A stretch of 64,000 nt of DNA, taken from the NCBI GenBank assembly GCA_020850355.1, contig JADZEX010000009.1, forward strand, positions 1 to 64,000. The letters are read 5' to 3'. Source of the stretch: Fimbriimonadaceae bacterium. Lineage in GTDB: Bacteria > Armatimonadota > UBA10988. Below, piece by piece: positions 1 through 64,000 of the stretch. The translations under genes were made by a program, and so were the position numbers. The notes under the pieces were generated by a model. That model did no database searches, was not told where the DNA came from, and worked only from the letters and a program-made list of their open reading frames with translations. Numbering within the stretch: the first letter of the stretch is position 1; every line of letters begins with the position of its first letter.

Positions 1-10
1 AGGAGCCGGC

Positions 11-103
11 ATGAACTGGAGCCCCGACGGTCTGACCGCCCTGCTGACCGTCCTGGCCGACGAGCTCACCGACCCAGCCGTCCGCCGGCCCCGCGCCGCC
101 TGA
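11..103 (+). CDS. Small ORF or 3' tail of a gene cut by the window edge
   Basis: An ATG preceded by AGGAG at the very edge (spacing 5) opens a 30-residue frame ending in TGA. The same frame is also open leftwards to base 2, so this could equally be the C-terminus of a larger gene whose body lies outside the window. The peptide (MNWSPDGLTALLTVL, then ADELTDPAVRRP) is an amphipathic stretch with no recognised family. I cannot choose between a short gene and a truncated tail. Confidence 0.3.
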   Translation: MNWSPDGLTALLTVLADELTDPAVRRPRAA

Positions 104-140
104 CCCTACGCTGTGACTCGCACCCCCAGCCGCCGTCGCG

Positions 141-169
141 TTGACAGGCGGCCCGGCCGTGCGTATACT
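141..169 (+). promoter_or_regulatory. Sigma-70-type promoter
   Basis: TTGACA at 141-146 and TATACT at 164-169 are separated by exactly 17 bases. The -35 is a perfect consensus match and the -10 matches five of six, which stands out strongly in this GC-rich background. Transcription would begin near 176, leaving a leader of about 250 bases before the gene at 428. Confidence 0.75.
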
Positions 170-175
170 GCCGAC

Positions 176-427
176 TGGCAGTTCCACGGGAAGTCGCCGT
201 TGAACAGGCTCTCCTGCAGGCCAGGTCGCTGGACCGACCGCCCGGCGGTCGACACCGCTGGCTGCTGGGACCGCAGTCTTCCCCGTAATCTCCTCACTCC
301 GTGGCGGCACCGTCGCTTGGATGGAGGTAGGCCTATGCTGCTGCGCTGAGTTGCCCTGGCAGGGAGACGACCGAGCGAGTCGCGACAGCCGCCCCGGTCG
401 ACGGGCGGCAGACGACGGGAGAAGACC
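176..427 (+). other. Long 5' leader with hairpin and mini-ORF
   Basis: This non-coding stretch lies between the promoter and the gene at 428. It holds an inverted repeat GACCG-CCCGG-CGGTC at 236-250 and a four-codon reading frame at 335-349 (separate entry). I recognise no known riboswitch or RNA family in it. Its length and these elements suggest a regulated leader, which is inference. Confidence 0.4.
335..349 (+). CDS. Candidate 4-aa leader peptide (MLLR)
   Basis: ATG CTG CTG CGC TGA is preceded by GGAGG at 323-327 with 7-base spacing, one of the better Shine-Dalgarno sites in this region. The four-codon frame lies about 80 bases upstream of the downstream start codon. It could act as a translated leader or be chance; only the excellent ribosome site argues for translation. 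Confidence 0.25.
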   Translation: MLLR

Positions 428-1066
428 ATGGCGCAGCGTGAAGTCGAAGAGCTGAACTCCTGGGTGCAGCGCGTGCTGGAGTATGCGGGCACGGCCGACT
501 TCGAAGCCGAGCGGCAGGCGGCCCAGGAAGAGCTGTACGGCCAGCCCGCCGGCGACGGCGTGGCCGATCTGCTCGATCCACGGCACGGCGCGTTGGGCTG
601 GTTCCTGTTCGACCGCCGGCTGCAAGACACCGACCTGACGCCGGTGCGGCTGTTCGTCGAACGCCACCGCGAGCTGCCGCCGCGCCTGCGGCGCAACCTG
701 CTGGGCTGTGAGCAAAGCCTTTGGAGCACCTTCCGCGTGGTCGAGTGCCACGCCGACCGGGTCGTCCTGCTGGACCTGCTGGGCGACGAGAGTGATTACT
801 ATCAGGTCCAGCGCCGGCCCGGCGCGGCGCTGGCGACCGACGACCTGATCACCGCCCGCCTGATCCGCTGGGACGACGCCTGGTGCCTGCAGGGTCCGGC
901 CGAGCCGTGGCCCAGCTCGCCGCGCGACCTGCTGCGCAGCCGACCGCAGGCCGGCTCCGAGCGACGCGGCAGCGCCCCCGTCGGGGCTTACCTGGAGCGG
1001 GACTCCGGCGGCGCCTGGTACACCTCCCGGCGCGCCTGGCTGCGAGACCGCCGCCGCCGGCCGTGA
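428..1066 (+). CDS. Conserved-looking hypothetical protein, 212 aa
   Basis: I do not recognise a named family. The start ATG has GGGAGAAG about 5 bases upstream. The protein looks soluble, with no signal peptide or membrane segment. It has a charged helical N-terminus (residues 1-40), a compact middle with LLDPRHGALGWFLFDR (about 48-63) and TPVRLFVERH, then an aromatic- and Arg-rich C-terminus. The middle recalls small cytoplasmic proteins of unknown function, but only loosely. It is transcribed from the strong upstream promoter and its stop overlaps the GTG start of the next gene, so the two are probably translated together. Confidence 0.7.
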   Translation: MAQREVEELNSWVQRVLEYAGTADFEAERQAAQEELYGQPAGDGVADLLDPRHGALGWFLFDRRLQDTDLTPVRLFVERHRELPPRLRRNLLGCEQSLWSTFRVVECHADRVVLLDLLGDESDYYQVQRRPGAALATDDLITARLIRWDDAWCLQGPAEPWPSSPRDLLRSRPQAGSERRGSAPVGAYLERDSGGAWYTSRRAWLRDRRRRP

Positions 1067-1779
1067 GCATCGCCAGCGACCGCGTCTTCGAGCCCGAACG
1101 GATCCGCCGCGCCGGCTTCTGGGCGACCCTGGCCGGCGCCGCCACCGCCGTTGGCGCGGTGGTGATTGGGGGAGCGCTGCAGGCGACCCTGGCACCGCTG
1201 CTGGGCGGTGTGCTGTCCGCGCTGGTCGGGCTGACGGTCTGCGGCGGTCTGATGTGGGCTTCCTGGGACTGGCTGGCCCTGGGCTGGTTCAATCGCGCCG
1301 TGCGCCGCGACCTGATCCAACGCCTCCGTACGCTCGGCGAGCTCGATTTCGAGGTCAGCGATCCCGATGTCTATTTCGTCGGTCTGGCGCACCCCGGCCT
1401 GCCGACCGACAGTCCGGAGACGGACTCGGACATCGGCTTCCTGCGCCTGACACCCGACGAGCTGGTCTACCGCGGCGACCGCCTGCACTTCGCGGTGCCC
1501 TGGGCCGAACTCGCCGAGGTCACCGTGACCGCGCTGCCCGGCACCCTGTTCGGCCTCGGCAGCCGCCTGCACCTGCGCTTTACCGACGACGAGCCGTTCG
1601 CCGAGCTGTACGTCAGCGTGCGCGAGGGCGACCGCCTGTCCCGCAGCGCCGAGGTCACCCGGACCCTCGGCGAAGCGCTCACCCGGCGCCTCGCCCGCCA
1701 CCGCCAGCGGCGGCTCGACGACCCTCTCGAAGCGCAGTTCGCCGAACCCCTCAGCCGCACCACGCCCCCCTCGGCCTGA
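1063..1779 (+). CDS. Two-TM membrane protein with PH-like cytoplasmic domain, 238 aa
   Basis: A GTG start overlaps the previous stop as GTGA. Residues about 17-60 form two closely spaced hydrophobic helices (ATLAGAATAVGAVVIGGALQ, and LSALVGLTVCGGLMWASW). The rest is soluble: an acidic stretch (VSDPDVYFVG), then beta-rich sequence such as LTPDELVYRGDRLHFAVPWA followed by LAEVTV, which resembles bacterial PH-like domains where a strand-turn ends in 'W..I..V'. That fold assignment is inference. Its function is unknown; coupling to the gene before it suggests a joint role. Confidence 0.6.
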   Translation: MSIASDRVFEPERIRRAGFWATLAGAATAVGAVVIGGALQATLAPLLGGVLSALVGLTVCGGLMWASWDWLALGWFNRAVRRDLIQRLRTLGELDFEVSDPDVYFVGLAHPGLPTDSPETDSDIGFLRLTPDELVYRGDRLHFAVPWAELAEVTVTALPGTLFGLGSRLHLRFTDDEPFAELYVSVREGDRLSRSAEVTRTLGEALTRRLARHRQRRLDDPLEAQFAEPLSRTTPPSA

Positions 1780-1812
1780 GCGAGTCGACACCCGAAGATC
1801 ATGATCTGCGCA

Positions 1813-1840
1813 TTGACAAGCAACGGATCACGGTCATCAT
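1813..1840 (+). promoter_or_regulatory. Probable promoter of the DUF4912/GH57 pair
   Basis: A perfect TTGACA (1813-1818) is followed after 16 bases by CATCAT (1835-1840, four of six matches). It lies in the gap before the DUF4912 gene, in sequence noticeably less GC-rich than the flanks. Confidence 0.5.
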
Positions 1841-1892
1841 GTAGGCAACAAAACCGATCATCCGACCGGTTGAGGAGTTGGAGGGCAGACCG

Positions 1893-2765
1893 ATGGCCGA
1901 AGTACAGCTCGCGGATCTGGCGGTCGTGGAGTTGCGCAGACTGGCGGGGCAGCACGGCATCACCGGCGCCTCGCGGATGCGGCGCGGCGAGCTCGAGAAG
2001 CTGCTGGCGACGGCCTTGGGGGTGGCGGCTCCCGAGCCGGCGCCGCTGGTCTCGCCGCTGGCGGGGCTGACGGTGTTGCAGTTGCGCCGGCAGGCGCTCG
2101 ACAGCGGCGTGCGGGGAGCGGCGCGGATGAACAAGGAGCAGTTGCTGGCGCTGCTCGGCCCGGTGCTCTCGAGCCACAGCCTGAGCAGCGCCCCGGCGGC
2201 CGAGGCGCCGCTGCCCGCGGAGGACCCGGCCTTCGGCTATCCCGAGAGCTACGGCGTCGACCGCGTGGTCTTGCTGGTACGCGACCCGGAGTGGCTGTAC
2301 AGCTACTGGGACGTCAGTGGCGAGACCTGGGCGCTGCTGATTCAGCGCGGGGTGACCAATCCCGGCAACCAGTGGGTGCGCACGCTGCGGGTCTGGGACA
2401 TCACCGACCCGACCTGCTCGCAGCATCTGGTCGATATCGACCTCGACGACCTGAGTCGGGAGTGGTACTTCCGGGCGCCGGTCCAGAACCGCGTGCTGGC
2501 GGTCGAGTACGGTTACCGTTCGCCGGCTGGGGAGTTCCTGGTGGTGGCGCGGTCGAATACCGTGCAGGTGCCGCGCCAGACACCGAGCAATCTGATTGAC
2601 GAGCGCTACGCCACACTGGCCGACACGGCCTACCAGTTGTCGCTGGCGGGCGGCGATCCGACCCGGCCACTGGGCAGTGCGGACGTCGACCAGCGGTTGG
2701 CCGACTTCCTCGAAGAGGGCCTCAGCTCGGCGCTCTTCTTGGGGCCGCGCGCGGCGGCGGGGTAG
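1893..2765 (+). CDS. DUF4912 protein with two Rho-N/SAP-like repeats, 290 aa
   Basis: Residues about 6-40 and 56-90 are two related helical repeats (VVELRRLAGQHGITGASRMR and VLQLRRQALDSGVRGAARMN), each followed by an E.L..LL helix, as in the Rho termination factor N-terminal / SAP-like fold. From about residue 115 comes a DUF4912 domain (YGVDRVVLLVRDPEWLYSYW, D..G). DUF4912 proteins are often found beside GH57 branching enzymes, exactly as here. I chose ATG 1893, with GAGGG 7 bases upstream, over an in-frame TTG 15 bases earlier. The molecular role is unknown; the context suggests a partner in glycogen or storage-glucan metabolism. Confidence 0.85.
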   Translation: MAEVQLADLAVVELRRLAGQHGITGASRMRRGELEKLLATALGVAAPEPAPLVSPLAGLTVLQLRRQALDSGVRGAARMNKEQLLALLGPVLSSHSLSSAPAAEAPLPAEDPAFGYPESYGVDRVVLLVRDPEWLYSYWDVSGETWALLIQRGVTNPGNQWVRTLRVWDITDPTCSQHLVDIDLDDLSREWYFRAPVQNRVLAVEYGYRSPAGEFLVVARSNTVQVPRQTPSNLIDERYATLADTAYQLSLAGGDPTRPLGSADVDQRLADFLEEGLSSALFLGPRAAAG

Positions 2766-2847
2766 CCACGGACGGACGCGACCTGCCGCCGGGCGTGCCG
2801 GTTCGGCGGCGGGTCGCCCAGCGGCGACGGCGACGGGAGAGAGTGCC

Positions 2848-4449
2848 GTGAGTCAGCATGTCGGCTCGGTCTGTTTCGTGCTCCACGCCCACCTGCCCTA
2901 TGTGCGGCACCCCGAGTACGACTCGTTCCTGGAAGAGGACTGGCTCTACGAGGCGGTCTGCGAGACCTACATCCCGCTGCTGACGATGATGGAGCGGCTG
3001 GCCAACGATGGGGTCGCCTTCCGGCTGACGATGTCGCTGACCCCGCCGCTGCTCAGCATGTTCCGCGACCAACTGCTGCAGGACCGCACCTTCCGGCATG
3101 TCGACCTGCTGCTCGACCTGTCGGAGCGTGAGATCCATCGCACCCGCGCGGAGCCGCAGTTCCAGCGCCTGGCGGTGATGTACCGCGACCACTTCCGCCA
3201 CTGCCGGCAGGTCCTCGAACGCTGTCAGGGCGACCTCTCGCAGGAGTTTCGGAAGTACCAGGACGCCGGCCACCTGGAGATCATCACCTGCGGCGCGACC
3301 CACGGGTTCTTCCCGCTGATGGTCCACCAGCCCGAGGCGGTGCGGGCGCAGGTGCAGGTCGCCGCCAACCATTACGAGAGCGCTCTCGGCCGGCGGCCGG
3401 CGGGGATCTGGCTGCCCGAGTGTGGCTACTATCCCGGGCACGAGCAGTACCTCGCCGAGGCCGGCATCAAGTTCTTCTTCGTCGAGGCCCACGGCGTGCT
3501 GTTTGGCAGCCCGCGGCCCCGCTTCGGGACCTTTGCCCCGGTGAAGTGTCCCGACTACGCGGTGGCCGCCTTCGGGCGCGATATGGAATCGTCGAAGCAG
3601 GTCTGGAGCGCCGCCGAGGGCTACCCGGGCGACTTCGACTACCGCGAGTTCTACCGCGACGTCGGTTACGACCTGGACTACGACTACGTGCAGCCCTATC
3701 TGCTGGGCGACGGTACGCGCAAGAACCTGGGGTTGAAGTACTACAAGATCACCGGGCCGGGCGAGACCATCGGCCTGGGTGACAAGCAGCCCTACGACCC
3801 CGACGCCGCGGCGCGCAAGGCGGCCGACCATGCCGGCAACTTCCTGCACAACCGGCGCCACCAGATGGCCTTCTGCCGCGACATGCTGGGCCGGCCGCCG
3901 CTGATTGTGGCGCCTTACGACGCCGAGCTGTTTGGCCACTGGTGGTGGGAAGGGCCGCAGTTCCTGGAGCAGTTCTTCCGCAAGGTCCACTGCGACCAGG
4001 ACGAGGTCCGCGTGACCACGCCGTCGGAGTACCTCGCCGCGAACCCGTTGCTGCAAGAGGTGCAGCCCGAGCTGAGCAGTTGGGGCTACAAGGGCTACGC
4101 CGAGTTCTGGCTGAACGACACCAACGACTGGATCTACCGCCACTTGCACATGGCCACCGAGCGGATGATCCACCTCGCCCGCCGCTTCCAGACGCCCAGC
4201 GACCTGCAACGCCGGGCCCTCAACCAGTGCGCCCGTGAGCTGCTGCTGGCCCAATCCAGCGACTGGGCTTTCATCATGCGCACCGGCACGATGGTCGAAT
4301 ACGCCCAGAAGCGCACCAACGATCACCTGCAGCGCTTCGAGACGCTCTTCCTGGGCCTCCAACACGGCGGCCTCGACGAGACCGCCCTGGCCGAGTACGA
4401 AAGCCGCGACAACATCTTCGCCGACCTCGACTACCGGGTCTACGCCTGA
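2848..4449 (+). CDS. GH57 1,4-alpha-glucan branching enzyme, 533 aa
   Basis: This enzyme introduces alpha-1,6 branches into glycogen-like alpha-glucan in the cytoplasm. All five GH57 motifs are visible: HAHLPYVRHPE (residues 13-23), GATHGFFPL, GIWLPECGYYPG with the nucleophile Glu191, PYDAELFGHWWWEG with the acid/base Asp358, and WGYKGYAEFWLND in the C-terminal DUF1957 helical part. Length and spacing agree with archaeal and bacterial family members of about 520-570 residues. GTG 2848 has a GGGAGAG ribosome site 6 bases upstream. It follows the DUF4912 gene, a common pairing. No other glycogen gene (glgA, glgC, glgP) is in the window. Confidence 0.93.
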   Translation: MSQHVGSVCFVLHAHLPYVRHPEYDSFLEEDWLYEAVCETYIPLLTMMERLANDGVAFRLTMSLTPPLLSMFRDQLLQDRTFRHVDLLLDLSEREIHRTRAEPQFQRLAVMYRDHFRHCRQVLERCQGDLSQEFRKYQDAGHLEIITCGATHGFFPLMVHQPEAVRAQVQVAANHYESALGRRPAGIWLPECGYYPGHEQYLAEAGIKFFFVEAHGVLFGSPRPRFGTFAPVKCPDYAVAAFGRDMESSKQVWSAAEGYPGDFDYREFYRDVGYDLDYDYVQPYLLGDGTRKNLGLKYYKITGPGETIGLGDKQPYDPDAAARKAADHAGNFLHNRRHQMAFCRDMLGRPPLIVAPYDAELFGHWWWEGPQFLEQFFRKVHCDQDEVRVTTPSEYLAANPLLQEVQPELSSWGYKGYAEFWLNDTNDWIYRHLHMATERMIHLARRFQTPSDLQRRALNQCARELLLAQSSDWAFIMRTGTMVEYAQKRTNDHLQRFETLFLGLQHGGLDETALAEYESRDNIFADLDYRVYA

Positions 4450-4527
4450 GCAGGTCGGGGCGCGAGGAGGATCCCCCGCGCCGGCGCTGAACTCCTCGCC
4501 CGTGGCGACGCGGTGAGGAGTGCGGCG

Positions 4528-5430
4528 ATGTTGAATGTCGGTCTGGCGAATCTGGACACCTCCCATGTGATTGCGTTCTCGCAGCGGCTGCATCACAAGG
4601 GGGTGGCCGAGGACCAGTGGGTCGAGGGGGCGTTGACGACGCATGCCTGGCGGGGCGAATCGAACGTCCGGACGCCGGCGCAGGTCGAGGAGTACGCGCA
4701 GCAGCTCCACAACGAGTTCGGCGTGCAACTGGTCGACTCGCTCGCTGAGCTGGTGGCGGCGGTGGATGTGGCCTGCATCGAGGCCAACGAAGGCTGGCGG
4801 CACCTCGGGCAGGCGACGCCGTTCTTGCAGGCCGGCAAGCGCTGCTGGATCGACAAGCCGTTTGCCGGCGACTTCCAGCAGGCGAAGCGGATCATGGAGC
4901 TGGCGACCGAGCACAAGACGCAGGTCTTCAGTTGCTCCAGCCTGCGCTTTGGTGACGAGATGGCGCCGTTCAAGGAGGCGCATCCCGAGATCACCGGGGT
5001 CGACGTGATCGGCCCGGCACCGCAGCATTGGGCCAATCCGGGTCTGCTGCACTACGGCATCCACGGCGTCGAGATCCTCTACGCTTTGATGGGGCCGGGC
5101 TGCGTCAGTGTCTCGTGCCTCAGCCTGCCGGACCAGGAGGTCTGCGTCGGGCATTGGGCCGACGGCCGGATCGGCACTCTGCGCGGGCTGCACAACGGGC
5201 CCTGGACCTACGCTTTCCGGGCGACCACGCGTGGGCAGAACGCCGGGGTGCACACCGTGACCATCAACACCTCGACGATCTACCGCAACCTGCTGCGCCA
5301 CATGGTGCACTTCTTCGAGACCGGCGAGACGCCCTTCGACCCGGCCGAGACCTTGGAGATTGCCGGTTTCATGGATGCCGCGGCGCAGTCCGCGAAGATG
5401 GCTGGCCAGCCGGCCGCGATGCCCTGGTAG
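4528..5430 (+). CDS. Gfo/Idh/MocA-family oxidoreductase, 300 aa
   Basis: Predicted NAD(P)-dependent sugar or cyclitol dehydrogenase-like protein. The N-terminal Rossmann part is atypical: the usual GxGxxG is replaced by GLANLDTSHVIAF (residues 5-17), a form seen in one branch of the family. The family signature E-K-P appears as WIDKPFAGD near residue 110, followed by the CSSLRFGDEM segment. The C-terminal half is the mixed alpha/beta substrate domain with a conserved-looking HYGIHGVEILYALMG. ATG 4528 has AGGAG 7 bases upstream and is preferred to an in-frame GTG 15 bases earlier. It sits 10 bases from a second family member, so the two may act together; the substrate cannot be told. Confidence 0.82.
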   Translation: MLNVGLANLDTSHVIAFSQRLHHKGVAEDQWVEGALTTHAWRGESNVRTPAQVEEYAQQLHNEFGVQLVDSLAELVAAVDVACIEANEGWRHLGQATPFLQAGKRCWIDKPFAGDFQQAKRIMELATEHKTQVFSCSSLRFGDEMAPFKEAHPEITGVDVIGPAPQHWANPGLLHYGIHGVEILYALMGPGCVSVSCLSLPDQEVCVGHWADGRIGTLRGLHNGPWTYAFRATTRGQNAGVHTVTINTSTIYRNLLRHMVHFFETGETPFDPAETLEIAGFMDAAAQSAKMAGQPAAMPW

Positions 5431-5440
5431 GAGAGCCCGC

Positions 5441-6400
5441 ATGTCGAAGACCCGAGTGGCGGTGATCGGCGCCGGGGCGCTGGCCAACGCGATGCATCAT
5501 CCCAGCCTGCACGAGTTCGCTGATGTCGAGGTCGTCGGGCTGTGCGACCTGGTGCCCGACAAGCTCGCCGCGACGGCGGCGAAGTACGCGATCCCCCACA
5601 CCTACAGCGACTACAAGGCGATGGTCAAGGAGCAGGACCCCGACGCGGTCTATGTGATCACTCCGCCGCAGCATCTCTACGAGCCGGTCAGCTACGTGCT
5701 GGGCGCCAAGAAGCACGTCTTCATCGAAAAGCCGCCGGCGCTGACGCTGACACAGATCCGCAATCTGGCCAAGAAGGCCGACCAGGCCGGCGTGCTGTCG
5801 ATGGTCGGGTTCAACCGGCGGCACACGCCGCTGGTGGTGGAGTGCAAGCAGCGGGTCGAAGAGCGTGGGCCGATCGAGCTGGCGGCGGTGACGTTCTACA
5901 AGAACTACTTCGCCGGCGAGTATTACGATGGGATGGTTGACATCCTGACCTGCGACGCGATCCACGCGCTGGACCTGGTGCGCTGGCTGAGCGGCGGCGA
6001 GTGCGTGAAGCTGTCGTCCTCGGTGCGGATGACCGGCGGCGAGGACTATCCGAACTCGTGGCAGGCCCTGATGGAGTTCAGCACCGGCTGCACCGGCCTG
6101 CTGCTGGCGCACTGGACCGCGGGCAAGCGGTTCCACCACGCCGAGTTCCACGCCAAGGGGATCACCTGCTACACCGAGTTCGAGAAGAGCGCCGACGTCT
6201 GGGCCGACGGCGCGGCCGAGCCGGTGCATCTGGAGGCGGCCGAGGTGACGGGGGCCAGTGAGGGTCACAAGACCTTCGGTTTCTTCGCCGAGAACCGCTA
6301 CTTCATCGACTGCATTCAGAGCGGCACGCAGCCGAGTTCGCACTTTGGCGACGCGGTCAAGACGATGGAGCTGGTCGCCCGCATCTACCAGGGCGCATGA
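5441..6400 (+). CDS. Gfo/Idh/MocA-family oxidoreductase, 319 aa
   Basis: Predicted cytoplasmic NAD(P)-dependent sugar dehydrogenase or oxidoreductase. The Rossmann start VAVIGAGALANAMHH (residues 6-20) gives the dinucleotide-binding GAGALA loop, with CDL at the end of strand 2. VFIEKPPALT (near residue 97) is the family E-K-P motif with the catalytic Lys, and FNRRHTPLV follows. DAIHALDLVRWL in the C-terminal domain carries the conserved His-Asp. AGGAGA lies about 6 bases before the ATG. The stop overlaps the rtcA start as ATGA, so it heads the long coupled run that follows. The substrate is unknown. Confidence 0.88.
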   Translation: MSKTRVAVIGAGALANAMHHPSLHEFADVEVVGLCDLVPDKLAATAAKYAIPHTYSDYKAMVKEQDPDAVYVITPPQHLYEPVSYVLGAKKHVFIEKPPALTLTQIRNLAKKADQAGVLSMVGFNRRHTPLVVECKQRVEERGPIELAAVTFYKNYFAGEYYDGMVDILTCDAIHALDLVRWLSGGECVKLSSSVRMTGGEDYPNSWQALMEFSTGCTGLLLAHWTAGKRFHHAEFHAKGITCYTEFEKSADVWADGAAEPVHLEAAEVTGASEGHKTFGFFAENRYFIDCIQSGTQPSSHFGDAVKTMELVARIYQGA

Positions 6401-7467
6401 GCAGCGACGCGCCCTGGGTGGTCGACGCTGGGGAGGGCGGCGGGCAACTGGTCCGCACTGCGGTCTGCCTGGCGGCGCTGCAGGGGCGCGTGCTGCACTT
6501 GACAGGGATCCGCGCCAGGCGCAGCCGGCCGGGGCTGGCGCGGCAGCATGTCGCCGCCGTGAAAGCCGTGGCGCGGGCCGCCGAGGGCAGCGTCAGCGGC
6601 GCCGAGCTCGGCAGTCTCAGCCTGCAGTTCTACCCCGGCCAGGCCCGCGGGCCGCTCGAGCTCGACATCAACATCGGCTCGGCTGGCTCCACCATGCTGG
6701 TGCTGCAGGCGCTGCTGCCGCTGCTGGTGCGGCGCGGCGGCGTGGTGCGGGTGATCGGCGGCACCGACAACCCGCTGGCGCCGCCGGTCGACTTCTACCG
6801 CGCGGTGCTGCTGCCGGCCTTGGCGGCGGTCGGCATCCTCGTCGATCTGGAGCTGACCCGGCGCGGCTGGTACCCGGAAGGGGCGGGCGAGGTGATCGCG
6901 CGGTGTGAGCCGCTGGCGGCCTGGCCGGGCTTCGAGCGCGTCGGGTGGGGCGAGCCGGTCGAGCTGGGCGGGGTGGCCTACGCCTCGCGGCTGCCGCTGC
7001 ACGTCTGCGAGCGGCTGCAGGCGGCGGCGGTGCGCTCCTGGAAGAAGGGCGAGGGCCTGCCGACCGCACTGCGGCCGGTGCTTCGGGCCTGTCGCGCGGC
7101 GGTTGAGCTGCGGCCCGACGAACCGGCGATCTCCCCCGGCGCGGGGATCGTGCTGTGGGTCACCGACGACCAGGGCCAGCGGATCGGGGCCGCGGCGTTG
7201 GGTGAGAAGGGCAAGCCCAGCGAGCGGGTCGCCGAGGAAGCCGCCGCGGCGCTGCTGGCCGATCTGGCGACGGGCGCGCCGTGCGACCGCCACCTCGGCG
7301 ACCAGTTGGCGATCTGGGCGGCCCTGGCGGCCAGCCCGTCGAGCTGGCGGGTGGCCGTGGTGACGGATCATCTGCGCTCCTGCCTGGCCCTGCTGGCCGC
7401 CGGCCTGGGCTGTCGCTACCAGATTGCGGGCGATGTGGTGACGCTGCAGCCAGCGGGTGGCGCATGA
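6397..7467 (+). CDS. rtcA: RNA 3'-terminal phosphate cyclase
   Basis: Converts an RNA 3'-phosphate to a 2',3'-cyclic phosphate using ATP through an enzyme-AMP intermediate. Family motifs are present in order: VDAGEGGGQLVRTA (residues 9-22), IRARRSRPGLARQH, INIGSAGSTMLVLQ, GRGWYPEGAG-like RRGWYPEGAGEV, and near the C-terminus DRHLGDQL. In the last, His299 aligns with the adenylated histidine of E. coli RtcA (His309). At 356 residues the length is normal. No rtcB or rtcR is nearby. It is linked by ATGA overlaps on both sides to an oxidoreductase and to a polysaccharide membrane protein, an unexpected setting that suggests co-transcription rather than shared function. Confidence 0.92.
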   Translation: MSSDAPWVVDAGEGGGQLVRTAVCLAALQGRVLHLTGIRARRSRPGLARQHVAAVKAVARAAEGSVSGAELGSLSLQFYPGQARGPLELDINIGSAGSTMLVLQALLPLLVRRGGVVRVIGGTDNPLAPPVDFYRAVLLPALAAVGILVDLELTRRGWYPEGAGEVIARCEPLAAWPGFERVGWGEPVELGGVAYASRLPLHVCERLQAAAVRSWKKGEGLPTALRPVLRACRAAVELRPDEPAISPGAGIVLWVTDDQGQRIGAAALGEKGKPSERVAEEAAAALLADLATGAPCDRHLGDQLAIWAALAASPSSWRVAVVTDHLRSCLALLAAGLGCRYQIAGDVVTLQPAGGA

Positions 7468-8918
7468 ACCAGGGGCGGCGCTCACCGGAAGGGATCGGGC
7501 TGGCCGCCTTGGCGGCCGTCGGGCTGGCGCTGACCTGGTTCGCCTACCAGCCGATCCTCGACAACTACTTCGTCGGCGACGACTTCAGCTACCTCAACGT
7601 CGGTCGCCAGGTGCTGGCCCAGCCGAGCCTGCTGCTGGACCAGCCCGCGCTCCTGCGGATCTACACCGGCGCCGTGATGCGGCCGGTCGGCGATGCGATC
7701 TGGGCCGGCCTGGTGGCCTGCTGTGGGTATGAGGCGCGGCCCTACTACCTGCTGGGGATCGCCCTGCACCTGCTCAACGCGCTGCTGGCCGGCCTGGTGC
7801 TGCGCCGCTGGTGCGGTGACCGTCTGGTCGCGGTGCTGGGCGCTGTCCTCTTCGCGACCGCCTACGGGGTGCGCAACGGGGTGGTCTGGATCAGCAACTA
7901 CAACGAGAGCTTCGTGCTGACGCTGCAGCTTGGGCTGTGGTTGCTGCTGACGAGCGAGCGCGTCGCGGACGGTCAGCGGCCGCCGCGCTGGCTGCCCTGG
8001 ACGGTCGGCGGTGGGCTGCTGCTGGGCTGTCTGATCAAGGAGTCGGTGGCCCCGGTGGTGGCGCCGCTGGTGCTGTTCGACAGCCTGCGGCGGCCGCGGC
8101 CGGTGCGCAGCGCCCTGGCCTGGTGGCCGGCGCTGGCGCTGGTCGCGGGCTACATGCTGTTCCGGATGAGCCTGAAGTTCGAGGGTGCCTACGACACCTC
8201 GGGCTTCGGGCCGCATACTTTGGTGAGTTGGCCGGCCCTGGTGGCCAGTTGCTTCGGCAGCAACCTGCTGCCGATCTTCTTGAGCCGGGCCCTGCAGGCG
8301 CCGGAACTAGTGCCGCTGGTCGGCTGGACGGCGGTCGCGCTGCTGGCCTGGCTGACCCTGCGCGGCCCCCGCCTGGCGCGGCCGGCGGCGCTCTGGGTCC
8401 TGGTTCAGGAGCTACCCTACGCGCTGGTCCCGGCGACCCGGCCGGAGAACCTGCAGTCGCACTACCTCTACTGCGCGACGGTCCCGGCGATGGCGCTGCT
8501 GGCGCTGGGCTGGACCGCCCTGGCCCGGCGCGGGCGCTGGCCGACCACTCTGCTGGCCCTCCTGCTGGCCTGGCTGCTGGCGCACTGGACCTGGTACGGC
8601 GTGCGCCGCAACCGCGCCGACGAGGCCGACCATTGGGAGGTCGCCTCGCAGACGTTACGGCGCGACTTCGCGGTGTTGGACGCGGCGGGGCTGGCGCCGG
8701 GCACGCGGATCGTGCTGGTGCTGCCGGCGGAGCAGGCCCCGGGCGGGCTGAGCTGGTGGGGCTGGGAGGGCTACCCGGTGGTCAGCCGCGTGCCGCTGAG
8801 CTTGGAGCGCGTGCTGACGGTACCCGACCCGGCGACCTTGACGCCGCCGGTGGTGGTGTATACCTACGACCAGACCCGCGGCCCGCAACTGCTGCTGCGG
8901 CGCGACGCGGGACCGTGA
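7464..8918 (+). CDS. GT-C-type polytopic membrane protein (GT39-like), 484 aa
   Basis: A polytopic protein of about a dozen hydrophobic helices. The first helix (LAALAAVGLALTWFAYQ) is followed by a loop with DNYFVGDDFSYLNVGR, the acidic motif that GT-C glycosyltransferases use after their first membrane segment. A later periplasmic loop carries WISNYNESF. The C-terminal about 60 residues look extracytoplasmic. Proteins of this kind transfer sugars from polyprenyl-phosphate donors on the outer face of the membrane; donor and acceptor are unknown here. It overlaps rtcA (ATGA) and the next gene (GTGA). Confidence 0.75.
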   Translation: MNQGRRSPEGIGLAALAAVGLALTWFAYQPILDNYFVGDDFSYLNVGRQVLAQPSLLLDQPALLRIYTGAVMRPVGDAIWAGLVACCGYEARPYYLLGIALHLLNALLAGLVLRRWCGDRLVAVLGAVLFATAYGVRNGVVWISNYNESFVLTLQLGLWLLLTSERVADGQRPPRWLPWTVGGGLLLGCLIKESVAPVVAPLVLFDSLRRPRPVRSALAWWPALALVAGYMLFRMSLKFEGAYDTSGFGPHTLVSWPALVASCFGSNLLPIFLSRALQAPELVPLVGWTAVALLAWLTLRGPRLARPAALWVLVQELPYALVPATRPENLQSHYLYCATVPAMALLALGWTALARRGRWPTTLLALLLAWLLAHWTWYGVRRNRADEADHWEVASQTLRRDFAVLDAAGLAPGTRIVLVLPAEQAPGGLSWWGWEGYPVVSRVPLSLERVLTVPDPATLTPPVVVYTYDQTRGPQLLLRRDAGP

Positions 8919-9859
8919 GATTGATGGGCGGCAAGGCCAACTCGGCGCTGGTGTTGCTCTACCTCGGCCTGACGCTGGTCGCGGCGGCGGTCTACCGGGA
9001 GCTCGACAAGCCGCTCTGGGCGCCGCCAGCAACCGCTGTGACCGAGCACCAGCGGGTCGTGGAAGGGGAGTCGGGCTATCCGAACCAGTACCGCCCGCTG
9101 GTCCCCTGGGCCTGCGAACTGGCGCACCGCGCCGGGCTGCCGCTCGAGGCGGCCTACCTGCTGCAGCGCCTGGCCTGCTGGTTCCTGGCCTTGTTGCTGC
9201 TCCACCAGTACCTCCGGGCCTGGCTGCGCGAGGAAGCCTGTCTGGCAGGCGGCGTCTTCCTGGCGGCGCTGCTGCCGTTCAGTTGCCTGGCCCAGGGCTG
9301 GCAGCCGACCGATCCGCTCAACCTGCTGCTGTACGTGCTGGCCTACCGGTTGCTGCTGACGCGGCAGGATGTCTGGTTGCTGCCGCTGCTGGCGGTCGGG
9401 ATGCTGAACCGCGAGACGATCGGCCTGGTGATCCTGCTGGCGGCGGCGGTGCGTTGGGACGAGCGCGGCAGCGGTGCTTACTGGCGGCTGCTGGCGCTGC
9501 TGACCGCGGTGGCGCTGGCGGTGTTCGCGGCGGTGCGCTGGCACTATGGCGCGCGCGAGCCCGATGTGGCGCTGGTGACGCCGGCGGTCAACATTCCTGA
9601 GAACCTCACCCGCGCTGGTTCGCTGCGGTTCGTGCTGCTCTACGGGGTGCTCTGGCTGCTGGCCCTCCGGCAGCTCGGCACCGCGCCGATCTTCCTGCGA
9701 CGCTCGCTGCTGCTGCTGCCGGTCTTCGCGGTGGTGCACCTCTGCGTCGGGCTGCTCGGCGAGACGCGCTACTTCCTGCCGTTGGCCCCCACGGTGTTAC
9801 CGCTGGCGCTGCGCCAGCTCCTGCCGGGGGCCGCGCTGGAGGAGCCGGCGTGCGAGTAG
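8915..9859 (+). CDS. Polytopic membrane protein of the polysaccharide run, 314 aa
   Basis: Around eight hydrophobic helices. The first loop has WAPPATAVTEHQ, then YPNQYRPLVPWACELA, which recalls loops of integral-membrane glycan enzymes but lacks the clear Asp-Glu pair of its neighbours. LNRETIGLVILLAAA and LGETRYFLPLAP are Arg/Glu-bearing loop motifs seen in GT-C-like proteins ('R..Y..P'). It could be a small GT-C protein or a polymerase-like component; I cannot decide. GTG 8915 overlaps the previous stop; an in-frame ATG at 8924 is an alternative, and neither has a strong ribosome site. Confidence 0.6.
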   Translation: MRLMGGKANSALVLLYLGLTLVAAAVYRELDKPLWAPPATAVTEHQRVVEGESGYPNQYRPLVPWACELAHRAGLPLEAAYLLQRLACWFLALLLLHQYLRAWLREEACLAGGVFLAALLPFSCLAQGWQPTDPLNLLLYVLAYRLLLTRQDVWLLPLLAVGMLNRETIGLVILLAAAVRWDERGSGAYWRLLALLTAVALAVFAAVRWHYGAREPDVALVTPAVNIPENLTRAGSLRFVLLYGVLWLLALRQLGTAPIFLRRSLLLLPVFAVVHLCVGLLGETRYFLPLAPTVLPLALRQLLPGAALEEPACE

Positions 9860-10935
9860 CTTTCCCGGCCTGGCGTCTGCTGCACCCGCGCGGCGGCGTG
9901 GGCAACACGCTCTGGCAGTTGCTACAGCAGTACGCCGCACTGGCGCCGGAGGACCAGTTCCGGGTGTTTCACGACGGTGCCCCGCTCCAGCCGCCGCCAG
10001 GCGCCAACCTCACCACCAGCGTGGTGCGGGCGCCGCTGGTTGAGAACAACCTCACCTGGAGTGACTCCGCGGCGCCGCGGGCGATCCGCCGGTGGGGCGC
10101 CGAGCTGGTCCACAACGTGGCCTACACGCTGCCGCGCGGGCTGACCTGCCCGGCGGTGGTGACCGTCCACGACGTCAGCTACGCGCGCCACCCGGAGTGG
10201 TACCCGCGGCGGACGGCGCGCTGGCTGACCGCGGGCACCCGCCGCGCCCTGCAGCAGGCGACCGTGGTCACCGACAGCGAGTTCAGCCGGCGAGAGATCG
10301 CCGCGCTGTTTGACACCGACCCGACCCGCCTGGCGGTGGTGCCCTTGGCGGCGGATCCGATCTACACGCCGACGGTCGACCCGACCCCCGTGCGGCAGCG
10401 CTACCAGCTCCCCGAGCGCTTTATCTTCTACCTTGGCGGCATCCACGCCCGGCGGCGGTTCGAGCATCTGCTGACGGCCTGCCGGGGACTGCTCCCACGG
10501 CACGGCGCGGACCTGGTGATCGCCGGGCCCTACGACCCCGCGGCGTTGGCCGACAGCGGGCTGGGCGAGCGGCTGCGGCCGTTGGGCTACGTGCCCGACG
10601 CCGATCTGCCGGGGCTCTTCCGCGCGGCCACCTGCTTCGCCTGGCCGTCGGTCTACGAGGGGTTTGGCCTGCCCCCGCTGGAGGCCCTGGCCTGTGGCTG
10701 CCCGACGGTGGTGGCCGAGGCCAGCTCGTTGCCGGAGGTGGTCGGCGACGCCGCGCTGCGGGTGGCCGACGACCCGGCGGCGCTGGCGGCGGCGTTGGGC
10801 AGGTTGCTGGAAGATGACAGCCTGCGCCGTGAGCTGGCCGCCCGCGGGCCACGCCAGGCGTCACGCTTTTCGTGGACCACCACGGCACAGGCGATGCTAC
10901 GGATCTACCGCGAGACGTTGGAGCAGCAGGTTTGA
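9850..10935 (+). CDS. Glycosyltransferase family 4 (GT-B fold), 361 aa
   Basis: Cytoplasmic glycosyltransferase using a nucleotide-sugar donor, with no membrane segment. The C-terminal GT1/GT4 domain shows VVPLAADPIYTP, FIFYLGGIHARRRFEHLL, GYVPDADLPGLFRAATCFAW, and the E-x7-E signature in YEGFGLPPLEALACG (about residues 273-287), followed by SSLPEVVGDAAL. The N-terminal half carries VTVHDVSYARHPEWYPRR, common in the mannosyl/rhamnosyl branch. The start is GTG with GGAGGAG upstream; it overlaps the previous gene by 10 bases. The specific sugar is unknown. Confidence 0.88.
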   Translation: MRVAFPAWRLLHPRGGVGNTLWQLLQQYAALAPEDQFRVFHDGAPLQPPPGANLTTSVVRAPLVENNLTWSDSAAPRAIRRWGAELVHNVAYTLPRGLTCPAVVTVHDVSYARHPEWYPRRTARWLTAGTRRALQQATVVTDSEFSRREIAALFDTDPTRLAVVPLAADPIYTPTVDPTPVRQRYQLPERFIFYLGGIHARRRFEHLLTACRGLLPRHGADLVIAGPYDPAALADSGLGERLRPLGYVPDADLPGLFRAATCFAWPSVYEGFGLPPLEALACGCPTVVAEASSLPEVVGDAALRVADDPAALAAALGRLLEDDSLRRELAARGPRQASRFSWTTTAQAMLRIYRETLEQQV

Positions 10936-13052
10936 GGGGCGGCGCGACCTTCTGGTTACGCGGCCTGGCGGTCGGCGCTGGCCTGGCGGTCGCGGCGCTG
11001 GCCTGGCAACTGCGGGCCGGGCCACTCGGCTGGGGCGCCGCGATGCTCGCGGCGGCGCTGCTGGGCGGGGCGGTGTTGGCCGGGCTGGAGCCGCCGCGAG
11101 CGGTGGCGCGGCAGATGCTCGGTCTGCTTGCGGCTGGCGGCTGGACCTGGCTATGGCACCTCAACTACGCCGCCCTGCTGGCCAATCCGTCGTTCGGCGG
11201 CGGGCTGCTGGCCGGGCTGCTGCTGCTGACCGCGGCTAGCCTGCGGGGGGCTGGCGGGCCGTGGCGCGGCGCGCTGCTGCGGCGCTTGCGGACGCCGGCC
11301 GGGGCGCTGACAGGCGGGCTCTGGCTGCTGGCGACGGCGCGCTGGTTCAACGGGGCCGAGTGGCGCGGGCAACCGGCCGACGTCGTGCGCGGGCTGCAAC
11401 TGCTGCTCACCGGGCCGCTGGCGGGGCTCTGTCTGATCAGCGCCGCGCGGAGCCTGCCGCAGGCCTGGCTGCTGGCGGCGGAGGGCTGGCAGCACCGCCT
11501 GGTGGCGCGCGAGCGGACGGTGGTCTGGGCGCTCAGCCTGGGCACCCTGGCGGTCGTGGCGCATGTCTGTTACCGCTGCGTCGGACCGCTGCCGCATGTC
11601 GAGGACGGCATCGCCTACCTCTATCAGGCGAAGACCTTCCTGGTCCACGGCTTCTGGCAACCCGCACCGGCTGTGCCGGCGGCGTTCGACGCGCGCTTTG
11701 CCTGGATCTTCGCCGACGACCACGGGCGCAGCTACGGGATCTTCCCGCCGGGCTGGCCGCTGGTCCTGGCGCTGGGCGTGGCGCTCCGGCTGCCCTGGCT
11801 GGTCAATCCGCTGCTGGCCGCGCTCGCCGTGGCACTGGCGGCGCGGCTGTTCAGGCGAGTCGAGCGGCCCGCCGTGGCGCTCGGCGCCGGGCTGTTGCTG
11901 GCGACCTCGCCGTTCTTCGTGCTCCAGGGGGCGTCGTTCCTGGCGCACACCGCGACACTGTGCTGGATTCTACTGGCGCTGCTGGGCGCCGTCGGCTGCC
12001 TGCGCGGCGGGGGCCTTGGAGCGGCGGCGCTGGTCGGGTTGGGCGTCGGCTGCTGCGCGGCGACGCGCTACATGGAAGGCCTGCTGCTGGGTCTGGCCTG
12101 CCTCGGCTACCTCGCCTGGGGCACCGTTCAGCGGCGGGTCGGCGGGCGGCTCTGGCTGGTCGGCCTGCTGGCCCTGCTGCCTGGCCTGGGGCTGGCGGTC
12201 GCCGACAATCTCTCCAAGACCGGCTCGCCGCTGCTGACCCCGGTTGAGCGCTGGTACACCGTGGAGTATGGCAGTCCCGTCAACCGGCCGGGCTTCGGCC
12301 CGCGGGTCGGCCTGGAGTGGGACCACTCCCTCGGGCCGGGGCACACGCTGCTGGAGGGCCTCTGGAACTCCAACGCCAACGCCTTTGAGCTGAGCCGTTA
12401 CGGCTTCGGCTGGGCCTGCGGCTCGCTCTTGCTGGCGCTGGTCTTTGCGGTGTGGGGCGAGAAGAGCGATCTCGACTGGCTGCTGCTGAGCTACAGCCTG
12501 CTGCTGGTGGGCATCTACACGGCCTACTGGTACCACGGCATCGCCTTCGGGCCGCGCTTCTGGCATCCCCTCTTGCTGCCGCTGGTGCTCTTCACGGTCA
12601 AGGGCGGGGCGCTGGTCGGGCAGTGGATCGGCCCGGGCGGCGGGCGCTCGGTGGCGGCGACGGTGGCGCTGGCGATGCTCACAGCCTGGGGCGCCTGGCT
12701 GCCGTTGGAGCTGCAGACGACCTACCACCAGAACCGCGGCCGGGACGCCGGCGAGCGGCGGATCGTGACCCTGGCGCGGGCGGTGGCGGCCGGGCGGCCG
12801 TGTCTGGTGATCCAGAAGATGCACCGTGCCGGGGGCAGCGTGCAGCCCGACTACGGCATCGGCTTCTCGCTGAACCCGCCCGGCTTCCGCGGCGACGTGC
12901 TGGTGGCCCGCGAGCTGGACGGCGCCGGTCGTTCGCAAGTCGCGGCGTTAAGGAAAGCGTATCCGGACCGCCTGTTGTTGGTGTGGTACAAGGACTCCGG
13001 CGCCGCGCGCCTGGTCCCATTGGACGATGTCGATGACCTCACCGAGCCCTGA
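10932..13052 (+). CDS. Large GT-C-like polytopic membrane protein, 706 aa
   Basis: I place the start at TTG 10932, which overlaps the previous stop as TTGA. The frame is open further upstream, but those residues lie within the preceding glycosyltransferase gene. There are roughly fourteen hydrophobic helices. After a helical N-terminal third, the loop LPHVEDGIAYLYQAKTFLVHGF has the acidic 'ED' position and YLYQA pattern of ArnT/GT39-type enzymes, followed by YGIFPPGWPLVLALG. The extra N-terminal membrane block (about residues 1-210) is unusual for that family. A soluble C-terminal domain of about 100 residues ends the protein. Likely a polyprenyl-phosphate-sugar-dependent transferase; substrate unknown. 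Confidence 0.7.
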   Translation: MRGGATFWLRGLAVGAGLAVAALAWQLRAGPLGWGAAMLAAALLGGAVLAGLEPPRAVARQMLGLLAAGGWTWLWHLNYAALLANPSFGGGLLAGLLLLTAASLRGAGGPWRGALLRRLRTPAGALTGGLWLLATARWFNGAEWRGQPADVVRGLQLLLTGPLAGLCLISAARSLPQAWLLAAEGWQHRLVARERTVVWALSLGTLAVVAHVCYRCVGPLPHVEDGIAYLYQAKTFLVHGFWQPAPAVPAAFDARFAWIFADDHGRSYGIFPPGWPLVLALGVALRLPWLVNPLLAALAVALAARLFRRVERPAVALGAGLLLATSPFFVLQGASFLAHTATLCWILLALLGAVGCLRGGGLGAAALVGLGVGCCAATRYMEGLLLGLACLGYLAWGTVQRRVGGRLWLVGLLALLPGLGLAVADNLSKTGSPLLTPVERWYTVEYGSPVNRPGFGPRVGLEWDHSLGPGHTLLEGLWNSNANAFELSRYGFGWACGSLLLALVFAVWGEKSDLDWLLLSYSLLLVGIYTAYWYHGIAFGPRFWHPLLLPLVLFTVKGGALVGQWIGPGGGRSVAATVALAMLTAWGAWLPLELQTTYHQNRGRDAGERRIVTLARAVAAGRPCLVIQKMHRAGGSVQPDYGIGFSLNPPGFRGDVLVARELDGAGRSQVAALRKAYPDRLLLVWYKDSGAARLVPLDDVDDLTEP

Positions 13053-14436
13053 TCACCGGCTGCACGGCACCGCCACGCCCGCGGTGCGGCGCCGCTGGCT
13101 GGACCGGGCGTTGCAGCTCTTCGGCGTGCTGGGCGATGTTGCCGCGTTGCAGTTGGCGCTGGTGCTGGCCTACTGGATCCGCTTCCGCAGCGGGGTGATC
13201 CCGGTCACCAAGGGCGAGCCGCTGTCGCTGGTCGACTACCACCGCGCGCTGTGGGCGATCAACGTCGTCTGGCTGCTGGTCTTTGCCTGGCTCGACATGT
13301 ACCGCCCGCAGCGCTGGGTCAGCGCGCTCGACGAGGCCTACCGCGTCCTGATCGCGGCCGGGGCGGTGCTGCTGGTGCTGATGGCCGCCAGCTTCCTCTA
13401 CCGCAACGCCGAGTTCAGCCGCCTGACGGTGGCCCTGGCGTTCGCGATTGCGGTGCTGCTGGTGGTGTTGTTGCGGGCGGTGGGCCTGCGGCTGGCGCGG
13501 CAGTTGGCCCGGCAGCCGCAGTTCCGGCGGCGGGTCGCGGTGCTGGGCGAGGTCGCCACGGCCGACCTCTGTCGCGGGCAGGCGCGCGAGGTGGTCTTCG
13601 AGTCGCCCGACGGCCCGGCCGGGCTGGCGACGGTCCGCGACCTGCTGGCCCGCGGCGAGGTCGACGAGCTGCTCCTGGCGCGGGCCGGCTGGCCCAGCGC
13701 CAGCTTGCTGGCCTTGCTGCGCGAGGCCGAGACGGCCGGTGCGGCGGCCATTCTGGTGGCCGATCCGGTCGACCTGCTGGTCCGCCGCGGGGGCCGTGAG
13801 GATTGGGATGGGCTGCCGTTGGTGCGGCTCCGCGACGTGCCGTTGGACGGGGCCCAGCGCAGCGCCAAGCGGCTCTTCGACCTGCTCGCCGCGGCGCTGC
13901 TGCTGCTGCTGCTGGGTCCCCTGCTGCTGCTGCTGGCGCTGCTCGTGCGGCTCACCTCGCCGGGGCCGGTGATCTTCAGCCAGGAGCGCGTCACCGAGGG
14001 CGGGCGGCGGTTCCGGATGCACAAGTTCCGCAGCATGATCCCGAACGCCGAGGCGCAGACCGGGCCGGTCTGGGCGCGGCGGGGCGACCCGCGGGTGACG
14101 CCGCTGGGGGGCTTCTTGCGGAAGACCAGCCTCGACGAGTTGCCGCAGCTCTGGAACATCCTGGTCGGCGAAATGAGCCTGATCGGCCCGCGGCCGGAGC
14201 GGCCGGTGTTCGTGGAGCAGTTCGGGCGCGAGATTCCGCGGTATCATGACCGCCATCGGATGAAGACCGGGCTGACCGGCTGGGCCCAGACCGCTGGCGA
14301 GCGCGGCGGCGACAGCGACATCGCGCTGCGGACGCGCTACGACCTGTACTACATCGACAACTGGTCGCTGATGCTGGACGCGCAGATTCTGGTCAAGACG
14401 TTCTTCGAGGTCTTCTTCCACCGAGGTGCCGGGTGA
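13027..14436 (+). CDS. Initiating polyprenyl-phosphate sugar phosphotransferase (WcaJ/WbaP-like), 469 aa
   Basis: Starts repeat-unit synthesis by moving a sugar-1-phosphate from a nucleotide sugar to undecaprenyl phosphate. The N-terminal half has four membrane helices (residues about 25-160) and a degraded nucleotide-binding-like domain. The catalytic bacterial-sugar-transferase domain spans about 275-469: a long Leu-rich re-entrant helix, then SPGPVIFSQERVTEGGRRF, MHKFRSM, TSLDELPQLWNIL, MSLIGPRPE and KTGLTGWAQ, with DLYYIDNWSLMLD near the end. The ATG start lies 26 bases inside the preceding gene; ATG 13033 is an alternative. As the only initiating enzyme here, it defines the run as a lipid-linked polysaccharide locus. 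Confidence 0.92.
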   Translation: MSMTSPSPDHRLHGTATPAVRRRWLDRALQLFGVLGDVAALQLALVLAYWIRFRSGVIPVTKGEPLSLVDYHRALWAINVVWLLVFAWLDMYRPQRWVSALDEAYRVLIAAGAVLLVLMAASFLYRNAEFSRLTVALAFAIAVLLVVLLRAVGLRLARQLARQPQFRRRVAVLGEVATADLCRGQAREVVFESPDGPAGLATVRDLLARGEVDELLLARAGWPSASLLALLREAETAGAAAILVADPVDLLVRRGGREDWDGLPLVRLRDVPLDGAQRSAKRLFDLLAAALLLLLLGPLLLLLALLVRLTSPGPVIFSQERVTEGGRRFRMHKFRSMIPNAEAQTGPVWARRGDPRVTPLGGFLRKTSLDELPQLWNILVGEMSLIGPRPERPVFVEQFGREIPRYHDRHRMKTGLTGWAQTAGERGGDSDIALRTRYDLYYIDNWSLMLDAQILVKTFFEVFFHRGAG

Positions 14437-16859
14437 ACTGGCGGCGCGAGGCCGCCCTGGCCGCGGTGCTCGCCGGAGTCGTGCTCCTGGGCGCCGGCGG
14501 GACGCTGGCCGGGGCCTACTGGTGCAACGACGCGGAGACCCAGAACCTGCCCCAACGGGCCTGGTTCGCGACGGGTCTGCGCGCCGGCGAGTTGCGCTGG
14601 TGGTGCTCCGAGGCCGGCGCCGGCTACCCGCTCGCGGCGGAGGGGCAGACCGGCTGCCTGTACCCCGGCAACCTGCTCTTCGTGCCGTTCGAGCCGACCG
14701 TCGCCTACAGCCTGACGGTGCTGCTGCACCTCTGGTGGGCCGGGCTGGGAGTCGCCGCGGTGCTCCGCCAGCGCCACGTCGGCCGGCTGCCGGCGCTCGC
14801 CGCGGCGACCGCCTACGCCTTCTGCGGGCCCCTTTGGTTCCGCGCGATTCACCTCAACTTCCTGCAGGGCCTGGCCTGGCTGCCGTGGTGGCTGTGGGGC
14901 CTCGAACGCGGTCGCACGGGCCGCCGCGGGGGCTGGACGGCGGCTGGCCTGGCGCTGGCAGCGGCGGTCCTGGCGGGCCACGTCCACCCGCCGCTGTTCG
15001 CGCTGCTGGTGGGTCCGCTCTACCTGCTCGGCCGCGGGCTCGAACAGCATGGGGTGCGGGCCACGCTGGGTGTTGCCGGGTGGCTGATCGGCAGCGCGCT
15101 GCTGCTGCTGGTGGCGCTGCGGGTGCCGCTGGGCTGGACCGTCGCCCTGCCCGGTCTGCTGGCCGCCGCCACCACGCTGCCGCGGCTGCTGGCCGATCCG
15201 GCGCGGCGGGCGGCCGGTCGCGACTGGGCCGGCCTGGCCGCGGCCCTGGCACTGGCCGGGCTGCTGGCCGCCGGGCAGGTGCTGCCGTTGCTGGAGCTGG
15301 TGCCGCAGACGGTGCGCGCCGAGGGTCTCAGCGTCGAGCGGGCGCTGGACATCTCACTGACTCCCGGCCAACTGCTCGGGCTGCTGGTGCCGCGGCAGCA
15401 CGGCACGCCCTTCGACCGCGACCTCGACTTCCGCGTGCGGTGGGACACCGTGCTGCACTGGGAGTGGGCCGGGCATGTCGGCCTGCTGACGCTGCTGCTG
15501 GCCTGGGGTGCGCCCTGCTGCGGCCGGCGCCGCGAGCGCTGGTTCTGGTGGGCGCTGGCGCTGCTCGCGCTGGGCCTGGCCGCCGGGCGCGACTTACCGC
15601 TCTACCGTGGTCTGCTGCACCTGCCGGGCTGGCACAGCCTGCGCGGCCCGGCGCGCTTTCTGGCGTTGCACGCGCTGGCGGCGGCGGTGCTGCTGGGCCT
15701 GGTGCTGCACGACCTGCGCGGCGGGCTGCCCGCCCGGCGGCAACGGCTGACGCGGCTGGGCTTGCTGGCGGCCACCGCGCTGCTGCTCAGTTGCGCTGTG
15801 GCCCTGCCGCGGGCCGCCGCGGGCGTGCTCGATCCGCAGCACCTGCGCTGGCTGCAACTGGCCTGGCTGCGCGCCGCGCTGCTGGCGGCCCTGGCGACGG
15901 CCCTGCTCTGGCGCGCCGGCCACGGCCGCCGCTGGCTGCTCGCCGCGGCTGCCCTGGCGGTGGTCGATGTGCTCAGCGGCAGTGTGGGCTACCAGCGGCT
16001 GACCGACCGCGCGCACTACGCGCCGGTGGCCGTGCCGACGCCGGGTGAGCGGTTCTGGCAGCCGGTCTATCAGCCGCATCCGCTGCAGGCCAACCAGCAC
16101 CTGCTCAGCCCCGGGGCGGCCAACCTGGGGCTCTACACGCCCTTGGCGCTGCGCCGCTACCAGCAGGTTGTCGAGCGGATCCAGCAGGTCGACGACCTGG
16201 CCGCGCGGCGCTGGCTGGCGCTGCTGCGGGTGACCAGCCGGCAACGCGGGCTCTGGGACAGCGCGCTGCCCGACCCGGCGGCGCTGCTGCCGACGGGCTT
16301 GCGGCCTTTCCCGCCGGCCTGGCTGACGCCGCGCTGGGAACGCTGCCAGAGCCCCGCCGCGGCCTTCGCGCTGAGCTGCGACCCGGCCTGGCGACCCGAG
16401 GCCTACAGCCTGCTGGAGTCTGCGGCGACCGCCCCGCCGCGCAGAGGTGAGCTGGGCGAGGTGCTCTGGAGCGAGGTCGGCCGCCACCGCGTGACCGTCC
16501 GGGCGACCGGCGACTCGCCGCGGGTGCTGGTGCTCTCGCAGGTCTGGTACCCCGGCTGGCGGGTCCACCGGACGGGCGTCTGGCAGGCCGCCGAGCCGGT
16601 CGACTACCTCCTGACCGGCACTCTGCTGCCGCCCGGCCCGGCGCGCGTCGACTTCGTCTTCCAGCCGCTCAGCCTGCGGCTGGGGCTGTTTGGCAGTCTC
16701 AGCGGCCTGAGTCTGCTGAGCGGCCTGCTGGCGGCTGGTCGGCCGCGCCCGCGGCCCGTGCTGCCGCGGCCACCTGGGCCGACCGTCGCTGTGAACCGCG
16801 CGCGGCAGGCCGTGCGGCGCCGCCGGCTGCTGGCGCGGGCGAGCCGGAGGCGGCGATGA
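14433..16859 (+). CDS. YfhO-like GT-C membrane protein, 808 aa
   Basis: Resembles the YfhO family of membrane proteins implicated in glycosylating cell-wall polymers. After the first helix comes YWCNDAETQNLPQR, an acidic GT-C-type motif, then SEAGAGYPLAAEGQTGCLYP, the family's 'G.P...EGQ.G..YP' loop. Roughly a dozen helices follow, then an extracytoplasmic C-terminal domain of about 250 residues and a final helix (LGLFGSLSGLSLLSGLLAAG). The terminal 30 residues are Arg-rich. GTG start overlaps the initiating transferase (GTGA). It is the first of three related proteins in the run. Confidence 0.78.
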   Translation: MNWRREAALAAVLAGVVLLGAGGTLAGAYWCNDAETQNLPQRAWFATGLRAGELRWWCSEAGAGYPLAAEGQTGCLYPGNLLFVPFEPTVAYSLTVLLHLWWAGLGVAAVLRQRHVGRLPALAAATAYAFCGPLWFRAIHLNFLQGLAWLPWWLWGLERGRTGRRGGWTAAGLALAAAVLAGHVHPPLFALLVGPLYLLGRGLEQHGVRATLGVAGWLIGSALLLLVALRVPLGWTVALPGLLAAATTLPRLLADPARRAAGRDWAGLAAALALAGLLAAGQVLPLLELVPQTVRAEGLSVERALDISLTPGQLLGLLVPRQHGTPFDRDLDFRVRWDTVLHWEWAGHVGLLTLLLAWGAPCCGRRRERWFWWALALLALGLAAGRDLPLYRGLLHLPGWHSLRGPARFLALHALAAAVLLGLVLHDLRGGLPARRQRLTRLGLLAATALLLSCAVALPRAAAGVLDPQHLRWLQLAWLRAALLAALATALLWRAGHGRRWLLAAAALAVVDVLSGSVGYQRLTDRAHYAPVAVPTPGERFWQPVYQPHPLQANQHLLSPGAANLGLYTPLALRRYQQVVERIQQVDDLAARRWLALLRVTSRQRGLWDSALPDPAALLPTGLRPFPPAWLTPRWERCQSPAAAFALSCDPAWRPEAYSLLESAATAPPRRGELGEVLWSEVGRHRVTVRATGDSPRVLVLSQVWYPGWRVHRTGVWQAAEPVDYLLTGTLLPPGPARVDFVFQPLSLRLGLFGSLSGLSLLSGLLAAGRPRPRPVLPRPPGPTVAVNRARQAVRRRRLLARASRRRR

Positions 16860-18949
16860 GACGGCCGATCGCCTGGGTCGGCGGGGGCCTGCTGCTGCTG
16901 GCGCTGCTGCGCTGGTGGCCGGTGCTGCTCGGTCGCGCCGAGTTCTGCGCCGAGGATGTCAATGTCATCAACCTGCCGCTGCGCAGCTACGCCGGGTGGT
17001 GGCTGCGGCAGGGCGTGCTGGTGCTGTGGACGCCTCTGCTGCAGAACGGCTTCCCGCTGTTCGCCGAGAGTCAGGCGGGCCTGACCTACCCGCTCCGCGC
17101 CCTCGACGCCCTGCCGCTGCCGGACACGGTCCTGCTGGGCTGGGCCGTGGCGCTGCACCTGGCCTGGGCCGGCGCCGGGCTGACGGCGTTCCTGCACCTG
17201 CGCGGTTACCGCGGCGTCGCGGCGCTGCTGCCGGCGCTGGCCTATGGGCTGTCGGCGCATCTGGTGGTCCGCCACCAGCACACCAACGTCCTGGAAGGGC
17301 TGGCCTGGTGGCCCTGGCTGCTGGCCGGCGTCGAGGCCACCGTCGGCCGCCGCGCGGCCGCGCCGGCGGTGCTGCTGGGGCTGGCCGGCGCGTTGCTGAT
17401 CGCCTGTGCCCACATCCAGTTCGCCGTCTACGGCCTGACGCTGGCAGCGGCCTGGGCGGCCTTCCGGTTGGGCCACGGCGAGCGCGCGCCGGGGGCTGGC
17501 TGGCGCCTGTTGGGAGCGCTGTTGCTGACTGCCGGCTACGGCGCCTGGCAGGTGCTGCCGCTGCTGGAGCTGGCGCGCCAGTCGTTGCGCAGCGGCGGGG
17601 TCTGGGAGCAGGGCTACCAGATCCTCAAGCCAACTCACCTGCCCTTGCTGCTGGCACCGAACTTCTGGGGCCCGCTGTTCGATCCGACCTGCCTGCGGCC
17701 GGCGCAACGGTGGGAGGTCGTCGGCTGCGTCGGCGCGCTGCCGCCGCTGGCCCTGCTGGCGGTGCGTGGGCGGCAGCCGGCGGTGCGCTTCTGGCTGGCC
17801 GTGGCCGCCCTCGGCCTGCTCGGCGCGGCCGGCGACCGGCTGGGGGTCTCCCGGCTGCTGGCGCTGCTGCCCGGCTGGGACTCGTTTCGGGCGCCGGCCC
17901 GGCTGCTCTCGCTGACTGCCCTGGCCGTGCCGCTGCTGGCGGCCGAGGGCCTGGCGGCAGTCGCGGCCGGCCCGGTCCGCCGACCTTGGCGGGCCGTCGC
18001 GGCGGGTGTCGCGGCGGCGACGCTGTTGGCGCTGCTGCTGCTACCGCCGTGGGTCGGCCGGGTGACCCCAGCAGCGCTCGGCAGTTGTCGTGGGGCCCTG
18101 CTGCTGGCCGGCGGCAGTGCCGGGCTGGCGGCGCTCTGGCTGCACGGCCTGCCGGCCGGCGGACGCTGGCGGCTGCTGGCCGGCGTGGCGCTGGTGGTCG
18201 GCGAGGCGCTGCTGGTGAGTCTGCCGCTGACACCCACCCGGCCGTGCGCCCGGCCACCGCTGGTCGACGGGCGCGTCGCCGTCGGGACCGGCCGTGACGG
18301 CGCGCTGGAGCCCTACCGGCCGTTCGCCAACCTGCGCCGCGGCGTCGCCAATGTGTGGAACGTCTCGCCGCTGACGCTGCGCGAGCCGGTCGAGCTGCTG
18401 ACCCTGGCCGACCAGCAACGCGGCGGGGCGCGAGCCCGGCTGCTGGCCTTGCAGGGCGTCCGCAACCAACAGAGCGATGACCAGACGCAGATCGTCGCGG
18501 CGCGCCACGCCGCGGCGCCGGACTGCTGGCGCGTCGCGCGGCAGTGGATCGAACCGGACCGCGAGCGCGCCCGGCGGATGCTGCTGGATCCGACCTTCGA
18601 CCCGGCTGCCACGGCGCTGGTGCGCCGGCGGCTGGAGCTGCAGCCGGCCGTGCCGGCGGTCGGCACGGTGGACCAGCCGACACCCAACCGCCAGGTCTAC
18701 ACGGTCAGCGGCCGTGGGCTGTGGGTGCTCAACACGACGCCCTACGCGGGGATGGCCGTCTATGTCAACGGGGTGCGGCAGCCGGCCGAGGTTGTCAACC
18801 TGCTGCAGACCGGCGTGGTCTGCGCCGCCGAGGGAGAGCAGCGCATCGTGGTGATTCGCAGCGGCACCTGCCTGCGGCTAGGCCGCTTCCTGGCACTCCT
18901 GGCGATCGCCGCGGGGCTGGGCTGGGGACTTGGAGCGCGCCGTGCTTGA
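16856..18949 (+). CDS. YfhO-like GT-C membrane protein, 697 aa
   Basis: Second YfhO-like protein. The N-terminal helix is followed by CAEDVNVINLPLRSYA (acidic motif) and LLQNGFPLFAESQAGLTYPL, matching the loop in its neighbours. About twelve helices lie between residues 5 and 450; the remainder up to about 665 is predicted extracytoplasmic with a short final helix (LGRFLALLAIAAGLGWGLGA). LVVRHQHTNVLEGLAWWPWL matches the equivalent segment in the first paralogue. The ATGA overlap on the left and 8-base overlap on the right bind it into the run. Substrate unknown. Confidence 0.77.
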   Translation: MRRPIAWVGGGLLLLALLRWWPVLLGRAEFCAEDVNVINLPLRSYAGWWLRQGVLVLWTPLLQNGFPLFAESQAGLTYPLRALDALPLPDTVLLGWAVALHLAWAGAGLTAFLHLRGYRGVAALLPALAYGLSAHLVVRHQHTNVLEGLAWWPWLLAGVEATVGRRAAAPAVLLGLAGALLIACAHIQFAVYGLTLAAAWAAFRLGHGERAPGAGWRLLGALLLTAGYGAWQVLPLLELARQSLRSGGVWEQGYQILKPTHLPLLLAPNFWGPLFDPTCLRPAQRWEVVGCVGALPPLALLAVRGRQPAVRFWLAVAALGLLGAAGDRLGVSRLLALLPGWDSFRAPARLLSLTALAVPLLAAEGLAAVAAGPVRRPWRAVAAGVAAATLLALLLLPPWVGRVTPAALGSCRGALLLAGGSAGLAALWLHGLPAGGRWRLLAGVALVVGEALLVSLPLTPTRPCARPPLVDGRVAVGTGRDGALEPYRPFANLRRGVANVWNVSPLTLREPVELLTLADQQRGGARARLLALQGVRNQQSDDQTQIVAARHAAAPDCWRVARQWIEPDRERARRMLLDPTFDPAATALVRRRLELQPAVPAVGTVDQPTPNRQVYTVSGRGLWVLNTTPYAGMAVYVNGVRQPAEVVNLLQTGVVCAAEGEQRIVVIRSGTCLRLGRFLALLAIAAGLGWGLGARRA

Positions 18950-20471
18950 CGCCCGCCGCGCCCGGCTGACGGTGGCCGCCCTGGCGGCCGTCTGGCTGCT
19001 GCTCGGAGCGGTCTACGTGCCCCGCGAGCGGCCAAATCAGGACGAAGGCTGGTACCTCTACGCCGCCCGACTGGTACGTCAAGGTCAGCGACCCTACCTC
19101 GACTTCGCCTACGTCCAGCCACCGCTGCTGCCCTACGTCTACGGTCTGCTGCAGGCCGACCGCAGCGTGCCGGCCGGCCGGTCGACGGGCGTCGCCTGCG
19201 GGCTCGGGGCCCTGCTGCTGCTGGCCGTGGCCGGTTGGCGGGCCGGGCCCAGCGGGGCCGTGGTGACCGCCCTGCTGATTGCCCTCACCCCGTTCAGCCT
19301 GTCACAGCAGACCGTCGTCAAGGCCTACGCGCTGACCAATCTGTGCCTGGCCGGCGGGCTGGCCCTGGCGCTTTGGGCCGCTGGCCGGCGGCGCTGGGTG
19401 GCCGCTGCGGCGGTCTGCTTCGGGCTGGCGGCGCTGGCCCGCACGCCGGCGGCGACGGCTCTGGGGGCCTACTGGCTGGCCCTGGCCCTCGACCGGCGCG
19501 ACCGCGCGGCCCTGCCGGCGGCACTGCTGGGCGGGCTGCTGCCGCTGCTGCTCGGCCTCGGGCCGTTTCTGCTGGCCGACGCCGCGGCGGTGCGCTACCA
19601 CCTGCTGGAGCACCACGCCGGCAACGCGGCGCAGGGCGACCTGGTCACGCGCCTGGTGACGGTCGGCGCGGTCGGGCTGCTGTTCGCCCAGGCCTGCCCC
19701 ACCGCGGTGCTGGCCGCCATCGCCGGCCTGGCTATGCTGGCCCGCCGGCCGGCCGAGCTGGCCGCCGCGCAGCGCGAGCTGCTGCTGGCGGCGCTGCTGG
19801 CGGCGGCGCTGTTCCTGGGTCACTTCAGCTCCAGCCACCCGTACCTCGAGTATCAGGCGATCACGCTGCCGGCGGTGGCCCTGCTGGCCGGTCTGGCGTG
19901 GGGTCGGCTGGCCCCCGTGCTGCGTCCGGGACTGCTGCCGTGGCTGCTGGTCGGCCTGGCCCTCGGCGGCCTGGGGCTCTATCTCAAAGCGATCCCGCGG
20001 CTGGCCGGCAGTCAGCGCGGCCAGGCGGTGCACGCCCCGACCGCCGCCGCCGCCGCGCTGGTCCAGCAGCACAGCCGGCCCGACGAGTTGCTTTGGAGCT
20101 TCCAGACCGACCTCGCGATTGCCGCCCGGCGGCAGCTCTGCGCGGGACTGACCCTGGCCAGCTTCAGCTTCCGCGCCGAGCCGGGCGCCGTGGCGCGGCA
20201 GATGACCACGGCCGCCCGCATCACGGCGCAGTTCGCGGCGCGGGAGCCGGCCGTGGTGGTGCTCTCGCCCGGCGACCTGGAGAACATCCTGCACGGCCGC
20301 TGGACCGCCGACCAGCGGCTCGTCGCGCAGCCTGGCATGGACGCCGGCGGCCAGGCCACCTACGGCCCGCTGATCGCGGCGCTCGACCGCGGCTACCGGC
20401 TGGTCGGGCGGGTCGACGGAGTGGGCCAGTTCGCCGAGACGTACAGCGTGTTGGCCCGGAGAACGCCGTGA
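18942..20471 (+). CDS. GT39/ArnT-like polytopic glycosyltransferase, 509 aa
   Basis: The loop after the first helix, RPNQDEGWYLYAARLVRQG, has the Asp-Glu pair characteristic of PMT/ArnT-type GT-C enzymes, followed by YLDFAYVQPPLLPYVYGL. About eleven helices fill residues 10-355, and the C-terminal about 150 residues form a soluble periplasmic-side domain. I chose GTG 18942, which has GGAG 6 bases upstream, over a TTG twelve bases earlier. Expected to use polyprenyl-phosphate-linked sugar; acceptor unknown. Confidence 0.78.
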   Translation: MLDARRARLTVAALAAVWLLLGAVYVPRERPNQDEGWYLYAARLVRQGQRPYLDFAYVQPPLLPYVYGLLQADRSVPAGRSTGVACGLGALLLLAVAGWRAGPSGAVVTALLIALTPFSLSQQTVVKAYALTNLCLAGGLALALWAAGRRRWVAAAAVCFGLAALARTPAATALGAYWLALALDRRDRAALPAALLGGLLPLLLGLGPFLLADAAAVRYHLLEHHAGNAAQGDLVTRLVTVGAVGLLFAQACPTAVLAAIAGLAMLARRPAELAAAQRELLLAALLAAALFLGHFSSSHPYLEYQAITLPAVALLAGLAWGRLAPVLRPGLLPWLLVGLALGGLGLYLKAIPRLAGSQRGQAVHAPTAAAAALVQQHSRPDELLWSFQTDLAIAARRQLCAGLTLASFSFRAEPGAVARQMTTAARITAQFAAREPAVVVLSPGDLENILHGRWTADQRLVAQPGMDAGGQATYGPLIAALDRGYRLVGRVDGVGQFAETYSVLARRTP

Positions 20472-21583
20472 AGCTGGCGCTGGTCCACGAGTGGTTGACC
20501 AACCTGGCGGGCAGCGAGCGCGTCGCCCTGGCGCTGCACGAGCTGTGGCCCGCGGCCCCGCTGTACACCGCGCTGTACGCACCCGCGGCGCTGCCGGCGG
20601 CCTACGGCCCCGACCAGCTTGACGTCCGGACCAGTTGGCTGCAGCAGATCCCCGGCGCCACGAAGCGCTGGCGGCACCTCCTGCCGTTGCTGCCAGCAGC
20701 CTTCGAGAGCTTTGATCTGAGCGCCTACGAGGTCGTGCTGTCGAGCAGCCATGCCTGTGCCAAAGGGGTCGTGACGCCGGCGGAGACCTGCCACATCTGC
20801 TACTGCTACACGCCGATCCGGTACGTCTGGGAGCAGCCCCACGCCTACCTCGCCGAGGTCGGGCCGCTGGCGCGCCTGGTGCTGGCGCCGACGCTGCGGC
20901 GGCTGCGGACCTGGGACTTCGCCGCGGCGCAGCGGGTCGACCGCTTCATCGCCATCTCCGCGGCCGTGCAGCAGCGCATCGCCAAGCACTACCGTCGCGA
21001 CAGCACCGTGATCTACCCGCCGGTGGACACCGCCCAGTTCGCCGCCGGCGAGCGCCAGGAGTTCTACTTGGTGGTCTCGCGGCTGGTGGGGTACAAGCGC
21101 GTCGACCTGGCGGTGGCGGCCTGCACGCAGCTCGGCCGGCGGCTGCTGGTGGTCGGCAGCGGGCCGGAGGAAGCCCGGCTGCGAACGGCGGCCGGCCCAA
21201 CCGTCGAGTTCTGCGGGGCGCTGGACGACGCCGCCGTGCGCCGCCTCTACGGGCAGGCCCGCGCCCTGCTGTTCTGCGGCGTCGAGGACTTCGGGCTGAC
21301 CCCGGTCGAGGCGCAGGCCAGCGGCTGCCCGGTGATCGCCTTCCGCCGCGGTGGGGCCACCGAGACCGTGGTCGACCAGCAGACCGGCCTGTTCTTCGAC
21401 GAGCCAACGCCAGCCAGCCTGGCCACGGCGATCCAGCGCTGCGAGACCCGGGAGGGGTCGGTGGAGGCCTGTCAGACCAACGCCCGGCGGTTCGACCGGG
21501 CGGTCTTCGACCAGCAGATCCGCGACTTCGTGGCGGCCGCGCGCGACGAGCACCCCGCGCGGCTGCGGCAGGAGGCGCGCTGA
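20468..21583 (+). CDS. Glycosyltransferase family 4, WbaZ/mannosyltransferase-like, 371 aa
   Basis: Cytoplasmic GT-B glycosyltransferase. LVHEWLTNLAGSERVALALH (residues 4-23) is the typical N-terminal acceptor loop of the WbaZ-like group, followed by CHICYCYTPIRYVWEQPHAY. The donor domain has FIAISAAVQQRIAKHYRRDS, VIYPPVDTAQF, YLVVSRLVGYKRVDLAV and VEDFGLTPVEAQASGCPVIA, containing the E-x7-E motif. GTG start overlaps the previous stop (GTGA). Motifs favour a mannosyl- or similar hexosyltransferase; the exact sugar is inference. Confidence 0.9.
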   Translation: MKLALVHEWLTNLAGSERVALALHELWPAAPLYTALYAPAALPAAYGPDQLDVRTSWLQQIPGATKRWRHLLPLLPAAFESFDLSAYEVVLSSSHACAKGVVTPAETCHICYCYTPIRYVWEQPHAYLAEVGPLARLVLAPTLRRLRTWDFAAAQRVDRFIAISAAVQQRIAKHYRRDSTVIYPPVDTAQFAAGERQEFYLVVSRLVGYKRVDLAVAACTQLGRRLLVVGSGPEEARLRTAAGPTVEFCGALDDAAVRRLYGQARALLFCGVEDFGLTPVEAQASGCPVIAFRRGGATETVVDQQTGLFFDEPTPASLATAIQRCETREGSVEACQTNARRFDRAVFDQQIRDFVAAARDEHPARLRQEAR

Positions 21584-23866
21584 ATGGGCTGCCTGCGGCG
21601 CTGCTGGCAACGCTCGCCCGACGGCTGCTGCCTGCTGCTGCTGGCAGCGCTGCAACTGCTCTTCTGGGCGCCGTTGGTGACCGGCCGGTTGGTGCCGGTG
21701 TTCGACGACACGGGACACTACTACTACCCGATCCGCCACCTCCTCGGCGAGGCGCTGCGGGCTGGCCGACTGCCGCTCTGGACCCCGCTGCTGAACGGCG
21801 GCTACCCGCTGCTGGCCGAGGGGCAGGTCGGCGGGCTCTACCCGCCACAGGTGCTCTTTGCGCTGCTGCCCGCGCCGCTGGCGCTGCGCTGGACCGTGCT
21901 GCTGCACGGCTGGCTGGCCGCGGCGCTGCTGTACGGTTACTTACGCTGCGTCGGCTGCAGGCCCGCTCCCGCGGCGGTCGGCGGGCTGGCCTTCAGCCTT
22001 TCGGGCGCCTTCGTCGGCCACCTCGTCTACCTGCCGATGGCCTGCAGCCTGGTCTGGCTGCCCGGCGCCTGTTGGGGGATCGAGGCAGCTTACCGCCGCC
22101 GCGACGCCCGCTGCTTCGGCGGTACCGCGGTGGCCCTGGCGCTGGCCCTGCTGGCGGTGCATGCCCAGATGGCGGCCTACGTGGCGCTGACCAGCCTGGC
22201 CTACGGCCTGCTGCGGGCGGGCGGCACGCCGGGGCGGCGGCTGTGGGGCACCGCTGGGGTGCTCGGCGCCGGCCTGCTGGCGGGTCTGCTGGCAGCCGGG
22301 CAACTGCTGCCGTTGGCCGAACTACTCGGCCAGACCCAGCGCGGCGCCGGCCTGGACCGCGGGCTGTTGCTGCAGTACGGCCTCACCCCGCAGTGGTTGC
22401 TGTTCCTGTTCCTGCCCCGCTTCTTCGGCCACCCGACGCAGCCGCCACTGCACTGGGCCGACCTCACGGTGACCTGGGAGCTGAACGCCTACTGCGGCCT
22501 GGCGACGGTGATGCTGGCGCTGCTGGCGCCCCTGCTGGCGCGCCGCCGCCTGGCCTGGGCGCTGGCCCTGCTCTGGTGGGGCAGCTTCCTGCTCGCCTGG
22601 GGCCGCGCCACGCCGCTCTTCGAGCTGTTGCACAGCCTGCCGGTGATGCAGTCGTTCCGGATCCCGGCGCGCTGGCTGCTGCCCGGCACCTTCGCCGGCT
22701 GCGCCCTGGCCGGGCTGGGACTCGAGGCGCTCTGCCGCGGCGTCGAGCCAGCGCGCCTGAAGCGGTCGGTGCCGCTGGTGCTGACGGTCGGCGTGATGCT
22801 GCTGGCTTTGGCGATCCTGGTGCTCGACGGGGGGCGGCTGCTGGGCAAGGTCCAGGCGGCCGAAGCGCAGCGGGCCTACCACGCCCTGGCCTGGTTTGCG
22901 CTGCTCTGGTACAGCGGGCTGTTCGTGCTGCTCGGCGGGCAGCGCCGGCGTTGGCTGCCGGCGGCGGTCGGGCTGCTGCTGGCGGTCGACCTGTTCGTCG
23001 CCCAGCGCGACTTCAACCCGTTGCTGCCGGCGGCCGACCTTGACCCGGCGCAGGCCCGGCGGGTCGACCCGGTCGCCGCCCGCGTTGCCAGCGACCTCGG
23101 CGACGAGCGCGTCTACATCCCGCCCTACAGCCCGTACCCGCTGCTGAAGCCCTCCAGCCAGGCCATCATGGGGATCGCGGCGGTCGACAACTTCGCGCCG
23201 CTGCGGCTGGCACGGGTTGATACGCTGCTGAATCTGTGGAAAGATGACCTCGAACCGGCCGCTCCCGTCGGCACGCGCGACAAGTGGTTGCAGGAGGTGC
23301 GGCGGAGCTGGGTCGAGTTGAGCCCCGGTCTGGCGACCGCCCGGCTGGCCTGGCTGCAACGCTGGCGGGTCCGCTGGAGCCTGCCGCGGTACGGCCCGCC
23401 CGGCACCGCCGGCGACCGCGACGGTTTGTGGGAGGTGCCCGGCCCGCGCCCCGCCGCGGCCTATCTGCCACGGCAGGTGGTGGTGCTGCCGGCGGCCGCC
23501 GCCCGCGCGGCGATCGCCCGTGCGGCCTGGCCCGCGGGCGAGGTGGTCACCACTCCGGTCGCGGTCCCCGCGGCGGCCGCGCCCGGGCCGGTGGCCCTGA
23601 CCGCCCTGACGCCGAGCCGGCTGGTGACCGCCGCGGCGGGACCGGGGCTGCTGGTGGTCAGTCAGACGGCCTACCCCGGCTGGCAGGCCTGGCAAGACGG
23701 CCAGCGGCTGGCGGTGACCGTCGCCGACACGCTGCATCTGGCGGCGGCGCTGCCGCGGCGCGGTGCGGTGCGCTGGGTCTTTGCGCCCAGCAGCCTGCGG
23801 ATCGGGTGGTTCGTCAGCGGCCTGGCACTGGCCGCGCTGCTGGCCTGGGTGGTGGCCCGACGATGA
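21584..23866 (+). CDS. YfhO-like GT-C membrane protein, 760 aa
   Basis: Third YfhO-like protein. The first helix is followed by VFDDTGHYYYPIRHLLGEAL and LLNGGYPLLAEGQVGGLYPP, the family loop with acidic residues. VYLPMACSLVWLPGACWGIE corresponds to the conserved fourth-loop segment of the other two copies. Around twelve helices are followed by an extracytoplasmic domain (about 470-735) and a last helix. It starts one base after the previous stop, with AGGAGG about 10 bases upstream. Three diverged copies in one run suggest different linkages or side-chain additions. Confidence 0.77.
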   Translation: MGCLRRCWQRSPDGCCLLLLAALQLLFWAPLVTGRLVPVFDDTGHYYYPIRHLLGEALRAGRLPLWTPLLNGGYPLLAEGQVGGLYPPQVLFALLPAPLALRWTVLLHGWLAAALLYGYLRCVGCRPAPAAVGGLAFSLSGAFVGHLVYLPMACSLVWLPGACWGIEAAYRRRDARCFGGTAVALALALLAVHAQMAAYVALTSLAYGLLRAGGTPGRRLWGTAGVLGAGLLAGLLAAGQLLPLAELLGQTQRGAGLDRGLLLQYGLTPQWLLFLFLPRFFGHPTQPPLHWADLTVTWELNAYCGLATVMLALLAPLLARRRLAWALALLWWGSFLLAWGRATPLFELLHSLPVMQSFRIPARWLLPGTFAGCALAGLGLEALCRGVEPARLKRSVPLVLTVGVMLLALAILVLDGGRLLGKVQAAEAQRAYHALAWFALLWYSGLFVLLGGQRRRWLPAAVGLLLAVDLFVAQRDFNPLLPAADLDPAQARRVDPVAARVASDLGDERVYIPPYSPYPLLKPSSQAIMGIAAVDNFAPLRLARVDTLLNLWKDDLEPAAPVGTRDKWLQEVRRSWVELSPGLATARLAWLQRWRVRWSLPRYGPPGTAGDRDGLWEVPGPRPAAAYLPRQVVVLPAAAARAAIARAAWPAGEVVTTPVAVPAAAAPGPVALTALTPSRLVTAAAGPGLLVVSQTAYPGWQAWQDGQRLAVTVADTLHLAAALPRRGAVRWVFAPSSLRIGWFVSGLALAALLAWVVARR

Positions 23867-24804
23867 AACTGAGCGTGGTCTGCCCGGCCTACAACGAAGT
23901 CGAGGTGCTGCCGCTGTTCTGCGCGCAGCTCCGCGACGTGCTGGCGGCTGTCGGCGAGCCGTACGAAGTGCTGCTGGTCGACGACGGCAGCCGCGATGGC
24001 ACCGCCGCCTGGCTACGCGAGGAGGCCGCCCGCGACCCGCACCTGCGGGTGATCCGCCTGGCCCGCAACTTCGGCCACCAGGTGGCCCTCACCGCCGGCT
24101 TGGACCACGCCAGCGGCGACGCCGTGATCACCATGGACAGCGACCTGCAACACCCGCCGGAGCTGATCCCGACACTGCTCGAACGCTGGCGCGAGGGCGC
24201 TCAGATCGTCTACACCGAACGCCTCGACACCGCCGGCGTCGGGCCGCTCAAACGGCTCACCTCGCGGCTCTTCTACGGCCTGATCAACCGCGCCTCGGCG
24301 ACGCCGATCCCGCTCAACGCCGCCGACTTTCGGCTGCTCGACCGGCAGGTGGTCGACAGTCTGCAACGGCTGCCCGAGCGGGCGCGCTTCCTGCGGGGGC
24401 TGATCGCCTGGGTCGGTTACCAGCAGGCGGTGGTGCCGTTCCGCGCCCCAGCGCGCGCGGCGGGGCAGACCAAGTACACCTTCCGCAAGATGCTCCGCTT
24501 CGCGCTGGATGCCGTCACCAGCTTCTCGTCGCTGCCGCTGCGGCTGGCCAGCTACTTCGGCTTCGCGGTCAGCGCCGCCGGCGCGGTGCTGGGTCTGGCG
24601 ACCGTCGCCGACTACCTGCTGCGGCCGGGGCGCAACGAGCCGGGGTACACCACCATCGTCTGCCTGATCCTGCTGATCGGCGGCCTGCAACTGGTCAGCC
24701 TGGGCATCATCGGCGAGTACATCGCGCGGATCTATGAGGAGGTCAAGGGTCGGCCGCTCTACCTGATCCGCGAGACCGTCGGCTTCGAGCAGACCGCACC
24801 GTGA
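23863..24804 (+). CDS. GT2 polyprenyl-phosphate sugar transferase (GtrB/DPM1-like), 313 aa
   Basis: Makes polyprenyl-phosphate-linked sugar from a nucleotide sugar at the cytoplasmic face, the donor type that GT-C enzymes need. SVVCPAYNEVEVLPLF opens the GT-A domain, DDGSRDGT (residues 40-47) binds nucleotide, and MDSDLQHPPE contains the metal-binding DSD at 92-94. AADFRLLDRQV and TKYTFRKML are typical of the DPM1/GtrB group. Two C-terminal membrane helices (about 230-290) match GtrB-like enzymes. It is coupled by ATGA and GTGA overlaps. It very likely charges the donor for the polytopic transferases in the run. Confidence 0.92.
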   Translation: MKLSVVCPAYNEVEVLPLFCAQLRDVLAAVGEPYEVLLVDDGSRDGTAAWLREEAARDPHLRVIRLARNFGHQVALTAGLDHASGDAVITMDSDLQHPPELIPTLLERWREGAQIVYTERLDTAGVGPLKRLTSRLFYGLINRASATPIPLNAADFRLLDRQVVDSLQRLPERARFLRGLIAWVGYQQAVVPFRAPARAAGQTKYTFRKMLRFALDAVTSFSSLPLRLASYFGFAVSAAGAVLGLATVADYLLRPGRNEPGYTTIVCLILLIGGLQLVSLGIIGEYIARIYEEVKGRPLYLIRETVGFEQTAP

Positions 24805-25370
24805 CCCTGCAGCCCCTCCGCCCCAGCCACGCCGCCGCCGTCGCAAGCTGTCACACCGCTTGCCTGCGCGGACTCTTGAGCGAGCTCGGGACGGCCGTGG
24901 CGACCGCCTTCTACGGCGCCGCGGCGGGACTCCCTGAGACCGTGGCGCTGGTCGCCACGGCGGCGGCGCAGCCGGTTGGCTTCGTGGCCGGCAGCCTGCG
25001 GCCGGACGGCTACTACCGCCGCGTCGCGCTGGCCGCACCGCTGGCAGTGGGGGGGCGCCTGGCAGCCCGTCTGGCGGTCCGGCCGGCGCTGCTGCGGCAC
25101 CTCCTGGCCGGCGGCGAGGCCGCCAGCACGGTGCCCGAACTGCTCTTCCTGGCAGTCGCGCCCAGCCAACGCGGGCAGGGCCTCGGGGCCACGCTCTGTG
25201 CCGCCTTCGAAGAAGCCCTGCAGGCCCGCGGCGCGACCTGCTACGAGTTGGCCGTGGAGGCCGACAACGCCGCAGCGATTGGCTTCTACGAACACCGCGG
25301 CCTGCAGCGCGTCGCGACGCTGACGGAGTTCGGGCTGCCGCGCTACCGCTACCGCTGGAGCGCGCCATGA
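24801..25370 (+). CDS. GNAT N-acetyltransferase, 189 aa
   Basis: Acetyl- or acyl-CoA-dependent transferase. The acetyl-CoA pyrophosphate loop is VAPSQRGQGLGATL (motif A, Q/R-x-x-G-x-G), about residues 115-128, followed by NAAAIGFYEHRGL (motif B). A 45-residue insertion before motif A (YYRRVALAAPLAVGGRLAAR...) is longer than in minimal GNAT proteins. The target may be an amino sugar of the polysaccharide, inferred from context only. GTGA overlap with the GT2 gene. Confidence 0.85.
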   Translation: MTLQPLRPSHAAAVASCHTACLRGLLSELGTAVATAFYGAAAGLPETVALVATAAAQPVGFVAGSLRPDGYYRRVALAAPLAVGGRLAARLAVRPALLRHLLAGGEAASTVPELLFLAVAPSQRGQGLGATLCAAFEEALQARGATCYELAVEADNAAAIGFYEHRGLQRVATLTEFGLPRYRYRWSAP

Positions 25371-26392
25371 GCGCCGTCGAGCTGCTGCGCTGGCCGCTTG
25401 ACCACGCCGTCGACCAGCGCTGGGACCACTTCGTGGCGCGCCACGAGCAGGCCGCATTCACCTACCTGTCCGGCCATCTGACAGCGCTGGCGACGACCAC
25501 CTGCTACCGCGTCCGCGGCGCCTGGGTACGTCAGGGCGAGCAGATCCGCGGCGTCCTGCCCTGGGTCGAGCATCCCTGGAGCGGCGCGCGGGTCAGCCTG
25601 CCGTTCTACGAGTACGGCGGTCCGCTGCTGGCTGACCCGGCCGACGACGGCGCGGTGGCGCAGCTCCTGGCCGCCGCCGGGCCGCTGACGATGCGCATCG
25701 CCGGCGGCTGGCGTTACGGCGGGGCGGTGGCCCGACATCCACTCCACGAGTTTGCCGTGCTGCCGCTCCAGCGTGACCCCGAGCGCGTCCTGGCCGGCTG
25801 CGACCGAATGCTGCGCAAGGCGCTCCGCAAGTCCGCCCGCGAGGGGGTCGTCGTCGTCCGCAACAACTCGGCCGCGGCGCTGGAGCGCGACTTCCTGCCC
25901 GCCTGGCTGCGCTGGCTGCGCGACCGGCACGGCACGCCGCCGCTGGCCCCGGCCTACTGGCGCGCTGTCCACCGCGCGCTGCCCGGCGTCTGGCAGCTCT
26001 GGCAAGCTCGCCAGGGCGACCGGCTGCTGGCCCAACTCCTGGGGTTTGTCGTCGGACCACGAGTCGTGATCACGACGATTGTGAGCAACGAAGAAGCCTG
26101 GGGCGCGCGGCCGAACGACGCATTGCACTGGGCGTTCCTGCAGTGGGCCTGCCGGCGCGGCCTGCGTTGGTTCGATTTCGGCAGCGCGCGCTACGCGGGG
26201 CAGCGGCGGTACAAGGCCAAGTGGGGCTGTCGCCTGGTGCCCTACGAGCAGGTCAGCAGTCCGCCGCGGGCGGTCGCCGCGCTGACGCCCGAGGGGCCGG
26301 CGACCGCACTGGCGCGGCGACTCTGGCGTCGGTTGCCGCTGCCCTGGACAACTCGCCTCGGCCCACCGTTGCGGGAGTGGCTGACGCTCTGA
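25367..26392 (+). CDS. FemAB-like aminoacyl/acyltransferase (GNAT fold), 341 aa
   Basis: Belongs to the FemAB-like group found in exopolysaccharide loci. VSLPFYEYGGPLLADPADD is the typical central strand-turn, LRKALRKSAREGVVVV the helix that contacts the acceptor, and the second GNAT half has NDALHWAFLQWACRRGLRWF, FGSARYAGQRRYKAKWGCR, the conserved family ending. It lacks membrane segments. Family members link amino acids or acyl groups to glycans; this one probably modifies a cell-surface polymer. It is the last gene of the coupled run, and the next gene is convergent after a 10-base gap. Confidence 0.82.
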   Translation: MSAVELLRWPLDHAVDQRWDHFVARHEQAAFTYLSGHLTALATTTCYRVRGAWVRQGEQIRGVLPWVEHPWSGARVSLPFYEYGGPLLADPADDGAVAQLLAAAGPLTMRIAGGWRYGGAVARHPLHEFAVLPLQRDPERVLAGCDRMLRKALRKSAREGVVVVRNNSAAALERDFLPAWLRWLRDRHGTPPLAPAYWRAVHRALPGVWQLWQARQGDRLLAQLLGFVVGPRVVITTIVSNEEAWGARPNDALHWAFLQWACRRGLRWFDFGSARYAGQRRYKAKWGCRLVPYEQVSSPPRAVAALTPEGPATALARRLWRRLPLPWTTRLGPPLREWLTL

Positions 26393-26402
26393 GCGGCACC
26401 GT

Positions 26403-26924
26403 TCAGAGGCCCAGCAGGTCGACATAGCTGCCGGCCACGGCGGCGGTGGGGTCCAGGCCCAGCGCCCGCGTCAGCGCCGCCAGGTCCGTGCTCGCGGCGG
26501 GCAGCTCGGCCGGGCTGCGCAGCACCGCCTCAAACTCGACGAAGCTGCCCAGGCCGGCGACCCGGTCGAGGTGGATCCGGACGTTCCGCCAGAGCAGGAT
26601 CTCCCGCTCCTTGAGCACCTCGCCGCGCAGTCCGAGGGCGTCGGCCAGGGTGGCGCGCAGCAGGTCGGGGTCGGCGACTGGCACCAGCCGGTAGTCGCTC
26701 TGGCGCTGGTCGGGCGTGTCGGGGCGGTGGTAGCCAATCAGCAGCGCCGGCTCGCCGGTCGCCACCCGCAGCTTCAGCCGACCATGCGGCGCCACGAAGT
26801 AGGTGTCGCGTTGCTGCTGCACGGCGTGCGGCCGGGCCCCGCAGGCGACGGCCTGCTGCCGTGCGGTGGCGAGGTCGGTGCAGGGCACCTTCAGCTCCAG
26901 ATTGAGCCGCGGCAAGTCGCTCAC
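26403..26924 (-). CDS. CYTH-domain (class IV adenylate cyclase-like) protein, 173 aa
   Basis: CYTH proteins bind triphosphates in a beta-tunnel and act as adenylate cyclases, thiamine-triphosphatases or tripolyphosphatases. The N-terminal LNLELKVPCTDL gives the ExEx(K) signature (residues 6-17). QQQRDTYFVAPHGRLKLRVA contains the 'D.YF....G.LKLR' motif, and VLKEREILLWRNVRIHLDRVAGLGSFVEFE the 'R.I.LD.V..LG.F.E.E' motif. The GTG start overlaps the stop of the pentapeptide gene (GTGA). Which reaction it performs cannot be told. Confidence 0.88.
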   Translation of the reverse strand: MSDLPRLNLELKVPCTDLATARQQAVACGARPHAVQQQRDTYFVAPHGRLKLRVATGEPALLIGYHRPDTPDQRQSDYRLVPVADPDLLRATLADALGLRGEVLKEREILLWRNVRIHLDRVAGLGSFVEFEAVLRSPAELPAASTDLAALTRALGLDPTAAVAGSYVDLLGL

Positions 26925-27613
26925 GGGGCGCTCGGGGGGGCTGTGAAGCCGTCGGGCCAGCGCGTCGTGTCGTCGTGACGCAGGCCCTGCAGCTTGCACT
27001 GCGTCAGCTTCGTGGAGCGCAGGTCAGCCCCGCGCAGGTCGGCCCGACTGAGATCGCAGGCCGTCAGCGTGGCCCCGCGCAGGTCGGCCTGGCGCAGGTT
27101 GGCCCCGACCAGGTTGGCCGCTGTCAAGGTGGCGCCGCGCAGGTCGGCCTGGTGCAGGTTGGCGCCGCGCAGGTCGGTGTTGAGCAGCTTCGCGCCGCGC
27201 AGGTCGGCGGTCTCCAGCTTGGCCTGCGCCGCGTTGGCGTGACCCAGGTCGACGTTCCGCAGGTCGCTGCCGGAGAGGTCGGAGGCGCGCAGGGCACTGC
27301 CCGCCAGGTTGCTGCCCACCAGCTTGGCGCCCGGGGCCTTGGCCTTGTCGAAGTTGCGCTTCGCGAGCTTGGCGCCCGGGCCCTGCGCGGCCAGCGAACC
27401 AGGCTTGGGGGCCGGTGGCGGCGCCGCCGCCGGTTGCGGGGTGGCCGCGGGTGCCAGCGCGGGCGGCCCAACCGGTGCCGCGGCGACCACCGGCGACGTG
27501 TCCGCGGTGGCCGCACTCGGCTGGTACTGCTCGACCGCCGGCTGGCGCACCAACAGCCAGCCCAGCACACCGCCGGCCAACACCACGGCCACCGCCCAGT
27601 GGCGTCCGCTCAT
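26921..27613 (-). CDS. Membrane-anchored pentapeptide-repeat protein, 230 aa
   Basis: Residues about 7-22 (AVAVVLAGGVLGWLLV) form one membrane anchor or uncleaved signal, followed by a Pro/Ala-rich linker (about 30-80). From about residue 85 to 215 there are some 25 tandem pentapeptides of the A(D/N)LRG type (for example ADLRGAKLLNTDLRGANLHQ), which fold into a right-handed quadrilateral beta-helix. Only one membrane segment is present, so the helix is probably outside the cytoplasm. The function of such anchored forms is unknown; some soluble relatives mimic DNA and protect gyrase, but nothing here shows that. Coupled on both sides by 4-base overlaps. Confidence 0.88.
   Translation of the reverse strand: MSGRHWAVAVVLAGGVLGWLLVRQPAVEQYQPSAATADTSPVVAAAPVGPPALAPAATPQPAAAPPPAPKPGSLAAQGPGAKLAKRNFDKAKAPGAKLVGSNLAGSALRASDLSGSDLRNVDLGHANAAQAKLETADLRGAKLLNTDLRGANLHQADLRGATLTAANLVGANLRQADLRGATLTACDLSRADLRGADLRSTKLTQCKLQGLRHDDTTRWPDGFTAPPSAP
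27005..27330 (-). repeat. 15-base-periodic tandem repeats encoding pentapeptides
   Basis: On the plus strand the block GCGCAGGTCGGC recurs every 15 or 30 bases through this segment, with substitutions. It is the coding reflection of the pentapeptide repeats in the gene here and not an independent repeat element. Near-identical units suggest recent internal duplication. Confidence 0.8.
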
Positions 27614-28773
27614 CGTCGCGCCCTCCTGGCCCGCCGCCGGCGGGCCTGCGCCGCCCCAGACAGCCGCGGGCGGGTCGTCCCGGCGGGTCGGCTGGCGTCC
27701 AACCGGAACTCGGCGCCGGCGGCCGACAGCTCCAGCCAGCGCGCCAAGAAGTCGACGGTCTCGGCGACGGCCAGCGCGTGGCCGGCCGGGTGCAGCAGCA
27801 GCTCGGCCAGATCACCCAGACCGAGCTGCGCGTAGACCGCGGCGACCGGCTCGAAGCAGGCCTGGACCTGCTCCCAGGGCACCACCGGGTCGTCCAGCCC
27901 ACTGCTCACGAACAACGGCGTGGGGGTCGCCAGCCAGGCCAACTGGACGTCGGTGAAGTCGAGCAGCCAGCCGGGCACGAACTGCTCCTCCTCAGGCGAG
28001 TTGAGGTAGCAGGCCTGCCGGCCGTCGCGGTCGGCGAGCAGGCGGGTGGCGCGTTGGCTGAACCAGCTCGCCAGCGCCACGGCGCTGAGGCGGTCGTCCA
28101 GCGCCGCCAGGTGCAGCGCCACCTGACCGCCGCGCGAGAAGCCCACGGCGGCCAGCCGGTCGGCGTCCAAGTCGGCCTCGCCAGCCACGGCGTCGAGCAG
28201 CCGTTGGACCATCAACGTCTCGATCCCGAGCCACTCCAGGCCCGCCAGGCGGGCCTTCCGAGTCAACCGCAGACGGGCCGGCCAGCCGCTCACCAGGCGC
28301 GGCACCACCACCACGGCGCCGCGCGCCGCCAGGGCCCGGGCGAGGGCCGTCTCGCGGCCCGGACCGCCCAGACCGAGCGCCGCTTCGGGACTGCTTGTGA
28401 GGGCGTGGGTGAGCACCACCACCGGCCGCGGTGCGGCGGTCGCCGCCGGGTGCAGCACCAGCGCCTCACCCCAGGCGCCGGTCCAGGGCTGCCAGACCCA
28501 GCGCTCCAGCCGCTCAGCCAGCCGTTGCCGCTGCAGGCCGGGCGCGGTCGCTGCCGGCAGCCGGTCAAGGCCCAGCCGGGCGATCAGCCGCGCCCGCAAC
28601 GGTGCCAGCGCCGCCAGCCAGGCCTCCAGGTCGCCGTTGCAGCGGGGCGCGCGGCGCTGCCGGGCCGCCGCGGACGCCGCCAGGCCGCGGTCCAGCCAGC
28701 TCTCGAGGGCGCTGGCCTGGGCCGCGTTGCGGCGCGCCGTGGCGGCAGGGGTCCAAGCTGTGGCAGCGGTCAT
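27610..28773 (-). CDS. Alpha/beta hydrolase (dienelactone-hydrolase/acyl-esterase type), 387 aa
   Basis: The nucleophile elbow GFSRGGQ places Ser213; LDDPVVPW (Asp294 or Asp295) and LLHPAGHALAVAE supply the acid and base of the triad. VVVLTHALTSSPEAALGLGG is the oxyanion-hole strand. The N-terminal 110 residues are helical and precede the core, as in multi-domain acetyl-xylan-esterase-like enzymes. No signal peptide. I start at ATG 28773, with AGGTGA 3 bases before, not in the far longer open frame. The C-terminus is very basic (RRRRARRARR). Coupled to the pentapeptide and CYTH genes; substrate unknown. Confidence 0.82.
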   Translation of the reverse strand: MTAATAWTPAATARRNAAQASALESWLDRGLAASAAARQRRAPRCNGDLEAWLAALAPLRARLIARLGLDRLPAATAPGLQRQRLAERLERWVWQPWTGAWGEALVLHPAATAAPRPVVVLTHALTSSPEAALGLGGPGRETALARALAARGAVVVVPRLVSGWPARLRLTRKARLAGLEWLGIETLMVQRLLDAVAGEADLDADRLAAVGFSRGGQVALHLAALDDRLSAVALASWFSQRATRLLADRDGRQACYLNSPEEEQFVPGWLLDFTDVQLAWLATPTPLFVSSGLDDPVVPWEQVQACFEPVAAVYAQLGLGDLAELLLHPAGHALAVAETVDFLARWLELSAAGAEFRLDASRPAGTTRPRLSGAAQARRRRARRARR

Positions 28774-28846
28774 CGTCACCTCGTTGCCCGGCCCATCGTA
28801 ACGCCGCCCGACCAGCAGCGTCAACGCCAGGCCGCAGCGCTTGGTG

Positions 28847-28852
28847 TATACT
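28847..28852 (+). promoter_or_regulatory. Possible -10 element for the isomerase pair
   Basis: TATACT lies 24 bases before the GTG of the first isomerase, in the short gap to the divergent hydrolase. No good -35 box is visible at the expected distance, so this is suggestive only. Confidence 0.3.
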
Positions 28853-28875
28853 GGCGCCGTGCAAGGAGTCTGCGG

Positions 28876-29946
28876 GTGTCGCCTACCCCCTGGAAGACCG
28901 AGCTGGCCCGGCGTGCCGCCGCAGGTGCGTTGACCGCGGCGGAGCAGCAGCACCTGCTGCGCCTGGCGACCCGCCCGCGCGGTCGTTGGGGCCTCTTGCT
29001 GCTGCTGGTGGCCGCCCTCTGGGCCGACCAGCCGGTCGCCCCGCCCGACGAGGTGTTCGCCAAGATCAACGGCGCGCTGGTGCCCTACGCCACCTTCTAC
29101 ACGACCTTGCTGGACCTCCACGGCATGGAGGCGGCGCAGCGCCTGGTGCTCGAAACGGCCCTCCACCAGGAGGCCACCAGGCTCAACCTGCTGCCCACCT
29201 CCGACGAAGTCGCCGCCCGGCTGGAGCAGGTCGTGATCGAGCAGTTCGGCGGCAACGCCCAGCGCTTCGCGGCCTGGATGCTCGAAAGCGGCACCGACGA
29301 GGAGGGCCTGAAGCGCACCGTGACCACCGAGCTGGTCGACCTGAAGCTGCGCACGCGGGCGGTCGAGGTGACCGACGCGAAGCTCCGGGAGTTCTACGAA
29401 GCCAACCGCGCGAAGCGCTACAACCTGCCCGAGGCGGTGCGCTATCGGCAGTTGGTGGTCGACACCAAGGAGCGCGCCGCCGAGCTGCTGCAGCAGCTCC
29501 AGGGCGGGCAGAGCAGCTTCTTCGAGGCCGCCTCGCGCCACTCCATCGACCCCGACGCCGCGACGTCGGGCGGTCTGGTCGGCCCGTTGCCGCTGCCGGC
29601 CCTGGCGGAGCAGCAGCCGACGCTGCACGCCGTGCTGGCGAAGCTGGGCGCCAACGAGCTGTGTAGCGCGCCGATTGAGGTCAACGGCAAGTGGTTCCTG
29701 GTGCTGCTGATCGAGCGCCAGGCCGGGGCCGAAGTGCCCTACGACAAGATCGCCGCACGAGTCCGGTGGGACTACCTCAACGCCAACGCGGTGGCCGAGG
29801 ACGAGTTCTACACCGAGGTGCTCAAGAGCGCCAAGGTGACCGCGCTGCCGGCGCGCTATCGTGCTTTGGAAGAGCAGTTCCGCAAGCCAGCCGCTGGCCC
29901 CACCCCCAGCGGACCGCCCGGAGGGCCGGTGACCCCGAACAGGTGA
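28876..29946 (+). CDS. Membrane-anchored parvulin-type peptidyl-prolyl isomerase, 356 aa
   Basis: Predicted folding helper for exported proteins. A cytoplasmic N-terminal segment of about 35 residues is followed by one helix (WGLLLLLVAALWA). A SurA_N-like helical domain comes next, then the PpiC core: AVRYRQLVVDTKERAAELLQ, SSFFEAASRHSIDPDAATSG, GGLVGPLPLPALAE, which matches the parvulin 'F..lA...S.d......gG.lg' pattern. GTG has AAGGAG 7 bases upstream. The tail is Pro/Gly-rich. A paralogue follows 5 bases after the stop. Confidence 0.85.
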   Translation: MSPTPWKTELARRAAAGALTAAEQQHLLRLATRPRGRWGLLLLLVAALWADQPVAPPDEVFAKINGALVPYATFYTTLLDLHGMEAAQRLVLETALHQEATRLNLLPTSDEVAARLEQVVIEQFGGNAQRFAAWMLESGTDEEGLKRTVTTELVDLKLRTRAVEVTDAKLREFYEANRAKRYNLPEAVRYRQLVVDTKERAAELLQQLQGGQSSFFEAASRHSIDPDAATSGGLVGPLPLPALAEQQPTLHAVLAKLGANELCSAPIEVNGKWFLVLLIERQAGAEVPYDKIAARVRWDYLNANAVAEDEFYTEVLKSAKVTALPARYRALEEQFRKPAAGPTPSGPPGGPVTPNR

Positions 29947-29951
29947 CGACG

Positions 29952-31073
29952 ATGACCAGGGCAGGTTGGCAGGCGGTCCTGCGCGCCGCGCTCGCCAGGG
30001 GCGACCGCGCCTTGCTGCGGGCCGGGCTCGACGATCCCGCCGCGCTGGAGGCCTGGCTGGCCAGCGTGCCGCGGCCGGCCCGGCGCCGCCGTTGGCCCGC
30101 CGTGCTGGCGCTGCTGGCGCTGCTGGTGCTGCCGGCGCTCTCGCAAGACAGCCCGGCGGCTTTGGCGCTGGTCAATGGGCAGCCGCTCAGTCAGAGCAGC
30201 TACCTCGGCTGGCTCGAACAGCGCCGCGGCGCCGAGTTGGCCGACGCCGCGGTGCTCGGCGAGCTGGTCCGGCAGGCTGCCGCCCGGGCCGGCCTGAGCC
30301 CCACCGCCGGCGAACTCGACGGCGCCTGGGACCGCATCCTGCAGCAGCAGTTCCGCTACAGCGAGACGCGCTACCAGCAGTGGCTGCGGGCCGGCGGCCG
30401 TAGCGAGGCGGTGCTGCGTGAAGAGATCGCCGTGCAGGTTGCCCAGATGAAGCTCCGCGGGCGCGGCGTCAGCGTCACCGAGGCGGCGTTGCAGGCCTAC
30501 TTCCAGGAGCATCAGGCGGCCTACGAGCAGCCGGCCAGCCTCGAGTACCGCCAACTGGTGGTCCCGCCCACCGGCGCCAAGGTTGACGGGCTGTGGCCCG
30601 CCAGCCGCACCAAGGCCCTGGAGATCATCGCCGCCGTGCGCGACGGCCTGGCGTTCGAGGCGGCGCTGGCGCGGTTTGGCGAAGATCCCACCGCGGCCGC
30701 CTCCGGTGGGCTGGTCGGGCCGGTCCCGACGGCGCAGTTGGCGGCCCAGTCGGCGGTCGTCAGCGCGGCGCTGGAGCCGCTGGTCGAAGGGCAGGTCGCG
30801 CCCGAGCCGGTGCTGCTGGGCGACCGTTACCAGGTGCTCCAACTGGTCCGCCGGACGCCCGCCCAACCGGCCGACTACCAGCGCCAGCGGGCGCTGGTGG
30901 AGGCCGATTACCTGACCACCAGGCTGCAGCCGCAGGAGCAGTTCGTGGCGCAGTTGCTGGCTGGCGCAACAGTGCAGTGGCAGTCGCCGCGTTACGCCGG
31001 CCGCACCCTCAGCGGGCGCTGGGTCTCGCCGAATGGGTTGACGTTGCCGGGTTGGTTGCGCGAGCGGCTCTGA
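29952..31073 (+). CDS. Second parvulin-type peptidyl-prolyl isomerase, 373 aa
   Basis: Same order as its neighbour: cytoplasmic N-terminus, one helix (WPAVLALLALLVLPALS, about residues 48-64), SurA_N-like helices with SRSEAVLREEIAVQ-type sequence, and a PpiC core (LEYRQLVVPPTGAKVDGLWP, ALARFGEDPTAAASGGLVGP, VLQLVRRTP). The core has an insertion after the first strand and is less canonical, so activity is less certain. ATG 29952 is 5 bases from an AGGTGA site. Tandem duplication followed by divergence is the simplest origin. Confidence 0.8.
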   Translation: MTRAGWQAVLRAALARGDRALLRAGLDDPAALEAWLASVPRPARRRRWPAVLALLALLVLPALSQDSPAALALVNGQPLSQSSYLGWLEQRRGAELADAAVLGELVRQAAARAGLSPTAGELDGAWDRILQQQFRYSETRYQQWLRAGGRSEAVLREEIAVQVAQMKLRGRGVSVTEAALQAYFQEHQAAYEQPASLEYRQLVVPPTGAKVDGLWPASRTKALEIIAAVRDGLAFEAALARFGEDPTAAASGGLVGPVPTAQLAAQSAVVSAALEPLVEGQVAPEPVLLGDRYQVLQLVRRTPAQPADYQRQRALVEADYLTTRLQPQEQFVAQLLAGATVQWQSPRYAGRTLSGRWVSPNGLTLPGWLRERL

Positions 31074-31086
31074 GATCGAGGTCGTG

Positions 31087-31845
31087 ATGGTTGTTGACAT
31101 CCACGTCCACGGCAGCGGCGGCGAGGCCGGTTGCGACCGCCTGGTGGCCCTCGCCGAGGCCGCTGGAATCGACCGGCTGGTGCTGCTGGGCGATGTCCTG
31201 GCGCACGGCTACGACCCGACCCCGGCCGGTGTCCGCGCCGCCAACGACGCCACGCTGGTCTGGCTGCGCCGCCGGCCCGACCGCTGTGTCGGCTTCGCCT
31301 ACCTCAACCCGCGGCACGACCCCGCACAGCAGCGCGACGAGCTGCTGCGCTGCCTGGCGGGCGGCATGGTCGGACTGAAGCTATGGGTCGCCCTGCGCTG
31401 CGCTGACCCCGCCGTCGAGGCCACGATGGCGCTGGCGGCGGAGTTCGGGCTGCCGGTGCTGCAGCACTGCTGGTACAAGACCGTCGGCCAGCTCCCCGGC
31501 GAGTCGACCCCGGCCGACCTGGCGGCCCTGGCGCGACGGCACCCCAGCGTGAACTTCATCATGGCCCACCTCACCGGCGGCGGGCAGCGTGGCGTGGGCG
31601 AGGTCCGGGAGCTGGGCAACGTGTGGGTCGACACCAGTGGCTCGCAGCCGGTCGCCGGGCTGGTCGAATACGCCGTCCACGAGCTGGGGGAGCAGCGCCT
31701 GCTGTTCGGCAGCGACGCCCCGGGGCGCGACCTGACGGTGGCCCTCGAACGCGTCCGCGCTGCGGAGCTGTCGCCGCGCCAGAAGCGCCTGGTGCTGGGG
31801 CAGAACGCAGCCCGGCTGCTGCGGTTGGAGGAGGCCGGACGATGA
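31087..31845 (+). CDS. Amidohydrolase-family (amidohydrolase 2-like) protein, 252 aa
   Basis: TIM-barrel metal-dependent hydrolase or decarboxylase. DIHVHG (residues 4-9) is the HxH metal motif at strand 1; LPVLQHCWYK, NFIMAHLTGG and LLFGSDAPG provide the strand 5, 6 and 8 His, His and Asp ligands, so the metal site looks complete. A GAGG site precedes the ATG. The ATGA overlap with the next gene, a divergent relative, suggests a heteromeric or sequential pair. No substrate can be inferred. Confidence 0.82.
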   Translation: MVVDIHVHGSGGEAGCDRLVALAEAAGIDRLVLLGDVLAHGYDPTPAGVRAANDATLVWLRRRPDRCVGFAYLNPRHDPAQQRDELLRCLAGGMVGLKLWVALRCADPAVEATMALAAEFGLPVLQHCWYKTVGQLPGESTPADLAALARRHPSVNFIMAHLTGGGQRGVGEVRELGNVWVDTSGSQPVAGLVEYAVHELGEQRLLFGSDAPGRDLTVALERVRAAELSPRQKRLVLGQNAARLLRLEEAGR

Positions 31846-32624
31846 TCCTCGACGCCGCCGTCTGGCTCGGCCACTGGCCGTTCGCCGATCTGGAGCCCGA
31901 CACCGCCGACGAGCTGGTGGCGCATCAGGCCGCTGCCGGCATCAACCTCAGCTTCGTGGCGCCGCTGGAAGCCTGCTTCCTGACCGACCCGCAGCCGGCC
32001 AACGTCCGCCTGCTGCGGCAGCTTCGAGAGCACCCCACCCTGGAACCGGTGCCGGTGGTCAACCCGACGCTCGGCAACTGGGCCGACACCCTGGAGCACC
32101 TCACCGGGAGGCACCGCTGTCGGCAGATCCGCCTGCTGCCCGGCTACCACCAGTACGAGCTGACCGCGCCGTGCGTGACGGCTCTGCTGGCGGCCTGTGC
32201 GGTGCGGCAGGTGCGCGTCGGCGTGCAACTGCGGCTCGAGGACGAGCGTGCGCAGCACCCCTTGGCACAGGTCCCAGCGGTGCCCGCGGCGGCCCTGACG
32301 GCGTTGGCGGCGGCGCATCCGGGGCAGCGGTTGCTGGCGCTCGGCGCCTACCGCCACGAGGCGCTGCAACTGGCGCCGGCCGGGCTGCTGGTCGAGCTGT
32401 CGCACGTCGAGTGCCTTGACACGCTGAACGACTTGCTGCAGCAGGTGGACTCGGCGGCCATGGTGTTCGGCTCGCACACGCCGCTGTTCGTGACGCGGGC
32501 CGGGCTGGTGAAGCTGGAGGCCTGCACCGCCGACCCGGCGACCGTGGCCCGAGTGGCCGGCGGCAATCTCAGCCAGTGGCTCGGTGGCCAGCGCGACGCG
32601 GTGCCCTGGCGGACGCTGCCGTGA
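31842..32624 (+). CDS. Amidohydrolase-like protein lacking the N-terminal HxH, 260 aa
   Basis: Related in size and layout to the preceding amidohydrolase: the first strand DAAVWLGHWPFADL lacks the HxH pair, and VPVVNPTLGNWADTLEHL, IRLLPGYHQYEL, ELSHVECLDTLNDLL and MVFGSHTPLF are the matching later strands. The last strand has S-H instead of S-D. The protein is probably a barrel with an altered or lost metal site, possibly a partner subunit of its neighbour. Its stop overlaps the GTG of the sulfatase gene. Confidence 0.65.
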   Translation: MILDAAVWLGHWPFADLEPDTADELVAHQAAAGINLSFVAPLEACFLTDPQPANVRLLRQLREHPTLEPVPVVNPTLGNWADTLEHLTGRHRCRQIRLLPGYHQYELTAPCVTALLAACAVRQVRVGVQLRLEDERAQHPLAQVPAVPAAALTALAAAHPGQRLLALGAYRHEALQLAPAGLLVELSHVECLDTLNDLLQQVDSAAMVFGSHTPLFVTRAGLVKLEACTADPATVARVAGGNLSQWLGGQRDAVPWRTLP

Positions 32625-33982
32625 CGCGGCGCAGCCTGCTGGCGGGCGCCGGCGCGGCGCTGGGCTGGGCTCGGCGGGCCCGCGGCGCGGCCCGGCCGAA
32701 TCTGGTGCTGCTCCTGACCGACGACCAGCGCCACGACACCATCGCGGCGCTGGGCCACCCGGACCTGCGCACCCCGGCCCTCGACAGCCTGGTGCAGGAC
32801 GGCGTGGCCTGCACCCGGACCTACCTCGAAGGTTCGACCCAGGGGGCCGTCTGCGTCTGCAGCCGGGCCTGTCTGCTGACCGGCCGTGGCCTCTTCCGCG
32901 CCGCGGCCGACCTCGCCGACCCGGCCCAACCGCTGCTGCCGGAGGTGCTCCGCGACGCCGGCTACCAGACCCACGTCATCGGCAAATGGCACAACGGGGC
33001 CGCGTCGCTGGGACGGGCCTTCAGCAGTGGCGAGCGGCTCTTCCTGGGCGGCATGGGCGACCACCAGGCCCTGCCGCTGGCGCCGTTCGACCCCAGCGGC
33101 CGCTTCGCGGCCGCCACGCGACGCGCCGAACCGGGGTTTGCCAGTGACCTCTTCGCCGACAGCGCGGTCCGCTTCCTGCGGCAGCCGCCGGCCGACCGGC
33201 CGTTCTTCCTGTACGTCGCCTTCACCACGCCACACGACCCGCGCACGCCGCCCGACGACCTGCGCGCCGCCTACGACCCGGCGGCGCTGACGCTGCCGCC
33301 GAACCTGCTGCCGGAGCATCCCTTCGACAACGGTGCGTTGCGCATCCGGGACGAACTGCTGGCGCCGTTCCCCCGGACGCCGGCGGTGATCCGCACCGAG
33401 CTGGCCAGCTACTACGCCATGATCACGGCGGTCGACCGCGCCATCGGCCGCGTACTGGAGGCGCTGCGCGAGGCTGGCCGCGAGCGCGACACGATCGTCG
33501 TGTTCGCCGGCGACAACGGCCTGGCGGTCGGGCAGCACGGGCTGCTGGGCAAGCAGAGCCTCTATGAGCACAGCCTGCGGGTGCCGCTGGTCTGGCGAGG
33601 ACCCGACCTGCCGCGCGGCGCGCGGCGTGCGGCGCTGGCATGTCTGCACGACGTCTACCCGACGCTCGCCGACCTGCTCGGCCTGCCGCTCCCCGCGGCG
33701 GTCGACGGGTGCAGCCTGCGGGCGGTGCTGCAGGACGCTGGCGCGCCGGGCCGAGCCACGTTGGGGGCAGCCTATGGGCAGACCCAGCGGCTGGCCAGCG
33801 ACGGGCGCTGGAAGCTGCTCCGCTACCCGCGAGTCGGCCAGACCCAGTTGTTCGATCTGGCTGCCGACCCGTGGGAGCAGTTCAACTTGGCCGGCGACGC
33901 CCGGCATGGCCAGCAGATCAGCCGCCTGACCGCCGTGCTGCAGGCCTGGCAACGCGCTGCCGGCGACCCGCTGGCGGCCTGA
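32621..33982 (+). CDS. Exported sulfatase with CxCSR maturation motif, 453 aa
   Basis: Type I sulfatase fold: NLVLLLTDDQRHDT (metal Asp-Asp), HVIGKWHNG, FFLYVAFTTPHDPR, and IVVFAGDNGLAVGQHGLLGKQSLYEHSLRVPL near residue 300. The N-terminus TRRSLLAGAGAALGWARRARGA is a twin-arginine-like signal. The nucleophile region reads Cys78-Val-Cys80-Ser-Arg82, with LLTGR after it. The usual motif is C-x-P-S-R, so the Pro is replaced by Cys. Cys78 remains the formylglycine candidate. The GTG start overlaps the previous stop. Substrate unknown. Confidence 0.88.
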   Translation: MTRRSLLAGAGAALGWARRARGAARPNLVLLLTDDQRHDTIAALGHPDLRTPALDSLVQDGVACTRTYLEGSTQGAVCVCSRACLLTGRGLFRAAADLADPAQPLLPEVLRDAGYQTHVIGKWHNGAASLGRAFSSGERLFLGGMGDHQALPLAPFDPSGRFAAATRRAEPGFASDLFADSAVRFLRQPPADRPFFLYVAFTTPHDPRTPPDDLRAAYDPAALTLPPNLLPEHPFDNGALRIRDELLAPFPRTPAVIRTELASYYAMITAVDRAIGRVLEALREAGRERDTIVVFAGDNGLAVGQHGLLGKQSLYEHSLRVPLVWRGPDLPRGARRAALACLHDVYPTLADLLGLPLPAAVDGCSLRAVLQDAGAPGRATLGAAYGQTQRLASDGRWKLLRYPRVGQTQLFDLAADPWEQFNLAGDARHGQQISRLTAVLQAWQRAAGDPLAA

Positions 33983-34028
33983 GCCGGTGGTCAGAATGTT
34001 GAACGTGCCAACCTCCGGAGGGTGAGAC

Positions 34029-35153
34029 ATGCAATACCGCGCGTTTGGCCAGACCGGCATGAGCATCTCCCGGCTCGGGTTCGGGGCGATGCGGCTGCCG
34101 CAGGAGCAGCGGGCCGACGGCAGCAGCGGCGTCGCGGTGGAGCAGTCCATCGCGCTCTTCCACCGGGCCTTCGAGCTCGGCCTGAACTACGTCGACACGG
34201 CGCTTTTCTACTGCGGTGGCGAGAGCGAAATCGTCGTCGGGCAGGCCCTCAAGGGCTGGCGCGAGCGGGTCTACCTGTCGACCAAGTTCCCCGTCCGCCG
34301 CGAGCAGGGCTACCGGGCCACGCTGGAGGAGCAGCTCCGCAAGCTGGACGTCGAGTACCTCGACTGCTACCACTTCCATGGCATCGGGCAGTGGTTCCTG
34401 AATCACGAGCAGCTCGACGAGATGTTGGCGGCGGCGACGCAGGCCAAGGCCGAGGGGTTGATTCGCCACATCAGCTTCTCGTTCCACGACAAGCCCGAGG
34501 TGATGGCCAAGATCATCGACCTCGGCGTCTTCTCGTCGGTGCTCTGTCAGTACAACCTGCTCGACCGGGCCAACGAACCGGCCCTGGCCGACGCCAAGGC
34601 CCGCGGGCTGGGGACGGTCGTGATGGGCCCGGTCGGCGGCGGCCGAATCGCCGGTCTGCCGCCCGAGCTGGCGGCACAGTTGGGCATTCCGGTGCGCTCC
34701 AGCGCCGAGCTGGCGCTGCGTTTCGTGATGGCCAACCCCAATGTCGACTGCGCCCTCTCGGGGATGAACGCGCTGTCGCAGATCGAAGAGAACTGCGCCA
34801 CCGCCGACACCGCCGGACCGCTCTCGCCGGCCGAGGTCGAGGCGGTCAACGCGGCGATGGAGGAGAACAAGCGGCTGGCCGACCTGTACTGCACTGGCTG
34901 CGACTACTGTCTGCCGCACTGCCCCAACGAGGTCAACATCAGCCGCATCTTCGGCGCCATGAACTCGCACCGGGTTTACGGCCTGACCGGCCACGCGAAG
35001 CACCTCTACGACAGCATCGGCCGCGGCAACGTGAAGGGCGCCAAGGCCGACGCCTGTGTCGAGTGTGGCGAGTGCGAGGAGCACTGCCCGCAGCAAATCC
35101 CGATCCGCGAACAGCTCCGCGACTGCCGCGAGCTGTTCGAGAGCCTGGCCTAG
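34029..35153 (+). CDS. Aldo/keto reductase with C-terminal 4Fe-4S ferredoxin domain, 374 aa
   Basis: Residues 1-270 form the AKR barrel (FGQTGMSISRLGFGAMRLPQ, NYVDTALFYCGGESEIVVGQ, with the catalytic Asp-Tyr positions, and STKFPV). YHFHGIG replaces the usual LMH. The C-terminal domain has two cysteine clusters, CTGCDYCLPHCP (about 290) and CVECGECEEHCPQ (about 338), fitting two 4Fe-4S centres, so electrons may come from or go to ferredoxin. A GGAGG site precedes the ATG. It lies just upstream of the activase and glycyl radical enzyme, and may reduce an aldehyde or ketone product. Confidence 0.9.
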   Translation: MQYRAFGQTGMSISRLGFGAMRLPQEQRADGSSGVAVEQSIALFHRAFELGLNYVDTALFYCGGESEIVVGQALKGWRERVYLSTKFPVRREQGYRATLEEQLRKLDVEYLDCYHFHGIGQWFLNHEQLDEMLAAATQAKAEGLIRHISFSFHDKPEVMAKIIDLGVFSSVLCQYNLLDRANEPALADAKARGLGTVVMGPVGGGRIAGLPPELAAQLGIPVRSSAELALRFVMANPNVDCALSGMNALSQIEENCATADTAGPLSPAEVEAVNAAMEENKRLADLYCTGCDYCLPHCPNEVNISRIFGAMNSHRVYGLTGHAKHLYDSIGRGNVKGAKADACVECGECEEHCPQQIPIREQLRDCRELFESLA

Positions 35154-35161
35154 CCGCCGCG

Positions 35162-36097
35162 ATGGCCACTCCGACGACGCCGCTTCGCGGACGGGTCTTC
35201 GACGTGCAACGCTTCTCGATTCACGACGGCCCGGGTATCCGGACCACCGTCTTCCTGAAGGGCTGCCCGTTGCGCTGCGTCTGGTGCCACAATCCCGAGG
35301 CGGTCAGCCGGGGGCCGCAGCTCTCTTATCTGGCGGCCCGCTGCATCGCCTGCGGCGCCTGTGTCGAGGTCTGCCCGCAGGGGGCGCACACGCTGGTTGG
35401 CGAACGCCACCGCTTCGACCGCGCGCAGTGCGAGGTCTGTGGGGCCTGTGCAGCGGCGTGCTGCACGCAAGCGCTGGAGCTGGTCGGCCGCGACGCGACG
35501 GTCGACGAGATCCTCGACGAGGTGCTCCGCGACCGCATCTTCTACGACTCCTCGGGCGGCGGGATGACCCTCTCCGGGGGTGAGCCCTTGGCGCAGTTGG
35601 AGTTCGCTGCAGCGTTGCTGACCGCTGCCCGCAGGGCGGGCGTCGCGACCGCCGTGGAGACCTGCGGCTACGTCCCGCCGGCGCATCTGGAGCAGGTCCG
35701 GCCGTTGGTCGACCTGTTCTTGTTCGACCTCAAAGAGACCGACCCCGCGCGCCACGCCGCCTGGTGCGGTCAGGAGCCAGCGCGGATCCTGGCCAACCTG
35801 CAGGCCCTGCACGACCGTGGCGCGGCGATCTGGCTGCGGCTGCCGCTGGTGCCGGGGCTGAACGCCCGGCCCGACCACTTCGCGGCGGTCGCGGCGCAAG
35901 TGCGCGCCCTGCCGCGCTTGCAGGCGGTGGAAGTGATGCCGTATCATCGCCTGGGCAGCGCCAAGCGCGAGCGGCTGGGCCTGCCCGCGACCGATGCCGG
36001 CCTCGAACCGCCCAGTGCGGAGTTGGTGGCGGACTGGATCGCCGCGCTGCGGGCGCTGGGGGTGCCCGTCCGCGAGGCCTCGGGAGGGAACGCATGA
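35162..36097 (+). CDS. Glycyl-radical-enzyme activating protein (radical SAM), 311 aa
   Basis: Installs the glycyl radical on its partner by SAM cleavage. Cys35, Cys39 and Cys42 in GCPLRCVWCHNPE form the radical SAM C-x3-C-x2-C motif. SIHDGPGIRTTVFLKG before it is the family signature. An insertion of two ferredoxin-type clusters follows (CIACGACVEVCPQG and CEVCGACAAACC), as in activases of dehydratase-type enzymes rather than of pyruvate formate-lyase. LSGGEPL and YVPPAHLEQVRPLVDLFLFD are conserved. Its stop overlaps the enzyme's start (ATGA). Confidence 0.95.
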   Translation: MATPTTPLRGRVFDVQRFSIHDGPGIRTTVFLKGCPLRCVWCHNPEAVSRGPQLSYLAARCIACGACVEVCPQGAHTLVGERHRFDRAQCEVCGACAAACCTQALELVGRDATVDEILDEVLRDRIFYDSSGGGMTLSGGEPLAQLEFAAALLTAARRAGVATAVETCGYVPPAHLEQVRPLVDLFLFDLKETDPARHAAWCGQEPARILANLQALHDRGAAIWLRLPLVPGLNARPDHFAAVAAQVRALPRLQAVEVMPYHRLGSAKRERLGLPATDAGLEPPSAELVADWIAALRALGVPVREASGGNA

Positions 36098-38451
36098 CCG
36101 ATCGCGTGGCGCGGCTGCGCGCCGCCAGCCTGGCCGCCCGGCCGACCCTGACCGCCGAGCGGGCCGTGCTGCTGACGCGCTTCTACCGCGCCGAGGACGG
36201 CCGCTGGTCGGTGCCGGTGCTGCGCGCCCGGTCGTTTCTGGCGCTGTGTCAGCAGCAGACCATCTACCTCGGCGACGACGAACTGCTGGTCGGCGAACGC
36301 GGCCCGGCGCCGAAGGTGGTGCCGACCTTTCCCGAACTGACCTGCCACAGCCTGGACGACCTGCGCATCCTTCACGACCGGCCGCTGACGCACTACGACG
36401 TGCCGCCGGCGATGCTGACGGCCTACGAGACCGAGGTGATCCCCTACTGGCGTGGCCGCAGCCTGCGCGACAAGATCATGGCGGCGCTGAGCGACGACTG
36501 GCTGGCGGCCTACGACGCGGGGGTCTTCACCGAGTTCATGGAGCAGCGCGCACCGGGCCACACCGTGTTGGACGACAAGATCTACCACACCGGCCTGCGG
36601 GCGACGCAGCAGCGGATCGACGCGACGATCGCCGCGCTGGACTGGTCGCACGATGCCGAGGCCTGGGCCAAGCGGGAGCAACTGGTGGCGATGCGGATCG
36701 CCTGCCAGGCAGTGCTGACCTTCGCGGCGCGCCACGCCGCGCGGGCTCGCGAGCTGGCGACCACCGCGCCGGAACCGCGGGCCAGCGAGCTGCGCCAAAT
36801 CGCGGCGGTCTGCGACCGCGTCCCGGCCGAGGCGCCGACCACCTTCTGGGAGGCGCTGCAAGCCTACTGGTTCTGCCACCTCGCGGTGATCACCGAGCTG
36901 AACGGCTGGGACAGCTTCAGCCCCGGCCACCTCGACCAGCACCTGGCGCCGTTCTACGAGGCCGACCTGGCGGCCGGGCGGCTGACTCGTGAAGGTGCCA
37001 AGGAGCTGCTCGGCGCGTTCTTCGTGAAGTTCAACAACCACCCGGCCCCGCCGAAGGTTGGCGTCACCGCCGCCGAGAGTGGCACCTACACCGACTTCGC
37101 GAACCTCAACCTGGCCGGCCTGCGGACCGATGGCAGCGATGGCTCGACCGCCGTGACCGAGCTGCTGCTGGAGGTGATCGACGAACTGCATCTGCTGCAA
37201 CCGTCGAGCAACCTGCAGCTCTCGCGGAAGACACCCGAGGTCGTGCTGCGGCAGACCCTGCGCGTGCTGCGCCACGGCTACGGCTTCCCGAGCATTTTCA
37301 ACGCCGACGCCGTGGTGCAGGAGCAACTGCGGCAGGGCAAGACCCTCGCCGACGCCCGCGCCGGCGGGTGCAGCGGCTGCGTCGAGACCGGGGCCTTCGG
37401 CAAGGAGGCCTACATCCTGACGGGCTACTTCAACCTGCCGAAGATCCTGGAGTTGACGCTCCACGACGGCTGGGACCCGCGCCGCGGGCGCCAGCTTGGT
37501 CCGCGCACCGGCGACCCGGCCGGCTGGCAGTCGGGCGAGGAGCTGTTCGCCGCCTTCAGCACGCAGTTCCGGCACTTCCTGGAGCTCAAGCTGGCGGGCA
37601 ACCACTGCATCGAGCAGATCTACGCCCGCCTGATGCCGGCGCCGTTCCTGTCGGTGCTGACCGACGATTGCGTGGCCCGCGGCCGCGACTACAACGCCGG
37701 CGGGGCGCGCTACAACAACAGCTACATCCAGTTCGTCGGGATCGGCAGCCTGACCGACAGCCTGGCGGCGATTGAGCAGCTCTGCTACCAGCAGGCCGAC
37801 CTGCCGCTGGCGGAGCTGGTGGCGCTCTGCGACCACGACTTCGCCGCCGCCGAACCAGTGCGGCAACGCCTCGCCACGAGTTGCCCGAAGTACGGTAACG
37901 ACGACGACGCGGCCGACCGCCTGATGCGCCGCACCTTCGAGCTGCTGGTGGCCAGCCTGGATGGCCGGCCGAACACCAAGGGCGGCTGCTATCGCGTCGA
38001 GATGCTGCCGACCACCTGCCACGTTTACTTCGGCCAGGTCACTGGCGCCACGCCCGACGGCCGGCGCGCCGGGGAGCCACTCAGCGAAGGCATCTCGCCG
38101 GTCCAGGGCGCCGACCGCCGCGGCCCCACCGCGGTGATCCGCTCGGCGGCCAAGATGGACCACCTCCAGACCGGTGGCACGCTGCTCAACCTCAAGTTGG
38201 CCCCCAGCCTGGTCGCCGACGAGGCCGGGCTGACCGCCTGGGCGGCCCTGGTGCGCGGCTACTTCGCGCTCGACGGCCACCATCTGCAGTTCAACGTGGT
38301 CACCGCCGAGCAGCTCCGCGCGGCGCAACGCGACCCCGCCGCGCACCGTGGGCTGATCGTCCGCGTGGCTGGCTACAGCGACTACTTCTGCGACCTCTCC
38401 GAACCGCTCCAAAACGAGATCATCGCCCGCACGGCGCACGCCGCGTTCTGA
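36094..38451 (+). CDS. Glycyl radical enzyme, HypD-like dehydratase type, 785 aa
   Basis: Oxygen-sensitive radical enzyme. The catalytic cysteine is Cys429 in GGCSGCVETGAFGKEAY, and the glycyl radical site is Gly760 in LIVRVAGYSDYFCDLSEPLQ near the C-terminus. This spacing is close to that of trans-4-hydroxyproline dehydratase HypD (Cys434/Gly765), and the surrounding motif resembles that group, but the substrate-binding residues have not been tested, so another dehydratase or lyase remains possible. An additional cysteine, Cys426, lies three residues before the catalytic one. It is coupled to its activase. Presence of the pair implies anaerobic or microaerobic metabolism. Confidence 0.9.
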   Translation: MTDRVARLRAASLAARPTLTAERAVLLTRFYRAEDGRWSVPVLRARSFLALCQQQTIYLGDDELLVGERGPAPKVVPTFPELTCHSLDDLRILHDRPLTHYDVPPAMLTAYETEVIPYWRGRSLRDKIMAALSDDWLAAYDAGVFTEFMEQRAPGHTVLDDKIYHTGLRATQQRIDATIAALDWSHDAEAWAKREQLVAMRIACQAVLTFAARHAARARELATTAPEPRASELRQIAAVCDRVPAEAPTTFWEALQAYWFCHLAVITELNGWDSFSPGHLDQHLAPFYEADLAAGRLTREGAKELLGAFFVKFNNHPAPPKVGVTAAESGTYTDFANLNLAGLRTDGSDGSTAVTELLLEVIDELHLLQPSSNLQLSRKTPEVVLRQTLRVLRHGYGFPSIFNADAVVQEQLRQGKTLADARAGGCSGCVETGAFGKEAYILTGYFNLPKILELTLHDGWDPRRGRQLGPRTGDPAGWQSGEELFAAFSTQFRHFLELKLAGNHCIEQIYARLMPAPFLSVLTDDCVARGRDYNAGGARYNNSYIQFVGIGSLTDSLAAIEQLCYQQADLPLAELVALCDHDFAAAEPVRQRLATSCPKYGNDDDAADRLMRRTFELLVASLDGRPNTKGGCYRVEMLPTTCHVYFGQVTGATPDGRRAGEPLSEGISPVQGADRRGPTAVIRSAAKMDHLQTGGTLLNLKLAPSLVADEAGLTAWAALVRGYFALDGHHLQFNVVTAEQLRAAQRDPAAHRGLIVRVAGYSDYFCDLSEPLQNEIIARTAHAAF

Positions 38452-38481
38452 CCGCCAGGCGGCCCGGCTCTTGCGCTCGCT

Positions 38482-38510
38482 TTGACTCGGCGTTGCGAAA
38501 CGACTATACT
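38482..38510 (+). promoter_or_regulatory. Promoter of the histidine kinase gene
   Basis: TTGACT (38482-38487) and TATACT (38505-38510) are separated by 17 bases, each five of six to consensus. The start codon follows about 68 bases later. The sequence is locally AT-richer than its flanks. Confidence 0.7.
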
Positions 38511-38578
38511 CCGGGGCGACGTCCGAGTCAGCCAGCGTCGGCCGCAGTGGGGGCGGCCGCGACGCGGATCGGAGCAGC

Positions 38579-39685
38579 ATGCGCAGGCGTGCCGGCGCAG
38601 GGGTGGACCCCGTCCTGCGGGCGTGGATCGAGAGCGCGACCGAGCCCACCGCCCTGGTCGACGCGGCGGGACGCTATGTTGCGCTCAACGACGCCTACCG
38701 GGCCTGGCTGGCGTTACCCCCCGACGTTGGCGAGGGGCAGTCGCGGGACCTGGTGCTGCGGACCTGGCTGCTGCCCCGCCTGCGCGACGCCCGCCCGCTG
38801 ACGCAGTGGCTGGCGGAGCTGGCTGACGGCAGCCGCGGCCCCTGCAGCCTGACCGTCGAAGCCGGCGTGGGATCGTCGCGCTGGTGGCACGGCGAGACCC
38901 GCGCCCTGACCACCCACGACGGCGCACTGCTGGCCTGGCGCGAGGCCTGGACCGAGCACCGCGAGGCCACCGCCCCCCGGCAGGAACGCCCCAGCGCCGA
39001 TGAGGCCCTGGCGCGGGTCTCTCACGAGTTGCGGACCCCGATGACCGCGATTGTCGGATTCTGCCACATCCTGCTGCTGGAATCCTCGGGCCTGGTAGCG
39101 TCGCAGGCCGAGAGCGTCCGCAAGATTCTGCGCAACGCAATGATCTTGCAGCAGCTTCTGACGAACGTCCTGGACCTCGCCAAGATGGAGCGGCAGGGCA
39201 TCAAAGTCGCCCTCGAGGCCGTCGATCCCGCGGATCTGGCGCACGAGGCGGTCGAGGCGGTCGAGCCGCTGCTGTGGGGTCGCGACCTGCAGGTCGAGGT
39301 GGCCTGCGACGGTCTGCCGGCGGTCCAGACCGACCGCCTGCGCGCCAAGCAGGTCCTGATCAACCTGCTCAGCAACGCCGTCAAGTACACCGACCAGGGC
39401 CTCGTGCGGGTGACCGGGCGGTGCCTGCAGGGCGGCCTGGCGCTGGCCGTCAGCGACACCGGCGAGGGCATCCCAGCCGAGCAGTTGGAGCGCGTCTTCG
39501 AGCCCTATGTGCAGATCGACAGCGAGCGGCAACGGCGGATCGCCGGCAACGGGCTCGGCCTGGCGATCGTCAAGGGCCTGCTCGCAGTGCTCGGCGGCCG
39601 GATCAGCGTGCAGAGTCAGGTCGGGGTCGGGTCCACCTTCACGGTGTGGCTGCCCCTTGCGGGTCGCGCACCGGCGTCAGGCTGA
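38579..39685 (+). CDS. Soluble PAS histidine kinase, 368 aa
   Basis: Two-component sensor without transmembrane segments, so it senses an internal signal or is membrane-associated through partners. Residues about 18-115 form a PAS-like domain (ATEPTALVDAAGRYVALNDA). The dimerisation domain has His149 in ALARVSHELRTPMTAIVGF. The ATPase domain shows N-box QVLINLLSNAVKYT, G1 SDTGEGIP, F-box FEPYVQ, and G2 GNGLGLAIVKG. GGAG is 5 bases before the ATG. No response regulator is adjacent. The final 47 bases overlap the convergent gene. Confidence 0.9.
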   Translation: MRRRAGAGVDPVLRAWIESATEPTALVDAAGRYVALNDAYRAWLALPPDVGEGQSRDLVLRTWLLPRLRDARPLTQWLAELADGSRGPCSLTVEAGVGSSRWWHGETRALTTHDGALLAWREAWTEHREATAPRQERPSADEALARVSHELRTPMTAIVGFCHILLLESSGLVASQAESVRKILRNAMILQQLLTNVLDLAKMERQGIKVALEAVDPADLAHEAVEAVEPLLWGRDLQVEVACDGLPAVQTDRLRAKQVLINLLSNAVKYTDQGLVRVTGRCLQGGLALAVSDTGEGIPAEQLERVFEPYVQIDSERQRRIAGNGLGLAIVKGLLAVLGGRISVQSQVGVGSTFTVWLPLAGRAPASG

Positions 39686-42215
39686 GCCGCTCGTCCTCCC
39701 AGGCCCGCCGGATCACCAGCCGCCCGGCGGAGTCGGCGGTCAGCGTGTCGAGCACCCGCCGCGTGCCGACGCCCGGGCCCAGCTCCGGACTGGCCGCCGC
39801 CGCGAAGACCCACATCTCCAGCCGATGCAGTGAGCCCGGCGTGATGCGGTACGCGCCGTCGCCGATGATCAGCGGCGCGTCGTTGGGCGTCGGGTCAAGC
39901 ACCTGCCAGCGGCCGTCGGCCGGTCGCACGGCAGCGCGGCTGCCGTCGCCAAACAGGCGCAGCTCCAGGCGGTCGCGGGTGTACAGCAGGATGTCCGCCC
40001 CAACCGACCCGTGGCTCGGCCAGAGCGTCACCGGGCAGGTGGTCTCGACCCGCAGCTCGCCGCCAGCCAGGTCGAGCAGCCGTTGGACCAGCAGCGGCGG
40101 CGGCGGGAGCTGACTCGGCGAGCCGGCATCGATCGGCCGGGCGCGCTGCACCACGTTCAACCCGCCGGGCCACAAGCGGCCCTCGAGGCTGGGCACGCTG
40201 ACGCTGGCGGTGGCCGGGGTGTCGGCGATGCGGTGCAGCCAGAGCGTCTCGTCGCGCCGGGCGAGGTACCAGTCGTCGTCGCACAACTCGGTCGAGTGCG
40301 TGCCGACCAGTTGCGGCCGCTGCTCCAGCAGACCGCGGTGGACCAGCTCAAAGGACAGGTCACCCGGCCGCCAGTCCTGCCAGGCGAAGGTGCCCCACCA
40401 AGCCGCCGCGCCAGCGCGCAGGGCGTGCACCGTCAGACCGCAGGTCGCCTGGTCGCCGAGCCGGGCACCCGCCAGGCTGGCCTGCGTCGCAATCAGCCGC
40501 GTCGCCGGGGCGGCCGGCCTGGTGAAGGCGCCCGGCGCGGTGAGCAGCGACGACGCCATGCGGGGCGGTGTGTAGATCGTCGGCACCAGCTCCGGGAAGA
40601 GCGCGCTGCGGGTGTCGAAGACCAGGCTGCCCGGCCGTGAGACGGCCGAGTCGATGCCCGGGAACGCCTCACTGCCGGGCTCCAGGCGGTCCAGCCAGGC
40701 GCGCTGCCGACGGTCCAAGACCACGTCACCAATCCGCCGGACCGCCACGATCTGCAGCCCGAAGGCAGCCGCCAGATCGGCCGGCAGACGGTCCAACCGC
40801 GCCTCCGCCGCGCCGGCGCCGAGGTCGCCCAGCAGCAGCCCACCGCCTTCGACATAGCGTCGCAGCGCGGTGACCTGCGGGGCGTCCAGGGTCAGGGCCG
40901 CGGGCAGGAAGAGGCACCCGTAGGCGCTAAGATCGACGCGGGTCAGGTCACGCGGGGCGAGCACGCCCAACGGGCCGCAGCGGGTGCCGCGGCGGAGCAG
41001 GTCGAGCAGCCCGGCCGGCTCGTCGCCGCCGAAGAGGCTGTAGCCCCAGACCGCCCGCCCGCCGACCAGTGGCCCGCGCAGCAGCGGCGTCAGCACCACC
41101 GCCGCGGTCGGCTGCGGCCGGAAACTGGCCAGCTCCAGCCGCCGCACCTCGCTCAGGGCGCGCTGCACGCGGTCGAGGCGGGCCGCGTCGAAGTCGGCCC
41201 AGCGGGCGAACGAGACCCCCGCCGCGCCGCGGCCGCAGGCCAGGCGGACCCAGCGCCAGAGACTCAGCGGGTCGGCACTGGAGTCCAGGCAGGGCAGCGC
41301 GGCGAAGCGGCCCGCCTGGTTGGCGACGGCCACCAGCCCGGCCTCGTGCCCGTGGCGGTCCTGGTAACCAAAGCTGGCCAGCGCCGCCGGCTGCAGGCCG
41401 CCGAGCACCGGGGGCGCCACCAACAGCGTCCGCGGCCGGCTCATCAGCCCGCCGATCACGGCGTGCTGCGGGTCGCGCATGGCGATCACCGCCGACCAGA
41501 GCCGCAGCAGATCGCTGACCGTCTCGACCTGCCACAACGCCCAGTCCCGCTGGGCCGGGCCGTAGCCGCCGGGCCGGGCGGCATCGATGGTCGCCGGGTC
41601 GGCCGCGGCCAGCGGCCCCCAGTCGCCGCTCGTGGCGCCCCAGGTCGTCAGCAGTTGGACGAGGTCGTGCTGGTAGTGTTTGCGCAGCCACGCCGCGTAG
41701 CCCGGCACCGAGCCGGTGAGGCGCTCCTCGAGCTGGTCTTGCAGCGCGTAGGCGACCAGCCCGTCGGCCGCGGCCCAGCGGTCGGTGGCCTCGGCCAGCC
41801 ACTGCACACTGCGCTCGACCAGCGGCGCGTTGGCCGGGTCCACCGGCCGCTCCGGCGACACGGCCTCGAGCGGGTTGAGGGTCAGCAGCAGGTGCAACCC
41901 CCGCGCGGTGGCGGCCCGGGCCAATGTCGCCTGCTCCTGTTCGCTGACGCCGGGCGGCGGCGGCCAGGCGACATTGACGGTGTTGAAGCCGGCCAGCGCA
42001 TAGCGCGGCAGGTCGGCCGGGTCGCGCAGACCATTGGCCCAGGCCAACGCCACGGGGCGCTCGCCAGCGGTCACGAAGCGGTCGCCGACGAGTCGCACCT
42101 GGCCGGCCGCGGGGTGGCCGGCGAGCCCGGCCAGGAGCAGGATCACGGCCAGCGCGGCGACTCGCCGTGCGCTGGCAGACACGATGCAGCAGGCTGTTGA
42201 CAGCGGTTCCGGCAT
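39639..42215 (-). CDS. Secreted GH42-like beta-galactosidase-type protein, 858 aa
   Basis: A hydrophobic segment (VAALAVILLLAGLAGHPAAG, about residues 18-37) is a signal peptide. The N-terminal half has TIM-barrel-like features (YALAGFNTVNVAWPPPPGVS, TARGLHLLLTLNPLEA). The middle contains LDAPQVTALRRYVEGGGLLL and LGDLGAG, resembling the flavodoxin-like trimerisation domain of GH42 enzymes. The catalytic glutamates cannot be assigned with confidence, so activity is uncertain. The C-terminus has beta-rich modules. ATG 42215 has no clear ribosome site; GTG 42182 inside the signal region is an alternative. Tail overlaps the kinase gene. Confidence 0.6.
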   Translation of the reverse strand: MPEPLSTACCIVSASARRVAALAVILLLAGLAGHPAAGQVRLVGDRFVTAGERPVALAWANGLRDPADLPRYALAGFNTVNVAWPPPPGVSEQEQATLARAATARGLHLLLTLNPLEAVSPERPVDPANAPLVERSVQWLAEATDRWAAADGLVAYALQDQLEERLTGSVPGYAAWLRKHYQHDLVQLLTTWGATSGDWGPLAAADPATIDAARPGGYGPAQRDWALWQVETVSDLLRLWSAVIAMRDPQHAVIGGLMSRPRTLLVAPPVLGGLQPAALASFGYQDRHGHEAGLVAVANQAGRFAALPCLDSSADPLSLWRWVRLACGRGAAGVSFARWADFDAARLDRVQRALSEVRRLELASFRPQPTAAVVLTPLLRGPLVGGRAVWGYSLFGGDEPAGLLDLLRRGTRCGPLGVLAPRDLTRVDLSAYGCLFLPAALTLDAPQVTALRRYVEGGGLLLGDLGAGAAEARLDRLPADLAAAFGLQIVAVRRIGDVVLDRRQRAWLDRLEPGSEAFPGIDSAVSRPGSLVFDTRSALFPELVPTIYTPPRMASSLLTAPGAFTRPAAPATRLIATQASLAGARLGDQATCGLTVHALRAGAAAWWGTFAWQDWRPGDLSFELVHRGLLEQRPQLVGTHSTELCDDDWYLARRDETLWLHRIADTPATASVSVPSLEGRLWPGGLNVVQRARPIDAGSPSQLPPPPLLVQRLLDLAGGELRVETTCPVTLWPSHGSVGADILLYTRDRLELRLFGDGSRAAVRPADGRWQVLDPTPNDAPLIIGDGAYRITPGSLHRLEMWVFAAAASPELGPGVGTRRVLDTLTADSAGRLVIRRAWEDERLSLTPVRDPQGAATP

Positions 42216-42225
42216 CAACTACACG
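42197..42225 (+). promoter_or_regulatory. Possible promoter of the small gene and MFS transporter
   Basis: A perfect TTGACA (42197-42202) is followed after 17 bases by TACACG (three of six). It lies within the 5' end of the divergent gene, 32 bases before the next start codon. The -10 is weak. Confidence 0.35.
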
Positions 42226-42256
42226 TCCGCGCGCAGCGAGAACGAGAAACGGACTG

Positions 42257-42421
42257 ATGGCCGTGTCGAAGACCCCACCGCAAGAAATCGGCCTGACGAC
42301 CGCCGCGGTCGTCATCGGGTTGGTGATCCTCGCCGTGGTCGGCGCCTATTCGCTGCTCTTGGGCCCGAAGCCTTCCAGCCCGACCCCGCCCGCCGCGGTG
42401 CGCATCTCGCTGTCGCGCTAA
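42257..42421 (+). CDS. Small single-pass membrane protein, 54 aa
   Basis: A short cytoplasmic start (MAVSKTPPQEIG) precedes one helix (LTTAAVVIGLVILAVVGAYS), and the tail is Pro-rich (PKPSSPTPPAAVR). No signal cleavage site stands out. The layout recalls, on a smaller scale, the two anchored Pro-rich proteins at 46217-46979. Function unknown; the MFS gene follows 18 bases later. Confidence 0.55.
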   Translation: MAVSKTPPQEIGLTTAAVVIGLVILAVVGAYSLLLGPKPSSPTPPAAVRISLSR

Positions 42422-42439
42422 CCGCAGGATTCTGACAGC

Positions 42440-43588
42440 ATGGCCTGCCGGTGGTTGCCCCGCAGCAGCGGTTTCCTGTTGGCCGCCTGCCTCTGCGAGG
42501 CCGCGGTCGGCGCTTCCGCCATTACCCTGACCCTCTGGCTCGACCGCGAGTTCCACGCCTCGCAACAGGTGATCGGATTCCTCGGCGCGCTGCCGACACT
42601 GTGCTACATCTCGACCACGATGCTGATGGGCGGCCTCGCCGACCGGCTCGGCCGGCGCCGGATGGCGCTCGCGGGCACCGCGCTGATGACCGTCTGCCTG
42701 GCCGGACTGGCGCTCTGCCGCAGCCCTTGGACGATGCTGCCGCTGTTGGCCCTGCGCGGCGTGGGAGCCGCGATGTTCTGGCCGCCGTTGGCCTCGTGGC
42801 TCAGCCAGGGCACCGACGCCGCCAGCCTGCCGCGCCGCATGGCCGCCTACAACATCGGCTGGTCCAGCGGATCGATGCTCGGATCGGTCCTGGCGGGTTG
42901 GCTCTACGCGGCCTGGGGCGCGCGCGCCGCGTTGGGGATCGACGCCGCGTTGATGCTGCTGCTGGTGCTGCTGACCTGGCGGCTGCCACGGCTCTCTGAC
43001 CAGGTGGAGGAGCCTGTCGGGCCAGTTAGCAGCAGTGCCGCGGGCGACCGCCGCAGCGCCTGGCTGGCCAGCTTCGCCGCCTTCTTCACGGTCAACCTGG
43101 CCCGCGCGCTGCTGCCGCAGTACCTGCGGGTGCTGCTCGATCTCGACCCCGGCACGACCGGCGCACTGCTGGCGCTGCTGGCCGCAGTCCAGACGGCGGT
43201 TTTCGTCGACCTCGGCCTGCTGCATCCGCACTTGGGAGCCGGCCAGCTGGTCGTGCCCGGTCTGCTCGGCGCGGCGCTCGGGCTGGGGCTGCTGGCGCTG
43301 CCGAGCATCGCGGCGGCCTGCGCCGCGATGTTGTTGCTGGGCCTCAACTGCGGCATCACCTACACCGCCAGCCTGTTCCACAGCCTGCACGGCCGCGCAG
43401 ACGCCGGGCGGCAGAGCGGGATCAACGAAGCGGTAGTCGGCGCGGGCGGCATGCTCGGCCCGGCGCTCGGCGGGCTGGTCGCCACCGGGGCAGGACCGCA
43501 GGCGCCCTGGGTGCTCGGCGCGGCGCTGCTGCTGGCAACGGTCTATCTGGCCCGCCGGCCCTTGACGCGGCGGCGGTCGGCTACGTAG
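42440..43588 (+). CDS. Major facilitator superfamily transporter, 382 aa
   Basis: Twelve hydrophobic helices can be read, with the inter-helix 2-3 loop motif GGLADRLGRRRMALAG (motif A, G-x3-D-x-x-G-R-R), about residues 60-75, and a central charged loop near residue 190. GVGAAMFWPPLASW is typical of helix 4. RQSGINEAVVGAGGMLGPALGG in the second half matches helix 11. Weak ribosome site. The direction of transport and substrate are unknown; the next gene, an aldose-epimerase-like protein, hints at sugars. Confidence 0.85.
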   Translation: MACRWLPRSSGFLLAACLCEAAVGASAITLTLWLDREFHASQQVIGFLGALPTLCYISTTMLMGGLADRLGRRRMALAGTALMTVCLAGLALCRSPWTMLPLLALRGVGAAMFWPPLASWLSQGTDAASLPRRMAAYNIGWSSGSMLGSVLAGWLYAAWGARAALGIDAALMLLLVLLTWRLPRLSDQVEEPVGPVSSSAAGDRRSAWLASFAAFFTVNLARALLPQYLRVLLDLDPGTTGALLALLAAVQTAVFVDLGLLHPHLGAGQLVVPGLLGAALGLGLLALPSIAAACAAMLLLGLNCGITYTASLFHSLHGRADAGRQSGINEAVVGAGGMLGPALGGLVATGAGPQAPWVLGAALLLATVYLARRPLTRRRSAT

Positions 43589-43591
43589 ACT
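43562..43591 (+). promoter_or_regulatory. Candidate promoter inside the end of the MFS gene
   Basis: TTGACG (43562-43567) and TAGACT (43586-43591), each five of six, are separated by 18 bases. Initiation would fall near 43598, so the leader of the following gene would be very short. Confidence 0.4.
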
Positions 43592-43608
43592 GACCGCCGG
43601 AGATGCCC

Positions 43609-44577
43609 ATGTCCGCGCCCTCGGTCCGCGCCCTGACCCTGCCCGGCCTGCCCGGCAGCGGTTACGAACTGGTCGGTCCCGGCGGCGGGCTGACCGCCCA
43701 GGTGGCCCCGGCCGACGGCGGGCAGGTCTCCGGGCTGCAATGGTCCGGCTACGGCGAGCTGCTCTACCGCGCCAACCAGTTCGCGCCGCCACCGGCCGGA
43801 CAGTGGTCGGGCCGCGCGCCGTTACTGTGGCCGGCGGTCGGCCGCAACTTCACGCCCGCCGCGCTGGCGCAGGCCGAGCCGCAGTGTTGCTTCGAACGCG
43901 ATGGCGTGGTCTACGACCTGCCGATCCACGGCTTCGCCCGGCTGCTGCCGTGGACCGTGACCGACTGCGGCTGCACCAGCGACAGCGCCTGGATCACCCA
44001 GGCCCTGGCCGCCGACGACGGCACCCGGGCGGTCTACCCGTGGGACTTCAGCCTCACCAAGCGCCACGCCATCGGGGCCAACTGGTGGGAGTGCCGAGTC
44101 ACCGTCAGCGGGCCGCAGCCGCTCGGGTTTGGCATTGGCAACCACCTCAGCGTGCAGTTGCCGCCCGGCGGGCTGGCCCAGTCGACGCTCAGCGGCAGCG
44201 TCACCGGGCGGCACGACCTGGCGCGGACCGGGCTGCTGAGCGGCAGCGTGGCGCCCCTGGAGCTGCGCTCGCCGGTGCCGTTGACCGATCCCGCCTGGCA
44301 CAACGCCGTGCTCGAAAACGCCGGGCCCGAGGCCTGGTTGACGGTCACCTTCCCGGCCGGGCAGCGCCTGACGGTCGGTCAGGCGATCACCCAGGGCGAA
44401 AAGTACGTGGAGACCGAGGACGTGCTGTTCGTGCTGTACGGCAACCCGGCCCACGACTACTACTGCCCCGAACCGTGGATCGGCTGGCCGAATGGCCTGC
44501 AGACCGGCCGCGGCGCGGTCGAGCTGCCGGCCGGGGCGACCTTCGAGTGGGTCATGCGGGTGACTCTGGAGGCCTGA
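43609..44577 (+). CDS. Aldose 1-epimerase-like protein, 322 aa
   Basis: Galactose-mutarotase fold: VAPADGGQVSGLQWSG (first strands), APLLWPAVGRNF, DLPIHGFARLLPWTV with the conserved His-Gly-Phe, and LGFGIGNHLSVQLPP with the H at the equivalent of the catalytic base. The C-terminus has DVLFVLYGNPAHDYYCPEPW and a terminal strand typical of the family. I chose ATG 43609, with GGAG 6 bases before it, over ATG 43603. It would interconvert sugar anomers in the cytoplasm; the specific sugar is unknown. Confidence 0.82.
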   Translation: MSAPSVRALTLPGLPGSGYELVGPGGGLTAQVAPADGGQVSGLQWSGYGELLYRANQFAPPPAGQWSGRAPLLWPAVGRNFTPAALAQAEPQCCFERDGVVYDLPIHGFARLLPWTVTDCGCTSDSAWITQALAADDGTRAVYPWDFSLTKRHAIGANWWECRVTVSGPQPLGFGIGNHLSVQLPPGGLAQSTLSGSVTGRHDLARTGLLSGSVAPLELRSPVPLTDPAWHNAVLENAGPEAWLTVTFPAGQRLTVGQAITQGEKYVETEDVLFVLYGNPAHDYYCPEPWIGWPNGLQTGRGAVELPAGATFEWVMRVTLEA

Positions 44578-44578
44578 C

Positions 44579-45268
44579 GTGGCGCGTCGCTTCACCGCCG
44601 CCGCGTTGGCCGCGGAATCGCTGCCAGAGCGGCAACGCCGCGCCAGCACCGTGTTGCGCCGCCTCCGCACGCTTTACGAGCCGCGCTGCGCGCTGCTGCA
44701 CGACGACCCGCTGCAACTGCTGGTGGCCACCATCCTGTCGGCGCAGACGACCGACGAGCAGGTCAACAAGGTCACCCCGGCGCTGTTTGCCCGCTACCCC
44801 ACCGCGGCGGCCTTCGCGGCGGCCGGGCAGGATGAGCTGGAGACCGCGATCGGCAGCATCGGCCTGTTCCGCAACAAGGCCAAGAGCATTCGCGGGGCCT
44901 GTCAACTGCTCTGCGAGGAGTACGGCGGGGTGGTGCCCGCAACGATGCCCGACCTGCTGCGGCTGCCGGGCGTGGCGCGCAAGACCGCCAACGTGGTGCT
45001 CGGCACGGCCTTCGGCAAAGCCGTGGGGGTGGTCGTCGACACCCACGTCCAGCGCCTCTCGAACCGCCTGGGCCTGACCGCCGAGTCGGACAACACCAAC
45101 CGCATCGAGCAGGACCTGATGACCGTGCTGCCGCGGAGCCGTTGGATCGAGGCCGCGCACAACCTGATCTGGCACGGCCGCAAGTGCTGCCGCGCGCAAC
45201 GTCCCAACTGCGCCGGCTGTCTGGTCGCCGACCTCTGTCCCCAGGTCGGAGTCAGCCCCGCCGGCTGA
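44579..45268 (+). CDS. nth: Endonuclease III (DNA glycosylase/AP lyase)
   Basis: Removes oxidised pyrimidines from DNA and cleaves the abasic site. The helix-hairpin-helix is LPGVARKTANVVLG with catalytic Lys135, and VVVDTHVQRLSNRLG carries Asp154. The four cysteines Cys204, Cys211, Cys214 and Cys220 give the C-x6-C-x2-C-x5-C 4Fe-4S cluster. LLVATILSAQTTDEQVNKV is the conserved early helix. Normal length of 229 residues. The GTG start is one base after the previous stop. Confidence 0.95.
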   Translation: MARRFTAAALAAESLPERQRRASTVLRRLRTLYEPRCALLHDDPLQLLVATILSAQTTDEQVNKVTPALFARYPTAAAFAAAGQDELETAIGSIGLFRNKAKSIRGACQLLCEEYGGVVPATMPDLLRLPGVARKTANVVLGTAFGKAVGVVVDTHVQRLSNRLGLTAESDNTNRIEQDLMTVLPRSRWIEAAHNLIWHGRKCCRAQRPNCAGCLVADLCPQVGVSPAG

Positions 45269-45288
45269 GGCCCGCCCCCAGAGCACCG

Positions 45289-45341
45289 GGGCGCGGCTCG
45301 CGCCGCGCCCAAACGGAGGGGCGCGGCTCGCGCCGCGCCCC
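45289..45341. terminator. Tandem GC-rich hairpins between convergent genes
   Basis: Two nearly identical palindromes: GGGCGCGGC-TCGC-GCCGCGCCC at 45289-45310 and the 10-bp-stem version GGGGCGCGGC-TCGC-GCCGCGCCCC at 45318-45341, with a 7-base spacer. They lie between nth and the convergent pilin gene, so they could stop transcription from both sides. No U-tract follows. A REP-like repeat is the alternative. Confidence 0.55.
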
Positions 45342-45369
45342 GGTCGGTCGAACCTGTCGCGCCGGTGGC

Positions 45370-46092
45370 CTATGGCCGGACCGGGTTGAACATGACTTCC
45401 TGCAGGTCGGTCGGCCGGCTCCACTTGACATGGCCGTCGTAGTAGAGGCAGTTCATGCCGTCACTGTGGCGGACGCCACCGAAGTAGTAGCCGCCGCCCG
45501 CCGCCATGGTGCTGCTGAGCCAGGTGTTGTAGTCGTAGGTGGCGCTGAGCTGCGGGTTCGGCCCCATCACGGCGCCGTGGCGGCTTTCGCCGAAGTAGAT
45601 CACCTCGGCCGGGCGGGTGATCTGGGAGTCACTGAGCCACAGCCAGTAGCCGCGGTCGGTGTTGATGCCGGTGCCGGTGGGCACGTACCAGTTCATCGCG
45701 ATCCCGGCTTCGGGGCGCCACGAGGAGTCCCCGGCCCAGCCGGCCTGGGTGATGCCCAGGATGGCCTGCTGGCTGGCCGACGGGCAGATCATGATCTGGT
45801 AGTTCTTGATGTACGGCTGGAGCATCCCGCCCCACCACATTCGCACGTTGGTGGTGCCGAAGGGGTCGGTCATGCCGGGCGTGACCCAGGCGCAGGCCGG
45901 CCGCTCGTCGTAGTCCTGGCGATACTGCACCGCCGCCAGGCCAAGCTGCTTCATGTTCGACGAGCAACTGGACTGGCGGGCCTTCTCGCGAGCCTTGGCG
46001 AAGACGGGGAACAGAATGGCGGCCAGAATGGCGATGATGGCAATCACCACCAGGAGTTCGATGAGCGTGAACGCTCGCTGAGTTCGTTTCAT
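45370..46092 (-). CDS. Type IV pilin-like (DUF1559/H-x9-DG) protein, 240 aa
   Basis: Prepilin N-terminus: MKRTQRA, then [18 protein letters not shown] with Glu at position +5, cut after Ala rather than the usual Gly. It continues [18 protein letters not shown] and [16 protein letters not shown], a sequence typical of Armatimonadota and planctomycete families. Near the C-terminus H-x9-DG is present ([20 protein letters not shown]). The rest is probably a globular, exported domain with paired cysteines. GGAGG is 8 bases from the ATG. The role (pseudopilus, surface structure) is unknown, and no pilus assembly gene is nearby. Confidence 0.9.
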
Positions 46093-46110
46093 AGTGCGAT
46101 CCTCCACAAC

Positions 46111-46150
46111 GGTCGTCCGTGACGACCGGTCCTGGCGGGGTCGGCCCCGC
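46111..46150 (-). other. Two small stem-loops upstream of the pilin-like gene
   Basis: GGTCGT-CCGTG-ACGACC (46111-46127) and GCGGGG-TCGG-CCCCGC (46135-46150) are perfect 6-bp palindromes in the 124-base gap. They may terminate the preceding gene on the minus strand or sit in the pilin gene's leader. Confidence 0.35.
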
Positions 46151-46216
46151 GACGTAACGTCTAACCGCCGCCGGCGGCTTGGGATACTCGTCCGTCAGCC
46201 GCCGGCCGCGCTGCCA

Positions 46217-46591
46217 CTATGGTGGCGGCGTCATCCCGCCGGGCGGGGTCGGCGCGCCGGTCGGTCCACCGGGCGGCGCGGGGATCAAGCCTCCCGCCGG
46301 AGCCGCGCCCGGAGCCGTGGTCATCCCGCCGGGCGGGGGCATCAGCCCTTGTCCGGGCAAGGTCGGACCACCCACCGCATCACCGGGTTTGGGTCCCTTG
46401 GCCGCCTCTTCCATCATCTTGGCCGCGCTCGGCATCTCCGCGGCGCCCGGCTTGGCAGCCTCCTGGGTCGCACTGACCCGGGTCGTCAGCTTGACGTACA
46501 GCAGGCCGAGCACGAGCACGACGACCACGGCGATCGGGATCACCACTTTCAGGTTGATCCCGCCGCTGGCCGCCTCTTGTCGCTTACCCAT
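46217..46591 (-). CDS. Single-pass membrane protein with Pro/Gly-rich tail, 124 aa
   Basis: A short basic start (MGKRQEAASGG) is followed by INLKVVIPIAVVVVLVLGLL (one helix), a charged stretch (QEAAKPGAAEMPSAAKMMEE) and a long Pro/Gly/Ala-rich tail. An AGGAGG site precedes the ATG by 6 bases. It is a paralogue of the next upstream gene. Such proteins could anchor or space other envelope components; no family is recognised. Confidence 0.75.
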   Translation of the reverse strand: MGKRQEAASGGINLKVVIPIAVVVVLVLGLLYVKLTTRVSATQEAAKPGAAEMPSAAKMMEEAAKGPKPGDAVGGPTLPGQGLMPPPGGMTTAPGAAPAGGLIPAPPGGPTGAPTPPGGMTPPP

Positions 46592-46637
46592 CGTGACCCT
46601 CCTGAAAACACCACCCCGTGCGAGTTCGGCAGTGCCC

Positions 46638-46672
46638 GCCGGCCGTCGCCGCGAGGGCCGGCGACGGCCGGC
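46638..46672. other. 13-bp perfect inverted repeat between paralogues
   Basis: GCCGGCCGTCGCC and its exact complement GGCGACGGCCGGC surround a 9-base spacer. The hairpin lies between the two tandem Pro-rich genes and may end transcription or protect mRNA of the first. It is the longest perfect stem I found in the window. Confidence 0.5.
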
Positions 46673-46682
46673 CGAGCGCCTG

Positions 46683-46979
46683 CTATGGCGGAGGCGGCGC
46701 CATCGGCGCGCCACCGGCGCCCGGCGCGGGCGGCATCAGGCCGCCGCCCGGCCCCGGCAACTGCGGAGCGCCGCCCGCCCCAGCCGGCGGCGGCGGCGGA
46801 GTCAGCTTGGCCGGATCGGCCGGAATCGCCTGCGGCGCCTGCGCCGCTTCTTCGCTGACCTTGGCCGGTCCAGCCACCTTCGAGATCAGCAGGCCCACCA
46901 CCAGGGCGGCCACGATGGCGATGGGTAGGATCACCTTCCAGTTGATGCCGCCACTCTCGGCGGCCGCTTGCTTGCCCAC
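46683..46979 (-). CDS. Single-pass membrane protein with Pro/Gly-rich tail, 98 aa
   Basis: VGKQAAAESGG, then INWKVILPIAIVAALVVGLL as a single helix, a charged linker (AGPAKVSEEAAQAPQAIP) and a Pro/Gly/Ala tail. It shares G-K-x-x-A-A-x-S-G-G-I-N-x-K-V and the overall layout with the next gene, so the two arose by duplication. The GTG start has AAGGAGG 7 bases upstream. Function unknown. Confidence 0.75.
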   Translation of the reverse strand: MGKQAAAESGGINWKVILPIAIVAALVVGLLISKVAGPAKVSEEAAQAPQAIPADPAKLTPPPPPAGAGGAPQLPGPGGGLMPPAPGAGGAPMAPPPP

Positions 46980-47181
46980 TCCAGTCCTCCTTACAGGTCC
47001 TGGCCCCCCACACCGTGGCATACCGCAATCGCGCTGTCAATGCCCAACCAGGCCTGCCGCCGCCGGCGCGACATCGCCACGCAAGACATTCGCAACAACT
47101 GCGGGTGGCGGGACGCCGATCTGGGGCCGCGGAAGGAGCCGTCGCGGCGACGCCGAAGGCGCTGCGGCGTGGGAGACGACG

Positions 47182-48468
47182 ATGGCGGGCGAACAGACGC
47201 GGCGCGACTTTCTGGGTCGTGGTGGCGGGGTCCTGGCGGCGGCGGCGGTGCAGGCGATTGGTAGCCGCGCCTGGGCGCAGGCCAGCAACCAACTGAGGAT
47301 CGGCGTGGTCGGCTGCGGCGGCCGCGGCAGCGGGGCCGTCAAGGATGCGCTGAACGCCGACCCGGGCACCCGCGTCGTGGCGCTCGCCGATGTCTTCGAC
47401 AACCGCGCCCAGGCCTGTGCCAAGTCGTTGCGCGACGATGCCAAGTTCGCTGGTCGGGTCGACCTGCCGGCGGATCGCATCGTGATCGGCCTGGACGCCT
47501 ACAAGGCCTGCATCGACGCCTGCGACGTGGTGATCCTGGCGACCCCGCCCTACTTCCGCGGCGCGCACCTGGAGTACGCCGTCGAGCAGGGCAAGCACGC
47601 GTTCGTCGAGAAGCCGGTGGCGACCGATGGGCCGGGCATCCGACAATGCCTGGCCGCCGCGGAGAAGGCCAAAGAGAAGAAGCTCTCGCTGGTCTCGGGC
47701 CTCTGCTGGCGCTACTCGCCGCCGATCGTCGAGACCATGAAACGGGTCACCGGCGGCGAGATCGGGCAGATCGTGTCGATGGAGTCGAACTACTGCTCGG
47801 GCGGCGTCTGGGACCCGCCGGTGAAGCGCGAGGAGTGCGCCAACGACCTCGAGTTCCAGCTCAAGAACTGGTACTACTACCTCTGGATCAGCGGCGACCA
47901 CATCGTCGAGCAGGCGGTTCACAGCATCGACAAGATGGGCTGGGCGATGGGCGACCAGCCGCCGCTGCGCTGCCGTGCCACGGGCGGGCGGCAGATTCGC
48001 ACCGATCCCCGCTACGGCAACATCTGGGACCACTTCGCGATCACCTACGAGTGGCCGAACAACGTCCGCGGCTACCACAACTGCCGCCACTGGCGCAACA
48101 CGCCCGGCGAGGTGAACGACTACTTCTGGGGCACCAAGGGCTTCTGCAACATCTTCGGCAAGACCCTCTACGATCTCGACGGCAAGGTCACCTGGCGCTA
48201 CGAGGGACCCGACACCAGCATGTACGTCGCCGAGCACGCGGCGCTGTTCAAGGCGATCCGCGCCAACGAGCCCCGCAACGATGGCGTCTACATGTGCTAC
48301 TCCAACCTACTGGCGATCATGGGGCGCAATGCGGCCTACACCGGAATGCCGGTGACCTGGGAGCAGGCCCTCAACTCGAAGTGGTCGCTGGGCCCGGACA
48401 CCTTGGCCTGGGACGCCGCGATGCCGGCCGCGACCGTGCCGCAACCGGGCGTCACGCGCCTGACCTAG
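47182..48468 (+). CDS. Tat-exported Gfo/Idh/MocA-family oxidoreductase, 428 aa
   Basis: TRRDFLGRGGGVLAAAAVQA (residues 6-25) is a twin-arginine signal, so the folded, cofactor-loaded protein is exported. The Rossmann domain follows: RIGVVGCGGRGSGAVKDAL (GxGxxG). HAFVEKPVATDG has the E-K-P motif, and DHIVEQAVHSIDKMGWAMGD the conserved D-x3-H of the substrate domain. Such exported family members are common in planctomycetes and related phyla and probably act on glycans. The ATG has a GGAG 7 bases upstream. Substrate unknown. Confidence 0.9.
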   Translation: MAGEQTRRDFLGRGGGVLAAAAVQAIGSRAWAQASNQLRIGVVGCGGRGSGAVKDALNADPGTRVVALADVFDNRAQACAKSLRDDAKFAGRVDLPADRIVIGLDAYKACIDACDVVILATPPYFRGAHLEYAVEQGKHAFVEKPVATDGPGIRQCLAAAEKAKEKKLSLVSGLCWRYSPPIVETMKRVTGGEIGQIVSMESNYCSGGVWDPPVKREECANDLEFQLKNWYYYLWISGDHIVEQAVHSIDKMGWAMGDQPPLRCRATGGRQIRTDPRYGNIWDHFAITYEWPNNVRGYHNCRHWRNTPGEVNDYFWGTKGFCNIFGKTLYDLDGKVTWRYEGPDTSMYVAEHAALFKAIRANEPRNDGVYMCYSNLLAIMGRNAAYTGMPVTWEQALNSKWSLGPDTLAWDAAMPAATVPQPGVTRLT

Positions 48469-48477
48469 GAACCTGCC

Positions 48478-48714
48478 GTGGGCGAGATCCGGATCCGGCT
48501 GCGGGGCAACGCAACAACAGGCGAGCGCGAAGTGGTCGTTGAGTACGACTCCGCCGCCGACCGCACCCGCCTGGAACACGAGCAGCGCCACCGGGAGATT
48601 GTCGAGCAGTTGGTCCGCGCCGGGGTGGTGACGCGCGAGGAGGCGGCCAGCCTGCCGGTGCGCGGCGTGGTGCGCCCCGACGAACAGGCCGAGGCGGCCG
48701 AGTCGGCCGGTTGA
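48478..48714 (+). CDS. Small unknown protein, 78 aa
   Basis: A beta-rich start (MGEIRIRLRGNATTGEREVV then VEYDS) is followed by a charged helix (RLEHEQRHREIVEQLVRAG) and a Glu/Ala-rich tail. I recognise no named family. It has an AGGA site 7 bases before GTG. It follows the Tat oxidoreductase by 9 bases and overlaps the helical-repeat gene by TTGA, so it is probably functionally linked to the latter. Confidence 0.65.
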   Translation: MGEIRIRLRGNATTGEREVVVEYDSAADRTRLEHEQRHREIVEQLVRAGVVTREEAASLPVRGVVRPDEQAEAAESAG

Positions 48715-50378
48715 GCGGCGGGCCGGACGAGTCGGCGGGCGGTCGCCTGTTGGCGCGGACGACCGAGCTCGACCTGGGCCGTCCGCGCGACCGGCTGACC
48801 GCCCTGGTCTGCTGCGACGCTGCCCGCTGGCTGGCCTGGCCGGGCGAGCTCCCGGCGGCCAGCGAGCGCGAGCGGGAGTTGCTGGCCGCGGCGGCCCCGG
48901 CCGACGGCGTGCTGGGCGCCAGCCTGGGCGTGCGCCGGGCCTTGGCCGCCGGCGTCAGCGGGGCCGCGGCGCTGGCGCAGATCGACGACCTGCCGCGCGG
49001 CTACCCGCTGAAGTCGCGCTGGCTGCACACCCGCCAGGCGCTGGCCGGCGGCGACGCCGCGACCTGGCAGCAGGCCCGCCGCGACCTGCTGCGGCGGCTT
49101 CACGAGGAGGGGCTGCCTCCCTCGGAGACGCTGCCGGCGTTGTTGGGCGAGCTGGACCTCGACCGCTGGCGGGCCGAGGCACGGCTGCAGGACGTCGCCG
49201 CCGAGCACCTCCGGGGACATCTGCCGCCCGAACCGTCGACCACCCACCGCGAGCCACCGGCAGTGCTCGCCGCGGCGGCAGCCGGCCGGGCGCTGCTGCT
49301 GCTGGGGCGCGAGGTCAGCGGGGCCAAACTGCTGCACGCCGCGGTGCGCGCCACCCGCGACGGCCCGGGCAGCCCGCGGGCGCAGCTCTTCAGCCGCCCG
49401 GTGCCGGAGGCCGCGGTCTGGCTGCGGCAGGCCACCGAAGCGGTCGCCCGGGCCCCCGGCGCCTGGGACGGCCTGCGTCACCAGACCGTCAGCGCGTTGC
49501 TGGCGTTGGTGATCCGGCATCGCAGCCCGGTGCTGCTGGCCGAAGGCCTGGATCCGCTGCCGCTGCACTTCGAACGGCCCGACGCCGCCGCCGCGGTGTG
49601 GTGCCTGGCGGCCCTCGCCCACCTGGTCTGCGGCGATGGCTGGGAAGGCCACCACTGGTACCGGCAGGGCCTCCGGCAGGCGCGGCGGCAACCGCGCGGC
49701 GCGGCGATCGCCGAGGCCTGGCAGGCGGCCGTGCGCTGGGTCGAGCAGACCCACGACCGGCCCAGCGCCGAGCACCTGGCCGAGCTCAGCCCGCTGCTGC
49801 GCTCGTCGCAACGGCTGCAGTTGCTGGCGGCGCTGGCCCGGCTGCAGGCCCGCCTGGGCGACCGCGACGGCGGCTGGACCACCCTCGCCGCGGCCTGGCA
49901 GGAAGCCGCGCATCAGGAGCCGACCGAGCGGGTGGCGGTGTTGGCAGCGGTTGGCGGCACGCTGCTGTCGTGGCAACAGACCGCCGCCGGGTTGCGTCTG
50001 CTGTTGCAGGTGGTTGACACCACCGCCACCGCCAGCCCCCCTCTGCCGCTCGACCCGATGGCCGTCACCGGCGACGCCAGCGAGGTCACCGCGCGGCTGC
50101 TGACCCGGCTCGCCGGCCCGGTCGCCGTCGAGAGCTTGCTGGCGATCACCGCCCCGCTGGTCGCCAACGGCTGCCACGAGCTGGCCGCCGCGGCCCACAG
50201 CGCCGCCGCCCGGGCGGTCGACGCCCTGGAGGCACCCCCCCGCCAACGCACCGCGCTGGCGCTCGCCCGCCAGGTCAGCGACGCCATCGACCCCGACCTG
50301 GCCGCCGACCTGGCGGCAGCAGTGGTCGCTGAAGAGGAGCGGATCCGCGAACGGCTACGGGTCGATGAGCCGCGGTGA
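48711..50378 (+). CDS. Large helical-repeat protein of unknown function, 555 aa
   Basis: TTG start overlaps the small gene's stop (TTGA). Almost the whole sequence is helical, Ala/Leu/Arg-rich and without membrane segments; pairs of helices such as WQQARRDLLRRLHEEGLPPS and LQLLAALARLQARLGDRDGG resemble TPR- or HEAT-type solenoids, though no exact repeat was fitted. The C-terminus is charged. No enzymatic motif was seen. It is likely a scaffold or binding partner of the small protein. Confidence 0.7.
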   Translation: MSGGPDESAGGRLLARTTELDLGRPRDRLTALVCCDAARWLAWPGELPAASERERELLAAAAPADGVLGASLGVRRALAAGVSGAAALAQIDDLPRGYPLKSRWLHTRQALAGGDAATWQQARRDLLRRLHEEGLPPSETLPALLGELDLDRWRAEARLQDVAAEHLRGHLPPEPSTTHREPPAVLAAAAAGRALLLLGREVSGAKLLHAAVRATRDGPGSPRAQLFSRPVPEAAVWLRQATEAVARAPGAWDGLRHQTVSALLALVIRHRSPVLLAEGLDPLPLHFERPDAAAAVWCLAALAHLVCGDGWEGHHWYRQGLRQARRQPRGAAIAEAWQAAVRWVEQTHDRPSAEHLAELSPLLRSSQRLQLLAALARLQARLGDRDGGWTTLAAAWQEAAHQEPTERVAVLAAVGGTLLSWQQTAAGLRLLLQVVDTTATASPPLPLDPMAVTGDASEVTARLLTRLAGPVAVESLLAITAPLVANGCHELAAAAHSAAARAVDALEAPPRQRTALALARQVSDAIDPDLAADLAAAVVAEEERIRERLRVDEPR

Positions 50379-50587
50379 CGCGGTTCAGGCCGTCGGCTCG
50401 GCGAGGGGGCCAGCCGGGGTCGCTGGATCCGCCGGGAGCTGCGCCGAGCTACGCAGCGCGGGCGCCTCCGCGGCGCGCCGGCTCGGATGCCGCCGGCCCC
50501 CGGCTGGTCGCGACGCCGCCCGACCTGGCAGACGGGCTGGTGAAGGCGTTGTCCGAGCAGGGCGGGACAACCTGTCCATTCGCACAC
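50379..50587. other. Non-coding gap between convergent genes
   Basis: This 209-base stretch separates the helical-repeat gene from the convergent heme protein. It has short GC-rich palindromes such as GGCGCCTCCGCGGCGCGCC-like sequence but no clear terminator, promoter or RNA. I see nothing further in it. Confidence 0.4.
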
Positions 50588-53374
50588 CTACCTCGCCAAC
50601 AGCCCCGCCCAGCGCTCGCGGAGGCCCTCCAACTCGCGCTCCTCGGTCGGGCTGTAGTGGCCGGCGCGTTGGCCGTAGGTGTCGATCCAGGTGATCAGCG
50701 CCTCGCGTTCAGGTGGGGTGAGGATCACGCCAGCGTGGCCGGTGGGGGCCAGCAGTAGCCGGCCCAGGGCGCTGGTGCGGCACTCGCCGTCGCCGGGCAG
50801 GCTGCGGCCGGCGCGGTAACGGGCTTGGACCTGGCTCCGCAGACTCGGGTTGCCGGAGGTGCTCAGCGCGTCGTAGGCCGCGGCAGCGGTGAGGTTGACC
50901 TGCGGCGCGGCGGCGCCGGGCTGGTGACAGGTCACGCAACGGGCGTCGAGCAGGGGCTGCACCAGGCGGTCGAAGCGTAGCGGCCAGGAGCCCGCCGGGC
51001 CGGGCGTGATCGCGGACGGAGCCCGGCGGACCGCCAGCGGGCGGCGGTTGCCGGGGCTGGTCTGCCGCGGTTCGTGGCAGCCGACACAGCTTTGGGTTTG
51101 GCCCGGCATCACGCTGGTCAGGGTGCGCATCGTGCGGACGGCCTGGCCCTCGGCATCGAGCGCCTGCAGGAACACCCCGACGCCGGCCGGGACGCGGAAC
51201 CAGGCCGAGCCGTCGGGCTCCACCGGCACCGTGCCGAGCACCAGCTTGCCTGGATCGTCGGCGGTGGCGCCCAGGTTCGGGGTGTTCATGTTGGGCTGCG
51301 TCTTGATCGGCGTGGCGACCAGCCGCAGCCGCTTGATGCTGCCCGGCGCGACGTCACCGAGGCCCTCGTAGGCGTTCAGCAACAGAAACTGGCCAGTCGG
51401 CTCGGCCGCCCAGTTGACGTGGCCGGTGAGGTCCGGCGGGGTCACCCGCGGCGCCAGCGGCTGCGGCCAGTGGCTGCTGATGTCGGGATCCCGGTGCAGC
51501 AGTTCGAGGTTGCCGAAGGCGTCGTAGAGGTACAGGCCGCAGGCGTTGACGGGGTTGGCGCCGCCCTGTCCGTTGAGCGGCTGGTTGCTCCAAGAGACCA
51601 GGTAGTAGGTCTCTGACAGCGGCCAGGGGTTGGCGTAGTAGGCCTGCGGCCAGCCCTCGACCTCGGGGTAGACCACCTCGGGGGTGAGCTTGGTGAGGGG
51701 CTCGGGCCCGTCCAGGCCGCGGGCCGGGTCGAGCAGCACCAGGCTGCCGCCAGTGATGCTATGGTGCGCCGTGGCCGTGAACACCAGCCGCCGCGAGTTG
51801 GGAATGCTGCGCGCCTCGAAGACCCCGTGCAGCCCACGCGTGTAGTTGCCGTAGACCGCCTGCACCTGGCTGCCGTCGGGATTGGCCGACCAGAGGCCCA
51901 TGTAGGGCATGTTGTCGCGGTCGACGTAGTCCCAGCGGGCGTACAGCACCCGCCCGTCGGCAGCCACGCTGGGGGTCCACTCGAAGCTCTCGAACGGCGA
52001 GATCGGCGTCAGCTCGCTGCCATCGGCGGCGATGGTGTGGAGCGTGTAGACCGCCACCGGGCGGTACGGGTCGCCGCCGCAGCGGACGTAGCTGTCGGGC
52101 AGCGTGGCGGTCAGGGTGGCTTGGGCCGCGGTGGGAACGCACTGCGTGAACTGCCCGCGGCGGGTTGACAGGAAGACGATCCGGCCCGACGGCAGGTAGC
52201 GCGGGTCGAAGTCGTCGTACCGCCCGCGCGTCAGTTGCCGCAGCCCGCTGCCGTCGGTGTGGATCTCGAAGAGGTGGTAGAAGCCGTCCTCGGGCAACTG
52301 CTCCGTGTTGACTTTGTCTCGCCGCGCGGCGAGGTCGGGGTAGTAGCGGCACCAGGCGAAGACGATTCGCTGGCCATCGGGTGACAGCTCCGGCGCCATC
52401 ACGCTGCCGGGCGGCAGGTCGGGCGTCAGGCAGCGCACGGTCGGCTCGCCGGAGTGCAGGCCGCTGAGGAGATACAGCCCCCCACCGGGGCGCGACCACC
52501 AGCCGTAATGCTGGTCGGACTGGTGACTGAACGACCCCGGCGCGCGCTTCGCAAAGACCAGTTGGTCGAAGTTGAGCAACGGGTTGCGCAGCGCCAGCTC
52601 GCGGTTGGTCCAGCGCACCGCGAAGTAGAGCGCCCGGCGGGCGGCCGCGTCGAGGGCGGTCCAGTCGCGCTGCACCCGTCCGGCGGCCGCGTCGAGGGCG
52701 GCCTCGGCCGCGGCGGTGTCGACGCCCGCCGCGCGCAGGTCGGCGGCCAGCCGGCGACCACGGGCGAGGGCCTCGTCGATCGGGTCGCCGGCGTGCCGGG
52801 CTGGGCGGTGTTGGACCGACCATGGGCTGAGGCTGCTCTGGTCGGCCGGCTGGCCCAGCGCCAGGTTGGCCGCCGGGTCGGCCGCGCCGTAGACCTCGGC
52901 CTCGTCGAGGTTGAACCAGGTCCGGGTGAGCACCTGCAGCCGCAGGTAGCGGCCGGTCTGCCCGGCCAGGTCGATCCGCAGCGGCTGGCCGTTGATGCCG
53001 CCGAAGAGGCGGTCGGTGTGGCGGTAGACCTCGCGCCAGACCTGCCCGTCGTCGGACAGCAGGGCGCGGAAGGCCCGGGTGCGGTCGCTGGTGCCCAAGC
53101 GGTTGTACACCAGGGCATGGCTAAGCGCGGTGGCCCGCGTCAGGTCGACCTGCCACCAGGGGGACTCCTCCAGGTTGGTGTGGAAGCCCCACTCACCGTT
53201 CTTGATGCCGTCGACCGCCCCGGTGGCGTCCTCGGCGGTGGTGCGCGCGGCGCCGCCCACGAAGCGCAGGCGGTCCTGGGTCAGCCAGTCGGCCTCGACC
53301 TGCTCGCGGAAGGTCGGCGGCGCGGCCGCGGCGGCGGTCGTCAGGGCCAGCAGCAGCCAGGTGGGCAGGCGCAT
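50588..53374 (-). CDS. Exported discoidin/propeller protein with two heme-c motifs, 928 aa
   Basis: A signal peptide (MRLPTWLLLALTTAAAAAPP) is followed by a discoidin-like F5/8-type-C domain (about residues 35-165), a helical region, and a TolB/PD40-type propeller (DLPPGSVMAPELSPDGQRIV, FEIHTDGSGLRQLTRGRYDD, YLPSGRIVFLSTRRGQF). CVGCH at 763-767 and CVTCH at 813-817 are heme-attachment motifs. The middle part resembles the hydrazine synthase alpha-subunit-like domain found in planctomycetes and Verrucomicrobia; that comparison is from memory. Probably a periplasmic redox or carbohydrate-binding electron carrier. 13 bases separate it from the next gene. Confidence 0.8.
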   Translation of the reverse strand: MRLPTWLLLALTTAAAAAPPTFREQVEADWLTQDRLRFVGGAARTTAEDATGAVDGIKNGEWGFHTNLEESPWWQVDLTRATALSHALVYNRLGTSDRTRAFRALLSDDGQVWREVYRHTDRLFGGINGQPLRIDLAGQTGRYLRLQVLTRTWFNLDEAEVYGAADPAANLALGQPADQSSLSPWSVQHRPARHAGDPIDEALARGRRLAADLRAAGVDTAAAEAALDAAAGRVQRDWTALDAAARRALYFAVRWTNRELALRNPLLNFDQLVFAKRAPGSFSHQSDQHYGWWSRPGGGLYLLSGLHSGEPTVRCLTPDLPPGSVMAPELSPDGQRIVFAWCRYYPDLAARRDKVNTEQLPEDGFYHLFEIHTDGSGLRQLTRGRYDDFDPRYLPSGRIVFLSTRRGQFTQCVPTAAQATLTATLPDSYVRCGGDPYRPVAVYTLHTIAADGSELTPISPFESFEWTPSVAADGRVLYARWDYVDRDNMPYMGLWSANPDGSQVQAVYGNYTRGLHGVFEARSIPNSRRLVFTATAHHSITGGSLVLLDPARGLDGPEPLTKLTPEVVYPEVEGWPQAYYANPWPLSETYYLVSWSNQPLNGQGGANPVNACGLYLYDAFGNLELLHRDPDISSHWPQPLAPRVTPPDLTGHVNWAAEPTGQFLLLNAYEGLGDVAPGSIKRLRLVATPIKTQPNMNTPNLGATADDPGKLVLGTVPVEPDGSAWFRVPAGVGVFLQALDAEGQAVRTMRTLTSVMPGQTQSCVGCHEPRQTSPGNRRPLAVRRAPSAITPGPAGSWPLRFDRLVQPLLDARCVTCHQPGAAAPQVNLTAAAAYDALSTSGNPSLRSQVQARYRAGRSLPGDGECRTSALGRLLLAPTGHAGVILTPPEREALITWIDTYGQRAGHYSPTEERELEGLRERWAGLLAR

Positions 53375-53387
53375 CAGCGGTCCCCGA

Positions 53388-55250
53388 TCAAAGTGACAAC
53401 AGGTACGCCACCAGGGCGTCGATCTCCTGCCGCCCCAAGTGCCGGGTGCGGCCGTGTTGATCGCCTGGGTTGCGAGTCGTCAGGACGTCGCGCAGGGTCG
53501 GCGCGGAGCCGTCGTGGAGATAGGGCGCGGTGCGCCACAGTTCGACCAGCGTCGGCGTGTCGAACTCCGGCGAGCTGTCCAGTTCGCCGGCCGTGCCGAC
53601 GTCTTCGCTGCGCAAGCGGCTGTAGAGCGGTGCCGGATGGCAATCGCCACAGCCGACCCGCGGATCGCCGAAGAGCCGTTGCCCGGCGACGGCGGTGGGG
53701 CTGAGCTGGCCGGCCACCCGGTAGGGGCTGGGGTCGGGCTGCAGCGAGGCGAGGTAGGCCTGCACATCGGCCAGGTCGCGCGGGGCCGGCTGGCGAAACA
53801 GCATGAAGCGGAAGCCGGCCTCGGCGGCGACGGTGTAATCGGCCCGCACGCCATGCGCCATCGCGGGCGGGGTGCGGGCAGCCCAGACCAGCGACCGGGT
53901 CTGCTTCGGATTGCCGATGCCGTCGTTGAGCAGGTCCCAGTTGAGTCCATCGGCGCGGCTGTCGGGATGGCAACTGGCGCAGCTCAGCCAGCCTTGGAAG
54001 CTCAGCCGGGCGTCGTGGAAGAGCGCTGCGCCGCGCCGGGCCGGGGTGTCGGGCCGGGCGCCGGGCAGCACCACGGTCTGGTCGCGGGATCCGCGTAGCA
54101 GCCGCAACTCGCCGCGGAAGGGGTTGCTGAGCGCCAAGGTGCCGTCGGCGGCCAGCGCCAGGCCACGCCAGCCGGCGCTGCCGAGCGACCGGCGCTGCAC
54201 GAGGTCGGCCAGGGCCAGCGCGGCCAGGTCGTTGACCAGCTCCCGCCGCTGCGTCGGGTCGGCGGCGATCGCCAGCCAGAGGTTGCGACTGGTGATCTGA
54301 AACTCGCTCGAGGGCGGCCGGGCGGTCCAGGCGGCGGGCACCTGGCCAACCAGCAGGGGATGCAGCCGCGCCAGGTCGAGCTGCGCCAGCTCGCCGCTGC
54401 CCGCCAGCGTGATCCACAGGGTCTGCCCGTCGGGCGACACGGCGACGCCCCAGGGGTCGCCGGCGCCGCGGGTCGGTTCGTCCAGCAGCACCGTCGCGTG
54501 GAGCGTGCCGGCGGCCAGGTCGACGATGCTCAGCGCATTGGTGTTGACCCAGCCGCGGTCGAGCTGGGTCGGCGGCAGATTGTAACGTCCCACGAGGTGT
54601 GGCAGGTAGGCCCAGCGGCCGTCGGGCGAGACCGTCACCTGGCGCGCCGCGGTGGCCCCGGCGGGCAGCTTGACGGCGGCCCGCTGCCGCCCGCTGGGGA
54701 GCTCCAGCAGGTGCACCGTCAGCGCCTGGTCCTCGGCCCGGGCGTCGCCGGCGGGCAGCAGCGGCACCACCACGGCCAGCCCCTCGTCGGGCGTCCCGGC
54801 GACGGCTTCGGGCTGGCCGCCGAGCCAGACTCGGCCGCGCGGCCGGCCGTCCAGGGCACCGGTCAGGGTCAGCCCTTCCAGGCCAGCGACCAGCAACAAC
54901 CCGTGGCGTGGGGCCAGGGCCAGTCCGGCTGGCCGCCGCCCGGCCGGCCACCGGCGCAGGTTACGACCGCTGGCAAGGTCGTACAGCCCGACGCTGCCCC
55001 CGAGCCGGTCGGTCACCCAAACGTGGGTCGCGTCGACCGCCAGGCCCCGCGGCGACGGCACGGGCACCCGGCGCAGCTCGCGGCCGTCGGCGACATCGTG
55101 CCACCGCAACCAGCCCTCGCCCTCGTCGACCACCAGCAGGGCCTGCCCGGCCGCCCTGGCCGCCAGGTTCTGCGGGGCCGGGGCGGCCCTGCCAGCGGCG
55201 GCGCAGGCCAGTGCGGGCAGTACCATCCACCGCCACCAGGCCTGCCGCAT
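53388..55250 (-). CDS. Exported beta-propeller plus di-heme cytochrome (MauG-like), 620 aa
   Basis: Residues 1-22 are a signal peptide (MRQAWWRWMVLPALACAAAG). A YncE-like propeller (about 40-330) shows repeats such as GVAVSPDGQTLWITLAGSGE and VTVSPDGRWAYLPHLVG. From about 400 the cytochrome-c-peroxidase/MauG-like part has CASCH (424-428) and CGDCH (534-538), with EFDTPTLVELWRTAPYLHDG and its conserved downstream Met/Leu-type segment. I start at ATG 55250, with GGAG 7 bases before. Paired with the discoidin protein, it suggests a periplasmic electron-transfer chain; substrate unknown. Confidence 0.82.
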   Translation of the reverse strand: MRQAWWRWMVLPALACAAAGRAAPAPQNLAARAAGQALLVVDEGEGWLRWHDVADGRELRRVPVPSPRGLAVDATHVWVTDRLGGSVGLYDLASGRNLRRWPAGRRPAGLALAPRHGLLLVAGLEGLTLTGALDGRPRGRVWLGGQPEAVAGTPDEGLAVVVPLLPAGDARAEDQALTVHLLELPSGRQRAAVKLPAGATAARQVTVSPDGRWAYLPHLVGRYNLPPTQLDRGWVNTNALSIVDLAAGTLHATVLLDEPTRGAGDPWGVAVSPDGQTLWITLAGSGELAQLDLARLHPLLVGQVPAAWTARPPSSEFQITSRNLWLAIAADPTQRRELVNDLAALALADLVQRRSLGSAGWRGLALAADGTLALSNPFRGELRLLRGSRDQTVVLPGARPDTPARRGAALFHDARLSFQGWLSCASCHPDSRADGLNWDLLNDGIGNPKQTRSLVWAARTPPAMAHGVRADYTVAAEAGFRFMLFRQPAPRDLADVQAYLASLQPDPSPYRVAGQLSPTAVAGQRLFGDPRVGCGDCHPAPLYSRLRSEDVGTAGELDSSPEFDTPTLVELWRTAPYLHDGSAPTLRDVLTTRNPGDQHGRTRHLGRQEIDALVAYLLSL

Positions 55251-55430
55251 CGTGCCGCTCCGCCGACCCACTTCGCCACCCGGCCGCGGGATCATCCCGC
55301 CACCCTTCCTAACCGCAACCTCACCGAGTCCTATCACTCGCGACACAGCGCGTTCGTACTGTGACGGCACTACCCGCGCCGGCTGGCGCGGCGGCCGGCG
55401 CGGGGCGCCGGCATCAACCGGAGGTTGCAC

Positions 55431-56447
55431 ATGACTCGCAAGAAGGTTCTGCTCGGGCTGGCCACCGGCCTGTTCCTGGCGACCTCGGCCGCCTTCGCCG
55501 CGGCGTCGCTGAACGGCGCTGGGGCGACCTTCCCGTATCCGCTGTACTCGAAGTGGATCGATGTCTACGCCAAGGCCACCGGCGTCAAGATCAACTACCA
55601 GTCGATCGGCTCGGGCGGCGGCATCCAACAGCTCAAGGCCAAGACAGTCGACTTCGCCGGCAGCGATGCGCCGTTGAGCGATGCCGAGCAAAAGGAAATG
55701 CCGGCCAAGGTCCTGCACATCCCGACGGTCTTCGGTGCGGTGGCCGTGGCCTACAACCTGCCGTTCGCGCGGCTCTACCTCGACCAGCCGACGCTCGCGG
55801 GGATCTTCCTGGGCGAGATCAAGAACTGGTCCGATCCCAAGATCAAGGCTCTCAACAAGGGCATCACCCTGCCCAACAAGCCGATCCTGGTGGCTCATCG
55901 CTCCGATGGCTCCGGCACCACCTACATCTTCACCGACTACCTCACCGCCATCAGCCCGACCTGGGCCAAGAAGGCCGGCAAGGGCAAGTCCGTGAACTGG
56001 CCGGTCGGCCAGGGCGGCAAGGGCAACGAAGGCGTCGCCGCGCTGGTGAAGGGCAACGAGGGCGCCATCGGCTACGTCGAGCTGGCCTACGCGCTGAAGA
56101 ACGGCCTGCGCGTGATGCACCTCCAGAACAAGGCCGGGGCCTATCTGCCGCCGACCCTGGCGGGTACCACCGCGGCCGCCAGCGGGCGCCTGGCGGCGCT
56201 GAAGAAGGACATCCGCGCCAGCCTCGTCAACGCCGACGGCAAGACGGCCTACCCGATTGTCGGGGCGACCTACCTGATGGTCTACCAGACCCAGGCGAAG
56301 GGCGAGACCGCGACCGAGCTGGTGAAGTTCCTGAAGTGGGCCATCACCAGCGGTCAGGCTTACGCCAAGGACCTGCTCTACGCGCCGCTGCCGGCCGACC
56401 TCGTGGCGATCAACCAGAAGACCATCGCCACGATCGTCCAGAAGTAA
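55431..56447 (+). CDS. pstS: Phosphate ABC transporter substrate-binding protein
   Basis: Captures phosphate outside the membrane. The signal peptide (MTRKKVLLGLATGLFLATSA, about 24 residues) has no lipobox Cys, so the protein is probably free in the periplasm. Phosphate ligands lie in GAGATFPYPLYSKW, SIGSGGGIQQLKAK, AGSDAPLSD and HRSDGSGTTYIFTDYL. GNEGVAALVKGNEGAIGYVE is the conserved C-lobe hinge region. GGAGG is 6 bases from the ATG. No clear PHO box was found upstream. A hairpin follows the gene. Confidence 0.95.
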   Translation: MTRKKVLLGLATGLFLATSAAFAAASLNGAGATFPYPLYSKWIDVYAKATGVKINYQSIGSGGGIQQLKAKTVDFAGSDAPLSDAEQKEMPAKVLHIPTVFGAVAVAYNLPFARLYLDQPTLAGIFLGEIKNWSDPKIKALNKGITLPNKPILVAHRSDGSGTTYIFTDYLTAISPTWAKKAGKGKSVNWPVGQGGKGNEGVAALVKGNEGAIGYVELAYALKNGLRVMHLQNKAGAYLPPTLAGTTAAASGRLAALKKDIRASLVNADGKTAYPIVGATYLMVYQTQAKGETATELVKFLKWAITSGQAYAKDLLYAPLPADLVAINQKTIATIVQK

Positions 56448-56466
56448 CGCCGCTGTCGTGCCCAGG

Positions 56467-56497
56467 GGCGAGGGTGTCGCCAGGCGGCACCCTCGCC
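56467..56497 (+). other. Intercistronic hairpin between pstS and pstC
   Basis: GGCGAGGGTG and CACCCTCGCC form a perfect 10-bp stem around an 11-base loop. Such a hairpin after a binding-protein gene commonly stabilises the upstream mRNA or reduces read-through so that pstS is made in excess over the permeases. No U-tract follows, so it is unlikely to be a strong terminator. Confidence 0.65.
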
Positions 56498-56520
56498 TCA
56501 ACCTGATCGCCGGGTGACGT

Positions 56521-57513
56521 GTGAACACCAACCTGCTCTGGCTGGCGCCCCGGAGCCACCGCGTGCGGGCCTTGCATCCGGGCCAGCCCTGGCCGCCAAC
56601 CCGCACCGACCGGCTCTTCCGGATGCTGATCTGGTCCTTCGCCGCTGGGCTGCTGGTGCTCTGCGCGCTGATTCTGTGGGTCCTCGTGAGCCACTCCTGG
56701 CCGGCCCTGCAGCGCTTCGGCCCGAGCTTCCTGTGGCAGACCACCTGGGACCCCGTGGCCGAGCAGTTCGGCGCGCTGCCCTTCATCTATGGCACCCTGC
56801 TGACCGCGGCAATCGCCCTGGCGGTGAGCGTGCCGCTCAGCCTCGGCGCCGCCATCTTCCTGGCCGAGCTGGCCCCAACCTGGCTGCGCACGCCCTTCTC
56901 GTTCGTGATCGAGCTGCTGGCAGCCATCCCGTCGATCATCTATGGCCTCTGGGGCCTGTTTGTGCTGGTGCCGCTGCTGAAGCCGGTCCAGGCGTTCCTG
57001 ATTGAACACTGCTCCTGGATCCCGCTCTTCCGGGGCTCCCCATACGGTACCGGCAACCTCGCCGCGGGGCTGATTCTGGCGATCATGATCACGCCGATCA
57101 TCACCGCCATCAGCCGCGACGTGATCCTGGCGGTCCCCCGGGCGATCCGCGAAGCGGCCTACGCCCTGGGGGCGACGCGCTGGGAGACCATCCGCGGGCC
57201 GGTCCTGCACTACGGCCGGGCCGGCATCTTGGGGGCGGTGCTGCTGGCCCTCGGCCGCGCGCTCGGTGAAACGATGGCCGTCACGATGGTGATCGGCAAC
57301 AGCACCAAGATCTCCGCTTCGCTGTTCGATCCCGGATACACGATGGCCAGCCTGCTGGCCAACGAGTTCACCGAGGCGGTCGGCGAGACCTACGTCAGCG
57401 TCCTGCTGGAGATCGGCCTGATCCTGTTTGTGCTGACGATTGTGGTCAACGCCCTGGCGCGGCTGCTGCTCTGGAAAGTGACCCGCGACGCCGGTGAGGC
57501 GATGAAGGAGTAG
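56521..57513 (+). CDS. pstC: Phosphate ABC transporter permease
   Basis: One of the two membrane subunits of the phosphate importer. Six helices can be read. ELLAAIPSIIYGLWGLFVLV and SRDVILAVPRAIREAAYALGATRWET contain the EAA loop (EAAYALGATRWE) that docks onto the ATPase. The charged cytoplasmic N-terminus of about 35 residues is longer than usual. The GTG follows closely on the hairpin after pstS, and pstA comes 6 bases after its stop. Confidence 0.93.
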   Translation: MNTNLLWLAPRSHRVRALHPGQPWPPTRTDRLFRMLIWSFAAGLLVLCALILWVLVSHSWPALQRFGPSFLWQTTWDPVAEQFGALPFIYGTLLTAAIALAVSVPLSLGAAIFLAELAPTWLRTPFSFVIELLAAIPSIIYGLWGLFVLVPLLKPVQAFLIEHCSWIPLFRGSPYGTGNLAAGLILAIMITPIITAISRDVILAVPRAIREAAYALGATRWETIRGPVLHYGRAGILGAVLLALGRALGETMAVTMVIGNSTKISASLFDPGYTMASLLANEFTEAVGETYVSVLLEIGLILFVLTIVVNALARLLLWKVTRDAGEAMKE

Positions 57514-57519
57514 CGTGCG

Positions 57520-58365
57520 ATGCGCCAGGTCCGGCGGCGACAGTGGCGGAGTCGGTTGATGCTGGCCGGTGCCAGCCTCTGTGCCTTGCTCTGCGCGGTG
57601 CCCGTGATGGCGGTGCTGTTGTACGTCACCATCAAGGGGATCGGGTCCGTCAACTGGGACTTCTTCACGCAGATCCAGAAGCCCGTCGGCGAGGCCGGCG
57701 GCGGCATGAAGCACGCTCTGGTGGGTTCGCTGATCGTGGTCGGTGGCGCGTCGTTGGTCGGGCTGCCGGTGGGCCTGGCCGGTGGCATCTACCTCGCCGA
57801 GTTCGGTGAAGGCCGCTTCGCCGCGGCCGTGCGCTTCGCGGCCGACACCATCAACGGCGTTCCGTCGATCGTCGCCGGCCTGGTGATCTGGCCGCTGGTG
57901 GTGGTCCCGATGCGCAGCTTCTCGGCGATCGCCGGGTCGCTGGCCCTGGCGATCATCATGATCCCGCTGGTGATGCGGACGACCGAGGAGATGCTGCGGC
58001 TGGTTCCGCGCAGCCAACGGGACGCCGCCCTGGCGGTCGGCGCCACCCGCGCCCGCACGACCCTCAGCGTGGTCCTGCCAGCGGCGGTCGGCGGGGTCGT
58101 CACCGGGACGCTCCTGGCCCTCGCCCGGATCGCTGGCGAAACCGCTCCGCTGCTGTTCACCTGCCTCGGCAACCAGTGGTTCAGCCTCCGCCTGGACCAC
58201 CCCATCGCCACCCTGCCGGTGCAGATTTACACCTACGCCATCGCCCCCTTCGACGATTGGCACCGCCAGGCCTGGGCCGGCGCCCTGGTGCTGGTGAGCG
58301 GCACCCTGCTGGTCAATGTCCTGGCCCGCGTCGCCACCCGGCGGCGCCACGACTTCACAAGGTGA
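57520..58365 (+). CDS. pstA: Phosphate ABC transporter permease
   Basis: Second membrane subunit of the importer. Six helices; INGVPSIVAGLVIWPLVVVP and SQRDAALAVGATRARTT supply the conserved IPS-type segment and EAA-like loop (DAALAVGATRAR). LARIAGETAPLLFTCLGNQW is the characteristic late signature. No ATPase gene (pstB) or phoU follows as would be expected; the next gene is unrelated, so the ATPase must be encoded elsewhere. Confidence 0.93.
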   Translation: MRQVRRRQWRSRLMLAGASLCALLCAVPVMAVLLYVTIKGIGSVNWDFFTQIQKPVGEAGGGMKHALVGSLIVVGGASLVGLPVGLAGGIYLAEFGEGRFAAAVRFAADTINGVPSIVAGLVIWPLVVVPMRSFSAIAGSLALAIIMIPLVMRTTEEMLRLVPRSQRDAALAVGATRARTTLSVVLPAAVGGVVTGTLLALARIAGETAPLLFTCLGNQWFSLRLDHPIATLPVQIYTYAIAPFDDWHRQAWAGALVLVSGTLLVNVLARVATRRRHDFTR

Positions 58366-58410
58366 ACCGGCCGGGGTCGCGAAGTGCGACGCCAGCGTGT
58401 GGGGCGAGCG

Positions 58411-59145
58411 ATGCAGCCAACCTACGAAGCACCCGCCCGACGGCTGGCCCTGACGAAGCTGGAGCTGCCGGACGAGCTGTCGGAGGTGATGCTCTGGCGG
58501 TGCGGGCTCGATGAGACCCGCAGCGCCTGGCGCGGGCTGCCGGGGCTCCTCTACCTGGACTCCACGGTCCTGCGCTTCAGCCTGGACCCGCAGGTGGTCG
58601 CGCCGCTGCAGCCGCTGGTGGAGCATCTGCCGCGCCACGACCGGCTGCTGGACGACTTCGTGCTGGGCCACACCGCCGGCCTGGCCATCGATCCGCACGA
58701 CCTGCCCGCGCGGACCGTCGCGGCGTGCAGCTTCGAGCTGCCGCTGACCGCGCTCCGAGCCGTGCGCTGCCGCGGGCTGGCGCGCCGCTATCTGTGGCTG
58801 CAAACCGCCGAGCGCGAGTACGGCCTGCGGCTCACCGAGGCCCGGCGGTGGGTCGCGCGGCTGGAAGCCCTGACCGGCCTGGACATCCAACGCGGCTTGA
58901 GCCGCGCGTCCGGCCCCTCCGCCGGCCAGCGGAGCCTCAGCGGTGCGCCGGACTCGGCCGTGCCCTCGGCCGCCCCACCGTGCGCCGCGCTGACGCCGCC
59001 CGACCAGCACCGGGCCGCCGCTCGCCCGAGCGGCGAAGCCGACTTCGCGAACCCTTCGGACCGGCAGCAGGATTCGTCGGGTGGCGGGGCGAAGCCGTCG
59101 CAGACGGACCCCGGACGGGACAAGGAGACCGGCCCGACGCGTTGA
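58411..59145 (+). CDS. Hypothetical protein with disordered C-terminal tail, 244 aa
   Basis: The first 150 residues look folded (ALTKLELPDELSEVMLWRCG, LDSTVLRFSLDPQVVAPL, QTAEREYGLRLTEARRWVAR) and recall a PH-like or small-domain arrangement, but no family is recognised. The remaining about 90 residues are Ser/Pro/Ala/Gly-rich and probably disordered; this part begins at a DNA palindrome (separate entry), so it may have been added by a repeat. ATG 58411 lacks a strong ribosome site; GTG 58384 is an alternative. The next gene overlaps or abuts. Confidence 0.55.
   Translation: MQPTYEAPARRLALTKLELPDELSEVMLWRCGLDETRSAWRGLPGLLYLDSTVLRFSLDPQVVAPLQPLVEHLPRHDRLLDDFVLGHTAGLAIDPHDLPARTVAACSFELPLTALRAVRCRGLARRYLWLQTAEREYGLRLTEARRWVARLEALTGLDIQRGLSRASGPSAGQRSLSGAPDSAVPSAAPPCAALTPPDQHRAAARPSGEADFANPSDRQQDSSGGGAKPSQTDPGRDKETGPTR
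58891..58906. repeat. Short palindrome within the hypothetical gene
   Basis: CGCGGCT-TG-AGCCGCG is a perfect 7-bp stem that resembles the arms of the hairpins at 45289-45341. A second palindrome GCGAAG-CCGA-CTTCGC occurs about 140 bases later. Such elements in coding sequence suggest an inserted dispersed repeat. Confidence 0.4.
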
Positions 59146-59168
59146 ACAGTCGGGTGAGGGCTGCGAAC

Positions 59169-60104
59169 GTGGCGATCACGACCAAGACTGGGCTCGAGCC
59201 GGCACTGACTGGGACCCGCGACGGCCGCAGCGGCCAGGAGCCGGGATTCGGCCGCGGGCTGCTCGATCTGCTGGAGCCGCTGACCGACCAACTCGACTCG
59301 ACCAGCGGCCTGCCGCTGTGGGTCCGGCACCGTGGCGACGGGGCCGAAATGCGCCTGGTGCCGGCCGGGCCGTTCGTCCGGGGCTGCGACGGCGGCGAAC
59401 CCGACGAAGCACCGGCCCGCGAGATCTACCTCGACGGCTACTACATCGACATCTACCCGGTCAGCAACGCCCGCTACCGGCAGTTTCACGAGTTCGTGCT
59501 GGCCACCAACGACCACTCGCGGTGCTACCCCGCCGAGCATCTCTCCAGCGTCACGCGCGAGCTGAACCACTGCCCGCGGCTCTGGGCGAAGGGCGTCCGC
59601 GGGTTCAACGAAGACCGCCTGCGGCGGTTTGGCGACCCGCAGCAGCCAGTCGTGACCGTCACCTGGTACGACGCCTTTTCGTACTGCGCCTGGTCGGGCA
59701 AGCTGCTGCCGACCGAGGCGCAGTGGGAGAAAGCCGCGCGCGGCAGCGACGGACGGCGCTTCCCGTGGGGCAACGCCTGGGAGCCCGAGCGGCTCAACGC
59801 CGGGCTGGACATCGGCGCCACCACGGCGGTCGACGCCTTCCCGCAGGGCCGCAGTCCGTTCGGGGTGATGGACCTGCTCGGCAACGTTTGGGAGTGGTGC
59901 GGCGACCGCTACGATCGTCGCGGGTATGTCAACGGCAGCAACCGCAATCCGGTCGGCCCCACCGAAGGGCTCGACCGAGTCTGTCGCGGCGGGGCCTGGA
60001 ACTACATCAGCCAGTACGCCACCGCCACCTGCCGCCACGCCTTCGGACCCAGTGAGGCGTACGAGTTCGTCGGCTTCCGGACCGTCTTGCCGATCCTCGC
60101 CTGA
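59169..60104 (+). CDS. SUMF1/FGE-fold protein without the FGE cysteines, 311 aa
   Basis: The formylglycine-generating-enzyme-like fold: MRLVPAGPFVRGCDGGEPDE, FYIDIYPVSNARYRQF-like YYIDIYPVSNARYRQFHEFV, PVVTVTWYDAFSYCAWSGKL, LPTEAQWEKAARGSDGRRFP, GNVWEWCGDRYDR and VCRGGAWNYISQYATATCRH. In true enzymes the last motif has two cysteines in GGSYxCHxSYC; here these positions are Tyr and Ala, so sulfatase activation is unlikely. It may be a sulfoxide-synthase-like or binding protein. I chose GTG 59169 (GAGGG 8 bases upstream) over TTG 59142 and GTG 59154. Confidence 0.85.
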   Translation: MAITTKTGLEPALTGTRDGRSGQEPGFGRGLLDLLEPLTDQLDSTSGLPLWVRHRGDGAEMRLVPAGPFVRGCDGGEPDEAPAREIYLDGYYIDIYPVSNARYRQFHEFVLATNDHSRCYPAEHLSSVTRELNHCPRLWAKGVRGFNEDRLRRFGDPQQPVVTVTWYDAFSYCAWSGKLLPTEAQWEKAARGSDGRRFPWGNAWEPERLNAGLDIGATTAVDAFPQGRSPFGVMDLLGNVWEWCGDRYDRRGYVNGSNRNPVGPTEGLDRVCRGGAWNYISQYATATCRHAFGPSEAYEFVGFRTVLPILA

Positions 60105-60107
60105 CCG

Positions 60108-61358
60108 ATGGTCACCGCCCACGACATCGTCGCTGTACAGGAGCCCTTGCGGCGGATCCTGCCGCCGACGCCTTGCCCGCTGAGCGAACCGTTCAGCCGG
60201 CTGTTGGGCGGGCCGGTCTACCTGAAGATGGAGAATCTTCAGGTCACCGGCTCCTTCAAAGAGCGCGGCGCGCTGTGCAAGCTGAGCAGCCTGACCGCCG
60301 AAGAGCGAGCGCGCGGGGTGATCACCGCCTCGGCCGGCAACCATGCCCAGGCCGTCGCCTACCATAGCGGCCGGCTCGGCATCCGGGCGACGGTCCTGAT
60401 GCCGCAGCGCACCCCGCTGATCAAGGTGCTCTCGACTCAGGAGCTGGGCGGCCAGGTGGTGCTCCACGGTGACGGCTTCGACGACGCCTACGACGAAGCC
60501 CTGCGCCGCGCGGCAGCCGAGCACCTGGTCTTCGTCTCGCCTTTCGACGACGACCGGATCATCTGCGGTCAGGGGACTTGCGGGCTCGAGATCCTGGAAC
60601 AGGTGCCCGACGTGGCGCAGGTGGTCGTGCCGATTGGCGGCGGCGGGCTGATTGCGGGGACCGCCCTGGCCGTGAAGGCGGCCCGGCCACACACGCGGAT
60701 CGTCGGGGTCGAGGCCGCGGCCTATCCGTCGATGCGCACCAGCCTGGCCGCCGGGCGGGTGACGCTGGCTGGCGGCGCGCCAACCCTGGCCGATGGCATC
60801 GCGGTGAAGCGGGTATGCGTCCGGACGATGGGTTATGTCGAGCGGCTGGTCGACGAGTTGGTGACGGTCAGCGAAGAGGCCATCGCGAAAGCCATCGTGC
60901 TGCTGCTGGAACGGCGCAAGACGCTGGCCGAGGGCGCCGCGGCGGCGACCTTGGCGGCGGTGCTGGAGGGCAAGGTGGCGGTCGGCGGCGAGCCGACGGT
61001 GCTGCTGATCTCGGGCGGCAACATCGACACCTCGCGGCTGGACGACATTCTGGAGCGCGGCCTGGCCGCCGACGGGCGGCGGATGCGGCTGCAGGTGGTG
61101 ATGCCCGACGTGCCGGGGCAGTTGCACCGGCTGACCGGCCTGCTGGCCGAGCGGAGCGTCAATATCCTGGAGGTCTACCACGACCGCGCCTTCGGGCAGG
61201 CCGCGCTGGGCAACACGATGACCACCCTGACCGTCGAGACTCGCGGCGAGGAGCACGGCAACCAGGTGCTGGCCGCCCTGGCGGACGCGGGCTTCGAGCA
61301 TGTCGAGCGGGTCGCTGCCGCCAGCCGCCGCGGGGTCGGACCGGTGGCAACCTACTGA
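60108..61358 (+). CDS. Threonine/serine dehydratase with ACT domain, 416 aa
   Basis: PLP enzyme deaminating threonine (or serine). KMENLQVTGSFKERGA places the PLP-binding Lys51. TASAGNHAQAVAYHS and VPIGGGGLIAGTALAVKA are the cofactor-phosphate and glycine loops. The C-terminal about 85 residues (RLQVVMPDVPGQLHRLTGLL, EVYHDRAFG) form an ACT domain, the allosteric site. Length and single ACT domain match the TdcB-with-ACT/IlvA-short type. It starts 3 bases after the previous stop. Biosynthetic (isoleucine) or degradative role cannot be decided. Confidence 0.93.
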   Translation: MVTAHDIVAVQEPLRRILPPTPCPLSEPFSRLLGGPVYLKMENLQVTGSFKERGALCKLSSLTAEERARGVITASAGNHAQAVAYHSGRLGIRATVLMPQRTPLIKVLSTQELGGQVVLHGDGFDDAYDEALRRAAAEHLVFVSPFDDDRIICGQGTCGLEILEQVPDVAQVVVPIGGGGLIAGTALAVKAARPHTRIVGVEAAAYPSMRTSLAAGRVTLAGGAPTLADGIAVKRVCVRTMGYVERLVDELVTVSEEAIAKAIVLLLERRKTLAEGAAAATLAAVLEGKVAVGGEPTVLLISGGNIDTSRLDDILERGLAADGRRMRLQVVMPDVPGQLHRLTGLLAERSVNILEVYHDRAFGQAALGNTMTTLTVETRGEEHGNQVLAALADAGFEHVERVAAASRRGVGPVATY

Positions 61359-61390
61359 CCGGCTGGCCGCGGGAGCGGCAGGAGAGCAGC

Positions 61391-62740
61391 ATGAGCGACG
61401 TCACACGACCGGCGCAGCGCGCGCCACTGGTCGGCGAGGCCGAGGTGGTGGTGGTCGGTGGCGGGCCCGGCGGCCTCGGCGCAGCCCTCGGGGCGGCGCA
61501 GGCGGGGGCGCAGGTGCTGCTGGTCGAGCGCTACGGCTTCCTCGGCGGGATGGCCACGGCCGGGGGCGTCAATCCGTTCATGCCCAACCACCTCGACGGC
61601 CGCCGCCTCGATTCGGGCGCCTTCGCCACCTGGTGCGACGCGCTGGCCGCGCTCGGCGGGCTGCTGCCCGATGGGCGGACCTTCAACCCCGAAGTGGCCA
61701 AGCTGGCCGCTGAACAGATCTGCCTCGAGGCCGGCGTGGAGCTGCTCTACCACGCCAGCTTCGACGTGCCCCAGATGATCGGCGAGCGGATCGACGCGCT
61801 GCTGTTCCACAGCAAGTCGGGCCCGGTGGCGGTGCGCGGGGCGATGCTGGTCGACTGCACCGGCGACGCCGACCTCGCGGCGCGGGCCGGCTGTCCCTGC
61901 GAGTACGGCCGCGAGGCCGACGGGTTGACCCAACCGATGACCGCCAACTTCGACGTGGCGGGCGTCGACACCGCGCGGATGCCCAACCGCGGGGCGCTCA
62001 ACGAGCTCTACCTGGCGGCCAAGGAGGCCGGCCGCTTGCGCTGCCCGCGCGAGAACTGCCTTTGGTTCAAAGCGGTCGAGCCGGGCCGGATCCACTTCAA
62101 CACGACCCGCGTGGTCTGTCACGACGCCACCGACGTGCGCAGCCTGAGCGCCGCCGAGATGGAGTCGCGGCGGCAGATCCTGGACTACTTGCGCTGGCTG
62201 CGGGCCGAGGTGCCGGGGTTCGAGGAGTGCTGGCTGGTCAGCATCGGGATGCACATCGGCGTCCGCGAGTCGCGGCGGGTCCGCGGGCTGGCCTACCTGA
62301 CGCGGGCCGAGGTGGAGGCGTACGCCAAGTTCGCCGACGGGATCTGTCGCTGCAACTACCCGATCGACATCCACAACCCGCTCGGCGCTGGCACCGAGCT
62401 GGTCCACTTCCCGCCCGGCGAGTGGTACGAAATCCCCTACGGCTGCCTGGTGCCCCAGCGGGTCGACAATCTGCTGGTCGGCGGTCGGCCGATCAGCGTC
62501 GACCACGCTGTCCACAGCTCGATGCGGGTGATGCCGCCGGCCTGCACCGTCGGCCAGGCCGCTGGCGCCGCGGCCGCCCTGGCGCTGCGCGCCAACTGCC
62601 CGCCGGCAGCGCTCGACGGCCGGGCGGTCAAGGCCGAGCTCGTCCGGCAGGGCGTCTGGCTGGTCGACGGCGACGCCCAACGCGGCGCGGGAGGTGCAAT
62701 GAAGGACACCTCGAGCGCCGCGACGCGGTTGACGGCGTGA
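61391..62740 (+). CDS. FAD-dependent oxidoreductase (FAD_oxidored type), 449 aa
   Basis: AEVVVVGGGPGGLGAALGAA places the ADP-binding GGGPGG at residues 23-28, with VERYGFLGGMATAGGVNPFM after it, the typical form of this family. MLVDCTGDADLAARAGCP is the second FAD-binding segment and LVGGRPISVDHAVHSSMRVM the C-terminal one. HIGVRESRRVRG is conserved within it. No signal peptide. AGGAG lies about 6 bases before the ATG. Its substrate is unknown; linkage to the threonine dehydratase is only positional. Confidence 0.87.
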   Translation: MSDVTRPAQRAPLVGEAEVVVVGGGPGGLGAALGAAQAGAQVLLVERYGFLGGMATAGGVNPFMPNHLDGRRLDSGAFATWCDALAALGGLLPDGRTFNPEVAKLAAEQICLEAGVELLYHASFDVPQMIGERIDALLFHSKSGPVAVRGAMLVDCTGDADLAARAGCPCEYGREADGLTQPMTANFDVAGVDTARMPNRGALNELYLAAKEAGRLRCPRENCLWFKAVEPGRIHFNTTRVVCHDATDVRSLSAAEMESRRQILDYLRWLRAEVPGFEECWLVSIGMHIGVRESRRVRGLAYLTRAEVEAYAKFADGICRCNYPIDIHNPLGAGTELVHFPPGEWYEIPYGCLVPQRVDNLLVGGRPISVDHAVHSSMRVMPPACTVGQAAGAAAALALRANCPPAALDGRAVKAELVRQGVWLVDGDAQRGAGGAMKDTSSAATRLTA

Positions 62741-62760
62741 AGGGGTGAAGATCACGCACC

Positions 62761-63873
62761 ATGAAACTCCTCTCCGCGAGCATTGAGCGGTTCCGCGGCG
62801 TCAAGGAAGCGCACTTGGCACTCGCCGACCCTGACGGCGCGCCTTACCAGCGTTACTTCGTGATCGGCGACAACGGCACCGGCAAGACCACCGTGTTGCA
62901 GGCGATTGCCTGGGTGCTGGGACAGGCGACGCGGCAGTTCCGGCCGGAGCAGTTTCGCTGGTTCGGGTTCCTGCCGGAGCGGATCAGCAGTCAGGGCCCG
63001 ACCGCGATTGAGCTGGAAGTCGCCTTCGAGCAGGACGAACTTGCCGCGATCAGCGAGGTCTTCGAACTCTGGCAGCGCCACAACCCAGACCGCCCAGTGC
63101 TGGCGCCGCCGGCGGGCCAATCGAGGATCCGGCTGCGCTACAGCGCGGCGACCGGCGTCACGGCCGACGGGGGTGCGGCCGCCCTGCACCAGTTCCTCGG
63201 CCGGTTCAACATCCGGCAGTTGCTGCGCCAAGGGCAGTACGGGGCGCGGGACTACCTGGTCCGCGTCGGCGACGTGTTCTGGCTGGACCAGATGCGCAAC
63301 CTGGGCGTCGGGAGCAGCATCGCGGCAGCCGGTGGTGCCGGTGACCAACGTGGCGAGGCGGACGACACAGCAGCGGACCCGTGGCAGGCCGGCGTCGAGC
63401 AGTTGCGCGATTCGCTGGTGCGGTGGTGGTCGTACCACCGGTCGGACCGGCGCTCCCCACAAAGCCCGGACTATGTGGCCGAGATCGAGCAACGCTTCAG
63501 CGCGGTGTTTCGGGGCGCCAGATTCCTGGGCACCGAGCCGGCCCCGCCGGAGCGGCCGCCGTACTCGCCCCGCGACTACTTCTATATTGAACAGAACGGC
63601 CGGCACTACGATCTGGCCGAGATGTCAGCCGGCGAGCAGACGGTCTTCGCGTTCGTCTATCAGGCGGTGGTGAAGCGCATGGCGCGGTCGATTGTGCTGA
63701 TCGACGAGCTGGACCTGAACTTGCATCCGCCGGCGGCCCAATGGCTCTATCAGCTTCTGCCCGAGCTGGCCCAGGACTGCCAGTTCGTGTTGTCGACGCA
63801 CTCTCGCGAGCTGGTCGACCTGGCGCCCGCTGGCGCGGTGCATCGCCTGCCCGGCGGCGTGCCATGCGTGTGA
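62761..63873 (+). CDS. SMC/RecF-like AAA ATPase, 370 aa
   Basis: Single-chain ABC/SMC-type ATPase. KLLSASIERFRGVKEAHLAL is the RecF-like start, GDNGTGKT (36-43) the Walker A, EMSAGEQTVFAFVYQAVVKR the signature helix, SIVLIDELDLNLHP with Asp315-Glu316 the Walker B, and FVLSTHSRELVDL the switch His. The middle (about 90-270) lacks long coiled coils and has an insert with YSAATGVTADGGAAALHQFL and RRSPQSPDYVAEIEQRF. Such AAA15/21-type ATPases pair with nucleases in defence systems. It overlaps the next gene, which begins like a TOPRIM protein. Confidence 0.85.
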   Translation: MKLLSASIERFRGVKEAHLALADPDGAPYQRYFVIGDNGTGKTTVLQAIAWVLGQATRQFRPEQFRWFGFLPERISSQGPTAIELEVAFEQDELAAISEVFELWQRHNPDRPVLAPPAGQSRIRLRYSAATGVTADGGAAALHQFLGRFNIRQLLRQGQYGARDYLVRVGDVFWLDQMRNLGVGSSIAAAGGAGDQRGEADDTAADPWQAGVEQLRDSLVRWWSYHRSDRRSPQSPDYVAEIEQRFSAVFRGARFLGTEPAPPERPPYSPRDYFYIEQNGRHYDLAEMSAGEQTVFAFVYQAVVKRMARSIVLIDELDLNLHPPAAQWLYQLLPELAQDCQFVLSTHSRELVDLAPAGAVHRLPGGVPCV

Positions 63874-64000
63874 CCCAGCTCCTGGTGGAGGGCAGGCGAG
63901 ATCGGGCCCTCCTGGCGGCCGTGCTGCGGACCACTGGCGTCCACGTGGAGCACGTTGTTGACGGCCGGACCCGCCTGCCGCAAAGGGTCATCTACCAGCA
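63864..64000 (+). CDS. Partial gene cut by window edge; TOPRIM/DUF4435-like start
   Basis: The visible 45 residues begin MRVTQLLVEGRRDRALLAAV, where 'LLVEG.rD..ll' is the first strand and acidic residue of a TOPRIM fold, followed by HVEHVVDGRTRLPQRVIYQ. It overlaps the ATPase gene by 10 bases from ATG 63864, or by 4 (GTGA) from GTG 63870, the style usual in this window. TOPRIM-type proteins paired with an ATPase occur in PARIS- and OLD-like systems. With so little sequence, the identity is tentative. Confidence 0.5.
   Translation, partial: MRVTQLLVEGRRDRALLAAVLRTTGVHVEHVVDGRTRLPQRVIYQ

What the first reader, a model, noticed from the sequence alone, without database searches (positions are those of the whole stretch)
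62761..64000. Candidate two-gene defence module: SMC/RecF-like ATPase overlapping a TOPRIM-like gene
The ATPase has complete Walker A, signature, Walker B and switch His, but no long coiled coil, which fits the standalone AAA15/21 ATPases of PARIS- or OLD-like anti-phage systems rather than RecF or SMC. The overlapping next gene starts LLVEGRRDRALLAAV, as TOPRIM/DUF4435 nucleases do. Seen: motifs and overlap. Known: AriA (ATPase) and AriB (DUF4435) form PARIS. Inference: this pair is a related, possibly new, defence module. The window ends before the second gene can be read.
Basis: partly seen in the sequence, partly recalled or inferred. Interest (0 to 1): 0.68.

Follow-up and report, generated by a model that had tools for sequence, protein, structure and literature searches.

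The report
PARIS-like sensor ATPase and TOPRIM nuclease
Two overlapping genes encode an ATP-powered sensor and a nucleic-acid-cutting enzyme; they form a distinct, widely but sparsely spread branch of a known type of bacterial anti-virus module (PARIS-like), several relatives of which sit inside other anti-virus operons.

Summary
Extending the contig past base 64000 gave the whole second gene: 281 aa, starting at 63864 and overlapping the ATPase by 10 nt. It has the TOPRIM acidic residues (VE9G, D57-R-D59) and an invariant G-K226. Sequence profile and AlphaFold/Foldseek both place it nearest AriB of PARIS. The ATPase is an OLD/AAA_21-type ABC ATPase whose best fold match is PtuA (Septu), not RecF or SMC. 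The pair is conserved in at least five phyla. All 18 loci examined keep the same 10-nt overlap, with a Shine-Dalgarno site inside the ATPase's last codons in most. The two proteins diverge in step (r = 0.93). Relatives sit inside a BREX operon (PglX-pair-PglZ-BrxL) and a Shango operon (SngB-pair-SngC); a sister clade sits inside DISARM operons on cyanobacterial plasmids. I read it as a PARIS-like guard or back-up module: ATPase sensor, TOPRIM effector. The ATPases form their own well-supported clade beside PARIS and Septu; grouping them with PARIS is neither shown nor rejected, and no TOPRIM protein scanned passes the DUF4435 cut-off. Trigger and substrate are unknown. The window's pair is not in a defence island; a FosA-like gene follows it.

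The parts
62761..63873 (+). OLD/AAA_21-type ABC ATPase, 370 aa (putative sensor)
   Evidence: Pfam AAA_21 76.5 bits and AAA_15 59.3 bits, both over cut-off; Foldseek to PtuA E 5.5e-12
62866..62892 (+). Walker A GDNGTGKTT
   Evidence: sequence; near-invariant in A4
63622..63639 (+). ABC signature MSAGEQ
   Evidence: sequence; S289, G291, E292 invariant
63691..63708 (+). Walker B IVLIDE with catalytic E316
   Evidence: sequence; D315, E316 invariant
63793..63804 (+). switch histidine STHS (H347)
   Evidence: sequence; H347 invariant
63864..63873 (+). 10-nt overlap ATGCGTGTGA, read ..CV-stop in gene 1 and MRV.. in gene 2
   Evidence: same 10-nt overlap in 18 of 18 loci
63864..64000 (+). First 137 bases of the AriB-like TOPRIM nuclease gene (putative effector, 281 aa). 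The gene continues outside the window to contig position 64709 (L004:3864-4709). A FosA-like gene follows at contig 64706-65116 and is probably not part of the module

Best explanation
A two-gene, translationally coupled anti-phage guard module that works like PARIS. The ATPase dimerises or oligomerises on ATP and acts as the sensor that holds the TOPRIM protein inactive. An infection-specific trigger, perhaps a phage inhibitor of restriction or BREX-type systems, releases or activates the TOPRIM protein. That protein then cuts nucleic acid with two metal ions bound by E9, D57 and D59 (tRNA by analogy with AriB; DNA not excluded) and stops phage production at the cell's expense. Shown here: gene structure, motifs, AriB-like fold prediction, co-conservation, embedding of relatives in defence operons. 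Inferred: complex formation, triggering, substrate, defence activity.
For: TOPRIM gene: profile A3 finds AriB (8ux9, E 0.009); AlphaFold model pLDDT 81.9 with Foldseek top hits AriB 8v46_D E 7e-5 and 8ux9_A E 2.6e-4, then OLD TOPRIM domains; PADLOC AriB and AriAB models hit 5 and 9 of 11 members; hhalign to a DUF4435 set 98.4%. Invariant E9, D57, D59, K226. ATPase: AAA_21/AAA_15 over cut-off. Co-conservation: 18 of 18 pairs with the 10-nt overlap; embedded GGAGG, first Gly codon GGA in 12 of 16 against 4.3 expected, P 2.8e-5; Mantel r 0.93. Context: inside BREX and Shango operons; sister clade inside DISARM operons. Mobility and patchiness: 3 of 291 genomes in the own phylum, 7 of 386 cyanobacteria with full-length strong matches, two distantly placed copies in one genome. 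PARIS pairs are likewise reported inside BREX loci (PMC11341690, PMC12839542).
Against: The window's own pair, and most cyanobacterial members, lie among ordinary genes rather than defence islands. The window's TOPRIM protein alone hits no Pfam, NCBIfam or PADLOC model significantly. PARIS AriB relatives have G-H where this family has G-K. No trigger, substrate or phenotype data. Foldseek TM-scores to AriB are modest (0.32-0.43).
Confidence: 0.75

Rival explanations
1. It is simply a divergent true PARIS system (AriA+AriB) and needs no separate name.
For: AriB is the nearest solved relative of the nuclease. Forcing the ATPases together with DUF4435-partnered ATPases is not rejected (p-AU 0.067). 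Sister members are annotated DUF4435 by NCBI.
Against: In the free tree the ATPases form their own clade (100/98), while PARIS-type and Septu-type ATPases group together (99/96). The ATPase fold matches PtuA best and is about 90 aa shorter than the solved AriA chain (370 against 464). DUF4435 scores of the TOPRIM proteins scanned are below cut-off.
Confidence: 0.4
2. An OLD/Gabija-like split DNA nuclease: the TOPRIM protein cuts DNA, gated by nucleotide or ATP state, rather than tRNA.
For: OLD TOPRIM domains are the next Foldseek hits; the family has a conserved lysine near the active site, as I recall for OLD class 2 (from memory, not tested).
Against: AriB, a tRNase (PMC12409363), is the better match in both sequence and fold.
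Confidence: 0.25
3. A housekeeping RecF/SMC-type or stress gene pair without a defence role.
For: Most members lie among ordinary chromosomal genes. OLD-family ATPases with a cell-cycle role exist in archaea (PMC12796447).
Against: Patchy distribution, two unlike copies in one genome, absence from the four nearest genomes searched, plasmid copies and embedding in three kinds of defence operon. RecF is far off on the tree.
Confidence: 0.08
4. Part of a three-gene resistance operon with the FosA-like gene (stress or antibiotic response).
For: The 4-nt ATGA overlap couples the FosA-like gene to the TOPRIM gene; all three share a lower GC3 (0.86-0.87) than six neighbours (0.90-0.93).
Against: No FosA-like gene seen beside the pair in the other loci inspected.
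Confidence: 0.05

Closest known systems
PARIS (AriA + AriB)
   Same: Two adjacent genes, ABC/AAA_21-type ATPase then TOPRIM protein with AriB as nearest solved relative; VEG, D-R-(D/E)-F and ENY motifs shared; a relative embedded in BREX, as PARIS is in Salmonella
   Different: ATPase about 90 aa shorter, nearer PtuA in fold, own clade; fixed 10-nt overlap; G-K instead of G-H; DUF4435 model not passed; trigger and substrate unknown
Septu / retron-associated PtuA (with PtuB HNH)
   Same: ATPase fold (Foldseek E about 5e-12) and PADLOC PtuA model 82 bits
   Different: Partner is a TOPRIM protein, not an HNH nuclease; the next-closest ATPases found have HNH partners and form their own clade
OLD and Gabija GajA
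   Same: OLD-type ABC ATPase linked to TOPRIM; TOPRIM fold match
   Different: Two separate proteins; no helicase partner like GajB; weaker match
TOPRIM-linked OLD-ABC effectors recruited to BREX (PMC12839542)
   Same: Same architecture and, for the Verrucomicrobia member, same setting
   Different: I could not tell whether this clade is among those catalogued; Shango and DISARM embedding did not turn up in my literature searches

Membership tests
PARIS | ATPase passing AAA_15 (32 bits) or AAA_21 (27 bits), as in the published detection rule (PMC9122126) | tested here: met
   AAA_21 76.5, AAA_15 59.3 bits
PARIS | Adjacent protein passing DUF4435 (27 bits) | tested here: not met
   Window protein: no hit; six other members of the clade scanned: at most 13.7 bits; sister clade: 26.0 and 25.9. 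Caution: the current model also misses L047, a 48% relative of E. coli AriB, so this failure is weak evidence
PARIS | Second protein with AriB-type TOPRIM fold and active-site acids | tested here: met
   Foldseek AriB top two; AriB E26 aligned with E9, AriB D-R-E with D57-R-D59
PARIS | ATPase groups with AriA-type ATPases | tested here: inconclusive
   Free tree separates them; joint clade not rejected, p-AU 0.067
PARIS | Activation by Ocr or another anti-restriction protein | not testable with these tools
   needs experiment
PARIS | tRNA cleavage by the TOPRIM protein | not testable with these tools
   needs experiment
Septu | PtuA-type ATPase | tested here: met
   (similarity, not orthology)
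Septu | HNH nuclease partner (PtuB) | tested here: not met
   partner is TOPRIM
Gabija / class 1-2 OLD | ATPase and TOPRIM in one protein | tested here: not met
   two genes in all 18 loci
RecF/SMC housekeeping | Equivalog-level match to RecF or SMC | tested here: not met
   RecF 22 bits against cut-off 172; SMC 20 against 729

The most novel reading that the evidence does not exclude
A third lineage of OLD-ABC effector modules, beside PARIS and Septu, that serves as a portable guard: the same sensor-nuclease pair inserted into BREX, Shango and DISARM operons to punish phage inhibitors of those systems, each host system selecting its own trigger.
Probability: 0.3. Interest if true: 0.65.

Novelty: new variant of a known kind. 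Interest (0 to 1): 0.45.

Why it matters
PARIS is one of few bacterial systems known to sense anti-restriction proteins. A sister lineage that is repeatedly found inside different restriction-like operons would test whether guarding is a general role of ATPase/TOPRIM pairs. The TOPRIM half falls below the DUF4435 cut-off, so a Pfam-based detection rule misses at least part of this family.

Tried and rejected
Direct searches with the window's TOPRIM protein (Pfam, NCBIfam, PADLOC, PDB, plasmids) found nothing usable; profiles were needed. Viral contig scans gave no member of the TOPRIM family, so there is no evidence of phage carriage. An empty-site test failed: in the nearest relative with the fumarase gene the flank upstream of fumarase is entirely different. 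Phylum-wide searches around named loci needed a genome handle first. The key PARIS structure papers and the 2020 ABC-ATPase classification are not held. A type I specificity-like ORF upstream of the Deltaproteobacteria pair (L015) gave no Pfam or PADLOC hit, so I do not count it. No sigma-70 promoter or terminator pattern near the pair. Housekeeping RecF/SMC was rejected.

Full report
Observation. The ATPase ORF at 62761-63873 and the overlapping start at 63864 are as described. The window is G000:C10:1-64000 of a 78505-base contig, so the missing part could be read: locus L004 is contig 60001-78505. The second gene runs 63864-64709, 281 aa.

What the second protein is. Alone it matches no Pfam or NCBIfam model and no PADLOC model significantly. 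A search of 291 genomes of the same phylum found relatives in two more genomes, one with two copies, each preceded by the same ATPase. A scan with the ATPase alignment then found close pairs in Verrucomicrobia, Nannocystis, Tumebacillus, three cyanobacteria and a deltaproteobacterial genome. The 11-sequence alignment has invariant E9-G10, D13, D57, D59, G85-W-x-W, E94, Y96 and G225-K226-D227-L228. Its profile finds AriB of PARIS in the PDB (E 0.009), and PADLOC's AriB and AriAB models hit 5 and 9 of the 11 members. The AlphaFold2 model (pLDDT 81.9) has AriB as its first two Foldseek hits (E 7e-5 and 2.6e-4), then OLD TOPRIM domains. Profile-profile comparison with DUF4435 proteins of the same phylum gives 98.4% probability over the TOPRIM region. 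In AriB, the E26A Toprim mutant loses tRNA cleavage (PMC12409363); E26 aligns with E9 here.

What the ATPase is. It passes the AAA_21 and AAA_15 cut-offs and falls far short of the RecF and SMC equivalog models. The profile and the AlphaFold model match PtuA of Septu and of retrons best; AriA is a weaker sequence match. In a 57-row tree the family, a cyanobacterial sister clade and one Bacteroidetes ATPase form a starred clade (100/98). PARIS-type and Septu-type ATPases group together on the other side (99/96), and RecF is the outgroup. Holding the family with the DUF4435-partnered ATPases costs 9.4 log units, p-AU 0.067, so PARIS membership by the ATPase is neither shown nor excluded.

The pair as a unit. 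Eighteen loci were read at the junction. All 18 have the same 10-nt overlap, most often [A/G]TG[C/T]CTGTA[A/G], which encodes C-L-stop in the ATPase frame and M-P/S-V in the TOPRIM frame. The conserved Gly-Gly just before the ATPase end supplies a GGAGG: the first of the two Gly codons is GGA in 12 of 16 genes against 4.3 expected from the same genes' codon use (P 2.8e-5; the rows are not independent). In the GC-rich window gene this is GGCGG. The sister clade has a short gap instead, mostly a few nt. ATPase and TOPRIM distances correlate at r = 0.93 with 0 of 2000 shuffles as high, and both genes are under purifying selection in four close pairs.

Setting. In the Verrucomicrobia member the pair lies between PglX and PglZ, followed by BrxL. 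In Tumebacillus it lies between SngB and SngC of a Shango operon, with SngA upstream. The sister pair lies between the methyltransferase and drmA of DISARM operons in Trichormus variabilis ATCC 29413 plasmid C, a Nostoc carneum plasmid and one more genome. Most other members, including the window's, lie among ordinary genes; one sits inside a branched-chain-type ABC transporter operon (L016). The family is sparse: 3 of 291 genomes in the own phylum, 7 of 386 cyanobacteria with full-length strong matches. One genome carries two distantly placed copies (L008 and L009), and the four nearest genomes searched lack it. This fits horizontal spread.

Mechanism. By analogy with PARIS (AriA senses a phage anti-restriction protein and releases or activates AriB, which cuts tRNA; PMC9122126, PMC12409363), the likely reading is ATPase sensor plus TOPRIM effector, with translational coupling fixing their order and ratio of synthesis. 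Embedding in BREX has been read as back-up against phage counter-defence (PMC12839542), and PARIS sits within BREX in Salmonella (PMC11341690). The same logic would cover Shango and DISARM, which did not come up with PARIS-like modules in my literature searches; that is not proof of novelty. Substrate, trigger and even defence activity remain inferred.

Verdict. It is a new branch of a known kind (OLD-ABC + TOPRIM pairs). It should not be filed as PARIS proper: one published criterion (DUF4435 score) is not met and the ATPase placement is unresolved. That criterion is weak, however, since the current model also misses a close AriB relative.

Noticed in passing
contig positions 64706-65116 (L004:4706-5116), just beyond the window: FosA-like fosfomycin glutathione transferase gene starts in an ATGA overlap with the TOPRIM gene; Fos_GSH 170 bits, just under the cut-off of 180. 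ATPase, TOPRIM and this gene share a lower GC3 (0.86-0.87) than six neighbours (0.90-0.93), which would fit joint acquisition.
   Followed up: partly
L116:3976-16152 (Trichormus variabilis ATCC 29413 plasmid C) and L127: Sister ATPase/DUF4435 pair inserted between the methyltransferase and drmA of a DISARM operon on a conjugative plasmid.
   Followed up: partly
L105, L115, L057: Decayed or orphaned halves of the module: a TOPRIM fragment of 110 aa after an intact ATPase, an ATPase without a recognisable TOPRIM gene on a Calothrix plasmid, and a partial TOPRIM gene without ATPase.
   Followed up: no
L007:2301-3378: The ATPase gene of one same-phylum relative (G079) is split over two ORFs, a frameshift or assembly error.
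   Followed up: no
L016:2915-6842: The pair sits between two permease genes of a branched-chain-type ABC transporter operon, apparently inserted.
   Followed up: no
L047:2941-3873: Pfam PF14491 (DUF4435) in its current form does not detect this NCBI-annotated DUF4435 protein, a 48% relative of E. coli AriB.
   Followed up: no
L080 and L082: A further cyanobacterial ATPase + TOPRIM pair, deep-branching; the TOPRIM protein of L080 leans to the OLD-like TOPRIM model.
   Followed up: no
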